Positions 1 to 64,000 of a stretch of DNA of 64,000 nt are shown in pieces. This stretch comes from Prochlorococcus marinus XMU1410. GTDB lineage: Bacteria; Cyanobacteriota; Cyanobacteriia; PCC-6307; Cyanobiaceae. Numbering within the stretch: the first letter of the stretch is position 1; each line of letters opens with the position of its first letter. The stretch spans positions 903,954 through 967,953 of the forward strand of contig NZ_JAAORH010000001.1 in the NCBI RefSeq assembly GCF_017696085.1, in the 5' to 3' direction. The position numbers and the translations under genes are program-made. Under the pieces are notes generated by a model. That model ran no database searches. It saw only the letters and a program-made list of their open reading frames with translations, and had not been told where the DNA came from.

Positions 1-278
1 GCTTCTGACTCTATTCTTTCTTCTTTAACTTCACTTTCTTCTGGTTCCTCTAATTTTTCTTCTGACTCTATTCTTTCTTCTTTAACTTCACTTTCTTCTG
101 GTTCCTCTAGTTTTACTTTTGAATTTGCTGATTTTTGATCTTCATCTTTACTTAAGAGGAACTTTAATAGTTTTTTGAATAATAAGAAACCTTTTTCAAC
201 TCTTTTTGGACCTAAAATTGAAAGCAAAATTACTAATATTATGAATATTTCAGGTGAATTTAAACCTAATAGTTTCAT
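1..278 (-). CDS. TatA/Hcf106-like membrane protein, C-terminus outside window
   Basis: The frame starts at ATG 278 and runs off the window at position 1, so at least 92 residues are visible. The N-terminus has the TatA/TatB plan: a short start, a Pro-Glu before one hydrophobic helix (about residues 9-24), then a Gly-Pro-Lys turn and a basic amphipathic helix (about 26-45). After that comes an acidic and basic tail made of 19-residue tandem repeats rich in Glu, Ser and Lys. TatA-family proteins form the twin-arginine translocation pore in the thylakoid or plasma membrane. The long charged repeat tail is unusual for TatA, so this may be a paralogue with another role. The family call rests on motif similarity only. 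Confidence 0.6.
   Translation of the reverse strand, partial: MKLLGLNSPEIFIILVILLSILGPKRVEKGFLLFKKLLKFLLSKDEDQKSANSKVKLEEPEESEVKEERIESEEKLEEPEESEVKEERIESE
4..117. repeat. 57-bp tandem repeat, two copies inside the TatA-like gene
   Basis: Two adjacent 57-bp units (4-60 and 61-117) differ at only two bases. On the minus strand each encodes a 19-residue acidic block. More copies may lie beyond the window edge. Confidence 0.9.
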
Positions 279-325
279 AAATTTTTATATTCTATTTATA
301 TTTTAGTACATGCTAAAAATTTAAT

Positions 326-718
326 CTAATTATTCTCAAAAGTTGGTAAGTAGAGTTCCCTATTTGATGCAATTAAACCTTCTTCTTTAAAAAAAATTTC
401 TAGGTCTTTTAGATCATTTATATCTACAAATTCACCACAATTATCTAATATATTATTATGGGTGAAATTCCATAAATCAACCAGATATTCGTCATCATCT
501 GGAAATGCTACAAATTTCAAATATGTATTATTCAAAGCATATTCACTAGCAAAATCAGAATCTAAACCTTCCCTCTTAGCATCACAATAAACTTTAGCAA
601 ATCTTTTACCTACAGAAGTTTGAGCACTTGATAAGTCTAAATTACCTTGAATAGCATTTACATTTATTGGTGCAAAAAAAATAATTATTGGAAGAAAAAT
701 AGATAATAATATAAACAA
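326..718 (-). CDS. small secreted protein with two conserved cysteines
   Basis: A 130-residue protein of unknown function. Residues 1-22 form a hydrophobic signal peptide ending in Val-Asn-Ala, so the mature protein should be periplasmic or lumenal. The mature part has Tyr-Cys-Asp-Ala followed by Gly-Leu-Asp-Ser-Asp, and a second Cys in Asp-Asn-Cys-Gly. The same pattern (Leu-Cys-Asn-Ala, Gly-Phe-Asp-Leu-Asp, later Val-Cys-Pro) occurs in the secreted protein at 62859-63293, so the two look like distant paralogues. A disulfide between the two cysteines is an inference. Confidence 0.75.
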   Translation of the reverse strand: MFILLSIFLPIIIFFAPINVNAIQGNLDLSSAQTSVGKRFAKVYCDAKREGLDSDFASEYALNNTYLKFVAFPDDDEYLVDLWNFTHNNILDNCGEFVDINDLKDLEIFFKEEGLIASNRELYLPTFENN

Positions 719-888
719 GAAAAAATTTCCTTTTAAACTTTCAACTAAAATAAACTAGCAAAAAAAGTAATCAATTAGGCCTATTTGAGTAAAAGCACTT
801 ATTATAAATTAAGAAATAAATAGAAAAAATAAAATCAGCTCCATATTTGAATTTATAATAAAGAAAGATGAAATAAATTTAAAATTAT

Positions 889-1896
889 ATGTCTTCAAAT
901 ATAAGGCTAAAAGGAAGGGGAGTTAACAGGATAATTACGAGTAAGGTCATGCTATCGCCATTAGCAGGAGTTACAGATAACATTTTTAGACGACTTGTAC
1001 GTAAATGGGCTCCAAACTCTTTACTTTTTACAGAAATGATAAATGCCACAAGTCTTAAAAAAGGATATGGCACACAAAAAATCAATCAAATAGATTTAGA
1101 AGAAGGTCCAATTGGAGTACAAATATTTGATAATAGGCCCTATGCTGTTTCTGAAGCTGCGAAACAAGCTGAGGACTCTGGAGCTTTCTTAATTGATATA
1201 AATATGGGATGTCCAGTAAAAAAAATTGCAAAGAAAGGTGGAGGCAGTGCCTTAATTAAAGACCGAAAACTTGCTATAGAATTAGTCAAAAATGTTGTAA
1301 AAGCTGTTAGAGTTCCAGTAACAGTAAAAACACGACTCGGATGGGATAGTAAAGAAGAAAATATAGAGGATTTCTTATTTAAACTTCAAGATGCGGGAGC
1401 AACGATGATCACACTTCATGGAAGAACTAGAAAACAGGGTTTTTCAGGCAAGTCTGATTGGGAAATGATCGGGAGACTTAAAAAGTTGTTGGAAATTCCA
1501 GTAATTGCTAATGGAGATATCAAAAATCCAGATGACGCTCTTAATTGTTTAAAAAAAACAAATGCTGATGGTGTAATGATTGGACGAGGAATTTTAGGAT
1601 CCCCATGGAAAATAGGAGAAATAGATTATGCCCTTAGAGAAAATAAAAATTTTAAAAAACCAAAAACAGAAGAAAAACTATATTTAATTATTGAGCATCT
1701 TGATGAATTAATAAAAGAAAAAGGAGATCATGGATTGCTAATTGCAAGGAAACATATCTCATGGACATGCAAAGACTTTAAAGGAGCATCAAATTTGAGA
1801 AAAAACTTGGTTAGAGCTGCTGATAAAAATGAAGTTAAAAATTTAATAATTAAAATGATTAAAACTTTGAATAATGAAAAACATAGATTAGATTAA
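889..1896 (+). CDS. dus: tRNA-dihydrouridine synthase
   Basis: A 335-residue flavoenzyme of the DUS family, which reduces specific uridines in the tRNA D-loop using FMN and NADPH. The TIM-barrel start Leu-Ser-Pro-Leu-Ala-Gly-Val-Thr-Asp is at about residues 22-30. The catalytic cysteine is in Asn-Met-Gly-Cys-Pro (Cys108). The motif His-Gly-Arg-Thr-Arg lies near residue 181, and the FMN phosphate-binding Ile-Ala-Asn-Gly-Asp-Ile and Met-Ile-Gly-Arg-Gly follow. The length is normal for DusB/NifR3-type enzymes. The first ATG of the frame is used. A DUF2470 protein follows 18 bp downstream on the same strand and may be cotranscribed. Confidence 0.93.
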   Translation: MSSNIRLKGRGVNRIITSKVMLSPLAGVTDNIFRRLVRKWAPNSLLFTEMINATSLKKGYGTQKINQIDLEEGPIGVQIFDNRPYAVSEAAKQAEDSGAFLIDINMGCPVKKIAKKGGGSALIKDRKLAIELVKNVVKAVRVPVTVKTRLGWDSKEENIEDFLFKLQDAGATMITLHGRTRKQGFSGKSDWEMIGRLKKLLEIPVIANGDIKNPDDALNCLKKTNADGVMIGRGILGSPWKIGEIDYALRENKNFKKPKTEEKLYLIIEHLDELIKEKGDHGLLIARKHISWTCKDFKGASNLRKNLVRAADKNEVKNLIIKMIKTLNNEKHRLD

Positions 1897-1914
1897 TACA
1901 AATTTTTTTTTTAA

Positions 1915-2172
1915 ATGAAAATTATTAGTAAAGAAACAAGTAAAAGAGTTTGTGATCACATGAACAATGATCACATAGATTCAGTGCACAAATATCTTAT
2001 TAATTATGCGAAGATATCAAGATTTAAGAATGCTTATATGGAAGAAATTAATAATAGTTATATAAAAATCAATTACGATGGCCAATCAGCAATTATCAAT
2101 TTTAAAAATGAAATATCTGAAGAAGAAATTCATTCAACCTTAGTATCAATGATTAAAGACATTAAAAAATAA
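1915..2172 (+). CDS. DUF2470 domain protein
   Basis: An 85-residue protein with the signature of the DUF2470 domain, found as the C-terminal part of HugZ-like heme-utilisation proteins and as a stand-alone cyanobacterial protein. The key motif is His-Met-Asn-Asn-Asp-His-Ile-Asp-Ser at about residues 15-23. A heme- or flavin-related role is known for relatives but is not shown here. There is no signal peptide or membrane segment. Confidence 0.8.
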   Translation: MKIISKETSKRVCDHMNNDHIDSVHKYLINYAKISRFKNAYMEEINNSYIKINYDGQSAIINFKNEISEEEIHSTLVSMIKDIKK

Positions 2173-2191
2173 AATAATTTATAAAAAAATT

Positions 2192-2356
2192 CTAATTTTT
2201 ATTTTCATAGTAATCAGTTATATTTTTACATTCTTCAAATGAAATCATACTTAATCTAGATGTGGCTTTTATTTTTAGAATTGCACAAACAGCTAATAAA
2301 TCAGAGCTATCAACATTAAGGGCTTCAGAAAGCTCTAGAATCCTAAGACCTTTCAT
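2192..2356 (-). CDS. 54-aa protein resembling the IF2_N domain
   Basis: A short frame read directly from the minus strand. It starts with Met-Lys-Gly-Leu-Arg-Ile-Leu-Glu-Leu-Ser-Glu-Ala-Leu-Asn-Val and continues with Ser-Ser-Asp-Leu-Leu, the helix-turn pattern of the small IF2_N domain (N-terminus of translation factor IF-2), here without any GTPase. The rest reads Ile-Lys-Ala-Thr-Ser-Arg-Leu-Ser and then an acidic tail. A nucleic-acid or ribosome-associated role is an inference. Stop codon TAG at 2192-2194. Confidence 0.65.
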   Translation of the reverse strand: MKGLRILELSEALNVDSSDLLAVCAILKIKATSRLSMISFEECKNITDYYENKN

Positions 2357-2400
2357 TAGTATTTAAAAAATCTTTTTCTAAATTTTCAAGAACCTTTAAA

Positions 2401-2637
2401 TCAATGGGCTGCATTTTTTCCCAAACCTGCAACGAATGGAAAAGTTTGTTCATCACCAAAAATATCTTCTGCTGAAGAATTAGAAATATTATTTTTTTTA
2501 TTATCCGGCTTAATTTCTTCAATTTCATTAGAAATATTCTCTTTAATGTTATTTTCAATTTCTTTTGCTAATAAATTATTCGTATTAGAAAATATTGAAA
2601 AAACTAATACACATAAAAACATAATAATTCTTTTCAT
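2401..2637 (-). CDS. small secreted protein of unknown function
   Basis: A 78-residue frame with a signal peptide (about residues 1-24, ending Leu-Leu-Ala-Lys), an Asn/Glu-rich linker, and a C-terminal block Phe-Gly-Asp-Glu-Gln-Thr-Phe-Pro-Phe-Val-Ala-Gly-Leu-Gly that looks conserved. The frame in another phase over the same bases (2343-2558) lacks these features and is treated as a shadow, except for a possible 23-codon tail discussed in the findings. Confidence 0.65.
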   Translation of the reverse strand: MKRIIMFLCVLVFSIFSNTNNLLAKEIENNIKENISNEIEEIKPDNKKNNISNSSAEDIFGDEQTFPFVAGLGKNAAH

Positions 2638-2738
2638 AAAAAAAATTTATCTAATACTATTGTCATACGCAAATAAAGTTATTTAGAAAGACTAGATAAT
2701 TTTAAAACAAATCTAAATAAATCAAAATAAAAAAATAT

Positions 2739-2975
2739 TCATCTTCCCAACTTATTTCTATTTTTAAATCTAATTAAAAAATAAAGACCTAGTAACAAAA
2801 GAATTGCCAAGGAGTACTGATTAAGAAAAAAATAAACTATATATACTAGAAATGGGAACAAGCACGCCCTCTTAAAATTTAATTTCTGTTCCTTTGACAT
2901 ATTTTTCCAATTTAAATATTCTTCCCATTGAAAAATCTTCTTCATTTTTCTACTTTTATTTTTACGATTAAACAT
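2739..2975 (-). CDS. small two-helix membrane protein
   Basis: A 78-residue frame. A basic N-terminal region with an aromatic segment (Phe-Gln-Trp-Glu-Glu-Tyr-Leu-Asn-Trp) precedes two hydrophobic segments (about 39-51 and 54-68) and a basic tail. An internal ATG 30 bp downstream is an alternative start. Function unknown. Confidence 0.6.
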   Translation of the reverse strand: MFNRKNKSRKMKKIFQWEEYLNWKNMSKEQKLNFKRACLFPFLVYIVYFFLNQYSLAILLLLGLYFLIRFKNRNKLGR

Positions 2976-3081
2976 AACTTTATAAATATAGTCTTTATGA
3001 TTCTTATGTTAATAAACAAAATTAATCAACAATATCAAAATAAGTTTATTTCATTGAATAAAAATATTTTTTAAATAAAAG

Positions 3082-3501
3082 ATGAACTCAAAACCAGTTT
3101 GGAAAATAGAAAAAATTGTCTTACCTCAAGATGCAGATCATGCAGGCGTGATGTGGCACGGTAAGTATTTTAATTGGCTTGAAGAAAGCCGAATAAATGC
3201 ACTTTCGGAAGTAGGTATAAGTTATTTCGAACTAACTAAAAATGGCTTAGATTTACCTTTAATCAATACTTCAATAAAATATAAATCTCCTTTATTTCTT
3301 GGTGAAAAAATAATAATCGAGAGCGAATTCAATATTGATAAAAGTCCTAGGATTAATGTAATTTCAAAGTTTCTTAACAAAAAAAATGAAATCTTAACTA
3401 TTGCTGAAGTCAATTTAGTCTTAATAAATAAACTGAATTTTTCTATAATAAGAAAAAGGCCAGATTTCCTATCGGAAGCCTTTAGTAAGTTAAACGGTTA
3501 A
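3082..3501 (+). CDS. 4HBT-family acyl-CoA thioesterase
   Basis: A 139-residue hotdog-fold protein. Residues 15-35 carry the 4-hydroxybenzoyl-CoA thioesterase signature: Gln-Asp-Ala-Asp-His-Ala-Gly-Val-Met-Trp-His-Gly-Lys-Tyr-Phe and then Trp-Leu-Glu-Glu. Asp17 is at the catalytic aspartate position of the family. In cyanobacteria a relative hydrolyses 1,4-dihydroxy-2-naphthoyl-CoA in phylloquinone synthesis. That substrate is a reasonable guess but is not provable here. Confidence 0.82.
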   Translation: MNSKPVWKIEKIVLPQDADHAGVMWHGKYFNWLEESRINALSEVGISYFELTKNGLDLPLINTSIKYKSPLFLGEKIIIESEFNIDKSPRINVISKFLNKKNEILTIAEVNLVLINKLNFSIIRKRPDFLSEAFSKLNG

Positions 3502-3543
3502 AACTATTATCCGCCAATTGAATGATTTATTAGATTATTAATT

Positions 3544-3741
3544 ATGAATATATTTCAAGTTATTGATTCTTATCAATATGAAATGGAATCAAGATATCAA
3601 GAAAAATCAATGCTTACAAATCTTTTTACAGAGCACAAATTTATAGGATGGTTAGGGTTGTTTATAGTATTTTTTTCTATCTTTGCAATTTTTGTTTTTC
3701 AATTTCTTGAGTGGGAAAGTAATGACAATAATAAAAGTTAA
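3544..3741 (+). CDS. 65-aa single-helix membrane protein
   Basis: A short protein with a polar N-terminal half and one strong transmembrane helix (about residues 35-55) ending in Phe-Leu-Glu-Trp-Glu. It lies 42 bp after the thioesterase on the same strand. Family not recognised. Confidence 0.55.
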   Translation: MNIFQVIDSYQYEMESRYQEKSMLTNLFTEHKFIGWLGLFIVFFSIFAIFVFQFLEWESNDNNKS

Positions 3742-3781
3742 GAAGATTTAATGCTTATAATTCAACTGAATGAATTAAAAA

Positions 3782-4033
3782 ATGGCTATCTACTTAAAAA
3801 TAACTAACCCTACAGAGGTTGTAAAAAAAAAGACTTCAAAATGGCTTACAGATATTACGCCTGAAAGAATTGATAGAAAATTGGTCGAGGATGAAGTAAT
3901 AAAAGGCATTATCGAGCAATTAACATTAGAAGGCATAAAAGGAGAAATATCAGCAATTAATGGGTTTGAAGTAAATGAATCTTCAGTAATAACAAAAAAT
4001 AATTTTGTTATTAGAAAAACAAAAACTTTTTAG
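3782..4033 (+). CDS. 83-aa hypothetical protein
   Basis: A soluble, Lys/Glu/Ile-rich protein without signal peptide or membrane segment. It lies between two same-strand genes with gaps of 40 and 19 bp, which supports translation as part of a small cluster. Family not recognised. Confidence 0.65.
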   Translation: MAIYLKITNPTEVVKKKTSKWLTDITPERIDRKLVEDEVIKGIIEQLTLEGIKGEISAINGFEVNESSVITKNNFVIRKTKTF

Positions 4034-4052
4034 ATCGAAAATAAATTCTTAG

Positions 4053-4922
4053 ATGAAAATCTTTCTTATTTTTATTATTTTTATCATTTTTTTAATTTTT
4101 ATAATTGTAAGGGATTATCAAATTAAAAAGGAAAAGTTTAAATTAAATAATGCCTTAAATTCCAATTTCTTCATTCAAAAAATTAATGATTTAATAGAAG
4201 AAAATAAATACAATTTGTTAGAGGAGAGGATCAGATTAAGGGAAATAGATGCCTACGGTAACGAGGATTATAAAAAATGGATTGGCAATCCACCTCTTGA
4301 TGAAAAAGCTATTGAGAAAAATATATTAAATGGATCCAAGCGATTTAAAGAGGGTATACCATACTTCTGGGAAAAAGTAATTTTAAAAAAATTTGGCGGT
4401 ATGGACTTATTTTTCGAAAAGTGGAGATCATATTGCAAAGAAAATCCTACTATTGATGATGAGATAATTGGATCTATTAGAAAGCTCGAGACTGAAGATT
4501 GGTTTGTATTCATAGCAAGTCAAATAGAGAAATCATGCTTAAACCTAATAGAAAAAAACTACTCAAGTAAAAACAAGGAAAACTACAAAAAAGGTATTAG
4601 ATTTGAAAAACATTGTATGGAAATTCTCAAACAAAATGGCTGGGAAGTAAAAGAAACCCCTAATACAGGAGATCAAGGGGTTGACTTAATTGCTTCAATA
4701 AATGATTTAAGAATATGTATTCAATGCAAAGATCATGAAAAAGCTATTGGAAATAAAGCAGTTCAGGAAATTTCAGCTGGTAAATTATTTTGGAAAGGTA
4801 CACATGCAATAATAGTCTCAAAATCAGGCTTTACAAAATCAGCTCATCAACTAGCAAAATCAAATAAAGTGGAACTAATCAATGAATATCAATTAAAAGA
4901 TTTAGAAAAGTTTATTGTTTAA
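4053..4922 (+). CDS. membrane-anchored Mrr-type restriction endonuclease-like protein
   Basis: A 289-residue protein with one N-terminal transmembrane helix (about 2-20), a charged middle region, and a C-terminal Mrr_cat-like PD-(D/E)xK nuclease domain (about 180-285). The catalytic series is visible: Glu185 in Arg-Phe-Glu-Lys-His, Asp211 in Gly-Asp-Gln-Gly-Val-Asp, and Gln224-Cys225-Lys226. Mrr-type enzymes cut modified DNA, but cyanobacterial homologues of this type are uncharacterised. No methyltransferase or specificity subunit lies nearby, so this is a solitary nuclease rather than part of a restriction-modification pair. Confidence 0.8.
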   Translation: MKIFLIFIIFIIFLIFIIVRDYQIKKEKFKLNNALNSNFFIQKINDLIEENKYNLLEERIRLREIDAYGNEDYKKWIGNPPLDEKAIEKNILNGSKRFKEGIPYFWEKVILKKFGGMDLFFEKWRSYCKENPTIDDEIIGSIRKLETEDWFVFIASQIEKSCLNLIEKNYSSKNKENYKKGIRFEKHCMEILKQNGWEVKETPNTGDQGVDLIASINDLRICIQCKDHEKAIGNKAVQEISAGKLFWKGTHAIIVSKSGFTKSAHQLAKSNKVELINEYQLKDLEKFIV

Positions 4923-4927
4923 ATACT

Positions 4928-5332
4928 TTATATCAATTGTGTTAAACCCTCTTTGTAAAGTAAAAGTGTTGTAAAAATTCCTGAGGCCCACATTAAACCT
5001 CTAGCTGTTGGAATATTAAATACATATGCACCAATATATAAAAAACGAAAAATAGGATGAATCAATGCTGCAATTATTGCAATATTAGAGTCAGTTAAAG
5101 TAATCAAACAAAGAAGACATGCGGGTGCATGTAGGGAAATACTTTCCCAACAATTTTGATGACACCAAACTGCTCTTTTTCCAAATGAAGGTAATTCATC
5201 GAATAAAGCCCTTGGAGCAGACATATTTTCTACAGAATATCCTGCTTTAACTCTCCCTATAGTTAATGGAATAATTGATAATAAAACAATTCCAACTGAT
5301 AGACAAAGGCTCCAGGCAAAAGCTACTTGCAT
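4928..5332 (-). CDS. MAPEG-family membrane protein
   Basis: A 134-residue integral membrane protein with about four hydrophobic helices. It has the MAPEG pattern Pro-Arg-Ala-Leu-Phe followed by Arg-Ala-Val-Trp-Cys-His-Gln-Asn-Cys-Trp-Glu and later Arg-Phe-Leu-Tyr-Ile-Gly-Ala-Tyr. MAPEG proteins in eukaryotes act in eicosanoid and glutathione metabolism; the role of the cyanobacterial ones is unknown. It is convergent with the Mrr-type gene, 5 bp apart. Confidence 0.8.
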   Translation of the reverse strand: MQVAFAWSLCLSVGIVLLSIIPLTIGRVKAGYSVENMSAPRALFDELPSFGKRAVWCHQNCWESISLHAPACLLCLITLTDSNIAIIAALIHPIFRFLYIGAYVFNIPTARGLMWASGIFTTLLLYKEGLTQLI

Positions 5333-5451
5333 ATAATTTAAATAATAATATTAGCTTAATAATTGAAGCTCGTTATCGTGATAAATGAAAAATCATTACC
5401 ATAGATTAAACTTTGCAAAAAATGTTGTAATTTATATTAAAAAAATCATTT

Positions 5452-5577
5452 ATGGATATTTCAAAGGTAGTTTTAACTTTTGTCATAAGTTTACTAATAT
5501 ATTTTGCTTTTCTGTTTTTAGGATTTTTTCTTAAGGATAAAAATTTAAAGGCTCAGAATCTAAAAAAAGAAGAATAG
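5452..5577 (+). CDS. 41-aa single-helix membrane protein
   Basis: A short frame starting Met-Asp-Ile-Ser-Lys, with one long hydrophobic helix (about residues 6-27) and a Lys/Glu-rich tail. The size and layout recall small thylakoid subunits, but no known subunit is recognised. Confidence 0.5.
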   Translation: MDISKVVLTFVISLLIYFAFLFLGFFLKDKNLKAQNLKKEE

Positions 5578-5707
5578 ATAATTAATTCCACAAAAATTTA
5601 TTATTTTCACAATATTTTTATATCTTTTTGGATATATTTCATGGAAATAAAATTTGATCCAAATAATAATGAGGGATATTGAAATTCAATAAGAAAGTTG
5701 CCGGTAT

Positions 5708-6001
5708 ATGAAAAAATTTTATAAGTTTCTGAAAAGTTTTCTATTTATATCACTTTGGCTTATTTTATCCTCATTTTTAACCCAATATTGGAATACCTTT
5801 CATTGGGAATATCTTTACTTAAACTTCAGAATTATATTTGATAAAGAATTTTGGTTTATTGTAGAAAAAATTCTTTTAGGATTTGATATTGGTTACTGGT
5901 TAGAAGAAGCACTGAAATTCTTAAGTTATGAAATACCTAAAGAATCTTTTAAATATTTTCCAATTTATTTCGTATTAAAGTCTATTTGGATAAAGAATTA
6001 A
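5708..6001 (+). CDS. 97-aa hydrophobic protein of unknown function
   Basis: An N-terminal transmembrane or signal-anchor segment (about 9-25) is followed by an aromatic-rich region with many Trp, Tyr and Phe and few charges. Convergent with the PAP/fibrillin gene that ends at 6011. Family not recognised. Confidence 0.5.
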   Translation: MKKFYKFLKSFLFISLWLILSSFLTQYWNTFHWEYLYLNFRIIFDKEFWFIVEKILLGFDIGYWLEEALKFLSYEIPKESFKYFPIYFVLKSIWIKN

Positions 6002-6010
6002 TTTATATTT

Positions 6011-6553
6011 TTAATAGATTTTAATAAATTCTTTAAAATTGTTGAATAAAGTCGAAGAATTTATTTTTCTTAAAACAAATAAAGTTCCTTTATCACCTCT
6101 GCAAATTCTAAGATTACTACTTAAAAAAGTTATCTCTAACCACCCTAATTGTTCATTATTTATTTCTTTCATAGCCTTTATATTTTTTCTTCCGAACTTA
6201 GGACCTATAACGCCAGCATGTGTAAATTTGACCCCAATTTTTTTTTCATTTATGTAATTAAGTCTTATTAAAATACCAGTACCAATAATTGATTTTATTC
6301 CTCTAGGTTTAAGTAAATTAAGACCAGTTAAATTAAAGGGATCAAGAATTTGAAGATTATCAATAAAAGGAGAATATTTTAAAAAGGGACTATTAGAACT
6401 ACTCCACATAAGCTCCCAAACACCCTGTAAATCATTTCTATCTTTGCTAAAGGAAAAATTATGATCAATTTCAAGTTGTTCGGCAATAGTCTGTATTCTC
6501 TCTGAATTTGGAGATTTAAGAAGTAAATTTAATAAATCATTCTCGCTTTCCAT
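6011..6553 (-). CDS. PAP/fibrillin family protein
   Basis: A 180-residue plastid-lipid-associated (PAP/fibrillin) protein. Visible signatures are Leu-Gln-Gly-Val-Trp-Glu-Leu-Met-Trp-Ser-Ser-Ser near residues 42-53 and the C-terminal Leu-Arg-Ile-Cys-Arg-Gly-Asp-Lys-Gly-Thr-Leu-Phe-Val-Leu. Family members bind lipids or quinones at thylakoids or plastoglobule-like bodies. There is no signal peptide. A second family member lies at 8985-9755. Confidence 0.85.
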   Translation of the reverse strand: MESENDLLNLLLKSPNSERIQTIAEQLEIDHNFSFSKDRNDLQGVWELMWSSSNSPFLKYSPFIDNLQILDPFNLTGLNLLKPRGIKSIIGTGILIRLNYINEKKIGVKFTHAGVIGPKFGRKNIKAMKEINNEQLGWLEITFLSSNLRICRGDKGTLFVLRKINSSTLFNNFKEFIKIY

Positions 6554-6632
6554 TTAATAAACGCTGGAGTACATAGCTAAGGATAAATACTTACTTCCAT
6601 GTGCTATATTCTAACAAGAATGTGTTGATTTG

Positions 6633-6917
6633 ATGACAAAGAGCTATTGGCTTAAGAAAATTTCAATTCCAAATGCTGATTTATTTCTGGAATATATAAG
6701 GACAGTATTGCCTTGGATTAAATCTGTGGGAGGAGTAATAGTAAAAAGAGATTTAATACAAGAATCAACCTCAAATGAATGGGATGGAGGGCAGCTTGGA
6801 TTAGTAATTGAATTCGAATCAAAATTTGCTGCTAAAAAAGCATTTTATTCTGAAGTATTTCAAAAATATCTGAAGTCAAGAGATTTAATGGAACTAGTGA
6901 CTATAAGTACTCTTTAA
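6633..6917 (+). CDS. DUF1330 family protein
   Basis: A 94-residue protein with the DUF1330 ferredoxin-like pattern: Tyr-Trp near the start, a Lys-Ser-Val-Gly-Gly turn, Val-Ile-Glu-Phe-Glu-Ser, and an Ala-rich helix before Tyr-Ser-Glu. ATG 6633 is preferred over the TTG at 6630 directly before it. Function of the family is unknown. Confidence 0.75.
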   Translation: MTKSYWLKKISIPNADLFLEYIRTVLPWIKSVGGVIVKRDLIQESTSNEWDGGQLGLVIEFESKFAAKKAFYSEVFQKYLKSRDLMELVTISTL

Positions 6918-7054
6918 AAAAATCAACCAATAGCGATCTCATACTAACAATTTATAAGTATTTATTACTATTAAATTATTTTTGTAATATTTATAACTTC
7001 ACTAGCTTTAGCATATTTTGCAAAATTTAATTGTAAAAGTAATCCGTTAATCAA

Positions 7055-7234
7055 ATGAACTATTCAACAGAAAAGGACGATTATTTGATGACAACTCCAT
7101 ATACAAAAAAAATTCAGCAAAAATTTGAAAAGGTTAAATCTTTTTTAGAGCAAAATGGATTTAATCCTTCATCAGAGAGCTTAATGCAAGATATAGTTAG
7201 CTCAGAAGAATATATTGCTAAAAATGGCTTATAA
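7055..7234 (+). CDS. 59-aa hypothetical protein
   Basis: A short polar protein beginning Met-Asn-Tyr-Ser-Thr-Glu-Lys. An internal ATG (residue 12) begins a Met-Thr-Thr-Pro-Tyr-Thr block that could be the true start. The body is helical and Lys/Glu-rich. It converges with the Psb34-like gene 4 bp away. Family not recognised. Confidence 0.55.
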   Translation: MNYSTEKDDYLMTTPYTKKIQQKFEKVKSFLEQNGFNPSSESLMQDIVSSEEYIAKNGL

Positions 7235-7238
7235 AATA

Positions 7239-7418
7239 TCAGAATATATTCAGAGTCCTTAAATAATAAAAACCGCCTATCAGAAAAGGTAATAATATTC
7301 CAATAAATAAAAATATGGATTTCTTTGATTCGCCTTCTGATATGGGGTTAATTTCTGGTTCAATTGCAAAACCATTTTGTCTACCACCGCTTTCGGTTGT
7401 ATAACCTTTTTTATTCAT
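7239..7418 (-). CDS. psb34: Psb34-like (ssl1498 family) light-harvesting-like protein
   Basis: A 59-residue single-helix protein too short for ordinary gene finding. The N-terminal half reads Gly-Tyr-Thr-Thr-Glu-Ser-Gly-Gly-Arg-Gln-Asn-Gly-Phe-Ala-Ile-Glu-Pro-Glu, which matches the ssl1498/Psb34 pattern (Thr-x-Glu-x-Gly-Gly-Arg-x-Asn-x-Phe-Ala-x-Glu-Pro). A single transmembrane helix (about 36-52) follows. Psb34 binds the CP47 module during photosystem II assembly and is related to high-light-inducible proteins. The assignment is from motif memory. Confidence 0.75.
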   Translation of the reverse strand: MNKKGYTTESGGRQNGFAIEPEINPISEGESKKSIFLFIGILLPFLIGGFYYLRTLNIF

Positions 7419-7504
7419 AAGAAAAATAATATAAGCAGATTATCTCATGCAAAAACTTATTTAAAAAAAATTTTTTACATTTAGAATTAAACTAATTTTA
7501 TGAT

Positions 7505-7639
7505 CTAATAATTGATTTCAATCTGAGATTTCAATTTGGCAGCTTTTTTTAAAAGACCTACAACTTCCTTACGGCCAGTAGCAAACTCAGCCTGGTTTAG
7601 TAAATCGCTATATTTTTTTGTAATTTCTCTATGGTTCAT
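7505..7639 (-). CDS. 44-aa basic helical protein
   Basis: A short soluble frame starting Met-Asn-His-Arg-Glu-Ile-Thr-Lys, predicted helical with Lys-rich segments, ending TAG at 7505-7507. It lies between two other small minus-strand genes. Family not recognised. Confidence 0.5.
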   Translation of the reverse strand: MNHREITKKYSDLLNQAEFATGRKEVVGLLKKAAKLKSQIEINY

Positions 7640-7724
7640 TTTGAATATTATCTTTTAAAATTATAAAGTTACTAAAAAAAGTTTTTGTATAAAAGATATC
7701 AAAAAAGAGATTAAGTACCTTTAC

Positions 7725-8027
7725 CTATTTAAACCAACCATTTTTCTTTAGTTTAACCTCTTCTTTAATAACTTCTTTTTTTCTCCCAAATAATCCCTTT
7801 TTTTGGACTGTTAAATTCTCTTCAACAGGTTTAGATTTTCTGTTAAATAAGCCTTTTTTAGGTTCTTTTTTAATTGATTCTTTTTTGTCGGAAATCTTTG
7901 TTTTTTTAGGATTTGATTTTGAATTTTTGGGTTTGCTTTCTGCAAATAAAGTTTGATATACAAAAAAACCAAAAACAGCAAAGAAGCCTAATGCCTGTAC
8001 TAGAGCAGTTCCAAGATTATCAAACAT
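7725..8027 (-). CDS. membrane protein with a basic repeat tail
   Basis: A 100-residue protein with one N-terminal hydrophobic helix (about 8-28) and a strongly basic cytoplasmic tail. The tail holds a repeated motif: Lys-Lys-Gly-Leu-Phe-Asn-Arg-Lys (57-64), Lys-Lys-Gly-Leu-Phe-Gly-Arg-Lys (76-83) and a degenerate Lys-Lys-Asn-Gly-Trp-Phe-Lys at the C-terminus. Its stop is immediately followed upstream by the next minus-strand gene (ends 8028), so the two abut directly. Function unknown. Confidence 0.7.
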   Translation of the reverse strand: MFDNLGTALVQALGFFAVFGFFVYQTLFAESKPKNSKSNPKKTKISDKKESIKKEPKKGLFNRKSKPVEENLTVQKKGLFGRKKEVIKEEVKLKKNGWFK

Positions 8028-8213
8028 TTAGGCCTCAACTTTGTATAGTGATTCTTTTTCTTTAGCTCTTATACATTTTTTATCATCAGACAAGCATTCA
8101 ATTTCTGCCTTCTTCTCAGTATGAGAACTGCAGCCACCCGCATTTGCATTAGATATTGAAAACAACGTTAGTACCCCTAAAATTAAGGCACATGAGGTGT
8201 TAGTCGGTTTCAT
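8028..8213 (-). CDS. small secreted Cys-rich protein
   Basis: With the ATG at 8213 the product is 61 residues with a clear signal peptide ending Ser-Asn-Ala-Asn-Ala. The frame is open to an upstream ATG at 8249, which would give a less typical N-terminus. The mature part begins Gly-Gly-Cys-Ser-Ser-His and has two more cysteines in Glu-Cys-Leu-Ser-Asp-Asp-Lys-Lys-Cys. The Gly-Gly-Cys-x-x-His start recurs in the secreted protein at 21885-22118. Confidence 0.65.
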   Translation of the reverse strand: MKPTNTSCALILGVLTLFSISNANAGGCSSHTEKKAEIECLSDDKKCIRAKEKESLYKVEA

Positions 8214-8298
8214 GAGTTTTATTTTTATTATGGAAAAATAATTTCGCAATTGCGAAGATAATCTTCTCTTCTGCTAAAAGTATCCCTTTTTTATATAT

Positions 8299-8478
8299 TT
8301 ATTTGTAGTAATTAACTAAATCGATAATTAATATTGCTAGTAATGAAAAACCTAAAATGAAAGGTAAATAAGGATATTTATTTAGAATTTTGTTTAGTTT
8401 ATTTTTCGATGTTTGTTTTTCCTTTTTCTTTTCTCTAGGTGGTAAGCCTAACTCTTCCCTTCTCTTAGCTTCTCCCAT
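8299..8478 (-). CDS. 59-aa membrane protein, DUF2839-like
   Basis: It begins Met-Gly-Glu-Ala-Lys-Arg-Arg-Glu-Glu-Leu-Gly-Leu-Pro-Pro-Arg-Glu-Lys, the start typical of small cyanobacterial proteins filed under DUF2839. A Lys-rich linker and one transmembrane helix (about 37-53) follow. Function unknown; the family name is from memory. Confidence 0.65.
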   Translation of the reverse strand: MGEAKRREELGLPPREKKKEKQTSKNKLNKILNKYPYLPFILGFSLLAILIIDLVNYYK

Positions 8479-8604
8479 AATTTTTAAACTATTTATGACT
8501 ATTCTATATACCTAGTAGTAATGGTGTATTGTTCTAGATTTAAATTATGAACGGTTAATTTAATTTAAATTTTGGATATATTAAAGATATATAAAAAAAA
8601 TTAC

Positions 8605-8712
8605 ATGATAGAAGTAGTTTGGTCAGTAAATATAATGATTGCAATTCTGATTATTGGTGTTGCCTGGGTTCTTTATTACATATTTACTTATGATCAAAAA
8701 TTTACTTCCTAG
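8605..8712 (+). CDS. 35-aa single-helix membrane peptide
   Basis: A short frame beginning Met-Ile-Glu-Val-Val-Trp, nearly all one hydrophobic helix (about 5-27) with a short polar tail. Its stop lies 4 bp before the next start (8717), which suggests cotranscription with the Nif11-like gene. It resembles small thylakoid subunits in size only. Confidence 0.5.
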   Translation: MIEVVWSVNIMIAILIIGVAWVLYYIFTYDQKFTS

Positions 8713-8716
8713 ATAA

Positions 8717-8899
8717 ATGTCAGATAAAGATCTAAGTAATTTTCTAAAAAAAATAGAGCAACTTAATCAAATTGCTGAGCAAATAAAAAATAATCCTAGT
8801 AAAAAGTTTTCCCTTTCAAAATGCAAGAATCATGATGAAGTAATTAAATTAACCACTGAATGGGGTTTTGATATTGGTAAAAGGTGGGGAGAATATTAA
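8717..8899 (+). CDS. Nif11-like small protein
   Basis: A 60-residue protein with the Nif11 pattern: Met-Ser-x-Lys-x-Leu-x-x-Phe-Leu-x-Lys at the start, two helices, and Trp-Gly-Phe-Asp-Ile near the end. In Prochlorococcus and Synechococcus, Nif11-type sequences serve as leaders of lanthipeptide precursors (prochlorosins). This copy ends a few residues after the domain, with no Gly-Gly cleavage site and no Cys/Ser/Thr-rich core, so it is probably a stand-alone protein and not a precursor. Confidence 0.7.
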   Translation: MSDKDLSNFLKKIEQLNQIAEQIKNNPSKKFSLSKCKNHDEVIKLTTEWGFDIGKRWGEY

Positions 8900-8984
8900 T
8901 TGATTTTATTACCAGCATTATTAAAATTGCCATCAACATCAAATTAAATTCCTAAGATTAATTAGTATTTCTTGTTTTGGAGTT

Positions 8985-9755
8985 ATGAAAGAAATTGGAG
9001 AGATAAAGTCAAATATATATAAAATAGCTGCTGTTACAGATAGAGGGCAAAGATTAAATAAATTAATTTCTCCTATGTATGAGGAAAAAGCTAATGAAAT
9101 GGATGAATTGATTGATGCTCTTAAAGAATTTAGTTTTGAAATATCAGAAAAATTATTGTCTGGAGAGTGGGAATTGATTTTTTCTAATGTTGAATTATTT
9201 CGAAGTTCCCCTTTCTTCCTTGCTATTGAAAATGCATTAAATGATGAATTTAAAAGTAATCTTTTTTTTAAATTACATCAATTGCAAGTAGGATCCTTTG
9301 GCATATCTACTATTGGGAGAATTGCTCAAAAGATTGATTTTGAAAAAAAAGAATTTATATCAACTTTTGACACTACAATATTTGGGCTTACAACTATTCC
9401 TATCTTAGGTTGGTTCAAACTATTGCCTACTTTTGGTGGAAGAGTAATAACCCTAGCAAGTGATTTAGTTTTAAGAAATAATTTACTTGATATGAATTTA
9501 CAAAAGACAAAAGTTTCCAAAGTTGATGGACTTAATAAGATTCCATTATTTAGTGAATTACTTATGGATAGATGGTATCCAGTTAAAGAGGTATGGAATA
9601 AGTTACCTTGGAATAAAGAATCGCCAAATTGCCAGGTTTCAATTGTATATTTAGACGATGAAATGAGAATTGTGCAAGATATGTATGGGTCTATTTTTAT
9701 TTATATAAGGCCTTCAATTTCCTTGTTGAATTCAAATACAATCTCTAATGATTAA
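8985..9755 (+). CDS. PAP/fibrillin family protein
   Basis: A 256-residue member of the plastid-lipid-associated family. The Leu-Leu-Ser-Gly-Glu-Trp-Glu-Leu-Ile-Phe-Ser-Asn motif lies near residues 57-68, and the end has the conserved Tyr-Leu-Asp-Asp-Glu-Met-Arg-Ile-Val-Gln-Asp segment of the lipocalin-like fold. It is longer than the paralogue at 6011-6553 and has a hydrophobic middle. A lipid or isoprenoid-quinone binding role at thylakoids is inferred from the family. Confidence 0.82.
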   Translation: MKEIGEIKSNIYKIAAVTDRGQRLNKLISPMYEEKANEMDELIDALKEFSFEISEKLLSGEWELIFSNVELFRSSPFFLAIENALNDEFKSNLFFKLHQLQVGSFGISTIGRIAQKIDFEKKEFISTFDTTIFGLTTIPILGWFKLLPTFGGRVITLASDLVLRNNLLDMNLQKTKVSKVDGLNKIPLFSELLMDRWYPVKEVWNKLPWNKESPNCQVSIVYLDDEMRIVQDMYGSIFIYIRPSISLLNSNTISND

Positions 9756-9886
9756 TTAAAACACTAAATAATAATTTTGTAATTTATAAAAAAAATCATT
9801 AAAAATTTATTTTAAAGATTAATTAATAAAAACACCTCACATCTTAAATACAAATAGGTTATGTTCATAATGAACTTTTTTATATT

Positions 9887-10201
9887 ATGCTTAGAAATCA
9901 AGAAAAAAATTCAGTTGTTAGAGGAATATTCCTAATAGGAGGTTGGGGCTTAGGTCTAGACAGATTTTATGAAGGAGATAAAAAAGGTGGCTTTTTATCA
10001 ATCATTGGTTGGAGTATCACATTTTTTAGCTTTATCTTTCTTAAATGTTCAGGTTATGAATATGTTGAGGGTGTGAAAAATTATTCAGATTATTCACCTA
10101 ACCCTTTAATAGTATTACCTTTACTGGCAGGAGCATTTGGTGGCTTTCTAATAATTAAGAAGGCATTTAGATTAGCAAAGCAATTTGAGAATGCTGAATA
10201 A
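9887..10201 (+). CDS. TM2-domain membrane protein
   Basis: A 104-residue protein with three hydrophobic segments. The first two are joined by Leu-Gly-Leu-Asp-Arg-Phe-Tyr-Glu-Gly-Asp, the Asp-Arg-Phe-Tyr signature of the TM2 domain. The family has no settled function. Confidence 0.75.
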   Translation: MLRNQEKNSVVRGIFLIGGWGLGLDRFYEGDKKGGFLSIIGWSITFFSFIFLKCSGYEYVEGVKNYSDYSPNPLIVLPLLAGAFGGFLIIKKAFRLAKQFENAE

Positions 10202-10219
10202 TAATACCAGCGGGAAAAT

Positions 10220-10381
10220 TCAAGATAATAATCCAGATCCTTTCAAATAAAATTTAAATAAAATAATTACTAAAAGGTTTACTATTGCTAATGCTACTAA
10301 ACCATTTCTGTTTTTTACATCTAATTTCTTGACTAAATTAGAAAGATAAACGACTGGATTTTCTGGCTCTTTATTATCCAA
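10220..10381 (-). CDS. 53-aa single-helix membrane protein with TTG start
   Basis: The frame opens at TTG 10381, directly downstream of an in-frame TAA, and has no internal ATG, so TTG is the only ordinary start. The N-terminal half is polar (Asp-Asn-Lys-Glu-Pro-Glu-Asn-Pro) and one transmembrane helix (about 28-45) follows. Function unknown. Confidence 0.5.
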   Translation of the reverse strand: MDNKEPENPVVYLSNLVKKLDVKNRNGLVALAIVNLLVIILFKFYLKGSGLLS

Positions 10382-10477
10382 ATTTTATTTAAATATTAAT
10401 TTGACAAGAAAATATCACAGTTTCATTTGAAGAATCAAAATTGTAAAGATGATTATCCAAAAAGAAATAAATAATTT

Positions 10478-10906
10478 CTAACCCATAATCCCAGCATTTC
10501 TTAAAAACGCTTTACCCATATTGCCAATTACAAAAAATAGAGACAAATTAATTAAAAGGATTATTAATAATGCCAACATTTTATAGTTTGGATTTGTTGA
10601 AATTCCATCAAATCCATTATTAAGAAATCTTTTAAAAAGTGATTTGTCAATTTTTGGATTTTGTTGCTCAGAATCAAGTTTTACTTTTTCTTCTGAAGAA
10701 TCTTGACTACTTGCTTTCTCTAGAAATTCTGTAAATGCTTTAACATTTTCTTCTTTTTTAATCCCCTCATTAAGATCTTTATTGTCTTCATTCAAATTGG
10801 GAGACGATTCAATTGAATTATTTTCCTCAGGATTAAGTTTTGAATCTTCCAAATTAGTATTAAATGCTAGGAATATATTACACCATAAAAAAAACCACTC
10901 GATCAA
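10478..10906 (-). CDS. acidic protein with C-terminal membrane anchor
   Basis: The frame allows 142 residues from a TTG at 10906; a second TTG at 10852 would give a soluble acidic N-terminus and may be the real start. The long acidic region is rich in Glu, Asn and Ser, then a basic stretch and one strong helix (about 110-128) follow. It looks like a tail-anchored protein. Family not recognised. Confidence 0.55.
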   Translation of the reverse strand: MIEWFFLWCNIFLAFNTNLEDSKLNPEENNSIESSPNLNEDNKDLNEGIKKEENVKAFTEFLEKASSQDSSEEKVKLDSEQQNPKIDKSLFKRFLNNGFDGISTNPNYKMLALLIILLINLSLFFVIGNMGKAFLRNAGIMG

Positions 10907-11032
10907 TTGAAGAGAGGGTTAGCTAAGGTTAAAGCTCTTACTAAAATAATAATTTATTTTAATTAAATTTGCGGTAGTAGCATAATGAAGTTTTAATTTA
11001 GATTAAATTCAAGGTGATTTTTTTTAGTACAT

Positions 11033-11239
11033 ATGTTAGATGCGAATACTAAAAAAGCATGTAAAGATGATCCCTCAATAAGAGAAATTAAAATTAGGAA
11101 TATAGAACATGCTATTGAACAAGCCGAATTGATGATAAAAGAATCAAAAATGAGCCAAGAAGAATTAATCTTCTTAAAAAGAAAAATATCAGACTCAAGA
11201 CAGGATTTAGAAATACTTTATTTAATGAAAATTCAATGA
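11033..11239 (+). CDS. 68-aa helical protein
   Basis: A soluble, strongly helical protein with heptad-like spacing of Ile/Leu between Glu and Lys residues (about 15-65), so probably a short coiled coil. No signal peptide. Family not recognised. Confidence 0.6.
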   Translation: MLDANTKKACKDDPSIREIKIRNIEHAIEQAELMIKESKMSQEELIFLKRKISDSRQDLEILYLMKIQ

Positions 11240-11353
11240 ATATAAAATTTTAGTCTTTTAAATGAATTGAATTTTTGCAAAGAAAATTAATTTGTATATT
11301 TAAAGACTTATAAAGTTTAAAGAGAATGTAAGAATTTTATAAATGTTCTAGTT

Positions 11354-11455
11354 ATGTCTAAAAATAATCTATATATACCTTTAAAGGTTGTTCCATACAT
11401 CTTTATTTCAATTACTGCTATTGCAATAACAGCAGCTACATATGTAATTACTTAG
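11354..11455 (+). CDS. 33-aa single-helix membrane peptide
   Basis: A short frame, Met-Ser-Lys-Asn-Asn-Leu-Tyr-Ile-Pro, then one hydrophobic Ala/Ile/Thr-rich helix to the C-terminus. Its size is that of small photosystem or cytochrome subunits, but it matches none that I recognise. Confidence 0.5.
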   Translation: MSKNNLYIPLKVVPYIFISITAIAITAATYVIT

Positions 11456-11507
11456 TTCTATAAGCTATGTAAAGTTTTTAGATATTAAATAAATTAAAAT
11501 ATTTGTA

Positions 11508-11762
11508 ATGACTAATTGTATGAATAAATTCAAAATAGCAATTTTTACAATATTAATAATCATATTTTCCTTTATTGGGATTAAAAAATTAATTTATATA
11601 AATCAAGTTAAAGATTTAAAAAATAAAGAAGAATCATTTTTAAATGAATCTATACGTGTTTTAGATGAATGTTTCGATCTAGAAAATAAAAATAAAAGAA
11701 CTCTTAATAAATCAATTGAATTAATTGAGTATTGCTTAGAGGAATATGGATATAAAAACTGA
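11508..11762 (+). CDS. 84-aa membrane-anchored protein
   Basis: One N-terminal helix (about 9-25) precedes a charged helical domain containing two cysteines (Glu-Cys-Phe-Asp and Tyr-Cys-Leu-Glu). Topology points to an exported or membrane-tethered helical domain. Family not recognised. Confidence 0.55.
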   Translation: MTNCMNKFKIAIFTILIIIFSFIGIKKLIYINQVKDLKNKEESFLNESIRVLDECFDLENKNKRTLNKSIELIEYCLEEYGYKN

Positions 11763-11889
11763 TTTCAAAACTTGAATGATGAATTTCCTTAATACTCCAC
11801 TAATATGCAAATAAAAATTTCTCATCAATAATATTGTTATGTTCCATAATTTTTTATTAATAATATTTTCCTAATTTAATTTTTTTAAA

Positions 11890-12297
11890 ATGACTAAAGT
11901 TAAATGTTCTTATTTAGGAAATTTAAACTGTGAGGCTATTCATCTACAATCTGGAAGTCTTATTAGAACTGATGCACCTTTAGATCACTGCGGTAAAGGT
12001 GAAAGTTTTTCCCCAACTGATTTATTAGCAACATCTCTAGGTACTTGCCTGCTAACCATCATGGCAATCAAAGCCAAATCGAAAGGATTTGATTTGATAG
12101 GTATATATTTAAATATTGAAAAAGTAATGACACAAAATAGCGAGAGGAAGATAAAAGAACTAATAATAGATATTTTCATCCCAGAGAGCACTTCTAATGA
12201 AACTATTGATTTTTTGAAAAAAGCTTCCAAAGAATGTCCAGTTACAAGAAATTTATCTCAAGAAATAGATATTAAAATTTGTTGGCATCATGAATAA
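11890..12297 (+). CDS. OsmC/Ohr-family peroxiredoxin-like protein
   Basis: A 135-residue OsmC-family protein, which reduces organic hydroperoxides with two cysteines. The family core Ser-Pro-Thr-Asp-Leu-Leu-Ala-Thr-Ser-Leu-Gly-Thr-Cys is present with the peroxidatic Cys53, and the second cysteine is Cys116 in Lys-Glu-Cys-Pro-Val. The length is normal. The thiol-dependent activity is inferred from both cysteines being kept. Confidence 0.88.
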   Translation: MTKVKCSYLGNLNCEAIHLQSGSLIRTDAPLDHCGKGESFSPTDLLATSLGTCLLTIMAIKAKSKGFDLIGIYLNIEKVMTQNSERKIKELIIDIFIPESTSNETIDFLKKASKECPVTRNLSQEIDIKICWHHE

Positions 12298-12327
12298 ATC
12301 TCAAACATAGTAATTACATAAAAAATA

Positions 12328-12438
12328 ATGAAATACTTTATTGGAATAATCATTCTTTTATTTGGAATATATATAATGACAGACTTGGCATTAAAGACTA
12401 GGTATACAAGGAAAAGACTTTCAAAAGGAAAAAAATAA
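12328..12438 (+). CDS. 36-aa single-helix membrane peptide
   Basis: A short frame with one N-terminal helix (about 3-20) and a strongly basic tail (Arg-Tyr-Thr-Arg-Lys-Arg then Lys-Gly-Lys-Lys). It lies 30 bp after the OsmC-family gene. Function unknown. Confidence 0.45.
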   Translation: MKYFIGIIILLFGIYIMTDLALKTRYTRKRLSKGKK

Positions 12439-12513
12439 ATCCTATAAATTTTAATATTGCAGATTAAGGAAATAGATTTATTTATGTACTGAGAATTAAG
12501 ATATATTTTAGTT

Positions 12514-12798
12514 TTATTTTTTTACTATTTTTTGGTCAATCAAACTAATCAAAGGGATCATGAAATTTACATTTATTCCAACAGTGCACCATGTATAAAT
12601 AATAAGAAAAAATATTTTTATAAATAAATTAGGGGGTAAGGTGAAAAATATTTTGAAAAACCCTCCAATGAATAATACCAATATTCCAATTTGCAAAAGA
12701 CCTTTGATTATCCATTTAACTCCATTTTTTTTTATGTTTATATAAAACCAGAAAAAAACAAAACTAGATAACAATAAATATATAAAATTTATGATCAT
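12514..12798 (-). CDS. 94-aa multi-helix membrane protein
   Basis: Almost entirely hydrophobic, with about three membrane segments and a short basic C-terminus. Family not recognised. Confidence 0.55.
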   Translation of the reverse strand: MIINFIYLLLSSFVFFWFYINIKKNGVKWIIKGLLQIGILVLFIGGFFKIFFTLPPNLFIKIFFLIIYTWCTVGINVNFMIPLISLIDQKIVKK

Positions 12799-12935
12799 CT
12801 TTTCAGAGAAAATCTAATAAATTTGTCATTAAGGCATGATGACAATTATCACTTTTTTATCTGCTAATTTTTTTTAAAAATGGAAAAGTTATACAAAAAA
12901 CAATAAAAATAAATTATTTTTTTTTACTTTTTATC

Positions 12936-13319
12936 TTAAAACATTTTAGATTTTAGTAAATCAACTCTTTTTTGATTCACTCCCAAATCACTATCTCCAA
13001 CTCTTGATTCTGATCTTATTGATAAGATGTTCGATTCAGTCAGAAAGGATACTTCTAAGTCGTCTACATACTTCATCCATTTACTGGTTGCCTCAGCATG
13101 AAGATAATCGCCATCAATTTCTACAATCTCAGTTCTTGGAGTGTTTTCGATAAATGTTTTAATCTCTTCAAAAGGTTTCTCAATATTATTAACTTCCCAT
13201 TCTTCTCGTACACAATGAGCAATCTCTACACAAGGTTTTAGTTCTATATGTGAGGCAAATGATGATGAAGGGAATAAAAAACTTGAACAAATTAAAATTG
13301 TTAAAAAAAGTATTTGCAT
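12936..13319 (-). CDS. DUF1499 family exported protein
   Basis: A 127-residue protein with a signal peptide ending Ser-Ser-Phe-Ala-Ser. The DUF1499 features are present: two cysteines early (Pro-Cys-Val-Glu-Ile-Ala-His-Cys-Val), Leu-His-Ala-Glu-Ala-Thr-Ser in the middle, and Ile-Arg-Ser-Glu-Ser-Arg-Val-Gly-Asp-Ser-Asp-Leu-Gly-Val-Asn near the end. The function of the family is unknown. It lies 3' of the sRNA locus on the same strand. Confidence 0.85.
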   Translation of the reverse strand: MQILFLTILICSSFLFPSSSFASHIELKPCVEIAHCVREEWEVNNIEKPFEEIKTFIENTPRTEIVEIDGDYLHAEATSKWMKYVDDLEVSFLTESNILSIRSESRVGDSDLGVNQKRVDLLKSKMF

Positions 13320-13448
13320 TAACGGAAGAATTTAACGAATCATAATCTAACGAATTAAATTACTAATTTGTAAGGAAGACCTAATTATTTTGTAAGAAAG
13401 CATATTTGTTTTTATATTCAGAATTCAATATTTAATTCTAATAATCCC

Positions 13449-13481
13449 CAAAAAAAAAGACCCCTCAAAGAGAGATCTTTC
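13449..13481 (-). terminator. rho-independent terminator of the Yfr2-type RNA
   Basis: On the minus strand AAAGATCTCT pairs with AGGGGTCTTT (with G-U pairs) around a short loop, followed by a run of about nine U. Confidence 0.75.
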
Positions 13482-13545
13482 AAAATTGATTTATATCAAG
13501 TGTTTCCTTGTTTCCACTGAAATAAACCAATTCCTCCTACACACG
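13452..13545 (-). ncRNA. yfr2: Yfr2-family small RNA
   Basis: The minus strand shows a -10-like GATATT at 13551-13556. About 7 nt downstream the RNA would start with a segment reading GTGTGTAGGAGG (near 13533-13544). An 11-bp stem follows (13522-13532 with 13484-13494), closed over the conserved loop AGTGGAAACAAGGAAACACT at 13499-13518, then a terminator hairpin with a U-run. The loop and size (about 94 nt) fit the Yfr2-Yfr5 family of marine cyanobacteria. The 5' segment is near-complementary to the Yfr1/Yfr10 motif. Ends are estimated. Confidence 0.72.
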
Positions 13546-13613
13546 ACTTTAATATCACACTTAAATTCAAAATATGTAATGCTTAATAGACCTCTATTTT
13601 AACTGTCACATCT

Positions 13614-13658
13614 CAAAAAAATACAAAAAGTACTCAAAATTTGCGGCCGAGTACTTTT
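13614..13658 (-). terminator. rho-independent terminator of the Yfr10-like RNA
   Basis: On the minus strand a 10-bp stem (AAAAGTACTC with GAGTACTTTT) around a 13-nt loop containing GGCCGC is followed by a U-rich stretch. It separates this RNA from the Yfr2-type RNA downstream. Confidence 0.8.
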
Positions 13659-13726
13659 AAAGTTATCAGAAAAAAGTGTGTGAGGAGTTTCTGATGTATT
13701 TAATCTACTCCGTGGGTTATTTAAAA
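13615..13726 (-). ncRNA. yfr10: Yfr10-like small RNA carrying the Yfr1 motif
   Basis: On the minus strand an 8-bp stem (13688-13695 with 13665-13672) displays a loop with CTCCTCACACAC. This completes the Yfr1-type motif ACTCCTCACAC at 13678-13688. A strong terminator hairpin follows (13625-13635 with 13649-13658) and then a U-rich run. A -10 box TATACT lies at 13733-13738. Motif in a loop plus terminator, but otherwise unlike Yfr1, is what is reported for Yfr10. The 5' end is estimated. Confidence 0.7.
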
Positions 13727-13732
13727 GGCTAC

Positions 13733-13738
13733 AGTATA
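13733..13738 (-). promoter_or_regulatory. -10 box of the Yfr10-like RNA
   Basis: TATACT on the minus strand, about 7 nt before the estimated transcript start. No convincing -35 box is seen, which is common in this genus. Confidence 0.45.
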
Positions 13739-13811
13739 AATTACTAATTATTTAAATCTTTCAGAAAAATTGGACGTTGATGAAAAAAATAATCAAAAAC
13801 ATAAAAAATTC

Positions 13812-13946
13812 ATGAAAATCATTTACAAAAAAATCATTTTTATTTTTTCGGCAATTGCTCTTTTTTCAGTAATAGTGGGTGTTGTCAAATATTCGCTTAC
13901 TTATATTGAAAATAATCCCGAAAAATACTTACCTACAAAAAAATAG
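13812..13946 (+). CDS. 44-aa single-helix membrane protein
   Basis: The ATG at 13812 gives a protein with one hydrophobic helix (about 8-27) and a polar tail ending Pro-Thr-Lys-Lys. The frame is open 14 codons further up to a TTG at 13770, which would add a polar Asp/Lys/Asn-rich N-terminus and give 58 residues. Family not recognised. Confidence 0.5.
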   Translation: MKIIYKKIIFIFSAIALFSVIVGVVKYSLTYIENNPEKYLPTKK

Positions 13947-14023
13947 GACAAAAATTAAGTATAAATTCACTTCAAAAAATCTATAAAGTGTCTTAAATAT
14001 GATCTACATTGACAGCTTGAGTC

Positions 14024-14167
14024 ATGAAAATCAAAAACACTTCAGTTCTTAATCAGAATAATATTCATTTAAGTCAATTTAAAAATAAGCATAAATATCA
14101 AATACTTGAAAATTATTGGAAGAAAAGAAAGAAAGAATGTGAAAAAAATCTTTCAAAATTTTGCTAA
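14024..14167 (+). CDS. 47-aa basic soluble protein
   Basis: Starts Met-Lys-Ile-Lys-Asn-Thr-Ser-Val-Leu-Asn. Very basic, with the segment Tyr-Trp-Lys-Lys-Arg-Lys-Lys-Glu-Cys and a C-terminal Phe-Cys. It ends 9 bp before the next gene on the same strand. Function unknown. Confidence 0.5.
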   Translation: MKIKNTSVLNQNNIHLSQFKNKHKYQILENYWKKRKKECEKNLSKFC

Positions 14168-14176
14168 CCGATAATT

Positions 14177-14425
14177 ATGAATTTTATTTTTTCTTTTTTA
14201 TTAGCATCTGTAATGTGGGTACAAGTTCCACAATGGGAAGCTGACTGGTCAAAATGTGCTGTAGATGTTCCAGATTCATCATGTCACTGGTACGTAGCTG
14301 CTCCCGATAATACTTTTGGGGAAGGATTTAATTGGGAAAATGCTCCTTGGTTTGATGCTAATGGATTAAAGGATGTAGCTAAAATTGAGAAAGAATCTGT
14401 AGTAGAAAAACTTCAAAATAACTAA
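14177..14425 (+). CDS. 82-aa Trp-rich, probably exported protein
   Basis: A hydrophobic start (about residues 1-13) may be a signal peptide or anchor. The rest is rich in Trp (seven) and has Lys-Cys-Ala-Val-Asp-Val and Ser-Ser-Cys-His-Trp-Tyr, so a disulfide is possible. Family not recognised. Confidence 0.6.
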   Translation: MNFIFSFLLASVMWVQVPQWEADWSKCAVDVPDSSCHWYVAAPDNTFGEGFNWENAPWFDANGLKDVAKIEKESVVEKLQNN

Positions 14426-14508
14426 AGTTTCTATTTCATCAATTAACTTTTAAAAGTATTTAAATCTAGTTGCTTAGTCGTTAACTTTTGATTAATTAAA
14501 AAATTTTT

Positions 14509-14655
14509 ATGCGTTTCAAAGTAAGTCTCAAAAAAAATGGAAAGGAATTTGATGAAGTTGTTATAGCTAATAATAAAAAAGAGGCTATGGAAGTAGCTTT
14601 AAAAAACAATCCAGAAGCTCAAGCATTAAACTCTGATTGGACATTTAAGATTTAA
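14509..14655 (+). CDS. 48-aa hypothetical protein
   Basis: A soluble short protein starting Met-Arg-Phe-Lys-Val-Ser-Leu, with the motif Lys-Lys-Glu-Ala-Met-Glu-Val-Ala-Leu-Lys-Asn-Asn-Pro-Glu-Ala in a helix. It ends 1 bp before the end of znuB on the opposite strand. A beta-helix-beta layout is suggested by the sequence. Confidence 0.6.
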   Translation: MRFKVSLKKNGKEFDEVVIANNKKEAMEVALKNNPEAQALNSDWTFKI

Positions 14656-15441
14656 TTATTTGCGAAGCTTAGGAATCAAAAGAGATGCAACACAAATAAC
14701 ACTAATTGAAGGCCCAGGCGAAAGATTAAAGACTATAGAGAGAATAAATCCCAGAAGTGAAATGCATAATCCAAAAAATGAAGACCTCATCATTGCAATT
14801 CTTAAACTATGAGCCTTATTTAGCCCTAACAAAGTTGGAGTAGAAAGAAGAGCAATTACAAGAATTACTCCCACTGCTGACATTGAACTAACAATTACTA
14901 ATGATGTCGTAAAACTCAAAGCAAGATTTAATAAAGAAACGTTTATACCACTTGCGGATGCACCTTCTGGATCCAAACCCACATAAACAACCTTTTCATA
15001 TCCAAAAGTCATTAAAAGTATAAATACTAAAAAAGCAATTATTGTTCTAAGTAAATCTCCAAAATTTGCTGTCAATAAATCGCCAAATAATACTGCCTCC
15101 AAATCAATCCTTATTCCGAGTAGAGGGATAATAAGGACTCCAAACCCAAGCATTCCAGCAAGAATAGTATTCATAACTGCTTCATAATTTTCACTTTTTC
15201 TATTGGTTAAACTTTCCGCAATTACCGAGCCTAAAAGACCACTTATAACACCACCAATCGAAGGGTGAATTCCAAGCGCTAATGCGAGAGCAAGTCCAGG
15301 CAACACGCAATGAGAGATTAAATTAACTTGTAATAATCTCTTATGGGTGATTAATACAGTTCCCATCGCTGGGCATAAGATCCCAGAAAATATAGTTATT
15401 ATTAATGGAACCAACCACCAGTTGTTATTAATAAAAGACAT
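14656..15441 (-). CDS. znuB: zinc ABC transporter permease ZnuB
   Basis: A 261-residue ABC-3 family metal permease with about eight membrane helices. Visible family signs are Pro-Ala-Met-Gly-Thr-Val-Leu-Ile-Thr-His-Lys near residue 24, Ser-His-Cys-Val-Leu-Pro-Gly-Leu-Ala-Leu-Ala, and Gly-Val-Ile-Leu-Val-Ile-Ala-Leu-Leu-Ser-Thr-Pro. It works with ZnuC and ZnuA to import zinc. Its start is 17 bp from the divergent zur start. znuC lies further upstream on the same strand, with zur antisense between them. Confidence 0.93.
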   Translation of the reverse strand: MSFINNNWWLVPLIITIFSGILCPAMGTVLITHKRLLQVNLISHCVLPGLALALALGIHPSIGGVISGLLGSVIAESLTNRKSENYEAVMNTILAGMLGFGVLIIPLLGIRIDLEAVLFGDLLTANFGDLLRTIIAFLVFILLMTFGYEKVVYVGLDPEGASASGINVSLLNLALSFTTSLVIVSSMSAVGVILVIALLSTPTLLGLNKAHSLRIAMMRSSFFGLCISLLGFILSIVFNLSPGPSISVICVASLLIPKLRK

Positions 15442-15458
15442 TATTCAAAAGATTCGGT

Positions 15459-15893
15459 ATGATCAAAAATACGAGTCAAAAAAAGATTTTGGAAACAATG
15501 GTAACTAAGTCTGACATTACCAAAAGACAAGAACAACTTCTTGAAGAACTTAATAAATGCGAGGATGAATTGAGCGGTCAAGAATTGCATAGGCAGTTGA
15601 TCACAAAAGGTAAATCTATGGGGTTGACCACTGTTTATAGAAATCTGCAAATCTTGATAAAGCATGGATTAATTCGTTCTAGACATCTCCCAACAGGAGA
15701 GGTTCTTTACACTCCCGTAGACAGAGATATTCATCATTTGACCTGCGTTCAATGCGGAGAGACGTCGAAAATGGAAGGTTGTCCTGTTAAAGATATTCAT
15801 GCCCCTAAAAAAAATCCAAGAAAGTTTCAACTTTTGTTTCATACACTCGAATATTTCGGCCTTTGCCAAAACTGTTATCAAGCTCAAAATTAA
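15459..15893 (+). CDS. zur: Zur, zinc-responsive Fur-family repressor
   Basis: A 144-residue Fur-family protein: an N-terminal winged helix (Leu-Thr-Thr-Val-Tyr-Arg-Asn-Leu at about 56-63 is the recognition helix) and a C-terminal metal-binding dimerisation domain. It has His92-His93, Cys96-x-x-Cys99 and Cys136-x-x-Cys139, the structural zinc cysteines. Context inside the znu locus points to Zur rather than Fur or PerR. The ATG at codon 14 is an alternative start. Zur with Zn represses zinc-uptake genes, presumably through the box upstream of znuA. Confidence 0.9.
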   Translation: MIKNTSQKKILETMVTKSDITKRQEQLLEELNKCEDELSGQELHRQLITKGKSMGLTTVYRNLQILIKHGLIRSRHLPTGEVLYTPVDRDIHHLTCVQCGETSKMEGCPVKDIHAPKKNPRKFQLLFHTLEYFGLCQNCYQAQN

Positions 15894-15906
15894 TAAGGAA
15901 CATTTT

Positions 15907-16677
15907 CTAATCACAGAAATTATTTTCCTTTTTAGAGCTTATGTTTATCGCATCTAATTTATCTTTTATTTGATCAGGACTACCAACTGCTAAAACACTT
16001 TTATCAAGAACGATTACTTGATCGTAGTTATTTAGAGACTCGCCCCAATCATGGCTACTTACTAGCAAAGAAAGTCCCGCATCTGCGAGTTGACGAACAA
16101 TTTTCAGGAAGTCCTCTTTTGCGGGGGGATCCAATGCCGCACAAGGTTCATCCAGAAGAAATATTTTTGCAGGGGACATAAGAGTTTTTGCTAATAGAGC
16201 TCTTTGTTGCTGTCCTCCTGAAAGAGAATCGAGTCTTCTATTAGCCAAATTAGCAATTCCTACTCTTTGCATTGTCGCTTCTAATTCACAACATTTATTA
16301 ATCCAAGAATTAGGATATTCTAGAAGAGCCTTGATTTGAAATGGGTTATTACTTCTTGATTTTGAATACTTTATTTGACCAAGAGATACCAATTTTTCAA
16401 CTGTAATGGGAAACTTCCAATTCATAGAACTTCTTTGAGGCATAAGTGCCACTAGAGCTCTAGATCTATTTAAATTTTCACCGTCAATTTTTATTTCGCC
16501 TTTATCTGGAGTATTTTGTCCTTGCAATATCCTCAAAAGAGTGGATTTACCGGCACCATTTGGACCTACTAGCGCTGTTAGAGTTCCAGGTTTAATCTCA
16601 ACCGATACCTTATTTAAAGCTGGCTTACTTTTTACTGTGTATGCAAATGTTAAATTTTCAGCGACTAAAGTAGCCAT
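15907..16677 (-). CDS. znuC: zinc ABC transporter ATPase ZnuC
   Basis: A 256-residue ABC ATPase. Walker A Gly-Pro-Asn-Gly-Ala-Gly-Lys-Ser-Thr is at 38-46, the signature Leu-Ser-Gly-Gly-Gln-Gln-Gln-Arg at 152-159, Walker B Ile-Phe-Leu-Leu-Asp-Glu-Pro at 172-178, and a switch His in Ser-Ser-His-Asp. It energises ZnuB. It is divergent from znuA across a 138-bp control region with a Zur-type palindrome. Its 3' end is 13 bp from the convergent end of zur. Confidence 0.93.
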   Translation of the reverse strand: MATLVAENLTFAYTVKSKPALNKVSVEIKPGTLTALVGPNGAGKSTLLRILQGQNTPDKGEIKIDGENLNRSRALVALMPQRSSMNWKFPITVEKLVSLGQIKYSKSRSNNPFQIKALLEYPNSWINKCCELEATMQRVGIANLANRRLDSLSGGQQQRALLAKTLMSPAKIFLLDEPCAALDPPAKEDFLKIVRQLADAGLSLLVSSHDWGESLNNYDQVIVLDKSVLAVGSPDQIKDKLDAINISSKKENNFCD

Positions 16678-16778
16678 TAATTAATCTTCATGAAAAAAGT
16701 CACTTTACAAGCTTACCAATAATACAAGCTGCGTATTATTTTCATAACATTTGATATCTTTTCTTGTCAGGTCTAATG

Positions 16779-16795
16779 AAAATGATTATCATTTT
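16779..16795. promoter_or_regulatory. Zur-type operator between znuC and znuA
   Basis: AAAATGATTATCATTTT is a 17-bp palindrome, perfect around the central base, and has the Fur-superfamily box form (cyanobacterial Zur sites resemble TGATAATNATTATCA). It lies 20 bp before the znuA start in the divergent control region. That it binds Zur is inferred from position and form. Confidence 0.75.
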
Positions 16796-16815
16796 TAAGT
16801 ATTTAATAATTTTTT

Positions 16816-18357
16816 ATGTCAATTTTTAAAAGACTTTTATCAAATAAAGCATGTTCAAGTAAGTCAATTATTAAAAATTCCGTAATCGCTGGAACAATTA
16901 TATTTTCTGGTTTTGGGCAGGATGTAATGGCTAAAGGGAAGTTATACGTAGCAGTAGAACCACTAGTTTGTGATTTAGTTAAATCAATTGCGTTACCATC
17001 TGACGAAGTTACATGCTTAGTAGATAGAAAACAGGATGTTCATGACTTAAAGATCAATCCAAGACAAGCTCAATTACTAAATAGCGCAGACAAAGTATTC
17101 ACTCTTGGCAAAGAAATGACTCCAAGTATGAGAAATTGGGAAAGTAAAAAGAATACTGTTGTTGTAGGTGTTAGTGCAATAGACGTAGATGATCATTCTG
17201 ATCATGAAGGTCATGATGATCATTCAGACCATGGCGGACATGACGATCATTCTGAACATTCAGCTAAGGTAGATGATCATTCTGATCATGGAGGTCATGA
17301 TGATCATTCAGACCATGGTGGACATGATGATCATGCTGAGGGTGCTTTCGAATGGGCAGGTAAATTCCAGCTTTCTAAGGGTTCATACAAATGGTCATTT
17401 GAAAAAGTCGATGGCGAATATGCAGATCCTGCAATGAAGATGGTGATTCTCAAATCTAATGACATAGAAGGGTCTGAAGATTTAGCCAAAGAATTATTAG
17501 GATCTAAAGACTCAATAAGCAGAAAAAATGATGGAACTTTGATAGCAAGTAATAAAGCTTTTGTTCTTAACTTTGATCAAAGAAAAGAAAGTACTGTTTT
17601 TAACGTGGATATCAAAGAAGATGGTGAATATATATTTTTTACTGAACACATGCCTTTTGAGTTTGAAGCAACTCAACACTTTTTTAAAGACGTTTCAAAT
17701 AGTGATGTAGAACCAATAGCACAAGTTCCAGACGAAGGAGAAGGGCATCATCATCATGACCATGGAGGTCTAGATCCACATGTATGGCATGATCCACATA
17801 ACATCATAAAAATGGGAGATCTTATAAGCAAAAGTATAAAGAAAGATATTTCAGTTTTTAATAGAGGTGACAGAAAACTAATTAATGAAAGATTCGAAAA
17901 AGCTGATTCTCTCTTAGAAGGCTTAGATAGTTGGATCGTCGAACAAGTAAGCTCTATTCCTGAGGAAAACAGAGTAATTGTCTCTAAACACAAAGCAATG
18001 GAATACTACGGGGATGCATTTGGTTTTGAAACCATTAGTTTACTTGACTTTCTTGGAGACTCCTCAAGCTTAAGGCCAGACAACATAAGTTCTACTTTAA
18101 AAATGTTAGATGAAGAGAAAGTTCAGGCAATATTTCCTGAACAAATTCCAGCATCTAAGTTATTAAGGAACTTAAGTAGACAAAGTTCAGTTCCTTTAGC
18201 TTCTAATCAAATATTCGTTGATGGATTGATGATGGATGGTAATACGGTTTCAGTAGCCGTACACAACACTTGTACAATTGTTGATTCATTAGGTGGAAGT
18301 TGTGATAAAGAATCTGGTTCCAATCTTGAGTCTGAATGGTACAAACTTTCAGATTAA
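16816..18357 (+). CDS. znuA: zinc-binding protein ZnuA with His-rich repeats and an inserted domain
   Basis: A 513-residue periplasmic cluster-9 binding protein, far longer than the usual 300 or so. It has a signal peptide to about residue 39, then the N-terminal lobe with Val-His-Asp at about 75. A His/Asp-rich repeat region (125-174) follows, then an extra domain (about 178-290) that also occurs in the GTPase downstream. Next come a second His cluster (Gly-His-His-His-His-Asp-His) and the family motif Asp-Pro-His-Val-Trp-His-Asp-Pro. The C-terminal lobe has Ser-Lys-His-Lys-Ala. It hands zinc to ZnuBC. The His region probably buffers or senses zinc. Expression is likely Zur-controlled. Confidence 0.93.
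   Translation: MSIFKRLLSNKACSSKSIIKNSVIAGTIIFSGFGQDVMAKGKLYVAVEPLVCDLVKSIALPSDEVTCLVDRKQDVHDLKINPRQAQLLNSADKVFTLGKEMTPSMRNWESKKNTVVVGVSAIDVDDHSDHEGHDDHSDHGGHDDHSEHSAKVDDHSDHGGHDDHSDHGGHDDHAEGAFEWAGKFQLSKGSYKWSFEKVDGEYADPAMKMVILKSNDIEGSEDLAKELLGSKDSISRKNDGTLIASNKAFVLNFDQRKESTVFNVDIKEDGEYIFFTEHMPFEFEATQHFFKDVSNSDVEPIAQVPDEGEGHHHHDHGGLDPHVWHDPHNIIKMGDLISKSIKKDISVFNRGDRKLINERFEKADSLLEGLDSWIVEQVSSIPEENRVIVSKHKAMEYYGDAFGFETISLLDFLGDSSSLRPDNISSTLKMLDEEKVQAIFPEQIPASKLLRNLSRQSSVPLASNQIFVDGLMMDGNTVSVAVHNTCTIVDSLGGSCDKESGSNLESEWYKLSD
17188..17335 (+). repeat. 84-bp tandem duplication coding His/Asp-rich repeats in znuA
   Basis: The unit beginning GATGATCATTCTGATCATG at 17188 recurs at 17272. About 64 bp of the second unit match with few changes. 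Each unit is itself made of a shorter Asp-Asp-His-Ser-Asp-His-Gly-Gly-His periodicity. Confidence 0.85.
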
Positions 18358-18433
18358 ATTTTTCTAATAAAAACGGTTTTCATTTCTTATTTTTACTATT
18401 ATTAAACTAATGTTTATTTGGTAAAACCATTAA

Positions 18434-19789
18434 ATGAGCATCAAAGATAAAGTTCCAGTTACTATTCTCACTGGATTTCTAGGTTCAGGGAAAACTACTT
18501 TACTTAATAGAATACTAAGTGAAGAGCACGGGAAAAGAATAGCCGTAATTGAGAATGAATACGGTGAAGTAGGGATAGATCAAGGGCTCGTAATTAATGC
18601 CGATGAAGAAGTGTTTGAGATGTCAAACGGGTGCATTTGTTGTACTGTTCGCGGTGATTTAATAAGAGTCCTTGGCAACCTTATGAAAAGAAGAGATAAG
18701 TTTGACTATGTTTTAGTAGAAACGACCGGATTAGCAGATCCTGGGCCAGTCGCGCAGACATTTTTCATGGATGAAGAAATTAGTTCTGAATTTACTCTTG
18801 ATGGAATTGTAACTTTAGTTGATGCTGCTCATATTGATCAGCAGCTAGGAAGAAGTGATGAAAGTTCAGAACAAGTTGCGTTTGCAGATGTTCTTGTCCT
18901 TAATAAAACTGATTTAGTCTCTGATGATGCACTAGATACTCTTGAATCGAGATTGAGAGATATGAACCGAATGACTCGAATCATTAGAGCCGAGAATGCC
19001 CAAGTACCAATCGAAACAGTCCTAAATCTAAGTGCATTTGATCTCGATCAAATCCTTAAACGCAGACCAACATTTCTTGAACCAGAATATCCTTTTGAAT
19101 GGACAGGTGTTTACGACCTTGCTGCAGGTAAATATGAATTAAAGCTAGAAGAAGGTCCCGATCCAGAAATGTCATTAGTTGCTTACGCTAATCAAGGTGA
19201 GAGCGAAGAAGAACTTAAAGATGGTGCTGAATCCTGCGTAAGACTTTATGCAGAAAAAGCTAAAAGCTTAGAACCTGGGAATATCATTCCATTTGGAGAA
19301 CATATAAACCTTAAATTGGAGGATAAAGGAAATAAATCATTCATATTAGATATCGATAAGGGATCAAAGATAGGTTTATATACACAGCACACTGCTGAAG
19401 AATTCAATATGAAAATCATTAAAAGTGAAGACAATAATTCAAAAGAGATCCCATTTAATATTGAAAGATTCTGGCAAGCCGAGCACGAGCACGATGATGA
19501 AGTAACGTCCATTGCAATTGAACGATTTGGAGATGTTGATCCAGAAAAACTTAATACTTGGTTGGGCAGACTTCTTTCTGAAAAAGGGGTGGATATATTT
19601 AGAACTAAAGGTTTCATTAGCTACTCAGGCAACCCACAGAGAATAGTTTTCCAAGGGGTACATATGTTATTTACAGCGCAACCTGATAAGGAATGGGGTA
19701 ACGAACCTCGTAGAAACCAACTTGTTTTTATAGGTAGAAATTTGGACGAGAAAGAGATGAAAGAAGGTTTTGAAAAATGCCTGATATAG
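18434..19789 (+). CDS. COG0523 (CobW-like) metal-chaperone GTPase with inserted domain
   Basis: A 451-residue G3E-family GTPase. Walker A Gly-Phe-Leu-Gly-Ser-Gly-Lys-Thr-Thr is at 14-22, the metal-binding Cys-Ile-Cys-Cys at 67-70, and Glu-Thr-Thr-Gly-Leu-Ala-Asp-Pro follows. Between the GTPase and the C-terminal CobW_C domain (about 355-450) sits an insert (about 221-330) that matches the extra domain of ZnuA: Phe-Glu-Trp-x-Gly at its start and Thr-(Glu/Gln)-His then Glu-Phe near its end. Location downstream of znuA points to a zinc allocation role in low zinc. It overlaps the WD40 gene by 13 bp. Confidence 0.9.
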   Translation: MSIKDKVPVTILTGFLGSGKTTLLNRILSEEHGKRIAVIENEYGEVGIDQGLVINADEEVFEMSNGCICCTVRGDLIRVLGNLMKRRDKFDYVLVETTGLADPGPVAQTFFMDEEISSEFTLDGIVTLVDAAHIDQQLGRSDESSEQVAFADVLVLNKTDLVSDDALDTLESRLRDMNRMTRIIRAENAQVPIETVLNLSAFDLDQILKRRPTFLEPEYPFEWTGVYDLAAGKYELKLEEGPDPEMSLVAYANQGESEEELKDGAESCVRLYAEKAKSLEPGNIIPFGEHINLKLEDKGNKSFILDIDKGSKIGLYTQHTAEEFNMKIIKSEDNNSKEIPFNIERFWQAEHEHDDEVTSIAIERFGDVDPEKLNTWLGRLLSEKGVDIFRTKGFISYSGNPQRIVFQGVHMLFTAQPDKEWGNEPRRNQLVFIGRNLDEKEMKEGFEKCLI

Positions 19790-20835
19790 AATCATTTAGC
19801 CCAAGAGGTATGTTCCACGAGGGATGGACAGCTGAAGTTAATGATTATGCCATAGTTTGTGGTTGGGCTACTAAAGGAAAGTTATTCATTGTTGGGGATG
19901 TAGCAGGAGGTATTTTTGCCTTTGAAGGAGATACTGGGAAAATTATTTGGAAAAAAGAAAATACACACTCTGCTGGTCTATTAGCAATGTCCATTCATCC
20001 AGAAGGGGAGATTTTTGCAACTTCCGGTCAAGATGGAAATATTCAAATATATAATTGTCACGAAGGTAAAGTAATTAAAACTCTCGATCTTGGCAAGGCT
20101 TGGGTAGAGCATCTTAAGTGGTCAAATGATGGCTTATTTCTTGCAGCAGCTTCTTCAAAAAAAGTATATGTTTTTAATGAAATTGGTGAAGAAAAATGGG
20201 TATCAGATGATCATCCAAGCACAGTGAGTGCAATAAAATGGTCAAATAATAATGAGCTAGCTACAGCCTGCTACGGGAGAGTAACATTCTTTGACATAGT
20301 AAATAATAAAACGAATCAAAAGCTCGAGTGGCAAGGATCATTAGTCTCAATGGAATTAAGTCCTGATGGTGATATAGTCGCTTGCGGGAGTCAAGACAAT
20401 TCAGTTCATTTTTGGAGAAGATCAACCGGAATGGATGCTGAAATGACAGGATACCCAGGAAAACCTAGTCACCTTTCTTTTGACGATAGTGGAAAATTAC
20501 TGGCAACTAGTGGCAGTGAAAGAATTACAGTGTGGAGCTTTATAGGTGACGGTCCCGAGGGAACTATGCCGGGAGAGCTATGGCACCATACCGAACCTAT
20601 TTCTAGCCTAGCCTTTTCAAATAAAGGCATGCTTGTAGCTTCCGGGTCTAGAGATGGTTCTGTTGTCGCAAGTTTTCTAAAAAAAGACGGTAATGGTGAC
20701 CCAGTTGGGGCTGCATTCGCAGGCGATTTAGTGGGTGCACTTTCGTGGAGACCTGATGATTGTGCACTAGCTGCAGTTAACGCAAAAGGTGTAGTAAATG
20801 TTTGGAAATTTAAAGTTCGTACTAATTCTTTTTGA
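19777..20835 (+). CDS. WD40-repeat protein coupled to the COG0523 GTPase
   Basis: A 352-residue protein with about six to seven WD40-like blades: recurring Ser-Pro-Asp-Gly/His-Pro-Glu-Gly, Ala-Ser/Thr-Gly-Ser/Gln-Asp and Val-x-x-Trp motifs (for example Gly-Ser-Gln-Asp-Asn-Ser-Val-His-Phe-Trp). There is no signal peptide, so it should be cytosolic. Its start overlaps the GTPase gene by 13 bp, so translation is probably coupled and the two may act together as scaffold and chaperone. Function inferred from neighbours only. Confidence 0.88.
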   Translation: MPDIESFSPRGMFHEGWTAEVNDYAIVCGWATKGKLFIVGDVAGGIFAFEGDTGKIIWKKENTHSAGLLAMSIHPEGEIFATSGQDGNIQIYNCHEGKVIKTLDLGKAWVEHLKWSNDGLFLAAASSKKVYVFNEIGEEKWVSDDHPSTVSAIKWSNNNELATACYGRVTFFDIVNNKTNQKLEWQGSLVSMELSPDGDIVACGSQDNSVHFWRRSTGMDAEMTGYPGKPSHLSFDDSGKLLATSGSERITVWSFIGDGPEGTMPGELWHHTEPISSLAFSNKGMLVASGSRDGSVVASFLKKDGNGDPVGAAFAGDLVGALSWRPDDCALAAVNAKGVVNVWKFKVRTNSF

Positions 20836-20868
20836 AGGAATTTAAGCAGGAAAATAAAATAATTCAAA

Positions 20869-21024
20869 CTACCAATAGTTAGCTTTTAAATGTCTTTCCA
20901 TACAGATGACTTCACAGTCATTATCTATACCTTTTGGGTGAATATCGCAATATGAGAGACATTGAAAATATTCGTCTATAGGATTAGATTGATCAGCTTT
21001 ACTAACTTCTTTCGAATGATTCAT
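20869..21024 (-). CDS. 51-aa protein with twin CX3C motif
   Basis: A short soluble frame with Cys22, Cys26, Cys37 and Cys41, that is CX3C-X10-CX3C, the spacing of small helical hairpins held by two disulfides or of metal sites. It starts Met-Asn-His-Ser-Lys-Glu and ends Ala-Asn-Tyr-Trp. No signal peptide. It converges with the WD40 gene. The product is not recognised. Confidence 0.6.
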   Translation of the reverse strand: MNHSKEVSKADQSNPIDEYFQCLSYCDIHPKGIDNDCEVICMERHLKANYW

Positions 21025-21236
21025 AAAAGAGTTCCTCAATTATTTAAAATCAAGATAATCGAATTAAATATCAAAGGAAATAAGCAAAACTTACTAAAAA
21101 TATCTCAAAAAAATTAACGCGATTGATTAATACTCTCGGACATTTTTAATTAAAAAGCAATGCGTATAAAAACGGATTGTCTTTAAAGAAATATTTTCCT
21201 ATTTTTATATTGTTGAGTTCTAGGAGGTCTTTCAAA

Positions 21237-21269
21237 ATGATCGATAGCCTGCCTGAAATTTTGGAATAA
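21237..21269 (+). CDS. candidate 10-aa ORF with strong Shine-Dalgarno
   Basis: ATG 21237 opens Met-Ile-Asp-Ser-Leu-Pro-Glu-Ile-Leu-Glu and stop. AGGAGG at 21222-21227 lies 9 nt upstream, the best ribosome-binding site in this stretch of a genome where such sites are generally weak. A -10-like TATATT lies just before it. It could be a leader peptide or a true micro-protein. Confidence 0.3.
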   Translation: MIDSLPEILE

Positions 21270-21310
21270 CCCGAACTAATTTAATTAACTGCTCCAATTA
21301 TTTATTATTA

Positions 21311-21400
21311 ATGTCTAAGCTTCCTTCTTCTGCATCGTTTAGGTGCCCTTTAAGAAACAAGCTTAATTCTAGAGTTTTTGCCCCAGTTAAAGACAATTAG
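21311..21400 (+). CDS. candidate 29-aa ORF
   Basis: An ATG frame starting Met-Ser-Lys-Leu-Pro-Ser-Ser-Ala-Ser-Phe-Arg-Cys, basic, ending Val-Lys-Asp-Asn. No clear ribosome-binding site. It lies in the same possible transcript as the 10-aa ORF upstream and the terminator at 21.5 kb. It may be spurious. Confidence 0.3.
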   Translation: MSKLPSSASFRCPLRNKLNSRVFAPVKDN

Positions 21401-21498
21401 TTAATTTTGGTGAGCATTAGCTTAAAAGAAGTTAACGACAAGGATCCATGATTTAGGTGCGTTAATAACTTCAGTAAAAAATATAAGTAAGAGATAAA

Positions 21499-21528
21499 AG
21501 AGGGCTTAAATAAGCCCTCTTTTTTTTT
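21499..21528 (+). terminator. strong rho-independent terminator
   Basis: AGAGGGCTTA pairs with TAAGCCCTCT around a 2-nt gap, followed by nine T. It marks the 3' end of a plus-strand transcript. The nearest ordinary plus-strand gene ends almost 700 bp upstream (WD40), so it probably terminates the candidate short transcript from about 21.2 kb. The 21025-21584 interval otherwise shows no ordinary gene. Confidence 0.85.
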
Positions 21529-21584
21529 ATAAGATGACTTTCTTCTAGTTTTATAGATAATGATTAAAACAATAAAATTTAAAA

Positions 21585-21860
21585 ATGGTTCGATATTATT
21601 GCCCATATTGCAATCCTAAATATCAATTTCAAAAACAATCCTCAAAAGGTACCTTGATTTGTGGCTTGTGTGGAGAGAATCTCGTAAAAAAACCATTTAT
21701 TAGATTGAACCAGATAATCGCTTTAGTTGCTGCTTCATCATTAATTTTACCGTTGATATATACTTTTATTTTTTTAATTAAAAATCAAATAAATCCTCCT
21801 AATAAAAATTATCAAGCAAATGGTACTTTAATGATAATTATCAAAGAAACAATTTCATAA
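21585..21860 (+). CDS. membrane-anchored zinc-ribbon protein
   Basis: A 91-residue protein with two CxxC knuckles (Cys-Pro-Tyr-Cys at about 6-9 and Cys-Gly-Leu-Cys at about 26-29), forming a zinc ribbon, then one transmembrane helix (about 44-65) and a short tail. The layout matches small zinc-ribbon membrane proteins of cyanobacteria. Function unknown. Confidence 0.7.
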   Translation: MVRYYCPYCNPKYQFQKQSSKGTLICGLCGENLVKKPFIRLNQIIALVAASSLILPLIYTFIFLIKNQINPPNKNYQANGTLMIIIKETIS

Positions 21861-21884
21861 AACAATTTAAAAAATCTCGAGAGG

Positions 21885-22118
21885 TCAACCTCTACAAAGA
21901 GATTTATTTAAACATGAATTTTTACTCTCAACATTTATTTGATCATCAAAACTTTTTAATTTTTTTTCATTATTTATTGATTTAACTTTCTGTCCACAAT
22001 GATCTTTGCAACCACCATTAATTAGATTATGTGCATGTAAATTGGAAATATTCGTAAGTAACAAAAGAAAAATTATTTTAAAAATTTGATAAAAATAAGA
22101 CTTCATTTTTAATATCAT
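21885..22118 (-). CDS. small secreted Cys-rich protein
   Basis: A 77-residue frame; the ATG four codons in (22106) is an equally good start and gives a clean signal peptide ending His-Ala. The mature protein begins near Asn-Gly-Gly-Cys-Lys-Asp-His-Cys-Gly and has two more cysteines near the end (Asn-Ser-Cys, Leu-Cys-Arg). It resembles the protein at 8028-8213 in the Gly-Gly-Cys-x-x-His start. Confidence 0.62.
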   Translation of the reverse strand: MILKMKSYFYQIFKIIFLLLLTNISNLHAHNLINGGCKDHCGQKVKSINNEKKLKSFDDQINVESKNSCLNKSLCRG

Positions 22119-22149
22119 TTTCCCAGAATTAGTAAATAAATAATATCAG

Positions 22150-22386
22150 TTAATTCCAAGGAGTGTTTATAAGTCCCCAGATATCGAAGAAGAAAAATAA
22201 AACTGCAATAACTACAAGATCCCATGCTCTTTCCCTAAACGCCCAAGGTGCAATAAAAACTTCCCCAAGTCCATGGAGTGCCGCCCCAATAGGTAAATGA
22301 TCAAGAACAAGCAAACTGTGAGAGAGAATAAAAAGAAAGCTTGCGAAATATCTAAAAAAAACAAATTGCCAATTACTAGAATTCAT
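22150..22386 (-). CDS. 78-aa two-helix membrane protein
   Basis: Two hydrophobic segments flank a region with Leu-Asp-His-Leu-Pro-Ile-Gly-Ala-Ala-Leu-His-Gly-Leu-Gly-Glu and Pro-Trp-Ala-Phe-Arg-Glu-Arg-Ala-Trp-Asp. The well-formed polar residues between helices suggest a conserved protein. Family not recognised. Confidence 0.65.
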   Translation of the reverse strand: MNSSNWQFVFFRYFASFLFILSHSLLVLDHLPIGAALHGLGEVFIAPWAFRERAWDLVVIAVLFFFFDIWGLINTPWN

Positions 22387-22516
22387 ACTTTTTTTAGATT
22401 TTTAAAAAATATACTTCAATGATCAAAATAAAGAAATAGATCGAGTTAGGAGATGTTTTTTTTTGTAGCCATAAATACGAATAAAGATTTGAAGCTAAAG
22501 TAAAAGTTATTAAACC

Positions 22517-23959
22517 ATGAAATATATGTTTTCAAGCTATCGTCCAAAAAATAGTTTTGATGAATACTTTAAAGATAACGTCAACTCTGCAAGAGAAATA
22601 TTAATTCCACTTCTGTCCTCTTTAGATAATATGGGCCTTGAAGAGTTAAACAGGAATCATTCTGCAGCAAAAAAATTATTATTAAGACATGGCGCCACTT
22701 TCAGATTAAACGATACTGGTTTAAAAGGTACTGAGAGAATATTACCTTTTGATCCACTGCCAAGAATAATAAGTAAAGATGATTGGATAACATTAGAAAA
22801 AGGCCTAAAACAAAGGCTTGAGGCAATTGATTTATTCCTAGACGATATTTATAATTCTCAAAATATAATTAATGATGGAATAATTCCAAGAGAGTTAATC
22901 GAGAGTTCAGAAGGTTGGAGACCTCAAATGATAGGTTTCAAACCTCCATTAAATAAATGGTGTCAAATTTCGGGACTTGATTTAATAAGGGACAGAAAAG
23001 GAGATTGGCATGTTTTAGAAGATAATTTAAGGTGTCCTTCTGGAGTTGCTTATTTTTTAGAAAATAGATTAGTTATGAAAAATATTTTCCCTAATCTTTT
23101 TTCTGGAAGAATAGTAAAACCAATTGATGAATATCCATCATATCTTTTAAAAACTCTTCAAGAACTTGCTGTTTGGACAGACACTCCCAAAATAGTTCTA
23201 CTAACTCCTGGAATTTTTAATAGTGCATATTTTGAACATAGTTATTTAGCGCAAGAAATGGGCATCCAATTAGTACAGGGTCATGACTTAATTTGTAATG
23301 ATAATTATGTATATTTAAAAACTACTTCCGGTTTAAAGAGGGTAGATGTGATTTACAGACGAATTGATGATGATTTTTTAGATCCTCTTAATTTTAGAAA
23401 AGATTCCTGCCTTGGTGTTAGCGGATTACTTGATGTTTTCAAGGCAGGTCATGTTGCTTTAGCAAATGCACCTGGGACTGGAATAGCAGATGACAAAATG
23501 ATTTATTCTTTCGTTCCAAAAATGATTAAATATTATCTTGATGAAGAAATTATTATTAAAAATGTAGAAACATATATTTGTCATTACCAAAAGGATCGGG
23601 AATACGTTCTAGAAAATTTACCAAAACTTGTTGTTAAATCTGTCGCTGAAGCTGGTGGATATGGAATGTTAATTGGGCCTCACTCAACAAGCAGTGAAAT
23701 AGAAGAATTTGCTAATAAAATTAGAAAAAATCCTAGAAATTTCGTAGCACAACCAACATTAGAATTATCTACTGTACCATCGTTATGTGATGGAGAACTA
23801 TATCCATGCCATGTTGATTTAAGACCATATATCTTGAGAGGAAAAGATTCATGGGTTAGTCCAGGTGGGCTTACGAGGGTAGCATTAAAAAAAGGATCAT
23901 TAGTCGTAAACTCTTCTCAAGGTGGAGGATGCAAAGATACATGGGTTGTAGGTAAATAA
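22517..23959 (+). CDS. circularly permuted ATP-grasp protein (DUF404/DUF407 type)
   Basis: A 480-residue protein of the circularly permuted ATP-grasp group. Markers are the starting Tyr-Arg-Pro-Lys-Asn-Ser-Phe-Asp-Glu-Tyr, the Phe-Asp-Pro-Leu-Pro-Arg-Ile-Ile segment, Tyr-Arg-Arg-Ile-Asp-Asp-Asp-Phe-Leu-Asp-Pro, and the Lys/Gly-rich Ala-Glu-Ala-Gly-Gly-Tyr-Gly-Met loop. Such enzymes are predicted to ligate amino acids to a carboxylate using ATP. It is first in a tight cassette with an alpha-E protein (1 bp gap) and a transglutaminase-like protein, a set known in many bacteria. Confidence 0.9.
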   Translation: MKYMFSSYRPKNSFDEYFKDNVNSAREILIPLLSSLDNMGLEELNRNHSAAKKLLLRHGATFRLNDTGLKGTERILPFDPLPRIISKDDWITLEKGLKQRLEAIDLFLDDIYNSQNIINDGIIPRELIESSEGWRPQMIGFKPPLNKWCQISGLDLIRDRKGDWHVLEDNLRCPSGVAYFLENRLVMKNIFPNLFSGRIVKPIDEYPSYLLKTLQELAVWTDTPKIVLLTPGIFNSAYFEHSYLAQEMGIQLVQGHDLICNDNYVYLKTTSGLKRVDVIYRRIDDDFLDPLNFRKDSCLGVSGLLDVFKAGHVALANAPGTGIADDKMIYSFVPKMIKYYLDEEIIIKNVETYICHYQKDREYVLENLPKLVVKSVAEAGGYGMLIGPHSTSSEIEEFANKIRKNPRNFVAQPTLELSTVPSLCDGELYPCHVDLRPYILRGKDSWVSPGGLTRVALKKGSLVVNSSQGGGCKDTWVVGK

Positions 23960-23960
23960 T

Positions 23961-24902
23961 ATGCTTTTAAGTCGTGTAGCAGAATCTCTTTATTGGATCA
24001 ATCGTTATTTAGAACGAGCAGAAAATATATCTCGTTTTGTGGAAGTAAGTGAAGCAATGTCATTAGATTGTCCACCAGGAAGTGCAGAACCTTGGCTCCC
24101 GTTAATTGATGCTTCAAGCGACAGAGAATCTTTTGATAAAAGATTCCCAGAAAAAAAGCCTGATGACGTTATAAATTTTTTAATAAGAGATCGTTTAAAT
24201 CCAAACAGCATAATTTCTTGTATTCAATTAGCTAGAGAAAACGCACGACAAATAAGAGACGTGTTGACAACAGAAATGTGGGAGCAAATTAATATTTTAT
24301 ATTGGAATATGCAAGAAGGAGAAGCAATATGGAATAAGCCAAGACAAGAACAATTAAGTGAAATAAGGAGAGCATGTCAGCTTTTTTATGGAATTACAGA
24401 TGCGACTTTAAGCAAAGACCTTGCTTGGAGATTCAGCATTCTTGGAAGATTAGTTGAGAGAGCTGATAAAACATCGAGAATTTTAGATGTTAAATATTAT
24501 TTACTTCTCCCCAGCCTAGATGAACTTGGAGGTGTTCTTGATGAGTTGCAATGGATTGCTCTTTTACGTTCCGCTGGAGCTTATCAAATGTTTAGGAAAG
24601 CAGAGCAAAATTCTATTAAGCCTGAATCAGTTGCAAGATTCCTTTTACTTGATCCAATTTTTCCGAGATCAATAAGATACTGTCTTGATGGGATAAGCAA
24701 TACTCTTAAGAGGATAGATACCTCTCCTCCTCCTGAAAATCCTTCCGAATTAGAATGCATGAGAGGCTTGCTCAAAGCAAAGTGGAGTTATATCAGAATT
24801 GAAGATATAATTAATGATGGTTTACATGAGGCAATCGATTCATTGCAAATTGATTTGAATAAATTAAATGATCTCATTCAAGAAAAATACTTTATCAATT
24901 AA
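23961..24902 (+). CDS. alpha-E domain protein (DUF403)
   Basis: A 313-residue all-helical protein with the alpha-E start Met-Leu-Leu-Ser-Arg-Val-Ala-Glu-Ser-Leu-Tyr-Trp-Ile-Asn-Arg-Tyr-Leu-Glu-Arg-Ala, and later Leu-Gly-Arg-Leu-Val-Glu-Arg-Ala-Asp-Lys-Thr-Ser-Arg. It always travels with the permuted ATP-grasp partner. The gap to the upstream gene is 1 bp, so cotranscription is nearly certain. A role in a peptide-like metabolite or tag is predicted in the literature but unproven. Confidence 0.92.
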   Translation: MLLSRVAESLYWINRYLERAENISRFVEVSEAMSLDCPPGSAEPWLPLIDASSDRESFDKRFPEKKPDDVINFLIRDRLNPNSIISCIQLARENARQIRDVLTTEMWEQINILYWNMQEGEAIWNKPRQEQLSEIRRACQLFYGITDATLSKDLAWRFSILGRLVERADKTSRILDVKYYLLLPSLDELGGVLDELQWIALLRSAGAYQMFRKAEQNSIKPESVARFLLLDPIFPRSIRYCLDGISNTLKRIDTSPPPENPSELECMRGLLKAKWSYIRIEDIINDGLHEAIDSLQIDLNKLNDLIQEKYFIN

Positions 24903-24913
24903 TAAGTTTTTTA

Positions 24914-25771
24914 ATGAGAATTAAATACTTTCACAAACTTGAATATAAATATGAAGAACCTGTTCAATTAGGAGAGCATAGATTGTGTATAAAGCCAAGG
25001 TCAAATGGATTCCAAAAGCTGAAGAATTTTGAATTAAAAATAACCCCAGAACCAGAAATTATTTATCCATTACTTGCTGCAAGTGGCGAAGAGATTAATC
25101 GAATTAGATTCAACGGAGTAACAGATAATTTAATTATTGAATCAATAAGTGAAGTTGAGACCATTAAACATCCAAATATTATTGATGGGGCAAAAAATAG
25201 AGATCTAACATTACCTTTTTGCAGAAGTATCATAAACAGAGATTTACAAGGGGCATTAGAGGGCTGGATGCCAAATGGACAGCACGATCCCTCTGCAGTT
25301 GAACTTGCCCAAGAAGCATTAGCAGGAAGTTTTAATAACGCATTATCATTCACCTATCAATTAATAGAGATTATTCAAGATCGGGTGAAATATACAAAAA
25401 GGCATATAGGTCCTGCATGGCCAGCGAGCAGAACACTTAAAGAACGTATAGGTTCATGCAGAGATTTAGCAATGCTCATGGTTGAAGCTTGTAGGTCTAT
25501 TGGTATCCCAAGTAGATTTGTAAGTGGTTATCATTTTGAAGATCCATTGCCCTCTGAGTTAGATTTACATGCTTGGGCTGAGTTATACATTCCAGGTGCT
25601 GGTTGGAGAGGTTTTGATCCAAGCGGAAAAGGATTAATAGACGAAAGATATTTAACATTAGTATCCTCTTCTAAATCTAATTTAACCTCTGTAATTACAG
25701 GAAACTTTATAGGAAAAAATAATCTAGAAAATTCTTTATCCTGGGAAATCAAACCTCTTGAAATTAAATAA
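24914..25771 (+). CDS. transglutaminase-like cysteine protease-family protein
   Basis: A 285-residue protein with an N-terminal bacterial transglutaminase-associated region and a core with the Cys-His-Asp triad: Gly-Ser-Cys-Arg-Asp-Leu-Ala, then Asp-Leu-His-Ala-Trp-Ala-Glu-Leu-Tyr, then Gly-Phe-Asp-Pro-Ser. It is third in the ATP-grasp/alpha-E cassette, 11 bp after the second gene. It may cleave or transfer the peptide made by the ATP-grasp partner (inference). Confidence 0.92.
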   Translation: MRIKYFHKLEYKYEEPVQLGEHRLCIKPRSNGFQKLKNFELKITPEPEIIYPLLAASGEEINRIRFNGVTDNLIIESISEVETIKHPNIIDGAKNRDLTLPFCRSIINRDLQGALEGWMPNGQHDPSAVELAQEALAGSFNNALSFTYQLIEIIQDRVKYTKRHIGPAWPASRTLKERIGSCRDLAMLMVEACRSIGIPSRFVSGYHFEDPLPSELDLHAWAELYIPGAGWRGFDPSGKGLIDERYLTLVSSSKSNLTSVITGNFIGKNNLENSLSWEIKPLEIK

Positions 25772-25897
25772 AAACTAAATTTTTAATCTTATTAAAATAG
25801 TAAAAAATTTAAATAATGATATGTTTCTTTTTTAGTGTTAATTGATACGTTCTTGTATATATATATCTGTTTTCATTTGTTTAATCTTTAAAGACAA

Positions 25898-26419
25898 TTG
25901 AACTCAAGTTTAGAAATTCCAGTTATCAAACCAAACAAATCGAAAATGTTTGAATTGATAAGTTATGAAAAATTTCGCGATACAAAAGATGTTAGATTTT
26001 TTGATATTAGTGTTAATGAATCAAATTATCGAGATCTAGTTATTCACAGTGGTCCTGCGATTAGTCCTCCAAATGATGAAGATTTTAATAATTGGCAATT
26101 TTACATACATCACAATCAAGAAGATAATCTATTAGCCATCTCTGGAGGTAGAACATTTTTCCTTGTCAATTTTGGCTGGGATTATCCTTTTTATAAAGTC
26201 AGATTAGAATCTTGCGGATATATTTTAAGGATACCTAGAGGAACTTTTCATAGATCCGTATCTGACGAAAACGGTTCCATTGTTTTAAATCAAGCCATTA
26301 GAGATGAAGGCGGTACAGTTGAATCTGAATTCAAGGTAACAAATAGCAAAGATAATAAAAAACTTCTAGATTGTATAACTAATCTAGAACCTAGATTTAA
26401 AATTTATAGTGTTAAATAA
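25898..26419 (+). CDS. cupin-like protein of unknown function
   Basis: A 173-residue soluble protein. The frame opens at TTG 25898; the first ATG is at 25946 and would remove 16 residues. The middle has Trp-Gln-Phe-Tyr-Ile-His-His-Asn, an aromatic beta segment, and Ile-Pro-Arg-Gly-Thr-Phe-His-Arg-Ser, which reads like the second motif of a cupin barrel with a metal-type His. Function unknown. Confidence 0.7.
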   Translation: MNSSLEIPVIKPNKSKMFELISYEKFRDTKDVRFFDISVNESNYRDLVIHSGPAISPPNDEDFNNWQFYIHHNQEDNLLAISGGRTFFLVNFGWDYPFYKVRLESCGYILRIPRGTFHRSVSDENGSIVLNQAIRDEGGTVESEFKVTNSKDNKKLLDCITNLEPRFKIYSVK

Positions 26420-26484
26420 TCTTAAAAAGGTATTCCAAATTTATATATCAATTTTAAAAATTATCTAATTGTTATAAAATAATA

Positions 26485-27021
26485 ATGTTCGAATTATTTA
26501 GTATGAAATCTTTTAAGTTCTTAAGATATTTTTTATGCATAACTTTTTCTTTCCTAGTTTTATCCTCTCCAGTTTTTGCCGGAGCAAATGTAGCTGTTAA
26601 AGGCGAGGGTGATGAAGTACCAAGTTATGTAAGATCTAATATTACAGGATTTGATTTCCATGGAGAGGATCTTCATTTGTCTTCTATAGCTGGAGCAGTT
26701 GCACGAGACGCAGATTTTAGTGACGTTGATTTACATGGGACAACCTTAACTCTATCTGATTTAAAAGGTTCTAATTTAAATGGAATCGACCTGACCGATA
26801 CTCTTTCTGATCGAGTTAATTTCCAAAAAACAGATCTTAGAAATGCTGTTTTAATAAATATGATCGCATCAGGCAGCAGTTTTGCAGGAGCTCAAATAGA
26901 AGGAGCAGATTTTTCTTACGCTATTCTTGACAGCGAAGACCAAAGAAATCTTTGTGAAATTGCGGATGGTATAAATCCAACAACAGGCGTTTCAACTAGA
27001 GAAAGTCTTGAGTGTAGTTAG
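26485..27021 (+). CDS. lumenal pentapeptide-repeat protein
   Basis: A 178-residue protein with a signal peptide (about 1-33, ending Val-Phe-Ala-Gly), followed by A(D/N)LxX pentapeptide repeats such as Ala-Asp-Phe-Ser-Asp, Ser-Asn-Leu-Asn-Gly and Ala-Asp-Phe-Ser-Tyr. The C-terminus has two cysteines (Leu-Cys-Glu-Ile-Ala and Leu-Glu-Cys-Ser), as in the thylakoid-lumen TL17-type proteins of plants and cyanobacteria. A structural role in the lumen is likely. Confidence 0.85.
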
Positions 27022-27029
27022 CATTAAAA

Positions 27030-27383
27030 TTATAAGTAAACTTTCTTACCATTATTAAATTTATAAATCCTTTGTTCAGCATCTTGAAATATCATTTCAC
27101 CATTTAATTTGGATTTCTTAAATTTTGAAAGCCTTGCTCTGTGAATATTAGATTTCCTGTTAATATTATCTTCATTATCATAACTCCCAATATAGATATT
27201 TATATTAGGGTTTGAAAAGGTTTTTTCTTCCTCTCTTAAAAAAATTCTTTCAATATTTGTTTGCGTGCTTTGAAGTTTATTTTTAAATTTGTTTAATTTT
27301 AAGTTCTTTGGTTTTTTATATTTAATTTTTTTGTAGACCAAAAAAATAACTCCTAAAATTAGAAAAAATAAAAATATATTCAT
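27030..27383 (-). CDS. 117-aa membrane-anchored basic protein
   Basis: One N-terminal helix (about 2-18) then a long Lys/Asn-rich soluble part. Its start is 3 bp from the end of the next upstream gene (27387), so the two small membrane genes form a pair. Family not recognised. Confidence 0.6.
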   Translation of the reverse strand: MNIFLFFLILGVIFLVYKKIKYKKPKNLKLNKFKNKLQSTQTNIERIFLREEEKTFSNPNINIYIGSYDNEDNINRKSNIHRARLSKFKKSKLNGEMIFQDAEQRIYKFNNGKKVYL

Positions 27384-27386
27384 TAA

Positions 27387-27578
27387 CTATTTAATTTTTA
27401 TTTTAATATCTACGCCTAAGTTACTTTTAGTAGTTAATATTTCTTTTCTTAAGATTCCGTAAGTAAAAATTCTAGATAAAGTTTTCAAAGATTTAAAAAC
27501 CAAAAAAACAGTAAATAAAAAGAAAACAATAATGTTTTCTACAAGAATATTTTTATTTTTATTATCTAGATTGCTCAT
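27387..27578 (-). CDS. 63-aa single-helix membrane protein
   Basis: Polar N-terminus, one helix (about 13-28), and a polar C-terminal part. Paired tightly with the gene at 27030-27383 and 16 bp from the PfkB kinase upstream. Family not recognised. Confidence 0.55.
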   Translation of the reverse strand: MSNLDNKNKNILVENIIVFFLFTVFLVFKSLKTLSRIFTYGILRKEILTTKSNLGVDIKIKIK

Positions 27579-27594
27579 GTAAGTGTTAGTTCAA

Positions 27595-28464
27595 TTATTT
27601 TTCATCATTATTTGCATATGGTCCGAAAAATTCACTAGCGTCTCTTCCCATTACTTTAGCAAGATTTAAACTTTTATCTATATCCCATTTAGATGCCATT
27701 CCATAAAGAATACCTGCAGCAAAAGAATCACCACATCCATAAGAATCAACCTTTAATTTTTTGTTTTTAAGAGCCTTATATCTTCCTCCTGGGAATATTA
27801 TGCCTCCCTTCTCTCCCTCGGTTTTGATAGTATATTTCGGTTTTAACGATAATTCAGAAAAAGAAAAAACTTCTCCGGGATCAAGATTACTGCCTATTAA
27901 TCCATCTAAAAGAACATTTGAATTATTAATTGTATTTAATCCTACCCTTGGTGTTGTACATAGTATTGAAGCTGATCTAGCCATTTTAAAAATCTCTGAA
28001 TCAGATGCAGTAATAAAAATTCCGTCCATTTTTTTTAAAATGTTCCATTCTAAATTGTCTTTATGAGTTGGAGCTAACCTTTCTCCAATAACTGTTATTG
28101 CTCTTTCACCTTGAGAGTCAATTAAACTAAATCCTCTTCTAGTTGGTTTATCACGCCAAGCTACATGCAACTTAATTCCCATATTTGAGAGAATCTTGAA
28201 ACACTTATCTCCATAATCATCATTACCTAATGACGTAAAAAAATGAATTTGGTTTAAAGTTAAATCAGAAAGTATTTTCGCGATAATAGATCCACCACCA
28301 GCTGGAGACTCAAGGGACTTTTCAGAATGAGAAATAACTCCGGGTTTTGGTAATTGATCAACCTTTAAAAAATTTATCCACTCAACATGACCAACAACGG
28401 CAAAATTTAAATTAGCTTTTTTAAATTTATAGTCTTCAACATTATTATTATTTTCAACAACCAT
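27595..28464 (-). CDS. PfkB-family carbohydrate kinase
   Basis: A 289-residue ribokinase-like kinase. The N-terminal Gly-Gly-Gly-Ser substrate motif is at about residue 56 and the C-terminal PfkB signature Asp-Ser-Tyr-Gly-Cys-Gly-Asp-Ser-Phe-Ala-Ala-Gly at about 240-251, with the catalytic Asp. It phosphorylates a sugar or nucleoside; the substrate cannot be told from sequence. It starts 41 bp from the divergent DUF2834 gene. Confidence 0.88.
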   Translation of the reverse strand: MVVENNNNVEDYKFKKANLNFAVVGHVEWINFLKVDQLPKPGVISHSEKSLESPAGGGSIIAKILSDLTLNQIHFFTSLGNDDYGDKCFKILSNMGIKLHVAWRDKPTRRGFSLIDSQGERAITVIGERLAPTHKDNLEWNILKKMDGIFITASDSEIFKMARSASILCTTPRVGLNTINNSNVLLDGLIGSNLDPGEVFSFSELSLKPKYTIKTEGEKGGIIFPGGRYKALKNKKLKVDSYGCGDSFAAGILYGMASKWDIDKSLNLAKVMGRDASEFFGPYANNDEK

Positions 28465-28505
28465 AAGCTTTTAAATACTATTATTAAAAAAAATATTTTT
28501 GACAA

Positions 28506-28877
28506 GTGAATTCATTTAACATTTTAAAAGATAATAAACAGATACTATCTTTTCTTTACCTTTTTCTATCAATTTTGGGAGCTGTTCTGCCAATGTTGGC
28601 AAATTTCGAATTCGCTAGGGAATATGGAAACAGCTTTGATATAAATAACTTCATTTCTTTAGCGAATGCAAACCCTGCAGCTCAGTCAATTTCTAGAGAC
28701 TTATTAGTAGGTGCAAGCGCTATTTTTATATGGATAGTAAATGAATCAAAAAAACTAAACATGAAGAATATGTGGGTTGTATACATTGGAACATTTCTTA
28801 TAGCCTTCGCATTCTCTGCACCTTTTTTCTTATTTTTAAGAGAGAGAAGAATTATTGAATTAGAAAAGATTAATTAA
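28506..28877 (+). CDS. DUF2834 membrane protein
   Basis: A 123-residue protein starting at GTG, with about three membrane helices and the DUF2834 core: Leu-Gly-Ala-Val-Leu-Pro, then Asp-Leu-Leu-Val-Gly-Ala-Ser-Ala and Phe-Ala-Phe-Ser-Ala-Pro-Phe-Phe-Leu. It overlaps the convergent MFS gene by 4 bp. Function unknown. Confidence 0.78.
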   Translation: MNSFNILKDNKQILSFLYLFLSILGAVLPMLANFEFAREYGNSFDINNFISLANANPAAQSISRDLLVGASAIFIWIVNESKKLNMKNMWVVYIGTFLIAFAFSAPFFLFLRERRIIELEKIN

Positions 28878-30103
28878 AATAATCTCTTAAATAGAATTGT
28901 AAAGGCAATAAAGCAACAACAAGAAATTGAAAGCCAGATTATTGAAGCATAACCAAATAGATCTAATATGCGTCCTGAAATAAATGGTCCAAAAAAATAA
29001 CCCATAGCGAAACATTGTGATAATAGAGCAAGTGCAAAACCTTTTTTATTTGAAGGAGCTATTCTGAAAACTACATCTGTTGATGTTGGAAGAAATGAAG
29101 CAGTCCCTAAACTTACTAAAATCAATGCCAAAGAAATTAAATAAAACGCTGGGATATTTAAATAACTAGAAATAAATAATAAAAATGAAGCGAAAGTGAA
29201 ATTTATTAAACTAAATTTCAACCCAAATAATCTTTCTTTCTTAGAAATCCAAGAACCGACAGGCCATTGTAAAAATAACAATAAAATTAACTGAATAGAA
29301 ATTATAAGACTAATAATTTCTTTGCTTAATGCATTACGATAGACTCCACCTTTAACAAGATCCAGAGGCAATGTTACTTGTATCAAGGCTAAAGAGGTAG
29401 TTATCAATATAATAGATAAAATTATTATTGTTGAATTTTTATTCCATTTCAATTGTCCCTGATTAATCGGATCTACTAAATTTTTTTGAAAATTTTCTAA
29501 GTTTCTTTTTATAGAAGAACTATTTCTAGATATTAAATACGTGATAACTAACATGCAAAATATATCATTTATAAATATTGATTTAGAATACAAAAAATTC
29601 GTCATATACCCGCCTAAGAATACCCCTAGAAATATTCCTAAAGCTTCCGAACTTCTAACAAGGGCATAAGCTTTACGTGTTTCGATAGGATGACAAAAAT
29701 AGGGCACACCAAACTCAGCAGCAGGCCAATATATCCCTGCAGCAGCCCCAACAAGTGATTGTCCAATTATGTACAAAAAAGTATTTCTTGAAAAAATGAG
29801 GCATAAGCTAGCGGCAATACTTAGTATTGAAGAAGTAATTATCGGAAATTGTATTTTTCCCGTTTTATTAAGATAATTGCCTGTAAAGAGTCTTGTTACG
29901 GTTCCAATTATTGCTGAAATGGTAAATCCCAGGCCAATATCTGTCGCCGATAATCCTAGGTTATTAAAAATAAGTGATGTTAAATAAATAACACCTCCTG
30001 CTCCAAATGCAGCGAAAAATCTTATCTTGGTTATTAACCTCAAATGATAAGGAAATTGAATCCACCAATTTTTGCTAATTTGTAAACTATTTGGACTAAT
30101 CAC
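28874..30103 (-). CDS. MFS transporter
   Basis: A 409-residue major facilitator protein with about twelve hydrophobic segments. A Leu-Gly-Leu-Ser-Ala-Thr-Asp-Ile-Gly motif and an Arg-Leu-Phe-Thr-Gly loop 2-3 region are seen, plus Gly-Pro-Phe-Ile-Ser-Gly-Arg in the C-terminal half. The substrate is not recognised. Start is GTG 30103; the frame upstream has no ATG before a stop. The start sits 2 bp from the divergent hydrolase start. Confidence 0.85.
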   Translation of the reverse strand: MISPNSLQISKNWWIQFPYHLRLITKIRFFAAFGAGGVIYLTSLIFNNLGLSATDIGLGFTISAIIGTVTRLFTGNYLNKTGKIQFPIITSSILSIAASLCLIFSRNTFLYIIGQSLVGAAAGIYWPAAEFGVPYFCHPIETRKAYALVRSSEALGIFLGVFLGGYMTNFLYSKSIFINDIFCMLVITYLISRNSSSIKRNLENFQKNLVDPINQGQLKWNKNSTIIILSIILITTSLALIQVTLPLDLVKGGVYRNALSKEIISLIISIQLILLLFLQWPVGSWISKKERLFGLKFSLINFTFASFLLFISSYLNIPAFYLISLALILVSLGTASFLPTSTDVVFRIAPSNKKGFALALLSQCFAMGYFFGPFISGRILDLFGYASIIWLSISCCCFIAFTILFKRLF

Positions 30104-30105
30104 TA

Positions 30106-31656
30106 GTGAAATACATTTTTATAATTTTTTTTAGTTTTTGTGGTTTATTTTTTAATAATGGTTTAAAGGCTGCTGAAAAAATAAATATTAAATTTGAAGA
30201 GATGGAAATCCCTCTTACTATAGAACAATTATCAAAATTAGAAAAATACAAAGATGATTCAACAGAATTAATAGATTGGTTAAAAAAAAATGGATTAATA
30301 AGAGTTTTTGAATTATCAAAATTTTTAGAATTTCCAGTTTTCAAAGAAGAGGGATTAAATAGAGAAATATTGAGAAGTTGGATAGGGCGCAAAATTCTTA
30401 CAGAATTAAGCAAAAGCATTAAAGTTCCAAATGACAATAATGGAACAGAAATTTATAACACTATAGAAAATTTATTAGATCAAAAAAAAGAAGTTTCAAC
30501 TTTAGACATCATAAAGGCATTACCATCAGAAGAAATTACATTAGATATTGATAATTTAATTTTAATAATTTCATCTTGGAAAAATGAATTATCTATGCAA
30601 CAAGAACTTTTATCCAAATTAAATAAACTTGAAAGAACGAACCAAAGTACCTTTAAAAATACTGAAAAAAAATCAACTCAAGATCTTATAAAAATTGATA
30701 AAAAAATTTATGCTCCTCACCGAGTGAAACCTTTTGAAATTGAAATTTGGAAAAGCAATAAAACAAATGAAGATAAAGAACTGATAATTTTTATGCCAGG
30801 ACTTGGAGGCGAAATTAATAATTTCAAATGGATAGGAAACGAATTAGCTAAAAGAGGTTGGCCAATATTATTCATAGATCATAGAGGAAGTAATTTAGAT
30901 TCATTTATTAAAGTACTCGAAGGTAAGGAAACAATACCAGGAAGTGCAGACTTTTTCTTATATAGAATTAAAGATTTAGATGCTGTATTAAAAGCTCATG
31001 AAAATGAGGAATTTGGTTTACCTAATGATTCTTATATTTTAATGGGGCATTCACTTGGTGCTTTAATAGCACTTTTATATGAAGGCAATAAACCTACTGA
31101 TCAACTAGAGGACAAATGTGATTCGGCATTAAAAGACTTCGCGGTAACAAATTTATCTAAATTACTTCAATGTCAGTTGAGCGAAATACCATTCCCTAAG
31201 AAAAATAACTCTAATAAAGCCAGTGCGATTATAGGTTTTAATTCATTTGGCAGTTTAGTATGGCCAAAAGAAAATAGTACCGGCATTAAAACACCAACTC
31301 TTCTGATAGGTGGTACTTATGACCTTATTACACCATTAATCAATGAACAATTTAGAGTTTTTTCTGCTTTAAATAATCCATCAAATAGATTTCTTATTAT
31401 TGAAGGTGCAAGTCATTTCTCTCCAATAAGAATTAATAAAAGCTATGAAGATAACAATGACGTATTCAAAATAAGTGAAACTTTTATTGGTTCAGAGCCA
31501 ATATTAGTACAAGATTTATCTACGAAATTTATAGTTGCATTTTTAAAAAATATTAAAGATCAAAAGATCCCTACAGTAGTTAAAAATCAAAGGGATTTGG
31601 GACTTGAGTTCCATCTTTTAGATCTTAAAACAATAAAAGAAATTGCCGAAAATTAG
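30106..31656 (+). CDS. exported DUF1400-type alpha/beta hydrolase
   Basis: A 516-residue protein with a signal peptide (about 1-22, Gly-Leu-Lys-Ala-Ala), an N-terminal helical DUF1400-like region (about 24-180), and a C-terminal alpha/beta hydrolase. The nucleophile elbow Gly-His-Ser-Leu-Gly is at about 313-317, and the catalytic His is probably in Gly-Ala-Ser-His-Phe near 443. Cyanobacteria carry such hydrolases of unknown substrate. The start is GTG with an in-frame stop just upstream, so no longer form exists. It overlaps the convergent permease by 4 bp. Confidence 0.85.
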   Translation: MKYIFIIFFSFCGLFFNNGLKAAEKINIKFEEMEIPLTIEQLSKLEKYKDDSTELIDWLKKNGLIRVFELSKFLEFPVFKEEGLNREILRSWIGRKILTELSKSIKVPNDNNGTEIYNTIENLLDQKKEVSTLDIIKALPSEEITLDIDNLILIISSWKNELSMQQELLSKLNKLERTNQSTFKNTEKKSTQDLIKIDKKIYAPHRVKPFEIEIWKSNKTNEDKELIIFMPGLGGEINNFKWIGNELAKRGWPILFIDHRGSNLDSFIKVLEGKETIPGSADFFLYRIKDLDAVLKAHENEEFGLPNDSYILMGHSLGALIALLYEGNKPTDQLEDKCDSALKDFAVTNLSKLLQCQLSEIPFPKKNNSNKASAIIGFNSFGSLVWPKENSTGIKTPTLLIGGTYDLITPLINEQFRVFSALNNPSNRFLIIEGASHFSPIRINKSYEDNNDVFKISETFIGSEPILVQDLSTKFIVAFLKNIKDQKIPTVVKNQRDLGLEFHLLDLKTIKEIAEN

Positions 31657-32678
31657 TATTCTATTCGTGGATCTAAATATGCGATTAAAATATCCACGAT
31701 GAGATTTAATGAAACTATAAGCATAGAGGTGAAAATCACAATTCCTTGAACCAAGGTATAGTCTCTTTGAGAAATAGCTTCATGTAATCTTAAAGCTATA
31801 CCTGGCCATGAAAAAGTTACCTCGAACAATAAAGCACCTCCTGCTAATGAGGCCATAGTCAAGCCAGAAATAGTGACAATTGGCAATAGAGCATTAGGCA
31901 ATGCATGGTTTAAAAATATTTTTTTCCTTGATATTCCTCTACATATAGCAGCATTTACATAATCACTTTTTAATGTCTTATCCAAATTTACTCTTAATGA
32001 GCGGCTGAATATACCACTTAATAAAAAGCCGAGGGTAATCGAAGGAAGTGCAAGATGATAAAGACTATCTTTCAAAGCAATAATATTATTTGAAAGAATA
32101 CTATCTAAAACCAGAAACCCTGTAATTTGTGGTTGTTGCCGAAATATTGGAAATCTACCTCCAATTGGGGAAATATTAAATAATACAGAAAATAATAATT
32201 GCGCTAACATTGCACCCCAGAAAGGAGGGACCGCATATGTAGCAATTCCTAATATTCTCACAATATAATCAGTCTTTTTACCTTTATTTCTTAAGCCAAT
32301 TAATCCCAATGGGAATCCTATTAGCGTGGCACATAATATTGAAAAGAATCCAAGCTCAAGACTTGCAGGCAATGACTTAATAATAATATTGAGGACTGGC
32401 TCCTGGGTACTAAGAGATTGGCCGAAATCTAAGTGCAATATATTTTTAATATATGAAAAATATTGACTTATTAAAGGTTCATTTAGCCCCAATTTATTTC
32501 TTAGAAATTCCCTTGAAACCTCATCTGCACCAGATCCAAGTATTGCATCGACAGGATCGCCGGGGGCAACTCTCAATAAAATAAATACTAATGAAGAAAT
32601 TATCCATAGCATTATCGGTATTAATGAAATTTTTAATAAGGAATAATTTAGTAATTTATTTAAATTTCTACTCATCAA
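31653..32678 (-). CDS. peptide/nickel-type ABC transporter permease (DppB family)
   Basis: A 341-residue permease with six helices. The N-terminal Phe-Ile-Leu-Leu-Arg-Val-Ala-Pro-Gly-Asp-Pro is the DppB start, and the EAA loop near residues 250-270 is present (His-Ala-Leu-Pro-Asn-Ala-Leu). It overlaps the substrate-binding gene by 11 bp. No DppC, DppD or DppF lies nearby, so the partner subunits must be elsewhere or missing. Confidence 0.9.
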   Translation of the reverse strand: MMSRNLNKLLNYSLLKISLIPIMLWIISSLVFILLRVAPGDPVDAILGSGADEVSREFLRNKLGLNEPLISQYFSYIKNILHLDFGQSLSTQEPVLNIIIKSLPASLELGFFSILCATLIGFPLGLIGLRNKGKKTDYIVRILGIATYAVPPFWGAMLAQLLFSVLFNISPIGGRFPIFRQQPQITGFLVLDSILSNNIIALKDSLYHLALPSITLGFLLSGIFSRSLRVNLDKTLKSDYVNAAICRGISRKKIFLNHALPNALLPIVTISGLTMASLAGGALLFEVTFSWPGIALRLHEAISQRDYTLVQGIVIFTSMLIVSLNLIVDILIAYLDPRIEY

Positions 32679-34239
32679 TTAACTCTAGATCACTCAATGA
32701 AATTATTCCTGCACCATTAAAAATAGGTTTTGATATTTTATTTTGAGACCATGCTTTTTGAGAGGATATCCAAATAGGAATATAAGGGATTGAATTTGCT
32801 GCTATTTTTTCAATTTCAACAAGTTTTTCTAATCTTTTATTTCCACTTATTTTTTCACTCTCAAGAAATAAACTTTCCACTTTATTTGATCCCCAAAAAC
32901 TACCGCTGTAAACCGATTCTCCTTTTTTACATATGCCATCAACTATTTCATTACAACTTAAAAGAGGTGTGAGATATGCTTCTGGATCTGAATAAGCACC
33001 AGTCCAATCGAGAATAACTGCTGTATAAATCCCTAAACTTAGATTCTTATAAACTGTTGTAGATTCAACCCCATTAAGTTCAATGTCAATACAATCTTTC
33101 AAAGAACTTTTAATTTCTTCTTGCCATGTCAGAGCAATAAGCTTATCAGCTGGTACATTCGATCTATAAGTAAGGGGTATTTTTAGAATACTTCCATTGC
33201 AATAATTTTCTTTTTGCAATAACCTTCTCGCTTCTAAATAATCATATTTAGGCCACAGTTCTTGATTATCTTTTTTGAATATCGGAGGAACAATTGATCT
33301 AGAGGGCTTCCTTAATCCATAACTTACTTTCTCACTAATCAATTTTCTATTAAGACTTTTTGCCAAAGCCAGTCTTAAATTAAGATTACTCAAGGGATAA
33401 GAACTAGTTTTGAGGCTTATAAAACTTAATTCGGTGAAAGGGCTATTTCCTTCATTAAACTGTTTATTTTTGCTTAAATCATTTAAACTTTTTCTCTGAC
33501 TATCATCAATTGAATTTGATAAAAGCACGTCAATTTGTTTACTTTTTAAAGCCCCAAAAAGAGAGGATGAATTTGAATAACCCACAAAATTAACACCGTT
33601 ATTTAAGGGCTTTTCCCCCCAATAATTCAAATATGGATCAATTGATTGAACTTCATTAGAAAAACTGGTCAGCACATACTTGCCGGTACCAACAAATTTT
33701 TCATTTAGAAACTTATCAGAATATTGTTTGTAAAATGTAGGAGATATTGGAGTTAAATTTACTGATGTAAGTAAACCATTTAAAGAACTTGATGGTTTAT
33801 TCAAATTTATTATGACTGAATATTCACTTGGCGTTTCTATTGATTTAATCTTATTTCCTAAAATATAGTTCATCGTTCCAATTCTTTTGAATCTATCAAA
33901 GGTAAACTTCATAGCATTTGAATTAAATGCAGTTCCATCGTGAAAAAAAACATTCTTTCTTAAATTGATTGTTATTTGAAGTCTATCCTTTGAAATAACT
34001 GGCATCCCCGAGGCCAATTCAGGTATTAATTCTCCGTTAGAATTTAATTCATATAATGTGTCTCCAAGAGAACTGATTAATTGAATTGCTTTAAGAGTAT
34101 TTGCTCTAGCTGGATCTAAAGATTCAATTTTTCCAGAACTTGCTACTATGATTTTTTTAGATATTCTTTTTGAGCCGCAAGAATTCTGTAAAAAAGAAAT
34201 TAAAATTATAAATATTGATAAAACAATTTTTTTTTTCAT
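32668..34239 (-). CDS. peptide-type ABC transporter substrate-binding lipoprotein
   Basis: A 523-residue family-5 solute-binding protein. The N-terminus has a lipobox (Leu-Gln-Asn-Ser-Cys, Cys at about 21), so it is a lipoprotein. Family features are Ile-Glu-Ser-Leu-Asp-Pro-Ala at 38-44, Leu-Arg-Lys-Asn-Val-Phe-Phe-His-Asp-Gly-Thr near 93-103, and a long C-terminal lobe. Peptides, nickel or opines are substrates of relatives. Overlaps the permease start by 11 bp. Confidence 0.9.
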   Translation of the reverse strand: MKKKIVLSIFIILISFLQNSCGSKRISKKIIVASSGKIESLDPARANTLKAIQLISSLGDTLYELNSNGELIPELASGMPVISKDRLQITINLRKNVFFHDGTAFNSNAMKFTFDRFKRIGTMNYILGNKIKSIETPSEYSVIINLNKPSSSLNGLLTSVNLTPISPTFYKQYSDKFLNEKFVGTGKYVLTSFSNEVQSIDPYLNYWGEKPLNNGVNFVGYSNSSSLFGALKSKQIDVLLSNSIDDSQRKSLNDLSKNKQFNEGNSPFTELSFISLKTSSYPLSNLNLRLALAKSLNRKLISEKVSYGLRKPSRSIVPPIFKKDNQELWPKYDYLEARRLLQKENYCNGSILKIPLTYRSNVPADKLIALTWQEEIKSSLKDCIDIELNGVESTTVYKNLSLGIYTAVILDWTGAYSDPEAYLTPLLSCNEIVDGICKKGESVYSGSFWGSNKVESLFLESEKISGNKRLEKLVEIEKIAANSIPYIPIWISSQKAWSQNKISKPIFNGAGIISLSDLELIDE

Positions 34240-34256
34240 ATTTCCTTAGTTCTTAA

Positions 34257-34508
34257 TTATTCTGAAGAATTATTTGAGCAGAAAATTTGTAAGGTTATTT
34301 GACTAATTTCTAAAGCAAATGTTTTTTTAGAATTACAAGCAAAAGGCCACTCTCTCACCCAACAAATTTCTTTACCTCTATTTAAACCAATTACTTGAAA
34401 AGTCCTATTGCTATTTTTAATTTTCACACAAGCACCTTTATAAAGGTTTTCAGAAGAAATAAAATTATTATTTTCATTATAATTATCTAATAGTTTTGAA
34501 TGAATCAT
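34257..34508 (-). CDS. 83-aa hypothetical protein
   Basis: A soluble protein with Leu-Tyr-Lys-Gly-Ala-Cys-Val-Lys-Ile-Lys, Gln-Val-Ile-Gly-Leu-Asn and Cys-Trp-Val-Arg-Glu-Trp-Pro, which suggests a small beta-barrel with conserved Cys and Trp. It lies 17 bp before the binding-protein gene on the same strand. Family not recognised. Confidence 0.65.
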   Translation of the reverse strand: MIHSKLLDNYNENNNFISSENLYKGACVKIKNSNRTFQVIGLNRGKEICWVREWPFACNSKKTFALEISQITLQIFCSNNSSE

Positions 34509-34578
34509 TAATGTGCTAAAACCAAATACTTACTTTCTTCGGTTTACCAAGCTATAAAGAAAATTGCAAACTATTTTT

Positions 34579-35880
34579 TTAAATACAACTTAATTGACTT
34601 GCAATAATTTTGACTTCACTTAGCGAATTTATTTCATCTTTCGATCTTTCAAAATCTCCATTATTCACCTCATGAGTAATAACGACAATTTCAGCTTTGT
34701 CCTCACTAGCATCAAGTTGAACAATTGATTCAATTGATACTTTATTCTTTCCAAAAATATCTCCAATCTTTCCTATGACGCCTGGACTATCAAAACAAAT
34801 AATTCTAAGGTAATTTTTTTTATTTATTTGTGAATAACTTATTATATGGCAGTTTCTCCAGAAATCAAAAGATAATAATGGATCGGTTGAATTATTATTT
34901 TTTACTGAGGCAGCATGCAGATTTAATATATCTGATACTACTGATGCTGCAGTTGGGCCACTCCCTGCACCTGGACCATATAACATTATTTCTCCAAGAG
35001 GATCAGCCTCAATCAATAAGGCATTATTAACTCCCTTAACTGTTGACAATGGATGAGATTTTGGAATCAAAGAAGGTCCTACCCAAATATTTAAAGCGAG
35101 TGAATCATTACTATTAATTTGTCCCCTTTCGGAGAGCGCTAAAAGTTTTATTTCAAACCCTAATTTATTGGCATATTCGATATCCTTTAGATTAATTTTA
35201 CTAATGCCCTCAGAATGAATCTCCTCTCTTTTAATTTTCCCTCCAAATGCAAGTTCACTAAGAATTGAAATCTTATCAGCAGCATCATGGCCCTCAACAT
35301 CTGCAGTTGGATCAAATTCTGCATACCCAAGGCTTTGGGCCAATTTTAAGGTCTTCTTGTAATCAGCTTTTTCATTTGTCATCTTTGAAAGAATAAAATT
35401 TGTTGTGCCATTTATTATCCCAACCATTTTTTTTATGCTGTTACTTTTTAATGATCTTTTTAAGGGTTCAATTATAGGAATCCCCCCGCAAACTGCCGCC
35501 TCTGACAATACATAAAGTCCCTCTTTAGATGCAGTTTTATATATTTCTTCTCCATATCTTGCAATGACTGCTTTATTTGCTGTAACAACAGATTTACCAA
35601 ATTTTAATGATTGCAGAATAATATCTTTCGCCAAATCAACCCCACCCATTACTTCAACAATTACATCTATAGAGGGGTCATAAATTAATTTAAATGGATC
35701 ATCAGTTAATAAATTTTTATTTAGCTCAATATCCCTTTTTTTATTAAGATCTCTAACTGCTATTTTTGCAATTTCTATTTCTTTTAGAATTGGATGAGAA
35801 TCAACTTCAGAACTTAATATTTTATAAATCCCTGAACCTACAGTTCCAAAACCTATAATCCCAATTTTGCATTTTCTCAT
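34579..35880 (-). CDS. hom: homoserine dehydrogenase
   Basis: A 433-residue enzyme that reduces aspartate semialdehyde to homoserine in threonine and methionine synthesis. The NAD(P)-binding Gly-Phe-Gly-Thr-Val-Gly-Ser-Gly is at 10-17, followed by Val-Thr-Ala-Asn-Lys-Ala near 99, Asn-Gly-Thr-Thr-Asn-Phe near 157 and Gly-Tyr-Ala-Glu-Phe-Asp-Pro near 190. A C-terminal ACT domain (about 355-430) carries threonine feedback control. Full length. Confidence 0.95.
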   Translation of the reverse strand: MRKCKIGIIGFGTVGSGIYKILSSEVDSHPILKEIEIAKIAVRDLNKKRDIELNKNLLTDDPFKLIYDPSIDVIVEVMGGVDLAKDIILQSLKFGKSVVTANKAVIARYGEEIYKTASKEGLYVLSEAAVCGGIPIIEPLKRSLKSNSIKKMVGIINGTTNFILSKMTNEKADYKKTLKLAQSLGYAEFDPTADVEGHDAADKISILSELAFGGKIKREEIHSEGISKINLKDIEYANKLGFEIKLLALSERGQINSNDSLALNIWVGPSLIPKSHPLSTVKGVNNALLIEADPLGEIMLYGPGAGSGPTAASVVSDILNLHAASVKNNNSTDPLLSFDFWRNCHIISYSQINKKNYLRIICFDSPGVIGKIGDIFGKNKVSIESIVQLDASEDKAEIVVITHEVNNGDFERSKDEINSLSEVKIIASQLSCI

Positions 35881-35924
35881 TTTTTATCTCTTTTAACTTT
35901 GAGTTTAATTTTATATTATTAGGC

Positions 35925-36344
35925 CTACAAAAATTCATTTGCTTGAGACTGCATTTTCAACAATATGTTTAAAAAACCATTTGATCGAGAAGGAGTTAAG
36001 CTTGATCTCAAACCAGTATCTTCAATAAATTTCTTATCTATTTTAATAACCTCATTTGGTGTTAATTCATTTAACCCAGTAATTAAAAATGCTAACAAAC
36101 CCTTGGTTATTAGGGCATCAGAATATCCTTCCCAAAATAATTTACCACCTTTAATATTTGCCTTAACAAAAACTTCTGAAACGCATCCCTTAACTTTATT
36201 TTCTTCAACAAGGATTTCATTATCTGGTTCTTTCAATTTTTTACCTAACCACAAAATGTATTCATATTTTCTTTTTGGATCATCTGATTTCTTCAACTTT
36301 TCTACTAATCTTGATAAATTATTGTATTTTTCCTGATTTTCCAT
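35925..36344 (-). CDS. sufE: SufE family sulfur-acceptor protein
   Basis: A 139-residue SufE-like protein with the acceptor cysteine in Val-Lys-Gly-Cys-Val-Ser-Glu (Cys54). It takes persulfide sulfur from SufS and passes it to the SufBCD scaffold for Fe-S cluster assembly. The length is normal and it sits in the housekeeping block without the other suf genes. Confidence 0.9.
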   Translation of the reverse strand: MENQEKYNNLSRLVEKLKKSDDPKRKYEYILWLGKKLKEPDNEILVEENKVKGCVSEVFVKANIKGGKLFWEGYSDALITKGLLAFLITGLNELTPNEVIKIDKKFIEDTGLRSSLTPSRSNGFLNILLKMQSQANEFL

Positions 36345-36384
36345 TTCTTTAAAACTATAAATTAATCACTTTATGAATCTTCTA

Positions 36385-36942
36385 TTATACAAATATTTCT
36401 TTTTCTGTGATAAAGCCCGATAAAGGAATATCCCACTCAGCTCTGCTTAATGGAACCGTACTTACACAATTAGAAGTTAATACTCCAATGCATGGAACAT
36501 TTCTCCAAGCATTATCTCTCCTTAATTTATCAAAATAACCTCCTCCATAACCTAATCTTATTAAATTTTTATCAACGGAAAGACATGGTACAAATATCAT
36601 GCTTATTTGCAAATGACTTAATGGAGAAGAGTTATTTGGACTTAGTATCCCCTCAAAGTCTTTAGTAAGAGGTTTTTCGTCCCATGGATAAAATAACAAC
36701 TCTTTTTTATCTTCACATCTAGGCAAAGCTAAAGTAAATTTTTTCTTAAGACTTCTTATATCAACTTCATTTTTAAGAGGCCAATATATGGCTATATAAC
36801 CAATATTTTTAAAACCCTTAATTAATGAATCAATATATAATTTTACATTTTTTTCTACATTTTCTCTTTGATTAAGAGAAATCCCATCTCTTAGTTTTCT
36901 AAACCTATCCCTTTCCAATTTCTTATTTTCAAAGATCGTCAT
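36385..36942 (-). CDS. 5-formyltetrahydrofolate cyclo-ligase
   Basis: A 185-residue enzyme that turns 5-formyl-THF into 5,10-methenyl-THF using ATP. The ATP-binding signature Arg-Leu-Gly-Tyr-Gly-Gly-Gly-Tyr-Phe-Asp is present near residues 128-137. Length is normal. It lies 9 bp after ruvC on the same strand. Confidence 0.92.
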   Translation of the reverse strand: MTIFENKKLERDRFRKLRDGISLNQRENVEKNVKLYIDSLIKGFKNIGYIAIYWPLKNEVDIRSLKKKFTLALPRCEDKKELLFYPWDEKPLTKDFEGILSPNNSSPLSHLQISMIFVPCLSVDKNLIRLGYGGGYFDKLRRDNAWRNVPCIGVLTSNCVSTVPLSRAEWDIPLSGFITEKEIFV

Positions 36943-36951
36943 ATTAAATTT

Positions 36952-37425
36952 TCAGTTAAAGCCATCCTCATTTAGTTTTGTGAGTGCTATAGCCAATGCA
37001 TCTGCTGAATCATCAGGTTTTGGAGGTTTGTCAAGATCTAAGTTATACATAACAGCATCAAGAATATCTTTCTTAGATGCCTTTCCAGAACCAGCAATTG
37101 TTAATTTTATCTGAGCAGGTGAGTACTCACTAACATCAATTTTTTTAGAGGCCAATACCATCATAATCACACCTCTGGCCTGCACCACACTAATGGTAGT
37201 GCTTGACCTGTAAAAGAAAAATTTTTCTACTGCCGCTGCAGTTGGGTTCCAATGATTTATTAATTCATTAAGATCTTGGAATATCTCATAAAGTCTATCT
37301 TCTTCTTTTTTATCTTTACCTGTCTCAATAACACCACAATCTAATATTATCTTTCTTTCATTTTCTATCTCAATTATTCCATAACCAACTCTAGCTAATC
37401 CAGGGTCAATCCCAATTATTCTCAC
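36952..37425 (-). CDS. ruvC: Holliday junction resolvase RuvC
   Basis: A 157-residue RNase H-fold nuclease that cuts Holliday junctions made by RuvAB. The active-site acids are Asp7 in Gly-Ile-Asp-Pro-Gly, Glu67 in Ala-Val-Glu-Lys-Phe-Phe, and Asp138/139 and Asp142 in the Lys-Pro-Asp-Asp-Ser-Ala-Asp-Ala segment. It is 5 bp from chlI. Confidence 0.95.
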
Positions 37426-37430
37426 TTTTA

Positions 37431-38519
37431 TTATGCTTCAGCAGATAATTGAAATTTTGAAAGATTTTCTTTTTCATCTAAATCAAATACTTTACAAAAA
37501 GCTTGAATAACTCTTTCACCTGAATCAACTTGTTCTAAGGGATCTTTTCTAAGTCTATGTCTTAAAGAACAAGATATAACCCTTGCTATGTCATCCTCTT
37601 GCACTTCAGTTCTGCCCTCAAATGCTGCAATTGCCCTGGCAGACCTATTTGTAACAATATCTCCACGTAAACCATCCACATCTAGTTCTCCGCAGATTGC
37701 AGAAATATTTAATCTTAAGTCATCGTCCATTTGGACAGAATTTAATATTTCTTGTGCATTAATAACTTTTTGTTGAAGTTCATCCTGTTGTTTCTCTACA
37801 CTCAATGAAAACTCATCAGGATTATCATCAAAAGAAGTTCTTTGATCAACTACTTGGACTCTTAATTCAGCATCTCTAACTGTCTTAACTTCAACACTCA
37901 TTCCAAATCTGTCCAATAATTGAGGCCTTAATTCACCTTCTTCTGGATTTCCTGAACCAATAAGGACAAACCTCGCAGGGTGTCGAACTGAGACCCCCTC
38001 CCTTTCAACTGTATTCCATCCGGAAGCAGCAGAATCTAGAAGTACATCAACTAAATGATCATCAAGTAAATTCACTTCATCAACGTATAGTAAACCCCTA
38101 TTAGCTTTTGCTAATAGACCTGGTTCGAATGCCTTAACACCTTCGCTCAAAGCCTTCTCTATATCAATGGTTCCACAAAGCCTGTCTTCAGTAGCACCTA
38201 AAGGCAAGTCAACCATAGGTACTTGTTTTTGAATACTCTCTAGATTTTCTCCTTGGGTAATTTTCTCCAAAACTTCTTTACTTTGTAAATCAGGATCAAC
38301 TAGTGAACTGTTATATGGATCGTCTTTAACAACATCGATTGCAGGCAACAAATCAGCTAAGGCCCTGATTGTAGTAGACTTACCAGTCCCTCTATCACCC
38401 ATTATCATCACTCCTCCAATTCTTGGATCAATAACATTTAACAAGAGAGCCAATTTCATTTCTTCTTGACCAATTACTGCTGTAAAAGGAAAAACTCTTC
38501 TTTTCTTTGTTGTAGGCAC
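37431..38519 (-). CDS. chlI: magnesium chelatase ATPase subunit ChlI
   Basis: A 362-residue AAA+ ATPase that with ChlD and ChlH inserts Mg into protoporphyrin IX, the committed step of (divinyl) chlorophyll synthesis. Walker A Gly-Asp-Arg-Gly-Thr-Gly-Lys-Ser-Thr is at 41-49, Walker B is in Leu-Leu-Tyr-Val-Asp-Glu-Val-Asn, and sensor and arginine-finger segments follow. It heads the tight chlI-ruvC pair (5 bp). Confidence 0.96.
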
Positions 38520-38636
38520 AGTTTTAGTTTTCTTAAATATTCAAATAATCAATAGATGCTACTTCAGAAAATGTTTTTAGTAAATATCCCCATCAAATTA
38601 AAACAAGAATTGAATAATAACTAATCAAATTTATAC

Positions 38637-39389
38637 TTACTTATTTTTTTTTGAATTGTTCAAAAACCAGTTTATTTGATGGACAATTCCTCTTAAAACA
38701 TTTACTTCGTGCATTGATGCATTTGCCCTCAAAATAAAATTCTTAAATTTACTGATTTTTGCCTTGGAGGTATGTTTTAAGAGATATCCAACTCGCAAAA
38801 GCATTTCCTCTATCTCCACAAATGTATCATGTATTTCTTTCGAAGATGCCAAGTTAAAAACTTTTAATTCATTATTTAAATTCTTTTTATAAGACTTATT
38901 TAATTCATACAAAACTATTGAAACAGCGTGTGAAAGATTTAATGAAGGATTATTCTGAGAAGTTGGAATATTAAAAGTTTTATTTGCTAGAAGCAATTCA
39001 CTGTTAGTTAAACCTCTATCTTCTCTTCCGAATATAATTGCTAAATTATTTATCTTTTTAAAGGATAAAGTCCAATCAAATATATCTTCAGAAGATACAA
39101 AAAATGAATCTTTTTTCACATCAATCCTTCCACAAGATGCTAGAACTAAATCACAATCAAAAATTGCTTTTTGAAGATCATCAAAAACCTTGCAATGTTT
39201 AATAAATTTTTGACCTTTAAGAGCCATTTTTTTTGCTTCTAAAGAAAATATGTCGCATTTGGGAGAAACAATTCTTAATTCATCAACTTCAAAATTACTG
39301 CATAATCTAGCAACGCTACCTACATTTAAAGGGCCATTTGGTTCAACTAAAATTACCTTTAAATTAGAAAAATTTTTTCCCAAAATCAT
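38637..39389 (-). CDS. SpoU/TrmJ-type RNA 2'-O-methyltransferase
   Basis: A 250-residue SPOUT methyltransferase. The start Val-Ile-Leu-Val-Glu-Pro-Asn-Gly-Pro-Leu-Asn-Val-Gly-Ser-Val-Ala-Arg is the motif 1 of the family, and Ile-Phe-Gly-Arg-Glu-Asp-Arg-Gly-Leu-Thr plus Leu-Asn-Leu-Ser-His-Ala-Val-Ser are motifs 2 and 3 of the trefoil knot. TrmJ-like proteins methylate position 32 of tRNAs; the target is not proven. It overlaps cytM by 4 bp. Confidence 0.9.
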   Translation of the reverse strand: MILGKNFSNLKVILVEPNGPLNVGSVARLCSNFEVDELRIVSPKCDIFSLEAKKMALKGQKFIKHCKVFDDLQKAIFDCDLVLASCGRIDVKKDSFFVSSEDIFDWTLSFKKINNLAIIFGREDRGLTNSELLLANKTFNIPTSQNNPSLNLSHAVSIVLYELNKSYKKNLNNELKVFNLASSKEIHDTFVEIEEMLLRVGYLLKHTSKAKISKFKNFILRANASMHEVNVLRGIVHQINWFLNNSKKNK

Positions 39390-39772
39390 TCAAGGCTATG
39401 AAGATATTTTAATAAATTGGACATATTTACAGGATCAATTTCAAAACTTGGCATAGGTGGAGTCAGGCCTCCAGTAACTTGTTTAATTATCTCTTTATCA
39501 TTCAAACGTTGAGTTATTGAGTGTAAGTCTGGACCCACTAATCCTCTTGCTGTAATTCCATGACATCCAACACAATTTATCTTAAAAAGAGCATCTCCCT
39601 CCTCAGCAGAGCCATTAAGCTCAAGAGTTTCAATAATATATTTGTTATTTTCATGATGATTTACGAAAAATATTGATAAAGAAATTAATAAAACTCCAAA
39701 TAAAAGAAAAAAAATTTTTAAGAATTCTCTTTTAAAGTCCCTTTCTGCTGCAGTTGATGAAGATGTTGACAC
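39386..39772 (-). CDS. cytM: cytochrome cM
   Basis: A 128-residue membrane-anchored class I cytochrome c. One N-terminal helix (about 17-38) tethers it. The heme site is Cys67-Val-Gly-Cys70-His71 and the axial Met is Met107 in Pro-Pro-Met-Pro-Ser-Phe. CytM is a low-abundance cyanobacterial cytochrome linked to respiration and stress electron flow. Confidence 0.9.
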
Positions 39773-39827
39773 AAAAAATAGTCTCTATGTAACAATTGTG
39801 AGTGAGAAATTCAAAAAAGGCAAAAAA

Positions 39828-39947
39828 ATGATCGAGCCTCTTCTATGTGGAATTGTTTTAGGTTTAGTTCCAATAACTCTTCTTGGATTATTCGTAAGTG
39901 CATGGAATCAATACAGAAGAGGTTCAGGGATGCTGGACATTGATTAA
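39828..39947 (+). CDS. petG: cytochrome b6f complex subunit 5 (PetG)
   Basis: A 39-residue single-helix protein starting [15 protein letters not shown] and ending Ser-Gly-Met-Leu-Asp-Ile-Asp, the nearly invariant PetG sequence. It is needed for assembly of the cytochrome b6f complex. The gene is too short for ordinary gene finders. Its 3' end overlaps the convergent rsmD by 24 bp. Confidence 0.96.
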
Positions 39948-40523
39948 AAATGTTAATCTTGACTGCCCATAATTTCTTACATCTATAGTTTCCCACAAAG
40001 TACTTTTTTTAATAAATAAATTTGGAGAATGTTCACAAATAACTGTTGAATCTTTCTTTAAAAGATTACAATTAAACAACTGATTTAAAACTAATTCATG
40101 GAAATCTACATCGTATGGAGGATCTAGATATACAAAATCAAATTTTAATTTGTTTAAATCCATATTTCTAGATGATAAGTTTCTCTCATAATCAGGTTTA
40201 GTCCATTTCAAAACGTCTTTACAAATAACTTCGATATCATTTCTCCTATTCTCTGTATTCTCCAACGAGAATAAGTTTTTTAAGCAAATTTTTGAGTTGA
40301 TTTTGTTTTTTTCAATTGCAATTATTTTTCTTGCCCCGTGATTATAGGCTTCACAAGATATAGCACCTGTTCCACTAAATAAATCTAACCAGTTACTATT
40401 TTCAACTCTTTTATTCAATATATTAAATATGGCCTCTCTCACTCTCAAAGTTGTAGGTCTGGTATAAGAATTATTTGGACTTTGGAGTTTTTTACCGCCT
40501 ATTAATCTTAAGTTAGTTTTCAT
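39924..40523 (-). CDS. rsmD: 16S rRNA (guanine966-N2)-methyltransferase RsmD
   Basis: A 199-residue SAM-dependent methyltransferase. SAM motif I Asp-Leu-Phe-Ser-Gly-Thr-Gly-Ala-Ile is at about 47-55, and the catalytic motif Tyr-Leu-Asp-Pro-Pro-Tyr-Asp near 132. Length fits RsmD. The C-terminal end overlaps petG on the other strand. Confidence 0.93.
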
Positions 40524-40536
40524 CCCTAAGAATCTC

Positions 40537-41154
40537 TTATTGAATATTACTCAGCCATCTTCTCAAAAGTTTTTCACCGGTTTTTCCAGATTTTTCCGGA
40601 TGAAATTGACAGGCTAGTAAATTATCATTCTCAATCATTGCAGTTAATTTTTCAGAGCCATAATCAACCTGAGCTGCAATAATATTTGAGTCATCTGGGA
40701 TTGCATGATAGGAATGTACAAAATAGACCCAATTATTTAATTCTTCAATCCCAAATAAAGTATTTTTTTTTGTAGGTAAAAGTTGGCACCAACCCATGTG
40801 TGGGATTCTTTGGTTAACAATATTTGGTATTTTTTGTATTTTTCCTTTTAAAATTCCCAGGCCTTTAACTTTTCCTTCATCACTAGATTCAAAAAGGAGT
40901 TGGAGTCCTAAGCATATCCCAAAAAAGGATTTCCCACTTTTAATCCATTTTTTCAAATCAGTTATCAAATCAGTATTTATGAGATTATTCATCGCTGGAT
41001 CAAATGATCCAACCCCAGGAAGTATTATCGCCTTACAAAACTTGGAATCATTAAAGTTTTTAATTAATATAATTTCTTCTCCAAGACTTTCTAGAGATTT
41101 TGTAACAGAATGAATATTACCCATTCCATAGTCTATTAGTCCAATTTTATGCAA
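40537..41154 (-). CDS. hisH: imidazole glycerol phosphate synthase subunit HisH
   Basis: A 205-residue class I glutamine amidotransferase that makes ammonia for HisF in histidine synthesis. The nucleophile is Cys81 in Gly-Ile-Cys-Leu-Gly, and His-Pro-Glu of the triad is in Cys-Gln-Phe-His-Pro-Glu-Lys-Ser. It lies 13 bp after rsmD's start and 11 bp from trxA. Confidence 0.95.
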   Translation of the reverse strand: MHKIGLIDYGMGNIHSVTKSLESLGEEIILIKNFNDSKFCKAIILPGVGSFDPAMNNLINTDLITDLKKWIKSGKSFFGICLGLQLLFESSDEGKVKGLGILKGKIQKIPNIVNQRIPHMGWCQLLPTKKNTLFGIEELNNWVYFVHSYHAIPDDSNIIAAQVDYGSEKLTAMIENDNLLACQFHPEKSGKTGEKLLRRWLSNIQ

Positions 41155-41165
41155 AGCTTTTAAAT

Positions 41166-41489
41166 TTATAAATGCTTAGTTAAAGTGCTCGAAAGAGTTG
41201 CTTTTGGCACAGCACCAACAACGGTATCAACCTTTTGACCTCCTTTAAAGATCATTAATGTAGGAATACTTCTAATTCCGTATTGACTGGCTACATTTGG
41301 ATTCTCATCTGTGTTTAATTTAAAAACTTTAATTTTCCCTTCAAAGTCTTTTGAGATTTCTTCTACAACTGGAGCGACCATCCTACATGGACCGCACCAT
41401 GGTGCCCAAAAATCAACCAATACTGGTAGATCACTTTGCAGTACATCCTTGTCAAATGAAGAATCAGTTACGGCTGGAGCTGATGACAT
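41166..41489 (-). CDS. trxA: thioredoxin TrxA
   Basis: A 107-residue thioredoxin with Trp31-Cys32-Gly-Pro-Cys35 and the cis-Pro Ser-Ile-Pro-Thr. It is the main disulfide reductant linking photosynthetic electron flow to enzyme activity. Yfr1 lies just upstream on the same strand. Confidence 0.96.
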
Positions 41490-41581
41490 AATTTAAGTAT
41501 TCCTTTTTTGAAAATTTAGCAGGCAAATCTTTTAAGTGATGATTTCATTACAGATTAAATAATATAAGTAACAAAATATCT

Positions 41582-41636
41582 AAAAAAGCCCGATTAATCG
41601 GGCGATTTAGTGTGTGAGGAGTATGGGGTTTCCCCC
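41582..41636 (-). ncRNA. yfr1: Yfr1 small RNA
   Basis: The minus strand reads a 5' hairpin GGGGGAAACCCC, the unpaired ACTCCTCACAC motif (at 41612-41622), and a GCCCGATTAATCGGGC terminator with six U. This is the ~54-nt Yfr1 layout and it sits between trxA and a guaB-type gene, its known Prochlorococcus place. Yfr1 is very abundant in the cell and regulates outer-membrane porin mRNAs by base pairing through the motif. Confidence 0.95.
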
Positions 41637-41644
41637 ATCATTTC

Positions 41645-41674
41645 ATAATAACTCCTAATTAGAAAATTTTTCAA
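41645..41674 (-). promoter_or_regulatory. yfr1 promoter
   Basis: On the minus strand -35 TTGAAA (41669-41674) and -10 TATTAT (41645-41650) are 18 bp apart, with the GGGGG start of Yfr1 9 nt downstream of the -10 box. Confidence 0.7.
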
Positions 41675-41720
41675 ATTAATACTTAATTCACTAAGTATTT
41701 ATAATTTTGCTCTTAGTGAA

Positions 41721-42884
41721 CTACTTACCCATCCCAAGCTGCTGAGCTTTTTGATAAACCTTACCTTCTGTAAGAAGCGATGGTGCGATAACTATTTCAA
41801 CTTCTTGCATTTCTTTAATATTTTTTGCTCCAAGAGTACTCATTGAGGTTCTAATGGCTCCTAATAGGTTATGTGTCCCATCATCAAGTAATGCAGGGCC
41901 TTTAATTATTCTTTCTAAGGATCCTGTAGAACCAACTTCAATTCTTGTGCCCCTTGGCAGTACTGGACTTGGAGTAGCCATCCCCCAGTGAAATCCCTTA
42001 CCTGGCGCGTTTGAGGATTTAGCTATAGGGGATCCAATCATGACAGCATCTGCACCACATGCTAAACATTTACAGATATCTCCGCCAGTAACAATTCCTC
42101 CATCACCAATAATGGGAATATAACGACCACTTTCTTTAAAGTAATCATTTCTTGCCGCACTACAATCAGCAATTGCAGTTGCTTGAGGTATTCCAATTCC
42201 CAATACTCCTCTTGATGTACATGCCGCTCCAGGTCCTATCCCAACCATCAGTCCTGCAACTCCAGCATCCATGAGAAGTTTTGCAACTTCGTAAGTAACA
42301 CAATTACCCGCTATAACTGGGACATTCAAAGATTGACATAGATCTTTAATATTTAAGGTTTCCTTACCTTCCATACCAAGATGTTCAGTGGAAACAACTG
42401 TTCCTTGAAGAAAAAATAAATCTATTTTGGCATTATTAAGTGTTTCTTTAAACTTTATGGCAGCTTGAGGAGTCCCACTAAAAGCTGCTATACCTCCTCT
42501 TTCTTTTACCTCATTTATTCTTTGCACAATCAATCCCTCCTTGACCGGTTCACTGTATATTTTCTGCATTAATGGAACAAAATCATTCTTCCCGACTGAT
42601 GCTATTTGATTCAATATTTTATCTGGGTTTTCATATCGTGTTTGTATGCCCTCCATATTAATAACCCCTAGAGAACCTAATTTTGTGAGCTCTACAGCAG
42701 TATTGACATCGACAACACTATCCATCGCACTTGCTACGATCGGAACTTCTCTTTTGAAATTACCTATTGACCAAGAAGGATCAGTCAAATCGTAATCAAG
42801 TGTTCTATTACCAGGGACTAAAGCTATTTCATCGATGCCATAAGCCCGTCTGACTTTTTTATTTAAACCAAGTTCAATATTCAC
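41721..42884 (-). CDS. guaB: IMP dehydrogenase-family protein (GuaB3-like)
   Basis: A 387-residue TIM-barrel protein of the IMP dehydrogenase/GMP reductase family without CBS domains. The active-site loop Gly-Ile-Gly-Pro-Gly-Ala-Ala-Cys-Thr-Ser-Arg carries the catalytic Cys, and Gly-Asp-Gly-Gly-Ile binds the nucleotide phosphate. The length fits the GuaB3-type family of cyanobacteria and actinobacteria, so it may not be the classical IMPDH. It makes or handles guanine nucleotides. Confidence 0.9.
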   Translation of the reverse strand: MNIELGLNKKVRRAYGIDEIALVPGNRTLDYDLTDPSWSIGNFKREVPIVASAMDSVVDVNTAVELTKLGSLGVINMEGIQTRYENPDKILNQIASVGKNDFVPLMQKIYSEPVKEGLIVQRINEVKERGGIAAFSGTPQAAIKFKETLNNAKIDLFFLQGTVVSTEHLGMEGKETLNIKDLCQSLNVPVIAGNCVTYEVAKLLMDAGVAGLMVGIGPGAACTSRGVLGIGIPQATAIADCSAARNDYFKESGRYIPIIGDGGIVTGGDICKCLACGADAVMIGSPIAKSSNAPGKGFHWGMATPSPVLPRGTRIEVGSTGSLERIIKGPALLDDGTHNLLGAIRTSMSTLGAKNIKEMQEVEIVIAPSLLTEGKVYQKAQQLGMGK

Positions 42885-43063
42885 GGAAATTTTCTTTTAT
42901 TCTGATTAAATTAACAACTAAAGGGGTAATAAGCCAAGGTTTATTTAAAAACAACAGGTTTTATTTTGATTTGTGTGTAAATGTGAGTATTTAGGAATTA
43001 AATTAATCTTTTTTTTTATTCATTATGACAATCAGCGATTATTATTAAAAAAAGGATTTTTGT

Positions 43064-45661
43064 ATGTCTGATATTCCAGATTCCGATAACCCAGGATTAA
43101 ACGAAGATAACGACCGAATTATTCAGACTGACCTAAGAAATGAGATGTCTCGTTCATACCTTGAGTATGCAATGAGCGTAATAGTTGGTCGTGCTCTTCC
43201 AGATGCAAGAGATGGATTAAAACCTGTTCATAGAAGAATTCTTTATGCAATGTATGAACTTGGTTTGACTAGCGGTAGACCATACAGAAAATGTGCAAGA
43301 GTTGTAGGAGAAGTACTTGGTAAATACCATCCTCATGGCGATACTGCTGTTTATGATGCATTGGTTAGGATGGCTCAGGATTTCTCTATGAGGATGCCAC
43401 TCATAGATGGCCATGGAAACTTTGGTTCTGTTGATAACGACCCTCCAGCAGCAATGAGATATACAGAATCTCGTTTAAAGTCTTTGACGGATGAAAGTTT
43501 ATTAGAGGATATTGAATCTGAAACTGTAGATTTCGCCGATAATTTTGACGGTTCTCAGCAAGAGCCAACAGTTTTACCTGCTAGGATCCCTCAACTACTT
43601 CTTAATGGATCATCTGGAATAGCAGTAGGAATGGCAACTAATATTCCACCTCATAACTTAGGAGAATTAATTAATGGTCTAAAATCAATAATCAAAAACC
43701 CTTCAATTGAAGATAGTGAACTTTTTGAAATAATTAAGGGTCCTGATTTTCCCACAGGGGGTCAAATCTTAGGCAGAGAGGGTATAAAAGAAACTTTCAA
43801 AACAGGAAGAGGGTCAATAACCATGAGAGGGGTAGCAAATATTGACCAAATTAAATCCATTGGTAGAGCAGAGAAAGATGCAGTAATAATTACAGAGCTT
43901 CCATTTCAAACCAATAAAGCGGCATTGATAGAAAGAATTGCTGACTTGGTTAATGAAAAAAAATTAGAAGGTATTTCTGATATTAGAGATGAAAGTGATC
44001 GAGATGGGATGAGAATAGTTATTGAACTAAAAAGAGATGCCTACCCACAAGTAGTTTTAAATAATTTATTTAAGTTAACACCTCTTCAAAATAACTTTAG
44101 TGCAAATATCCTTGCTTTAGTAAAAGGAGAGCCCACAACACTTTCACTCAGGAAAATGTTAGACGTTTTTCTAGATTTTAGGGTGGAGACAATAAGGCGA
44201 AGAACAGCATTTTTATTAAAAAAGGCAGAAGAAAGAGATCATATTGTAAAGGGTCTTTTATTGGCCTTAGATGCTATGGATGAAATTATAAATCTAATAA
44301 GATCAGCGAAAGATTCAATATCAGCTCGAGAAAAACTACAAAACGACCATAAATTATCTTCCATACAGGCAGATGCAATTCTACAAATGCAGTTAAGAAG
44401 ATTGACAGCACTTGAAGCAGATAAAATCAAAGGGGAACATAATGAGTTAACCCGAAAAATCAACCTTTATCAGCAAATATTAAATAGTAAAGAAAGAATT
44501 TTTGAAATTATTCTTGAAGAACTTAATAAAATCGATGAAAGGTTCTCTTCTCCTAGGAAAACAGAAATATTAGATTTAGGCGGCGGATTAGATGATATTG
44601 ATCTCATAGCTAATGACAGATCCGTAGTTCTATTAACTGAAGCAGGTTATTTAAAAAGAATGCCTGTTAATGATTTTGAATCTACCAGTCGTGGTTCAAG
44701 GGGTAAAGCTGGCACAAAAACCAAAGAAGATGATGACGTGAAATTATTTATAAGCTGTAACGATCATGATACTCTTTTGCTTTTCAGTGATAGAGGAGTA
44801 GCTTATGCTCTCCCAGCATATAGGGTTCCTATGAGTAGCAGAACAGCAAAAGGGACTCCATCAGTGCAACTTCTCCCAATTCCAAGAGAAGAAAAAATAA
44901 CTTCACTAGTTGCTGTGGATTCTTTTGTTAATGATCGTTATTTATTAATGCTAACCAAAGCTGGCTTTATAAAAAGAACTGCACTTTCTGCTTTCTCAAA
45001 AATACGCTCGAATGGACTAATAGCAATAAATCTTGAGGACGGAGATGCCCTAACCTGGGTCAGATTATCAAAAGAAGGTGATAGTGTTTTAATTGGATCT
45101 AAAACAGGAATGGCGATTCATTTCAGACTAGATTGCAATGAATTAAGACCACTTGGTAGAACAGCAAGAGGGGTTAAATCAATGAACTTGAGAGAAGGAG
45201 ACAATCTAGTTTCTATGGATGTTTTAACATCTAATTTGGTTGATCAATTGGCTAAAATAGAGGATCTCACAGAAGATCTTGATGATAATGTTGAGGAAAA
45301 CTCTTCAGATGGTCCATGGGTATTAATAGCTAGTGCATTTGGACTAGGAAAGAGAGTACCTGTAGCTCAGTTTAGATTACAAAAAAGAGCAGGCATGGGT
45401 TTGAGAGCAATAAAATTTAGAATTAACGATGATCAGCTAGTTTGCTTGAAGGTCCTTGGCCAGGGAGAAGAATTACTACTTGTGACCGAAAAAGGTGTAA
45501 TAGTAAGAACAAACGCCGATAAAATCTCTCAGCAATCCAGGGCAGCTACAGGAGTAAAATTACAAAGATTAGATGAGGGTGATCATTTATCTGAAGTGGT
45601 ATTGGTACCTCGTGAACAAATAGAGGAAAAAGACCAAAACAGCTCAATTGAACAAAATTAA
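43064..45661 (+). CDS. gyrA: DNA gyrase subunit A
   Basis: An 865-residue gyrase A subunit, which cuts and rejoins DNA to introduce negative supercoils. The catalytic Tyr133 is in Ala-Met-Arg-Tyr-Thr-Glu. The quinolone region His-Pro-His-Gly-Asp-Thr-Ala-Val-Tyr is normal, and the C-terminal domain has about six beta-pinwheel blades. The GyrA box reads Ser-Arg-Gly-Ser-Arg-Gly-Lys-Ala-Gly instead of Gln-Arg-Arg-Gly-Gly-Arg-Gly, as in other cyanobacteria. An AAAGGA ribosome site precedes the ATG. crtL follows 24 bp downstream. Confidence 0.97.
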
Positions 45662-45685
45662 AAGCTTTATGGTTAGCTAAATAAT

Positions 45686-46897
45686 ATGGAAATACTTGAT
45701 ATTTTAATTTTAGGTTCAGGTCCTGCAGCATTATGTTTAGCTTCAGAATTAGCCAAGCAGGATCTAAATATTAAGGGAATATCAACAAAATCTCCAAATG
45801 AAAAATGGGAGAATACATATGGTATCTGGGCATCTGAATTAGAAGAATTAGGGTTAGAATCCTTGTTATCTCACCGATGGTGTAAAACAGTTAGTTTTTT
45901 TGGAGATGGGGAAAATAAAAAAGGGGATACTCCTACAAAACACAACTACGATTATGGTTTAATAAATCAAGAAGCCTTTCAAAATGAGCTTTTAAAACAA
46001 TGTAAAGGGATTGAATGGTTGAATGAGACAGCAAAAGACATTAAAGAAAAAAATAAACTATCAGAGGTAATTTGTTTTTCAGGTCTCAAAATAACGGCGA
46101 GATTAGTTATTGACGCAAGTGGTCATAAAAGTAATTTTGTAAAAAGACCAGTTCAAAATGAAATCGCTCAACAAGCTGCTTACGGAATTGTAGGTAAATT
46201 TACATCGCCACCTGTTAATAAAGAGCAATTTGTTCTAATGGATTTTCGTCCAAATCATTTAAACAATGAAGAAAAGTTATCATCTCCCTCCTTTCTTTAT
46301 GCAATGGATCTTGGCAACGAGACTTTTTTTGTTGAAGAAACTTCATTAGCTAGTTATCCTGCATTATCCCAAGAAAATCTTAAAAAAAGACTTTATAGAA
46401 GACTTAATAGTAAGGGTATTGAGGTAAGTGAAATTTTTCATGAAGAGAATTGCCTTTTCCCTATGAATTTACCCCTTCCATTTAAAAAACAATTTGTACT
46501 TGGTTTCGGAGGGGCTGCAAGTATGGTTCATCCTGCATCAGGATACATGGTTGGATCTTTATTAAGAAGGGCTCCACTCCTTGCACAAAAATTAGCAATC
46601 TTTTTAAAAGATCCTCATCTAAGTTCACTAGAGTTAGCTTCAAAAGGTTGGGAAATTCTATGGCCTTACGAGTTAACACAAAGGCATAAACTTTACCAAT
46701 ACGGTCTAAGAAGATTGATGAGTTTTGACGAAAGTAAATTAAGAAGCTTTTTCTCAAATTTCTTTAGATTATCAACCAATGAATGGGTAGGTTTTCTTAC
46801 TAATACACTTCCACTTCCAAAACTAATTTACGTGATGAGTAAGATGTTTATAAATTCACCATTAAAAGTAAAACTAGGAATGCTCAAGTTAAATTAG
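45686..46897 (+). CDS. crtL: lycopene cyclase
   Basis: A 403-residue plant-type lycopene cyclase. The N-terminal dinucleotide site Gly-Ser-Gly-Pro-Ala-Ala-Leu is at 10-16, with Asp-Ala-Ser-Gly-His in the middle and Pro-Ala-Ser-Gly-Tyr-Met-Val-Gly near 286. It closes rings of lycopene to give beta- (or epsilon-) carotene. Prochlorococcus has two relatives, CrtL-b and CrtL-e; I cannot separate them from sequence alone. It lies 24 bp after gyrA. Confidence 0.9.
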   Translation: MEILDILILGSGPAALCLASELAKQDLNIKGISTKSPNEKWENTYGIWASELEELGLESLLSHRWCKTVSFFGDGENKKGDTPTKHNYDYGLINQEAFQNELLKQCKGIEWLNETAKDIKEKNKLSEVICFSGLKITARLVIDASGHKSNFVKRPVQNEIAQQAAYGIVGKFTSPPVNKEQFVLMDFRPNHLNNEEKLSSPSFLYAMDLGNETFFVEETSLASYPALSQENLKKRLYRRLNSKGIEVSEIFHEENCLFPMNLPLPFKKQFVLGFGGAASMVHPASGYMVGSLLRRAPLLAQKLAIFLKDPHLSSLELASKGWEILWPYELTQRHKLYQYGLRRLMSFDESKLRSFFSNFFRLSTNEWVGFLTNTLPLPKLIYVMSKMFINSPLKVKLGMLKLN

Positions 46898-46903
46898 TAT
46901 TTT

Positions 46904-48487
46904 TTATTTTCGCCAATCATCAATATTAATATCTGGGAAAACTTTATCTTCTTCCTCAATATCTCCAAGAAATTTTAAATTAATCTTGGAATGATTTTTA
47001 ATCATTTCAACTAATTTCCAGAACCTGAACAAATGTCTTTTTATCCTCTCTTTTGCAAGCTCTGTTGTAGTCCCAGCTCTTAGTATAAAACTCCAATCAG
47101 AGGACTCAGAGAGAAGTAATTCTCTTGCTGCTTGCTTGAAAAGTCTTGGTGATAAGTCATTATTAAAATTTTTCGAGCATAAATCAACAAAAGTTGAGCC
47201 TGCTTTAGTAATTTCCGGAACAATCCACGCATTTGCATCATTAATCCAGTAATCATGATAACCGCCTTGTCCCCAGCTTGATGGTGATGGATCGCAAATC
47301 TGAAGATTTGGCTTTTGAATTAAGAATTCTTTTAAATTTGTAAGCTTAATTGAATATTTACTAGAGTTTTTTAAAATATTTTCAATAAAAAAAGGTCCCT
47401 CATACCACCAATGACCAAATAACTCTGCATCAAATGGAGCTACTAATAAGGGCTTAAAGGAAGAGGATAATGTTAATTTTTCTAATTGTTTGGATCTCGC
47501 AAGAAGATAAGAATCAGCATGTTCTGCAACCTTCTTTTTGGCTTCATTTTCTAAGTAAAACGCCTTTTCTCCTAATGGTACCTTATCATCTGTAATCTTA
47601 TGAAACTTCAAACCCAATGGTCTTTTAGTTGAGATACCTTTCTTTTGGAGTTTGGAGATAGGTAATTCCCATCCCAAATCTTTATGAAATTCCCTATAAA
47701 CATTGTTTCCCGGGAAACCATCCTTTGCAGACCAAACGGGTAAAGTTGACTCACTATCTCTTCCAAAGAAGGCAACTCCTTTATTTGAGCATATTGGAGC
47801 GTACACACCATACCTAGGTCTTGGTGTAGCATTTAGAATACCGTGACCATCTAAAATTGCATATCTAATTCCGGAATTAAATAACATTTCATCCAAATTC
47901 TCATAATATGCACATTCAGGTAACCAAATACCTAAAGGCTTATTTCCAAAAATATTTTCATGGTTCCTAATCGCTGTATTGATTTGTCCTTTAACAGTTT
48001 CTGGATTCTCTCTTAAAATGGGCAAATACCCGTGTGTAGCAGCACAAGTAAGAATATCTAAATTTCCAGAGTTATTTAAAACTCTAAACTTCTCAATTAA
48101 ATTTCCAGAACATTTTTGCCAATACAAGTATTTGTCATTAATATTATTCATTAAAAATCTAGAGGCATTTTTTTCTTCTGTTGGAAGTTCGTTTAAGAAA
48201 TTATTTCTTGTTTCAATCCAGCTAGGGAATGTTTCTTGAATTTTTTTATTATTAAGAAGTGATAATAATGTTGGAGACAAACTAATAGTAAGTTTGGTAT
48301 TTAAAGGATTTTCATATTTGGAAGATTCTATTGATTGAAGTAGTGGTATATAACATTCCAAAATCGCCTGAAATAACCAATCCTCTTCTAAGGAGTTTTT
48401 TTCATTTTTTCTGACATAAGGTAGATGAGCATGTAAAACTATCGCTAACTGGCCTAAATCATTATTTTTAGAGTATTGCCCATTCAT
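46904..48487 (-). CDS. glycoside hydrolase family 57 protein
   Basis: A 527-residue GH57 enzyme of the DUF1957-containing type, possibly a 1,4-alpha-glucan branching enzyme. The start has His-Ala-His-Leu-Pro-Tyr-Val, the nucleophile is probably the Glu in Gly-Ile-Trp-Leu-Pro-Glu-Cys, and the acid is the Asp in Pro-Phe-Asp-Ala-Glu-Leu-Phe-Gly-His-Trp-Trp. A C-terminal helical DUF1957 domain completes it. It acts on glycogen. Confidence 0.88.
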   Translation of the reverse strand: MNGQYSKNNDLGQLAIVLHAHLPYVRKNEKNSLEEDWLFQAILECYIPLLQSIESSKYENPLNTKLTISLSPTLLSLLNNKKIQETFPSWIETRNNFLNELPTEEKNASRFLMNNINDKYLYWQKCSGNLIEKFRVLNNSGNLDILTCAATHGYLPILRENPETVKGQINTAIRNHENIFGNKPLGIWLPECAYYENLDEMLFNSGIRYAILDGHGILNATPRPRYGVYAPICSNKGVAFFGRDSESTLPVWSAKDGFPGNNVYREFHKDLGWELPISKLQKKGISTKRPLGLKFHKITDDKVPLGEKAFYLENEAKKKVAEHADSYLLARSKQLEKLTLSSSFKPLLVAPFDAELFGHWWYEGPFFIENILKNSSKYSIKLTNLKEFLIQKPNLQICDPSPSSWGQGGYHDYWINDANAWIVPEITKAGSTFVDLCSKNFNNDLSPRLFKQAARELLLSESSDWSFILRAGTTTELAKERIKRHLFRFWKLVEMIKNHSKINLKFLGDIEEEDKVFPDINIDDWRK

Positions 48488-48714
48488 ACTTTTTAAATTT
48501 GTGCCTATTGTTCAATAAAGAATCGAAATTATTTTCTATAAATTTAGAAGGCTTTAATCATAAAAGAATACTTTAAAAATTTAAGTATTTGATTTTTTTT
48601 TTCAGAATTTTAACCAATATTATTTAAGTTATAAATTTTCAGCAAATTTTTATTGAACTAAATCTAGTCAAATTTTTTTAATTAGCTTAATATAAGTTTA
48701 GTTTATTCCTTCTA

Positions 48715-50355
48715 ATGTCAAAAGATCCTGGAAGAATTTTGATATTTGATACAACTCTTAGAGATGGAGAGCAATCTCCTGGTGCCAGTTTAAATCTCGA
48801 AGAAAAACTTGCTATCGCCCATCAATTAGCAAGATTAGGAGTAGATGTTATTGAAGCTGGATTCCCTTTTGCAAGTCCAGGAGACTTTAAAGCTGTTAAT
48901 AAAATTGCTAATGCTGTAGGGAAAGAAAATGGACCTATAATATGTGGTTTAGCTAGAGCATCTGAAGGAGATATAAAAGCATGTTTCGAAGCAGTAAGTC
49001 CAGCGCCCAAGAAAAGAATACATACTTTTATTGCGACAAGTGATATTCACCTTAAACATAAACTTAAAAAATCTAGAAAAGATGTTCTACAAATAGTTCC
49101 AGAAATGGTCAATTATGCAAAATCATTAGTAGATGATATTGAGTTTTCATGTGAAGATGCCTCGAGGAGTGATCCTGATTTTTTATACGAAGTAATTCAA
49201 CTAGCAATTTCTGCTGGAGCGACAACAATAAATATCCCTGATACTGTTGGATTTACAACTCCTAGTGAATTTGGCAAACTAATTGCCGACATAAATAAAA
49301 ATGTCCCAAATATTGATGAGGCAATAATCTCGGTTCATGGTCACAATGATTTGGGTTTAGCAGTAGCCAATTTTCTTGAGGCAGTAAAAAATGGAGCGAG
49401 ACAACTAGAGTGTACTATTAATGGAATTGGGGAAAGAGCCGGGAATGCCTCTCTAGAAGAATTAGTCATGGCACTTCATGTTAGAAAAAGTTTTTTTAAT
49501 AGTTTTTTCAAAAGAAATCCAGATTCCCCAACTCCTCTTACGGCTATAAGAACAGAAGAAATAACAAAAACCTCTAGACTTGTTTCTAACCTAACTGGAA
49601 TGACTGTACAACCTAATAAAGCAATTGTTGGAGCTAATGCTTTTGCACATGAATCAGGCATTCACCAGGATGGGGTTTTAAAAAATAGACTAACCTACGA
49701 AATTATCGATGCAAAAACTGTTGGTTTGAGTGACAACAAAATTTCTTTAGGGAAACTTAGTGGAAGAAGTGCTGTAAGAGCAAGATTAGAAGAGATGGGA
49801 TATGACTTGAGCCGAGAAGATTTAAATGATGCTTTTGCTCGTTTTAAAGATTTAGCTGACAGGAAAAGAGAAATTACTGATAGAGACTTAGAAGCAATTG
49901 TTAGTGAACAAGTTCAGCTCCCAGAAGCTAAATTTCAACTAAGTCTTGTACAAGTAAGTTGTGGTAACTCCTCCAAACCGACTGCCACCATTTCACTTCT
50001 AAACACGGAAGATAATAGTGAAAACACTGCTGTATCAATAGGGACTGGACCAGTTGATGCTGTATGCGAAGCTTTAAATAAATTAGCTCAAGTTCCTAAT
50101 GAATTAATTGAATTTTCGGTTAAGTCTGTAACAGAAGGAATTGATGCTTTGGGCGAAGTAACAATAAGAATAAGAAGGGATAATAAAATATATTCTGGTC
50201 ATTCTGCTGATACAGACGTTGTAGTTGCTGCAGCGAATGCTTACGTTAATGCTTTAAATAGACTTGTTTTTTCTGAGAAAAAAAATTCAATTCATCCACA
50301 ATTTGATAATTTAGAGAGTTCTGATAATAATTTTCTATCTAATCCTTCAAATTAA
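48715..50355 (+). CDS. leuA: 2-isopropylmalate synthase
   Basis: A 546-residue enzyme that condenses acetyl-CoA with 2-ketoisovalerate, the first leucine step. The catalytic HMGL-like barrel starts [12 protein letters not shown] near residue 11, the metal-binding Ser-Val-His-Gly-His-Asn-Asp is near 206, and a C-terminal LeuA allosteric domain (about 390-515) gives leucine feedback. The 227-bp gap upstream holds the promoter but no gene that I can see. Confidence 0.96.
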
Positions 50356-50436
50356 ATTATTTCTTAGGAATATTAAGTAGCCTTAAAAAGGGTCTCTTAA
50401 TATTGTAAATTAATCTAATAGTTAATGCAGTAAATA

Positions 50437-50829
50437 ATGAGAGAAAGGTTGATAGGTTATTGGGCACTTTCATGGGTTGGGTTAATCAGCAATATAATTG
50501 CACTCCCAATAATCGCATTAATAATAAGTTATGGTCCTCCACTAAAAGTAGCGAATATAACACTTGCCATAAGTCTTGGATGGCCAGCTGCGATCGTTGG
50601 AATAGTTTCTTCAGCAGCTCTTTTAGCAGAGAAAAAATGGGGAGTAACTTTAACTCTAGTATCTCTATCAATGGTAATTTCTGGGACGGGGCCTTATTCA
50701 ATGGTGAGACTCATTACTCTGAAAGATATTTTTGGAATTGGTGGGTTTACTCTTTTAACCACAATATTAAGTACATTAGCTCTTCTATATTGGTGTAATC
50801 CAAAACATCGAAGAAGTATAAGACTATAA
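50437..50829 (+). CDS. 130-aa four-helix membrane protein
   Basis: About four hydrophobic segments with Ser-Leu-Gly-Trp-Pro-Ala and Leu-Leu-Ala-Glu-Lys-Lys-Trp-Gly between them, ending in a basic tail. The frame at 50460-50798 in another phase is a shadow. Family not recognised. Confidence 0.65.
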   Translation: MRERLIGYWALSWVGLISNIIALPIIALIISYGPPLKVANITLAISLGWPAAIVGIVSSAALLAEKKWGVTLTLVSLSMVISGTGPYSMVRLITLKDIFGIGGFTLLTTILSTLALLYWCNPKHRRSIRL

Positions 50830-50838
50830 AATTAGAAA

Positions 50839-52311
50839 TCAAGAAAAAGTATTATTTTTGCTAGTTGGATATTGAATTCTTCTATGTCTTATTCTTTTCC
50901 AAACATTCAAGAATGCCCTTCTTATTAGAAAAATTTCTCCTTTCGATAAATTACTATCATCTAATTGCCCATCTTTTTGACGCGAGTAGATAATATTAGA
51001 TATTGTTTTCAAAGCTTCTTTATCAGATGCATTAATATTCAAAGCTCTTAGTGCTGCTTCACATCCATCTGCAAGCATTAAAATCGCTGTTTCTTTTGAT
51101 TGAGGGATAGGGCCTTTGTATCTAAAATTATATTCATTAATATCGAGATTTTTTTCTTTAGCTTTTTGAAAAAAATATCCCATTTTTAGTGTGCCTTGAT
51201 GTTCAGGGATAAAATTTGTAATCAGTTTAGGTAGTCTATTTTTTCTTGCAAATTTCAATCCTTCATCAACATGTGCCTGTAATACTTCTGCACTTTTAAT
51301 AGGATCATCTAATTCGTCATGCGGATTTTTTGAACCATCCTGATTTTCAATAAACCAATTAGGTGCATGTAATTTGCCAACATCATGATATAACCCTCCA
51401 GTTTTAATTAGATCAATATCACCACCAATAATTCTTGTTGCTTCCTCTGCTAAACCACATATAAGTAAGGTATGTTCAAAAGTACCAGGAGCTTCTAGAG
51501 ACAATCTTCTAATTAGAGGTTTCTCCTTATCAGCTAATTCGAGTAATCTTGCTTTAGTTAATAATCCAAAAATCGATTCAAAAATAGGTATAAATAAGAT
51601 TGTAAAAAGCATAGCTATTGCCAAAAGCAAGGAATCAGAAAATATATTCCCATTAGCTAAAACAAAATCTTGCTTGTTAATAAGAAATATTTTATCTTTA
51701 CCTATCAATATCCATTGACTCAAGAATGATCCTATGGGGACAAAAATTGATAGTTGAAGTAACTGAGCTCTACTTCTTATTCTGCCTCCAAGAAGAGATA
51801 CGATTGAAGCACAAACTAATAAAATAAAAAATAAATTGTTATTGATAATAATTTCTGGGTCAGGCCAAATAAGACTAGCTATTGATACCCAAGTTAAAGC
51901 TGTTATGCTTCCCATTCCTTGGGATATTATTAAAGCCGGCGGAATTATAATAGATAATGGACTTATGGTTGAAGCCAAGGCTAATTTCGTAACTTGTACT
52001 GCTAAAAGAAGAGTAATAATCAAGAAGATCTGTCTTGAAGAAATTGTGGGATTCTCTTTTTTTGAAACTAATATCAAAACTACTGTACTAATAAGTATTT
52101 CAGTAAAGGTCAAAAACCAAGAAAAAATATCTGAAATATTTAAAGGCGAGTTAAGAAGTAGTTTATAAGAAGAAATTATTGAAATTAAAATGCATACTAA
52201 AAAAATAATGAGATTATCTATTCTTGAAATTTTAATTGGTTCTTTTACTGGGACTTGACTTCGACTCCACAGATAAGACAATTTCTTTAGGGTAGTTGTG
52301 ATGTTTTGCAC
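50839..52311 (-). CDS. 7TM-HD family membrane phosphodiesterase (PgpH-like)
   Basis: A 490-residue protein with about seven to eight helices and a C-terminal HD domain. The HD part has Thr-Phe-Glu-His-Thr-Leu, Gly-Gly-Leu-Tyr-His-Asp-Val-Gly-Lys and a later Pro-Glu-His-Gln-Gly-Thr. PgpH of Listeria, with this plan, degrades c-di-AMP; the extracellular HDED region of PgpH is absent here. Cyanobacterial homologues are often called HDIG-domain proteins. Substrate inferred, not shown. Confidence 0.88.
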   Translation of the reverse strand: MQNITTTLKKLSYLWSRSQVPVKEPIKISRIDNLIIFLVCILISIISSYKLLLNSPLNISDIFSWFLTFTEILISTVVLILVSKKENPTISSRQIFLIITLLLAVQVTKLALASTISPLSIIIPPALIISQGMGSITALTWVSIASLIWPDPEIIINNNLFFILLVCASIVSLLGGRIRSRAQLLQLSIFVPIGSFLSQWILIGKDKIFLINKQDFVLANGNIFSDSLLLAIAMLFTILFIPIFESIFGLLTKARLLELADKEKPLIRRLSLEAPGTFEHTLLICGLAEEATRIIGGDIDLIKTGGLYHDVGKLHAPNWFIENQDGSKNPHDELDDPIKSAEVLQAHVDEGLKFARKNRLPKLITNFIPEHQGTLKMGYFFQKAKEKNLDINEYNFRYKGPIPQSKETAILMLADGCEAALRALNINASDKEALKTISNIIYSRQKDGQLDDSNLSKGEIFLIRRAFLNVWKRIRHRRIQYPTSKNNTFS

Positions 52312-52385
52312 AGAATATAGATAAATCTATTTGAATAATTTAAAATTATAGGCATGTTAGGTGTAAAAAGGAGATGTTTTTCTAA

Positions 52386-53282
52386 ATGTCATTAAAATTA
52401 GACGGCAAAAAATTATCTCTTGAAATTGAAGAAAGATTAACTAAATATATCTCTATTAATAAAAATATTGCAAAAAGAGCTCCTGGTTTAGCTGTAATAA
52501 GAATAGGTGAAGACCTCGCGAGTGGTGTTTACGTTAACAATAAGGAAAAAGCATGTTCAAGAATCGGAATAAAGAGCTTTATCTTTCATCTAAAAGATAG
52601 TGTAGAGCAAAAAGAAGTTGAACAATTAATAATCAAACTTAATTCTGATAAGGATATCGATGGAATGTTACTACAACTTCCCATCCCAAAGAAGTTTGAC
52701 GAGCAAAAACTGATCAGCCATATTAATCCAAGCAAAGATGTAGATGGACTAAATGAGATAAATATCGGCAAACTAGTGAAAAATGAGCCTGCGATGAGAT
52801 CATGCACACCAGCAGGAATTATTAATTTATTAAGATCCCAGAATATTACAATTGAAGGCAAGAAAATTGTTGTCATAGGGAGAAGTTTGCTTGTTGGGAA
52901 ACCCCTATCACTTATGTTTTTGAATCTAAATGGCACGGTAACAGTTACTCACTCAAAAACATTAAATTTGAATAAAGTTTGTAGAGAAGCAGACATACTA
53001 ATTGCGGCTGCAGGAAAACCCAATCTTGTAGATTCGAGTTTTGTGAAAGAAGGAGCAGTAATTATTGATGTTGGAATACATAGATTAAAAAGTTCCGATA
53101 AAAGTCAAACCAGATTATGTGGCGATGTATTATTAGAAGATGTCATTTCTAAAGTATTTGCTTACACACCTGTACCAGGAGGTGTTGGACCAATGACAGT
53201 AACAATGTTACTTGTCAATACTATTTTTAGCTGGCAAAAACAATTTGGTTTATCATCAACTCTTAATGACCTTTTGCCATAA
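52386..53282 (+). CDS. folD: methylenetetrahydrofolate dehydrogenase/cyclohydrolase FolD
   Basis: A 298-residue bifunctional folate enzyme. The active-site Lys lies in Tyr-Val-Asn-Asn-Lys-Glu-Lys, the family signature is Pro-Ser-Lys-Asp-Val-Asp-Gly-Leu near residue 114, and NADP binding is at [12 protein letters not shown]. The end has [12 protein letters not shown]. A GGAG ribosome site precedes the ATG. crtE follows 36 bp later. Confidence 0.96.
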
Positions 53283-53318
53283 GCTCCAAGATGATTTTTT
53301 TTTTACTAAAGGTATAAA

Positions 53319-54221
53319 ATGACTGAAGTTGAAAATAGTATTTCTGATTTTGAAAAATATCTTAAAAACACAAAAAAGGTTGTAGAAGAAGCACTTGATT
53401 TTTCCTTGGGCCCTGAGAATCCTGAAATATTAAGAGAATCAATGAGATATTCCCTATTAGCTGGAGGGAAAAGAATACGTCCAATTTTATGTTTAGCATC
53501 TTGCGCACTGGCTGGAGGAGAACCCTCTCTCGCAGTTCCTACTGCGGTAGCGATAGAAATGATCCATACAATGTCCTTGATTCATGATGATCTACCCGCC
53601 ATGGATAATGATGACTTGAGGAGAGGTAGGCCTACTAATCATAAGGTATATGGAGATGCAATAGCTATTCTTGCAGGTGATGCCTTGTTAACAAGGGCCT
53701 TTGAAATGGTCTCTTTAAGAAGCCCTGGAGTCGATCCAAATAGATTATTAAATGTAGTTGGTGAATTATCCCTAGTTGCTGGTGCACCAGGCCTAGTAGG
53801 GGGACAAGTTGTTGATTTGGAATGCGAAGGCAAAGAAGTTGACCTTGAAACTCTCGAATATATTCATCTTCACAAAACTGGGGCTTTATTAAAGGCCTGC
53901 GTAAGAACAGGCGCGATGATCGCAGGAGCTAACGAAAAATTATTACAAGCTCTGACAACATATGCTGAGGGAATTGGTTTAGCCTTCCAAATAATAGATG
54001 ATATTCTTGATTTAACTTCCAGTAGTGAAAAGCTTGGTAAAACTGCCGGCAAAGATCTTTTAGCTGACAAGACTACTTATCCTAAATTACTTGGAATGGA
54101 GGAGTCAAAGAAAAGAGCATTTGATTTAGTTGAAAAAGCAAAAAAAGCAATTAAACCTTGGGGTGAAGATGCAAAGTATTTAACATCGTTAGCCGACTTT
54201 ATTACAAATAGAGACAGATAA
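53319..54221 (+). CDS. crtE: geranylgeranyl diphosphate synthase
   Basis: A 300-residue trans-prenyl synthase that makes GGPP for carotenoids, phytol and quinones. The first Asp-rich motif Asp-Asp-Leu-Pro-Ala-Met-Asp is at 90-96 and the second (Asp-Asp-Ile-Leu-Asp) at about 227. A Gly-Gly-Lys-Arg-Ile-Arg-Pro motif near 49-55 starts the catalytic part. It is between folD and a DUF212 gene on the same strand. Confidence 0.94.
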
Positions 54222-54234
54222 TTATTTTTACTTT

Positions 54235-54714
54235 ATGACTGAGTTTTTTCCTTTTTTTAATAATTCAGTTCTTTTCTGGAGCCTAGTATCCTGTTTGCTA
54301 GCTCAATTTTTTAAAATTGTATTCAATTTCTTTTCAACTGGAGAGATAAGATTTGGAATTATGTTCGAGACGGGCGGAATGCCCTCAAGTCATTCCGCCT
54401 TAATAACTGGTGCTACATCTGGGATAGGTTATGAAATAGGATTTGATAGCTCTATATTCGCATTATCAGTTGCAGTAGCACTAATAGTGATGTATGACGC
54501 TAGTGGTGTTAGAAAATCAGCTGGGATTCAAGCTGCAGAAATTAATAAACTATCAAAAAAACTAAACCCACAATCTGAATTAATGTTAAAAGAAACCCTG
54601 GGTCATACAAAAATTGAGGTCATGGTGGGGAGTTTCTTAGGACCATTAATTACTTTGCCTGGATTGTTTTTTTTGGGTTCTCCTCTCAAAATATTTAATT
54701 TGATAATAAATTAA
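54235..54714 (+). CDS. DUF212 / divergent PAP2 family membrane protein
   Basis: A 159-residue protein with about four helices and the divergent phosphatase motif Gly-Gly-Met-Pro-Ser-Ser-His-Ser-Ala, later Gly-His-Thr-Lys-Ile-Glu-Val. It lies 13 bp after crtE, so a role on an isoprenyl phosphate is possible but unproven. Convergent with cobB (4 bp overlap). Confidence 0.87.
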   Translation: MTEFFPFFNNSVLFWSLVSCLLAQFFKIVFNFFSTGEIRFGIMFETGGMPSSHSALITGATSGIGYEIGFDSSIFALSVAVALIVMYDASGVRKSAGIQAAEINKLSKKLNPQSELMLKETLGHTKIEVMVGSFLGPLITLPGLFFLGSPLKIFNLIIN

Positions 54715-56102
54715 GAATGCTTTGAAAAAGTAATCTGGGTGGCATCTATAAAGTTTTTTGCGACTTCTGGAGAACTTGGCAAATGTAAGTGAATCCAACT
54801 TGCATGTAATTTTTCATCAAAAAAGCCTTCATTTTTGTATTCAGTAGTCCAAGATTTAATTTTCCATGGGGAGGAAAGTTTCTTCTGATACTCAGCTTTT
54901 CCAAAATCAAGTTCAGATAAATTATTTTCAATTTCCCAATAATGAAATTCATGTCCTCTAATTAATTGATTTTGTTTAATGATCGGAGTGTCTTTTAAAC
55001 CCTCAATGTATCTATAACCTAGTGAAAGTTTACTTTTTTTTGATCTAAAAGGCAGGATGCCACTCATTTTATGATTATTACCATTTTCATCTTTTATACA
55101 GTCTCCTAAAATCATCATCCCTCCGCACTCAGCATATATAAATCCATTTTTGCGGAATTTCCTTAACGAATTTAAGCTTTTTGTAGAATTACTTATATGA
55201 TCAGCATATTTTTCAGGAAACCCCCCAGGAATAATTAAAGAAGAAGCTTCATTAGGTATTTCTTCATCATCATAAATACTCCATGAAATCAATGGTATGC
55301 CTATTTCACTTAAAAATTCTTTAGTTTCAGGGTATTGAAAATGAAAGATTTTATCTTCTGCAATAGCGATAGGTTTACTTTTGTCTATTTTAAAATCTTG
55401 AAGATTTACAGAATTAAATATTTTCTTTTTAGGAGATTTCAAGAATTTAGAAAGAGAACACACATCAAGATTTCTTTCAGCGAAATTTGCAAAATATTCA
55501 ACATCAATTTCTTTTCCATTATCCAATGGAGATACCAAACCTAAATTAGCTTTGTTTAAAGTTATTTTTGAATCAGATGGTAAAAAACCAAGAATTGCGA
55601 TGTCTTCATTTTTAAAAACTTCTTTGATTAATTTTTTATGTCTATCTGAATTAACGTTGTTAAATATAATTCCTGCTATTGACAACTCACTATCGAAATC
55701 TCTAAAACCTCGAATAGTCGCCAAAAGAGAAGCTACTTGACCTCTAGCATTAACAATAAAAATTATTGGGGCATGGAGAAGTTTAGAGATATTTGCTGTG
55801 CTGGAATAGGTTGTTGACCCTAATCCATCAAACAGACCCATTGCTCCTTCGATTAATGAGAATTCATATTTCAAAGAATGTTTAAAAAAACTTTCTTGAA
55901 CCCATTCCTCACCACTTAAAAAAATATCTAAATTCCTACAAATAGGTTGGCCAATTGAACTAAGTTGTTGTTGATCAAGATAATCTGGGCCAACCTTGAA
56001 AGTTTGTATCTTTATACCTTTTGAGAACGCCCAACAAGATAGCAAAAGCGATAATGTAGTTTTTCCACTATCAGTTGAAGGAGAAGATATTACACAAGGC
56101 AT
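54711..56102 (-). CDS. cobB: cobyrinate a,c-diamide synthase
   Basis: A 463-residue cobalamin-pathway amidase (CbiA/CobB) that amidates the a and c side chains of cobyrinate with ATP and glutamine. The N-terminal P-loop is Ser-Pro-Ser-Thr-Asp-Ser-Gly-Lys-Thr-Thr at 7-16, and the C-terminal glutamine amidotransferase has the Cys in Ile-Tyr-Ala-Glu-Cys-Gly-Gly-Met. Only 3 bp separate it from opcA. Confidence 0.93.
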   Translation of the reverse strand: MPCVISSPSTDSGKTTLSLLLSCWAFSKGIKIQTFKVGPDYLDQQQLSSIGQPICRNLDIFLSGEEWVQESFFKHSLKYEFSLIEGAMGLFDGLGSTTYSSTANISKLLHAPIIFIVNARGQVASLLATIRGFRDFDSELSIAGIIFNNVNSDRHKKLIKEVFKNEDIAILGFLPSDSKITLNKANLGLVSPLDNGKEIDVEYFANFAERNLDVCSLSKFLKSPKKKIFNSVNLQDFKIDKSKPIAIAEDKIFHFQYPETKEFLSEIGIPLISWSIYDDEEIPNEASSLIIPGGFPEKYADHISNSTKSLNSLRKFRKNGFIYAECGGMMILGDCIKDENGNNHKMSGILPFRSKKSKLSLGYRYIEGLKDTPIIKQNQLIRGHEFHYWEIENNLSELDFGKAEYQKKLSSPWKIKSWTTEYKNEGFFDEKLHASWIHLHLPSSPEVAKNFIDATQITFSKHS

Positions 56103-56105
56103 CTA

Positions 56106-57407
56106 TTAGTTATTAAAACCATTAAATATTTGAAGGGCAATCTTAATAGAATTTTCAAAAAGAGGACTGGTTTTTCCTCTACTACTTCCCAACAATTTAC
56201 TAACTTCGTACTCTGATGTAGAAAAAGAATTTGGAACAACTTGTTCTATTAATTCCATATTAGCCATTCCCCCTGCTTCAAGTCTCATACATTCCACTGA
56301 TTCACAGCCAAGTATTACACAAGTGTTATTTTTTTGAACCTCACTAATTTTTGAAATCAGCCTCAATCCAATAACTTGTCCTAAATGAATTCTTGGATTT
56401 CCCAAAGATAAGGGATTAATTGATGCAGAGATTATTTCGCCATTAATTCTTTCAAACTCTATTTTTGTTGATTCTGCATCCCTTGCAACTGTTAGAAAAG
56501 ACCAACCAAGTTTATCGCTAATCCATGAAATCATAAACAAAGCTTGAATCATATGATCTCCTGCGATATCAATGTCAATATCAGTAATATGATCTAAAAT
56601 TGGTCTTCTCGAAGGCGGATCAAAAATCATTGCCAATGATTCTCTCCAATTTTTCAATCTAACCCAATTCAAATCATTAATAGCTTTATTTGAATTATTT
56701 AATTGATCTAAAACTTTTAAACATCTTTGAGGCGATCCAAGGGCAGTATCAATTATTAACCTTAGACCATAATTAGTAAAATATTCAAAGATTTCAGGCG
56801 ATTCATCCAAGCTTCCATTCCACCACAACCATTTAGGTAATTCATCAATAGATAATTCATTTATTATTTTTAATCCTTTATTAGATATTGCAGCCGAGTC
56901 CCCCCTAATAACAACTAAATCGCCACATATAGGTTGCATAGCTGGAGTGTCACTTAATGGACAGTAAGCCGATACAAAAGTTTTGATACCTGAATTTTTA
57001 TTTAATGTTGGAGCTAAAGTTATTAATCTTCTTGGATTCAAAGTACTTATTGATGATTCAAAAAATTGTCCTCTAAAATCTTCAAAGTCTTTATTTGATA
57101 AATTTTCCTTCAACAAATTCAATAATTCTTCACTATTAAGGGAAGTAGTGATAGGAAGTCCTTGATCTAATATAAATTTCTTAGCAACTTCAATTATCTC
57201 TGGACTTAAATTTCCAGTAATTGGTCCATTTACCAATCCTTTTTGAACCAAACATTGTTCTAGCCAAGCAGGCTGCCAGACCATTAATGTAAAAGTATTA
57301 GCTCCACTATTTTCTTTATCTTCTGAAATCCATAATTTATTAAGGTAATTAGAAATTTCCTGATAAGGCAGCTCTAATGGGGCTTGGAGTGTTAGTTGAG
57401 GTTTCAT
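56106..57407 (-). CDS. opcA: glucose-6-phosphate dehydrogenase assembly protein OpcA
   Basis: A 433-residue OpcA, the cyanobacterial factor that activates Zwf in the oxidative pentose phosphate pathway. The conserved blocks Arg-Gly-Asp-Ser-Ala, Trp-Trp-Asn-Gly-Ser and Cys-Val-Ile-Leu-Gly-Cys-Glu-Ser are visible. It is 2 bp downstream of zwf on the same strand, the standard operon. Confidence 0.93.
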   Translation of the reverse strand: MKPQLTLQAPLELPYQEISNYLNKLWISEDKENSGANTFTLMVWQPAWLEQCLVQKGLVNGPITGNLSPEIIEVAKKFILDQGLPITTSLNSEELLNLLKENLSNKDFEDFRGQFFESSISTLNPRRLITLAPTLNKNSGIKTFVSAYCPLSDTPAMQPICGDLVVIRGDSAAISNKGLKIINELSIDELPKWLWWNGSLDESPEIFEYFTNYGLRLIIDTALGSPQRCLKVLDQLNNSNKAINDLNWVRLKNWRESLAMIFDPPSRRPILDHITDIDIDIAGDHMIQALFMISWISDKLGWSFLTVARDAESTKIEFERINGEIISASINPLSLGNPRIHLGQVIGLRLISKISEVQKNNTCVILGCESVECMRLEAGGMANMELIEQVVPNSFSTSEYEVSKLLGSSRGKTSPLFENSIKIALQIFNGFNN

Positions 57408-57409
57408 TT

Positions 57410-58933
57410 TTAAGGTCTGCGCCAGAAAATATCATCTTTTGAAATTAATTGATCAGACTCAGGAGGTCCCCAAGTCATAGATTCATAATTATAAATAGGT
57501 AACTTCCAAGGAGAATTATCCATCAATTCTATTAATGGCGTATAAAGCTTCCATGCGGCCTCTACTTCATCACTTCGAGTAAATAAGGTTGGGTCAGAAA
57601 GCATTGCATCAGCTAATAATCTTACATAGCCTTCATCTGAAGGTTCTCCAAATGATTCATCATAAGAAAATTCCATCTCAACAGGTCTTGATTTCATTCC
57701 AGAACCAGGAGATTTTACCTCAAATCTGAAAGTAGCCCCTTCATTTGGCTGAATTCTAAGGATAAGTTGATTTGGGGCAGGATTTATTATTGTTGATTCA
57801 AATAAATGAACAGGTACGTCTTTAAAAGTCAAGACTATTTCTCCAAGTCTTTTAGGTAGTCTTTTACCTGTTCTCAAATAAAAAGGAACCCCTTGCCAAC
57901 GCCAGTTATCAACGAAAACTTTTGTCGCAATATAAGTTTCTGTTGTGCTATTACAATTAACACCATCTTCCTGCCTATATCCTTTGAGTCGATTTGAAAT
58001 ATTTCCTCCCTCTCCGTATTGACCTCTTATGCAACAATTCCACGGTTCATTCTCGTCAGCAAGTTTTGAAGCTTGAAGAACCTTAGCTTTTTCATTCCTT
58101 ATCGCTTCTGGTTCAAACTTTCCAGGAGGTTCCATTGCAGTAACAGCAAGCATTTGAGTCATATGATTTTGAAGCATATCCCTTAGAGCACCAGAGCTTT
58201 CGTAATAACCTGCTCTATCTTCAACACCCACTGTTTCAGATGAAGTAATTTGAACACTTGATATATAATTTCTATTCCAGATAGGTTCAAAAATAGTGTT
58301 GGCAAACCTCAAGACAAGAATATTCTGAACTGTCTCTTTACCTAAATAATGATCTATCCTGTAAATCTGACTTTCTTCAGCGCAACTTTGAACGATCTTA
58401 TTCAATTTTTTTGCACTTGAATAATCTCTTCCAAAAGGTTTTTCAATCACTAAACGACTTTTCTTAGGGTCATCTAAAAGGCTAGCTGCTTTAAGAGCTT
58501 TACATCCACTTGCATAGTAATTCGGAGATACGGATAAATAAAATGTTCTATTCCCATGAGTAGCTTGTGTTTTATCAATTTCATTTAATCTTCTAGAAAG
58601 CCTTAAGACATGCTCACTTTGTTGTAAGTCAACTGGTTCATAGAAAAGATAATTAGAAAATTGTTCCCACTCCCTTTCTTTACCAGATATTTGATTTGTT
58701 AGCTTTGCTTTCATCTTTTCTCTAAACTCATTATCAGTCCAAGGTCTTCTCGCACAACCAATTATCCCAAATTCACTAGGAATTCTTCTTTGCAAAAAGA
58801 GTTCAAATAAGGCTGGTATTAATTTTCTATGAGTAAGGTCTCCACTAGCCCCAAATATTACTAAGCATTGTGGAGATATGACTCTTTCCTGTCGTAAACC
58901 TAATCTTAGAGGATTACTTAAAGTTGAAGGCAT
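57410..58933 (-). CDS. zwf: glucose-6-phosphate 1-dehydrogenase
   Basis: A 507-residue enzyme giving NADPH in the dark. The NADP-binding Gly-Ala-Ser-Gly-Asp-Leu-Thr-His-Arg-Lys is at 28-37, Glu-Lys-Pro-Phe-Gly-Arg-Asp at 164-170, and the active-site Arg-Ile-Asp-His-Tyr-Leu-Gly-Lys-Glu at 192-200. It leads the zwf-opcA operon and is redox- and clock-linked in cyanobacteria. Confidence 0.97.
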   Translation of the reverse strand: MPSTLSNPLRLGLRQERVISPQCLVIFGASGDLTHRKLIPALFELFLQRRIPSEFGIIGCARRPWTDNEFREKMKAKLTNQISGKEREWEQFSNYLFYEPVDLQQSEHVLRLSRRLNEIDKTQATHGNRTFYLSVSPNYYASGCKALKAASLLDDPKKSRLVIEKPFGRDYSSAKKLNKIVQSCAEESQIYRIDHYLGKETVQNILVLRFANTIFEPIWNRNYISSVQITSSETVGVEDRAGYYESSGALRDMLQNHMTQMLAVTAMEPPGKFEPEAIRNEKAKVLQASKLADENEPWNCCIRGQYGEGGNISNRLKGYRQEDGVNCNSTTETYIATKVFVDNWRWQGVPFYLRTGKRLPKRLGEIVLTFKDVPVHLFESTIINPAPNQLILRIQPNEGATFRFEVKSPGSGMKSRPVEMEFSYDESFGEPSDEGYVRLLADAMLSDPTLFTRSDEVEAAWKLYTPLIELMDNSPWKLPIYNYESMTWGPPESDQLISKDDIFWRRP

Positions 58934-59043
58934 ATTTTTAGTATTCTTTATCTAAAATCCTCCTTTTTTCAAATATTAGCTACATATTGTGTCTAAACCA
59001 AAAAGTATTTAGTAGGTGAAACTTAAATCTAAATATCAAAGAT

Positions 59044-60174
<1,131 letters not shown>

Positions 60175-60351
60175 TTAAATTTCTTTAATAAAAGATTATC
60201 AATTTGTAGTTTAATTTGTAGGGATTTTACAAAAATGGTTACGTTTTGAGATCGGAATAAATAGATGAAATTATTTTTATTTTTCAGTATTTATTGTTTT
60301 TATCAGTATAGTTACACAGAAATAATTTTTATCTAGTTAAAAATTTATTGT

Positions 60352-60888
60352 ATGAACAATCCTCAAGAATCAATGAATCATTATAAAGAAAGTGATTTCA
60401 GGACAATTGAGCAGACGATGGAAAAGCTTTCTGGAGGAACAAGACGACTTGCAGCTCAACTTACAACTTCTGCAAGTTTCGATTCTCTATGGAGTGTTTT
60501 AACAGATTATGATCGACTAAATCTTTACATACCAAATCTGTTATCTAGCAAAAAAATCTTTCAGAACGGAAATAATGTACATCTTAAACAAGTTGGGGCT
60601 CAGGATTTCCTTGGCGTGAAATTTTCAGCGGAAGTAACTATAGATTTATTCGAAGATAAGGCGCTTGGCCTTTTAAAATTCAATTTAATAAAAGGAGACT
60701 TCAGGAAGTTTGAAGGTAGCTGGAAAATCCAAAATATTAAAAATACTTCAAAGAATTCATTAATTTACGATCTCACTGTTCAAGGTTGTCAGTGGATGCC
60801 CATAGGGATGATAGAAAATAGACTAAAAAAAGATCTGTCAGAAAATTTAATTGCTGTTGATAAGCAAGCAAAATCTTCAACAAAATAA
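60352..60888 (+). CDS. SRPBCC/START-like lipid-binding protein
   Basis: A 178-residue protein of the polyketide cyclase/dehydrase fold: Thr-Thr-Ser-Ala-Ser-Phe-Asp-Ser-Leu-Trp-Ser-Val-Leu-Thr-Asp-Tyr-Asp near the start, then Tyr-Ile-Pro-Asn-Leu. Such proteins in cyanobacteria and plastids bind hydrophobic ligands. It is convergent with tRNA-Glu. Function unknown. Confidence 0.8.
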   Translation: MNNPQESMNHYKESDFRTIEQTMEKLSGGTRRLAAQLTTSASFDSLWSVLTDYDRLNLYIPNLLSSKKIFQNGNNVHLKQVGAQDFLGVKFSAEVTIDLFEDKALGLLKFNLIKGDFRKFEGSWKIQNIKNTSKNSLIYDLTVQGCQWMPIGMIENRLKKDLSENLIAVDKQAKSSTK

Positions 60889-60905
60889 CTTGAAATTTAA
60901 ATTAA

Positions 60906-60978
60906 TAGCCCCAAGGGGATTCGAACCCCTGTCGCCTCCGTGAAAGGGAGGTGTCCTAGGCCTCTAGACGATGGGGCC
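60906..60978 (-). tRNA. trnE: tRNA-Glu (UUC)
   Basis: The minus strand forms a full cloverleaf. The acceptor is GGCCCCA with TGGGGCT and the anticodon loop CTTTCAC holds UUC. The T-loop is GGTTCGAATCC and the discriminator is A. In cyanobacteria this tRNA is also the substrate that starts tetrapyrrole (chlorophyll and heme) synthesis through glutamyl-tRNA reductase. Confidence 0.97.
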
Positions 60979-61020
60979 CAAGAAATTAGCATGATAGCTT
61001 ATTAAAAACTAAGAGTAAGG

Positions 61021-62139
61021 CTAGCCTTTCGTCAAGTATTGTTGCTCTTTGTTTTGTCCTTGCCACACAGGAACGGTGAAATGGAAGCAGGATCCTATAC
61101 CAATATCAGATACTACCCATATTCTTCCCCCATGGACTTGTACGATTCTCCTGCATACAGATAACCCTATGCCAAATCCGGATGTTCCTTCAGAAGTCTG
61201 TGGAAGTCTAACTCTATCCAGAAAAATTCTTTTTTGTTCGCTCAATGGAATTCCTGCACCTTTGTCACAAATTGTTATTTCTACCCATTGATTTGTCTTA
61301 TGAATCATAGTGATTTTTATAGATCCAGAGTCTTCAGAAAATTTAATAGCATTTTCAATTAAATTTAAAAATACTTGCCTCATTCTTCTTTGATCTGCAA
61401 ATACACTTGGCAGATCAGATGGAATATCAGTATCAATTTCAATATTTCTTAATCTCCAGAATTTTTCTAATTCGAGTATTACCTCAGCACTGATATTACC
61501 TAAATCAATTTTCTGAGGATTAAATAACGCTTCCCATTTAGTTGTTCCAACCTCTAAAAGATCCTGGGATAAGAGTTCAATCTCCTCAAGACGTCTTTTA
61601 ATTACCTCTTGCAATTTTGAAATATCTATTTGTCCGAGTTTTTGACTTTGAACAGCCAAAGTTGCTGCAGTTAAAGGTGTTCTTAATTCATGCGCGACCA
61701 TTCTTAATAATCTTTCCTGCGATTCTATTCTTTTTGTTAATGTCTCATTTTCTTGTCTTAAAACAAGAAGTTCGTCTTCCAATAGAAATTCTTTTTGAGT
61801 TGTTATTGAATCAATTTTTGATGGTTGCAAATTAATTCCAAGATTTTTTGTTGTGCCTTCCTGTGTCCACCTTGGCAACCATTTTTGTAACTGAGAGAAA
61901 ATATTACTTCCAGCAAATATTTGCTTTGGAGCTGGGGAAACCTTTATAAGAGCGGGAATAGCAACTAATCTATGTAATTCAAGTAATTCTGGCTGCTCTG
62001 TTGGCTCAGAGATCTGAAGAGATATCTCAAATTCACAATCATCTGATTCTAAGTAAGCTATTAGGGACTTAATATCATTACTAGAAAGTTGATTTCTAGC
62101 TGCCACAAGTATTAGTTTTAACTCTTTTTTATCATTCAA
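61021..62139 (-). CDS. sasA: adaptive-response sensor kinase SasA
   Basis: A 372-residue histidine kinase. The first ~95 residues form a KaiB-like thioredoxin-fold sensor (Lys-Leu-Ile-Leu-Val-Ala-Ala-Arg at 8-15, Leu-Val-Ala-Ile-Pro-Ala-Leu). The phosphoacceptor is His150 in Val-Ala-His-Glu-Leu-Arg-Thr-Pro-Leu, and the C-terminal ATPase has the N, G1 and G2 boxes. It reads the KaiC state and passes it to RpaA. There is no membrane segment. Confidence 0.95.
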
Positions 62140-62245
62140 ATTAATTCCTCTGAAGTGTTGAAAAGCTGTTAATCCTTATAAACACCTTAAGATATTTTTT
62201 TTTATTTTACAGATAGGCTATTAAATAAATAGGACTTATTTATAA

Positions 62246-62785
62246 ATGGTTGCTATTAATCCAAAAAAAAATTTAAATTTTGGTGGAAACCCACCTGAAA
62301 TCAATTTAAATAGTAATTTAAAAAGATGGTTTTCAAGGAATATTGGATTGTGGAAATCTAATAGAACTTATTTTCTCGATGAAGCACAAAAAACTTATAA
62401 TTTAATTATGAATATAAATATTCAAGCTCTCGAGAGTATATCCGAATGGGAGTCGCATTATAAATTCACTTGGTACCCAGAAAAAAAATATAAATTTTTT
62501 GACGAAAACCCCCAGTATAAAGAACGAGGAGAGATGCGTGCATTTTTAAAAGGCCATCAACTTAACAGGAAAAATTTTTATTTAAGTAATGATGAAGGTA
62601 TTTCAAATATTAAGCAAGTAGACGAACATGAAATGATTTTTGAATCTTCTTACGAAGATTGGTATATTTTAGAACATACAAGACTTTTAGATGCTGATAA
62701 TCATAGATTTAGGGTTATATATTCATGGAACAAAAATAAGCTAAAAATAGTTGAAAATCATCATGAAATTAAAATTATTAAATAA
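62246..62785 (+). CDS. lipocalin-fold protein resembling CpcS/CpeS lyases
   Basis: A 179-residue protein with a Trp-Lys-Ser-Asn-Arg-Thr-Tyr segment like the start of S-type phycobilin lyases, then repeating beta-strand stretches (Arg-Gly-Glu-Met-Arg-Ala, Phe-Glu-Ser-Ser-Tyr-Glu). Similarity to the CpcS/CpeS family is weak and judged by eye. It could instead be another small beta-barrel protein of unknown role. It is divergent from sasA. Confidence 0.5.
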   Translation: MVAINPKKNLNFGGNPPEINLNSNLKRWFSRNIGLWKSNRTYFLDEAQKTYNLIMNINIQALESISEWESHYKFTWYPEKKYKFFDENPQYKERGEMRAFLKGHQLNRKNFYLSNDEGISNIKQVDEHEMIFESSYEDWYILEHTRLLDADNHRFRVIYSWNKNKLKIVENHHEIKIIK

Positions 62786-62858
62786 ATTTTCTTTGCAGAT
62801 TTAGTTTAAAAAAGAAAAAATGTTATCTTTAATAATATGAATTAACGATAAATCAATT

Positions 62859-63293
62859 ATGGGTTTTAATATATTTAGAATTTTTGCAATCCCTATAATT
62901 ATCTCATTTTTTTTTATTGATTTAAATAATGAATCTAATAATTTAAATGCAAATGTCAACAATATGCCTGCAAAAAAAAATGATTTAGATTTATATCATG
63001 GGATGGGTGTTTCCTTTCTATGTAATGCGACAAGAAAAGGATTTGATTTGGATTTCCCAAAAACATTAAACGTTGCCTCAGCAACTTTCGCTTCAGTGGT
63101 TTTACAAAAACATGGAGGAAAAATAATCGAAAAAAAGAAAGAACAAACAGTTGATATGAAACAATTACAATTTATTGCATCCCTTCAATTAGTTGACTCA
63201 GCTCTTCAAGTGTGTCCAGATAATGTTCCTGAAAAGATCAAGAAGCAATTTCAGATTGAATCTGAAAGACTAAAGAAATTACAAGGGTTGTAA
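62859..63293 (+). CDS. secreted protein, distant paralogue of the protein at 326-718
   Basis: A 144-residue protein with a hydrophobic N-terminus (signal peptide or anchor, about 1-20). It carries Phe-Leu-Cys-Asn-Ala-Thr-Arg-Lys-Gly-Phe-Asp-Leu-Asp-Phe in the middle and a second Cys in Leu-Gln-Val-Cys-Pro, the same Cys arrangement as the protein at 326-718. Function unknown. It converges with prs. Confidence 0.7.
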   Translation: MGFNIFRIFAIPIIISFFFIDLNNESNNLNANVNNMPAKKNDLDLYHGMGVSFLCNATRKGFDLDFPKTLNVASATFASVVLQKHGGKIIEKKKEQTVDMKQLQFIASLQLVDSALQVCPDNVPEKIKKQFQIESERLKKLQGL

Positions 63294-63303
63294 AAAATTT
63301 CTT

Positions 63304-64000
63304 TTATCTAAACATAGAACTAACAGAACTTTCTTCGTGGATTCTCCAAATGGCTTCACCAAGCATATTTGCGACGGAGAGAACTTTTAACTGTGGAAAA
63401 TTATCTTTATGAATAACTGGTATGCTGTTAGTCACAATAACTTGTTCGAAAAGATTCTTAGTACTTAATCTTTCACAAGAAGGAGGAGAAAATACAGCAT
63501 GTGAGGCACATGCAAATATTCTATTAGCTCCTTCTTTTTTTAGTAAATTTGCTCCAGAACAAATTGTACCTCCAGTGTCTATCATATCGTCTATAAGAAT
63601 AGCCGTTTTGCCTTTGACTTCACCAATAACGGTTAAACTTTCAGCGATATTATGCGTAGATCTTCTTTTATCTATGATAGCCAGCGGCGCATCCTTCATT
63701 AATTTTGCGAATGCTCTTGCTCTTGCCACCCCGCCTACATCAGGAGAAACTACAACTATTTCCTCTAAATCTAAAGTTTCTAGATAATCAATTAATACTG
63801 GTGAGCCGTAAATATGATCGCATGGTATATCAAAGTAGCCTTGTATTTGAGCCGAATGCAAGTCCATAGCAAGTACTCTATCAACTCCTGATTTCTCTAG
63901 TAAATTAGCAGTTAGTTTTGCAGTTATAGACTCTCTTCCTGAGGTCTTCCTATCTGCCCTTGCATATCCAAAATAGGGAATTACAGCCGTTATTTGCCTT
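63304..64000 (-). CDS. prs: ribose-phosphate pyrophosphokinase, start outside window
   Basis: The frame is open to the window edge; the visible part is about 231 residues of the C-terminal side of PRPP synthase. Markers are Tyr-Phe-Gly-Tyr-Ala-Arg-Ala-Asp-Arg-Lys, Ala-Met-Asp-Leu-His-Ser-Ala-Gln-Ile-Gln-Gly-Tyr-Phe, and the PRPP-binding Ile-Leu-Ile-Asp-Asp-Met-Ile-Asp-Thr-Gly-Gly-Thr. It makes PRPP for nucleotides, histidine and tryptophan. Confidence 0.96.
   Translation of the reverse strand, partial: RQITAVIPYFGYARADRKTSGRESITAKLTANLLEKSGVDRVLAMDLHSAQIQGYFDIPCDHIYGSPVLIDYLETLDLEEIVVVSPDVGGVARARAFAKLMKDAPLAIIDKRRSTHNIAESLTVIGEVKGKTAILIDDMIDTGGTICSGANLLKKEGANRIFACASHAVFSPPSCERLSTKNLFEQVIVTNSIPVIHKDNFPQLKVLSVANMLGEAIWRIHEESSVSSMFR

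Follow-up and report, generated by a model that had tools for sequence, protein, structure and literature searches.

In the window, the 64,000-nucleotide stretch of Prochlorococcus DNA that was analysed, the gene for a zinc substrate-binding protein, ZnuA, is followed by a gene for a COG0523 GTPase, and both proteins carry an insert that starts with Phe-Glu-Trp. We asked whether the two inserts are the same domain and, if so, what such a domain might do in one protein that is exported and another that is cytosolic. These compartments, inferred from the protein families and from the N-terminus of ZnuA, agree with the initial annotation. The features of the locus are listed in Table 1.

Table 1. 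Features of the zinc-uptake locus, with positions in the window.
Feature	Position	Strand	Basis or remark
znuB, ABC-3 permease	14656..15441	-	Pfam ABC-3 6.9e-43
Fur-family regulator, probably Zur	15459..15893	+	Pfam FUR 2.1e-19; Zur label from position only
znuC, ATPase	15907..16677	-	Pfam ABC_tran 2e-31
Candidate Zur-box-like site TGAAAATGATTATCA, in znuC-znuA gap	16777..16791	+	1 mismatch to consensus
znuA, zinc substrate-binding protein, 513 aa	16816..18357	+	Pfam ZnuA 3.9e-41, two stretches
First His-rich linker, ZnuA aa 127-177	17194..17346	+	15 His in 51 residues; 9/27/84-bp tandem repeats
Module in ZnuA, aa 178-283	17347..17664	+	profile-profile match; AF2 pLDDT 83.6, pTM 0.76
Invariant Glu179 of ZnuA (module position 7)	17350..17352	+	
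Invariant Asp204 of ZnuA (module position 32)	17425..17427	+	
Invariant His278 of ZnuA (module position 106)	17647..17649	+	
Invariant Glu282 of ZnuA (module position 110)	17659..17661	+	
Tail HFFKDVSNSDVEPIAQVPDEG and second His cluster, ZnuA aa 288-319	17677..17772	+	
COG0523 G3E GTPase, 451 aa	18434..19789	+	Pfam cobW 2.2e-61, CobW_C 4.8e-25
Module in GTPase, aa 221-329	19094..19420	+	profile-profile match; AF2 pLDDT 86.1, pTM 0.77
Invariant Glu222 of GTPase	19097..19099	+	
Invariant Asp243 of GTPase	19160..19162	+	
Invariant His319 of GTPase	19388..19390	+	
Invariant Glu323 of GTPase	19400..19402	+	
WD40 protein	19777..20835	+	overlaps GTPase gene by 13 bases

The identity of the two hosts was clear. 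ZnuA scored 141.7 bits against PF01297, above the cut-off of 29, and Pfam assigns the nearby znuB and znuC genes to an ABC permease and ATPase. The GTPase has the Walker A, CxCC and NKxD motifs of the COG0523 G3E family. The Pfam match of ZnuA is split in two stretches with the module outside known domains, and in the GTPase cobW (aa 8-184) precedes the module and CobW_C (aa 358-450) comes after it. The module is thus no part of the standard fold of either ZnuA or CobW proteins. Upstream of znuA, TGAAAATGATTATCA is the sole site in the window with one mismatch to the Zur-box consensus; at up to three mismatches there were 26 sites against 18.8 expected, a count reached by 5 of 100 shuffles. 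A predicted Zur box is also placed in the znuC-znuA gap of Synechococcus WH8102 in PMC9337993.

All the motifs named in the initial annotation were found in the two inserts (FEWAG/FEWTG, LSKGSY/LAAGKY, DPAM/DPEM and TEHMPFEF/TQHTAEEF). The ends proposed there were slightly too far (about residues 290 and 330, against 283 and 329). The common domain itself was borne out by a profile-profile alignment of the two modules (probability 98.4, E 6.3e-15, 102 columns). In BLASTP the whole proteins matched at E 1e-4 in a search space of just these two sequences, and the best stretch had 18 of 49 residues identical, a figure that might still be read as a chance or convergent likeness of two unrelated inserts. 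Against this, the inserts alone gave a Smith-Waterman score of 76, compared with a maximum of 62 among 5000 shuffles, and a BLASTP value of 4e-6. In ORF sets that contain many close relatives, a ZnuA-only profile recovered 114 of 140 full-module GTPase ORFs at E 0.001 and a GTPase-only profile recovered 79 of 79 ZnuA ORFs. Three profiles were run against 3362 reversed ORFs, and none gave a hit at E 0.001, the best values of the single-host profiles being 0.57 and 1.8. A haloarchaeal ZnuA module matched both profiles (6.4e-15 and 2.3e-23), thus bridging the ZnuA and GTPase forms. Chance similarity is ruled out by the shuffle, profile-profile and cross-profile tests, and we give it practically no weight. 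The ZnuA and GTPase inserts are one homologous domain of about 110 residues.

The family search showed that the module extends beyond these two proteins. Among 223 distinct module ORFs, 140 were COG0523 GTPases, spanning many phyla, and 79 were ZnuAs, from Prochlorococcus, alphaproteobacteria, haloarchaea and a second archaeal phylum; haloarchaeal and Bacillota hosts were drawn from plasmid records. Three small haloarchaeal lipoprotein-like proteins with His-rich ends, one adjoining a urease operon, carry the module by itself, and an Alicyclobacillus membrane protein surrounded by metal-transport genes is a further host. The latter contains a sequence (HSILPDH, in L109) that fits HX4DH, the signature of NiCoT-type transporters. 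Searches against transporter models returned just DUF2207_C at E 0.23 in Pfam and nothing in NCBIfam, so this protein was not placed among them. Some Prochlorococcus ZnuAs have two modules in tandem, and nine distinct two-module ZnuA ORFs are free of N; an ORF of G270 with two identical modules spans a run of N, was judged an assembly artefact and was left out of this count. Spread by viruses was considered and dropped: phages gave no match with one haloarchaeal module as the query, and none of 34 stretches of viral contigs that fit a pattern coded for a relative. The module itself had no match in Pfam, NCBIfam or PDB sequence searches, with no Pfam family at E 0.01 in 25 of 25 members. A literature search, in which subscription journals were thinly covered, found no description of the domain, including in the accessible parts of PMC2770081, PMC10957091, PMC9337993 and PMC8786288. 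By these searches the module is an undescribed domain.

Four residues, Glu7, Asp32, His106 and Glu110, were present without exception in 212 distinct modules of full length, part of which had been retrieved with patterns containing Glu7 or Asp32, and no other of the 16 tabulated columns was so conserved (for example Trp8 in 209, Gly10 in 207, Gly17 in 204, Pro33 in 203 and Phe111 in 206). The same four, and no others, were invariant in a thinned set (62 of 62). All four are possible metal ligands, and three carboxylates with one histidine would suit calcium or manganese as well. The proposal that the module may sense or hold zinc fits the invariant set and the metal-handling hosts, with zinc as the presumed metal. 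We consider the module a mobile accessory domain whose fold is predicted as a beta sandwich plus one helix and which most likely holds a divalent metal through these four residues (probability about 0.55).

AlphaFold models of the two modules, built from separate alignments, had the main elements in the same order, and it is at this level, the order of elements, that the two folds can be said to agree. In the ZnuA module model, residues 110-115, including Glu110, had a pLDDT below 50. Foldseek gave no match at E 0.001 for either model, which is not evidence of a new fold; its top rows differed by model, influenza hemagglutinins for one and TNF/C1q-like and viral capsid sandwiches for the other. 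In a structure search, the top row for both models was a SEC14-like C-terminal domain (Z 6.0, rmsd 3.5, 90 residues; Z 4.7, rmsd 3.2, 82 residues), a GOLD domain, and a p24 GOLD domain came lower (row 5, Z 5.3; row 39, Z 3.4). These rows would fit a GOLD-like sandwich for protein-protein interaction, one that brings its host to a partner such as the WD40 protein or a protein of the envelope; its conserved residues would then form a binding edge or hold a structural ion. A WD40 gene lies downstream of 132 of the 139 module GTPases with room downstream, as would suit such a role, and among 23 module-bearing cyanobacterial genomes 15 have both hosts. However, exported ZnuAs and solo proteins are beyond the reach of a WD40 protein that is presumably cytosolic, and each of the invariant residues could serve as a metal ligand. 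Moreover, by the search tool's own guidance a Z below 8 may reflect just a common arrangement; the best values were 6.0 and 4.7 with many unrelated sandwiches close by, and viral capsid and Eph-receptor rows tied with the top rows of the Z-4.7 model. We regard an interaction domain as rather unlikely.

The same co-occurrence bears on the suggestion that the module docks ZnuA with the GTPase. The 15 of 23 cyanobacterial genomes speak for it. Other observations speak against it: among 32 genomes picked for a module GTPase, just 2 had a second module in ZnuA; eight archaeal genomes and one alphaproteobacterium (G1657), with genome completeness not given, had the module in ZnuA alone; and solo and membrane hosts exist. 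A docking role is not supported.

CBM35 domains, which use calcium, turned up among the low-scoring matches for either model (Z 3.8 and up to 4.6). Together with an invariant set rich in acids, this would fit a sandwich with structural calcium that binds carbohydrate or peptide and has no part in transition-metal trafficking. The hosts argue otherwise, as ZnuA and COG0523 proteins make up 219 of the 223 distinct ORFs, and the GTPases are probably cytosolic, where free calcium is scarce. A calcium sandwich seems to us improbable, even more so than an interaction domain.

The histidines around the module differ between the hosts. Of the 79 ZnuA hosts, 68 have five or more His in the 60 residues ahead of the module and all 79 have them in the 60 that follow, and a tail resembling HFFKDVSNSDVEPIAQVPDEG is also found in alphaproteobacterial and some archaeal ZnuAs. 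Of 140 GTPase modules, a single one had five His in the 40 residues to either side; the rule that the module always adjoins a His tract was thus discarded for GTPases and holds for ZnuA and solo hosts. Metal binding, zinc as the metal and its hand-over are inferences. The ZnuA module, inside the His-rich loop, would draw zinc out of the His tract, to hold it or pass it on when supply is very low. The GTPase module, which follows the G domain, precedes CobW_C and lacks an adjacent His tract, would hold the metal that its host delivers.

The exported module seems, from sequence comparison, to have spread as a cassette among ZnuA genes of unrelated organisms. Between Prochlorococcus and alphaproteobacterial ZnuAs (three, two of them near-identical) the module was 58-70% identical, whereas the N and C bodies were 22-29% and 20-29% identical. 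Within Prochlorococcus, ten pairs showed identities of module and bodies no more than 10 points apart, except for one N-body difference of 12. One branch separated exported from GTPase modules in two trees (support 100/100 and 99/93), with the Alicyclobacillus module grouping among those of GTPases. Alphaproteobacterial modules were nested within Prochlorococcus in the first tree, and Prochlorococcus within alphaproteobacterial modules in the second, from which eight long-branch GTPase rows had been removed and to which five ZnuA rows had been added; the trees thus differ as to which group of modules is nested in the other. A broader reading, which we put forward tentatively and hold somewhat doubtful, is that a mobile metal-site domain, marked by its invariant Glu-Asp-His-Glu set, takes part in metal handling inside and outside the membrane, and that zinc-uptake proteins of Prochlorococcus, alphaproteobacteria and archaea have exchanged it as a cassette, the His-codon repeats that border it in ZnuA genes being perhaps the crossing point.

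Both hosts resemble known proteins apart from the module. AdcA-type zinc proteins have an accessory ZinT domain fused at the end; the present ZnuA likewise joins what is probably a metal-binding domain to its body, but the domain is inserted, and it lacks the Pfam match. The ZnuA shares its Pfam match, znuB/znuC neighbours and a His-rich tract with ZnuAs that have a His-rich loop, such as that of Synechocystis as described in PMC8786288, and differs in having a predicted folded domain within the His-rich stretch. It scored 106.6 bits (1.5e-30) against the AztC model, below the cut-off of 350; in the AztC/AztD zinc pair (PMC6689063) AztD is a separate protein, whereas the present ZnuA contains the extra domain itself and the WD40 gene accompanies the GTPase. 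The GTPase resembles COG0523 subfamily 5 of Haas et al. 2009 (PMC2770081) in its cobW and CobW_C domains, CxCC motif and adjoining WD40 and znuABC genes, and differs by the module between the two domains; that paper calls the C-terminal region highly variable and also describes His stretches.

With znuB, znuC and a probable Zur close by, the module-bearing ZnuA offers a concrete candidate for uptake in zinc-poor water, the habitat of Prochlorococcus, a very abundant phototroph. Four mutable residues, several natural hosts and a solo form make the metal and the role directly testable. If the broader reading is true, ZnuA would gain from the module a further site for zinc (or cobalt) fit for such water, and the module would be a clear example of a domain, rather than a gene, passing between distant microbes.

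The initial annotation proposed that one inserted domain is common to the ZnuA and the COG0523 GTPase of the window, and the motifs that it named were all found in both inserts. Profile-profile comparison confirmed that the two inserts (the module) are homologous, with a probability of 98.4 and an E of 6.3e-15, a value made approximate by the low depth of the ZnuA profile (Neff 1.7). BLASTP of whole ZnuA against whole GTPase gave an E of 1e-4, and the inserts alone reached an alignment score of 76, compared with a maximum of 62 among 5000 shuffles. At E 0.001, the ZnuA profile found 114 of the 140 module-bearing GTPase ORFs, the GTPase profile found all 79 ZnuA ORFs, and neither one-host profile matched any of 3362 reversed ORFs. 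One haloarchaeal ZnuA module was matched by both profiles. The window's own genome (1.63 Mb) gave two module matches in total, the ZnuA and the GTPase of the window; a second PF01297 protein in it (G000:C1:547972-548760, a 302-aa frame) lacks the module.

AlphaFold2 models were built from separate alignments (18 ZnuA rows and 35 GTPase rows) and reached a pLDDT of 83.6 and a pTM of 0.76 for the ZnuA module, and 86.1 and 0.77 for the GTPase module. Compared by order, both were predicted to consist of three strands, a helix, a short strand, and three more long strands. A short strand at 69-71 appeared in the ZnuA model only, and a terminal short helix and strand in the GTPase model only, the matching ZnuA residues 110-115 having a pLDDT <50. 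Foldseek against the PDB gave no match at E 0.001 for either model, and the best rows were not the same for the two. On re-alignment, C-terminal domains of SEC14-like proteins were the first row for both (Z 4.7 and 6.0), with many other sandwiches nearby; at such Z values the resemblance may extend no further than a shared layout of elements. A Pfam search with 25 modules (E 0.01) was negative for all of them, and a search of PDB sequences with the two module profiles was negative up to E 1.

Four module positions, Glu7, Asp32, His106, and Glu110, each a possible metal ligand, were invariant in all 212 distinct complete modules, a set that leaves out modules <105 residues or containing X. The remaining 12 tabulated columns all varied, for example Trp8 (209/212), Phe6 and Gly10 (207 each), Phe111 (206), Gly17 and Met35 (204 each), and Pro33 (203). 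When every window-ZnuA column was screened in a thinned set of 62 modules, the same four positions alone reached 62/62. Some loci were fetched with patterns containing Glu7 or Asp32, but Trp8, part of the same pattern, varies, and the genome searches were profile-based. Glu7 starts strand 1, Asp32 lies just before strand 3, and His106 and Glu110 lie just after the last long strand. Judging from this strand order, the four residues should be grouped at one end of the predicted sandwich, with Glu110 in the terminal stretch that the ZnuA model predicts at low confidence.

The His tract belongs to the exported hosts, not to the module itself. At least 5 His within 60 residues were present upstream of the module in 68 of the 79 ZnuA ORFs and downstream in all 79; at least 5 within 40 residues on either side were present in 1 of the 140 GTPases. 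In the window's znuA, tandem repeats of 9, 27, and 84 bp encode the His linker, whose length varies among strains.

In the set of ORFs fetched, a full module was present in 223 distinct sequences, many of them closely related: 140 GTPases, 79 ZnuAs, and 4 others. The bacterial ZnuA hosts come from Prochlorococcus and near relatives and from three alphaproteobacterial genomes (L063, L069, L243). Among archaea, ZnuA hosts occur on haloarchaeal plasmids, of which L108 and L112 were examined, and in eight genomes from the phylum of G365. In two archaeal ZnuAs (L245 418-2874 (-) and L247 583-3363 (+)), split stretches around LEEGEHIVEFE and EGDYGFA were seen by eye in addition to the module; they may form another sandwich, divergent in sequence, that the module and the His tracts break up. 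Three of the four other hosts are small haloarchaeal proteins (L110, L111, L176) with His-rich ends and N-termini resembling Tat lipoprotein signals. The L176 solo protein of Natrinema versiforme (4875-5426) is encoded directly after urease genes, which hints at nickel. The fourth is an Alicyclobacillus membrane protein, encoded in a metal-transport gene cluster; HSILPDH occurs close to its N-terminus, and a His-bearing stretch precedes the module.

Genome samples, each containing its centre, a known module-bearing genome, were searched with a combined profile. Positive genomes numbered 23/292 in the window's phylum, 2/235 in the order of G353, and 10/194 in the phylum of G365, where one of the ten (G1700) is a partial match with no clear host. 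In the phyla of G344 (2/398), G360 (14/221), G366 (5/199), G369 (12/193), and G345 (8/64), the hosts were GTPases throughout.

A docking role for the module had also been suggested. In the window's phylum, both hosts, assigned by frame length, occurred in 15 of the 23 positive genomes (in G270, one of three matches is a scaffold-gap copy, and both hosts are present regardless). Among genomes of which many may be incomplete, 32 others chosen for a module GTPase held a second module in 2 cases, located in ZnuA, and alphaproteobacterium G1657 and eight archaea had one match each, in ZnuA. On haloarchaeal plasmid L108, two COG0523 genes without the module lie beside a module-bearing ZnuA. The hosts are no obligate pair outside picocyanobacteria, which argues against docking between the two. 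A WD40 gene follows the module GTPase in 132 of the 139 cases with room downstream, a pairing in COG0523 subfamily 5 already recorded by Haas et al. (PMC2770081). In Pantoea soli (L174 5100-6711), the pair looks broken, since short, separate frames are seen for the module GTPase and for the WD40 protein.

Prochlorococcus and alphaproteobacterial ZnuAs are 58-70% identical in the module, versus 22-29% in the N body and 20-29% in the C body. Strong constraint on the module alone fails to explain this contrast, because in ten Prochlorococcus ZnuA pairs module and bodies diverge at a similar rate (e.g. 69 vs 65 and 62%). From these comparisons, the module seems to be a cassette moving between ZnuA genes. 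Both groups also share a tail downstream of the module (window sequence HFFKDV..DVEPIAQ), which resembles that of archaea in the phylum of G365, whose modules are otherwise 30-34% identical to bacterial ones. In both trees, one branch parts exported from GTPase modules (support 100/100 and 99/93), with the Alicyclobacillus module on the GTPase side; the trees conflict as to whether the alphaproteobacterial modules are nested within the Prochlorococcus ones or the reverse. As a guess, the His-linker repeats could be the crossing point for transfer.

Prochlorococcus-type ZnuAs of 611-624 aa carry two tandem modules (L011, L019, L023, L031, L036, L037, L102, L103, L139). In three of these strains the duplication seems to predate their divergence, since their first copies and second copies form separate groups in the second tree, less clearly in the first. 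One reading frame of 842 aa (L137 823-3351 (-)), in which the two modules are identical, spans a run of N and was rejected as an assembly artefact.

Among the loci fetched, the nearest to the window carry 99% identical GTPases and are assigned to Prochlorococcus. The znuC-znuA gap contains a Zur-box-like site, with 1 mismatch to the consensus. For Synechococcus WH8102, PMC9337993 describes a box predicted in the same gap, increased expression of the synw0968-synw0973 znu cluster in a zur mutant, and synw0972 as uncharacterised and likely co-transcribed with znuA.

Zinc locus of the window, in gene order
Feature	Start	End	Strand	Remark
znuB			-	
Fur-family gene			+	
znuC			-	
znuA	16816		+	
84-bp repeat	17185	17339		1.8 units, 94% match, in His linker DNA
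ZnuA module	17347	17664	+	aa 178-283
COG0523 GTPase gene	18434		+	
GTPase module	19094	19420	+	aa 221-329
WD40 gene			+	overlaps GTPase gene by 13 bases

Taken together, metal-handling proteins share a domain with four invariant possible ligands. The module would hold a divalent metal and would pass it to, or take it from, the host's own site; in the window, with its znu genes and probable Zur box, this metal is most likely zinc. Elsewhere it may handle nickel or cobalt, given the urease neighbour of L176 and the HX4DH motif of the Alicyclobacillus host. ZnuA bodies with an accessory metal-binding domain are already known, as in AdcA with its ZinT; compared with ZinT, the module is an unnamed family of its own with a broader range of hosts.
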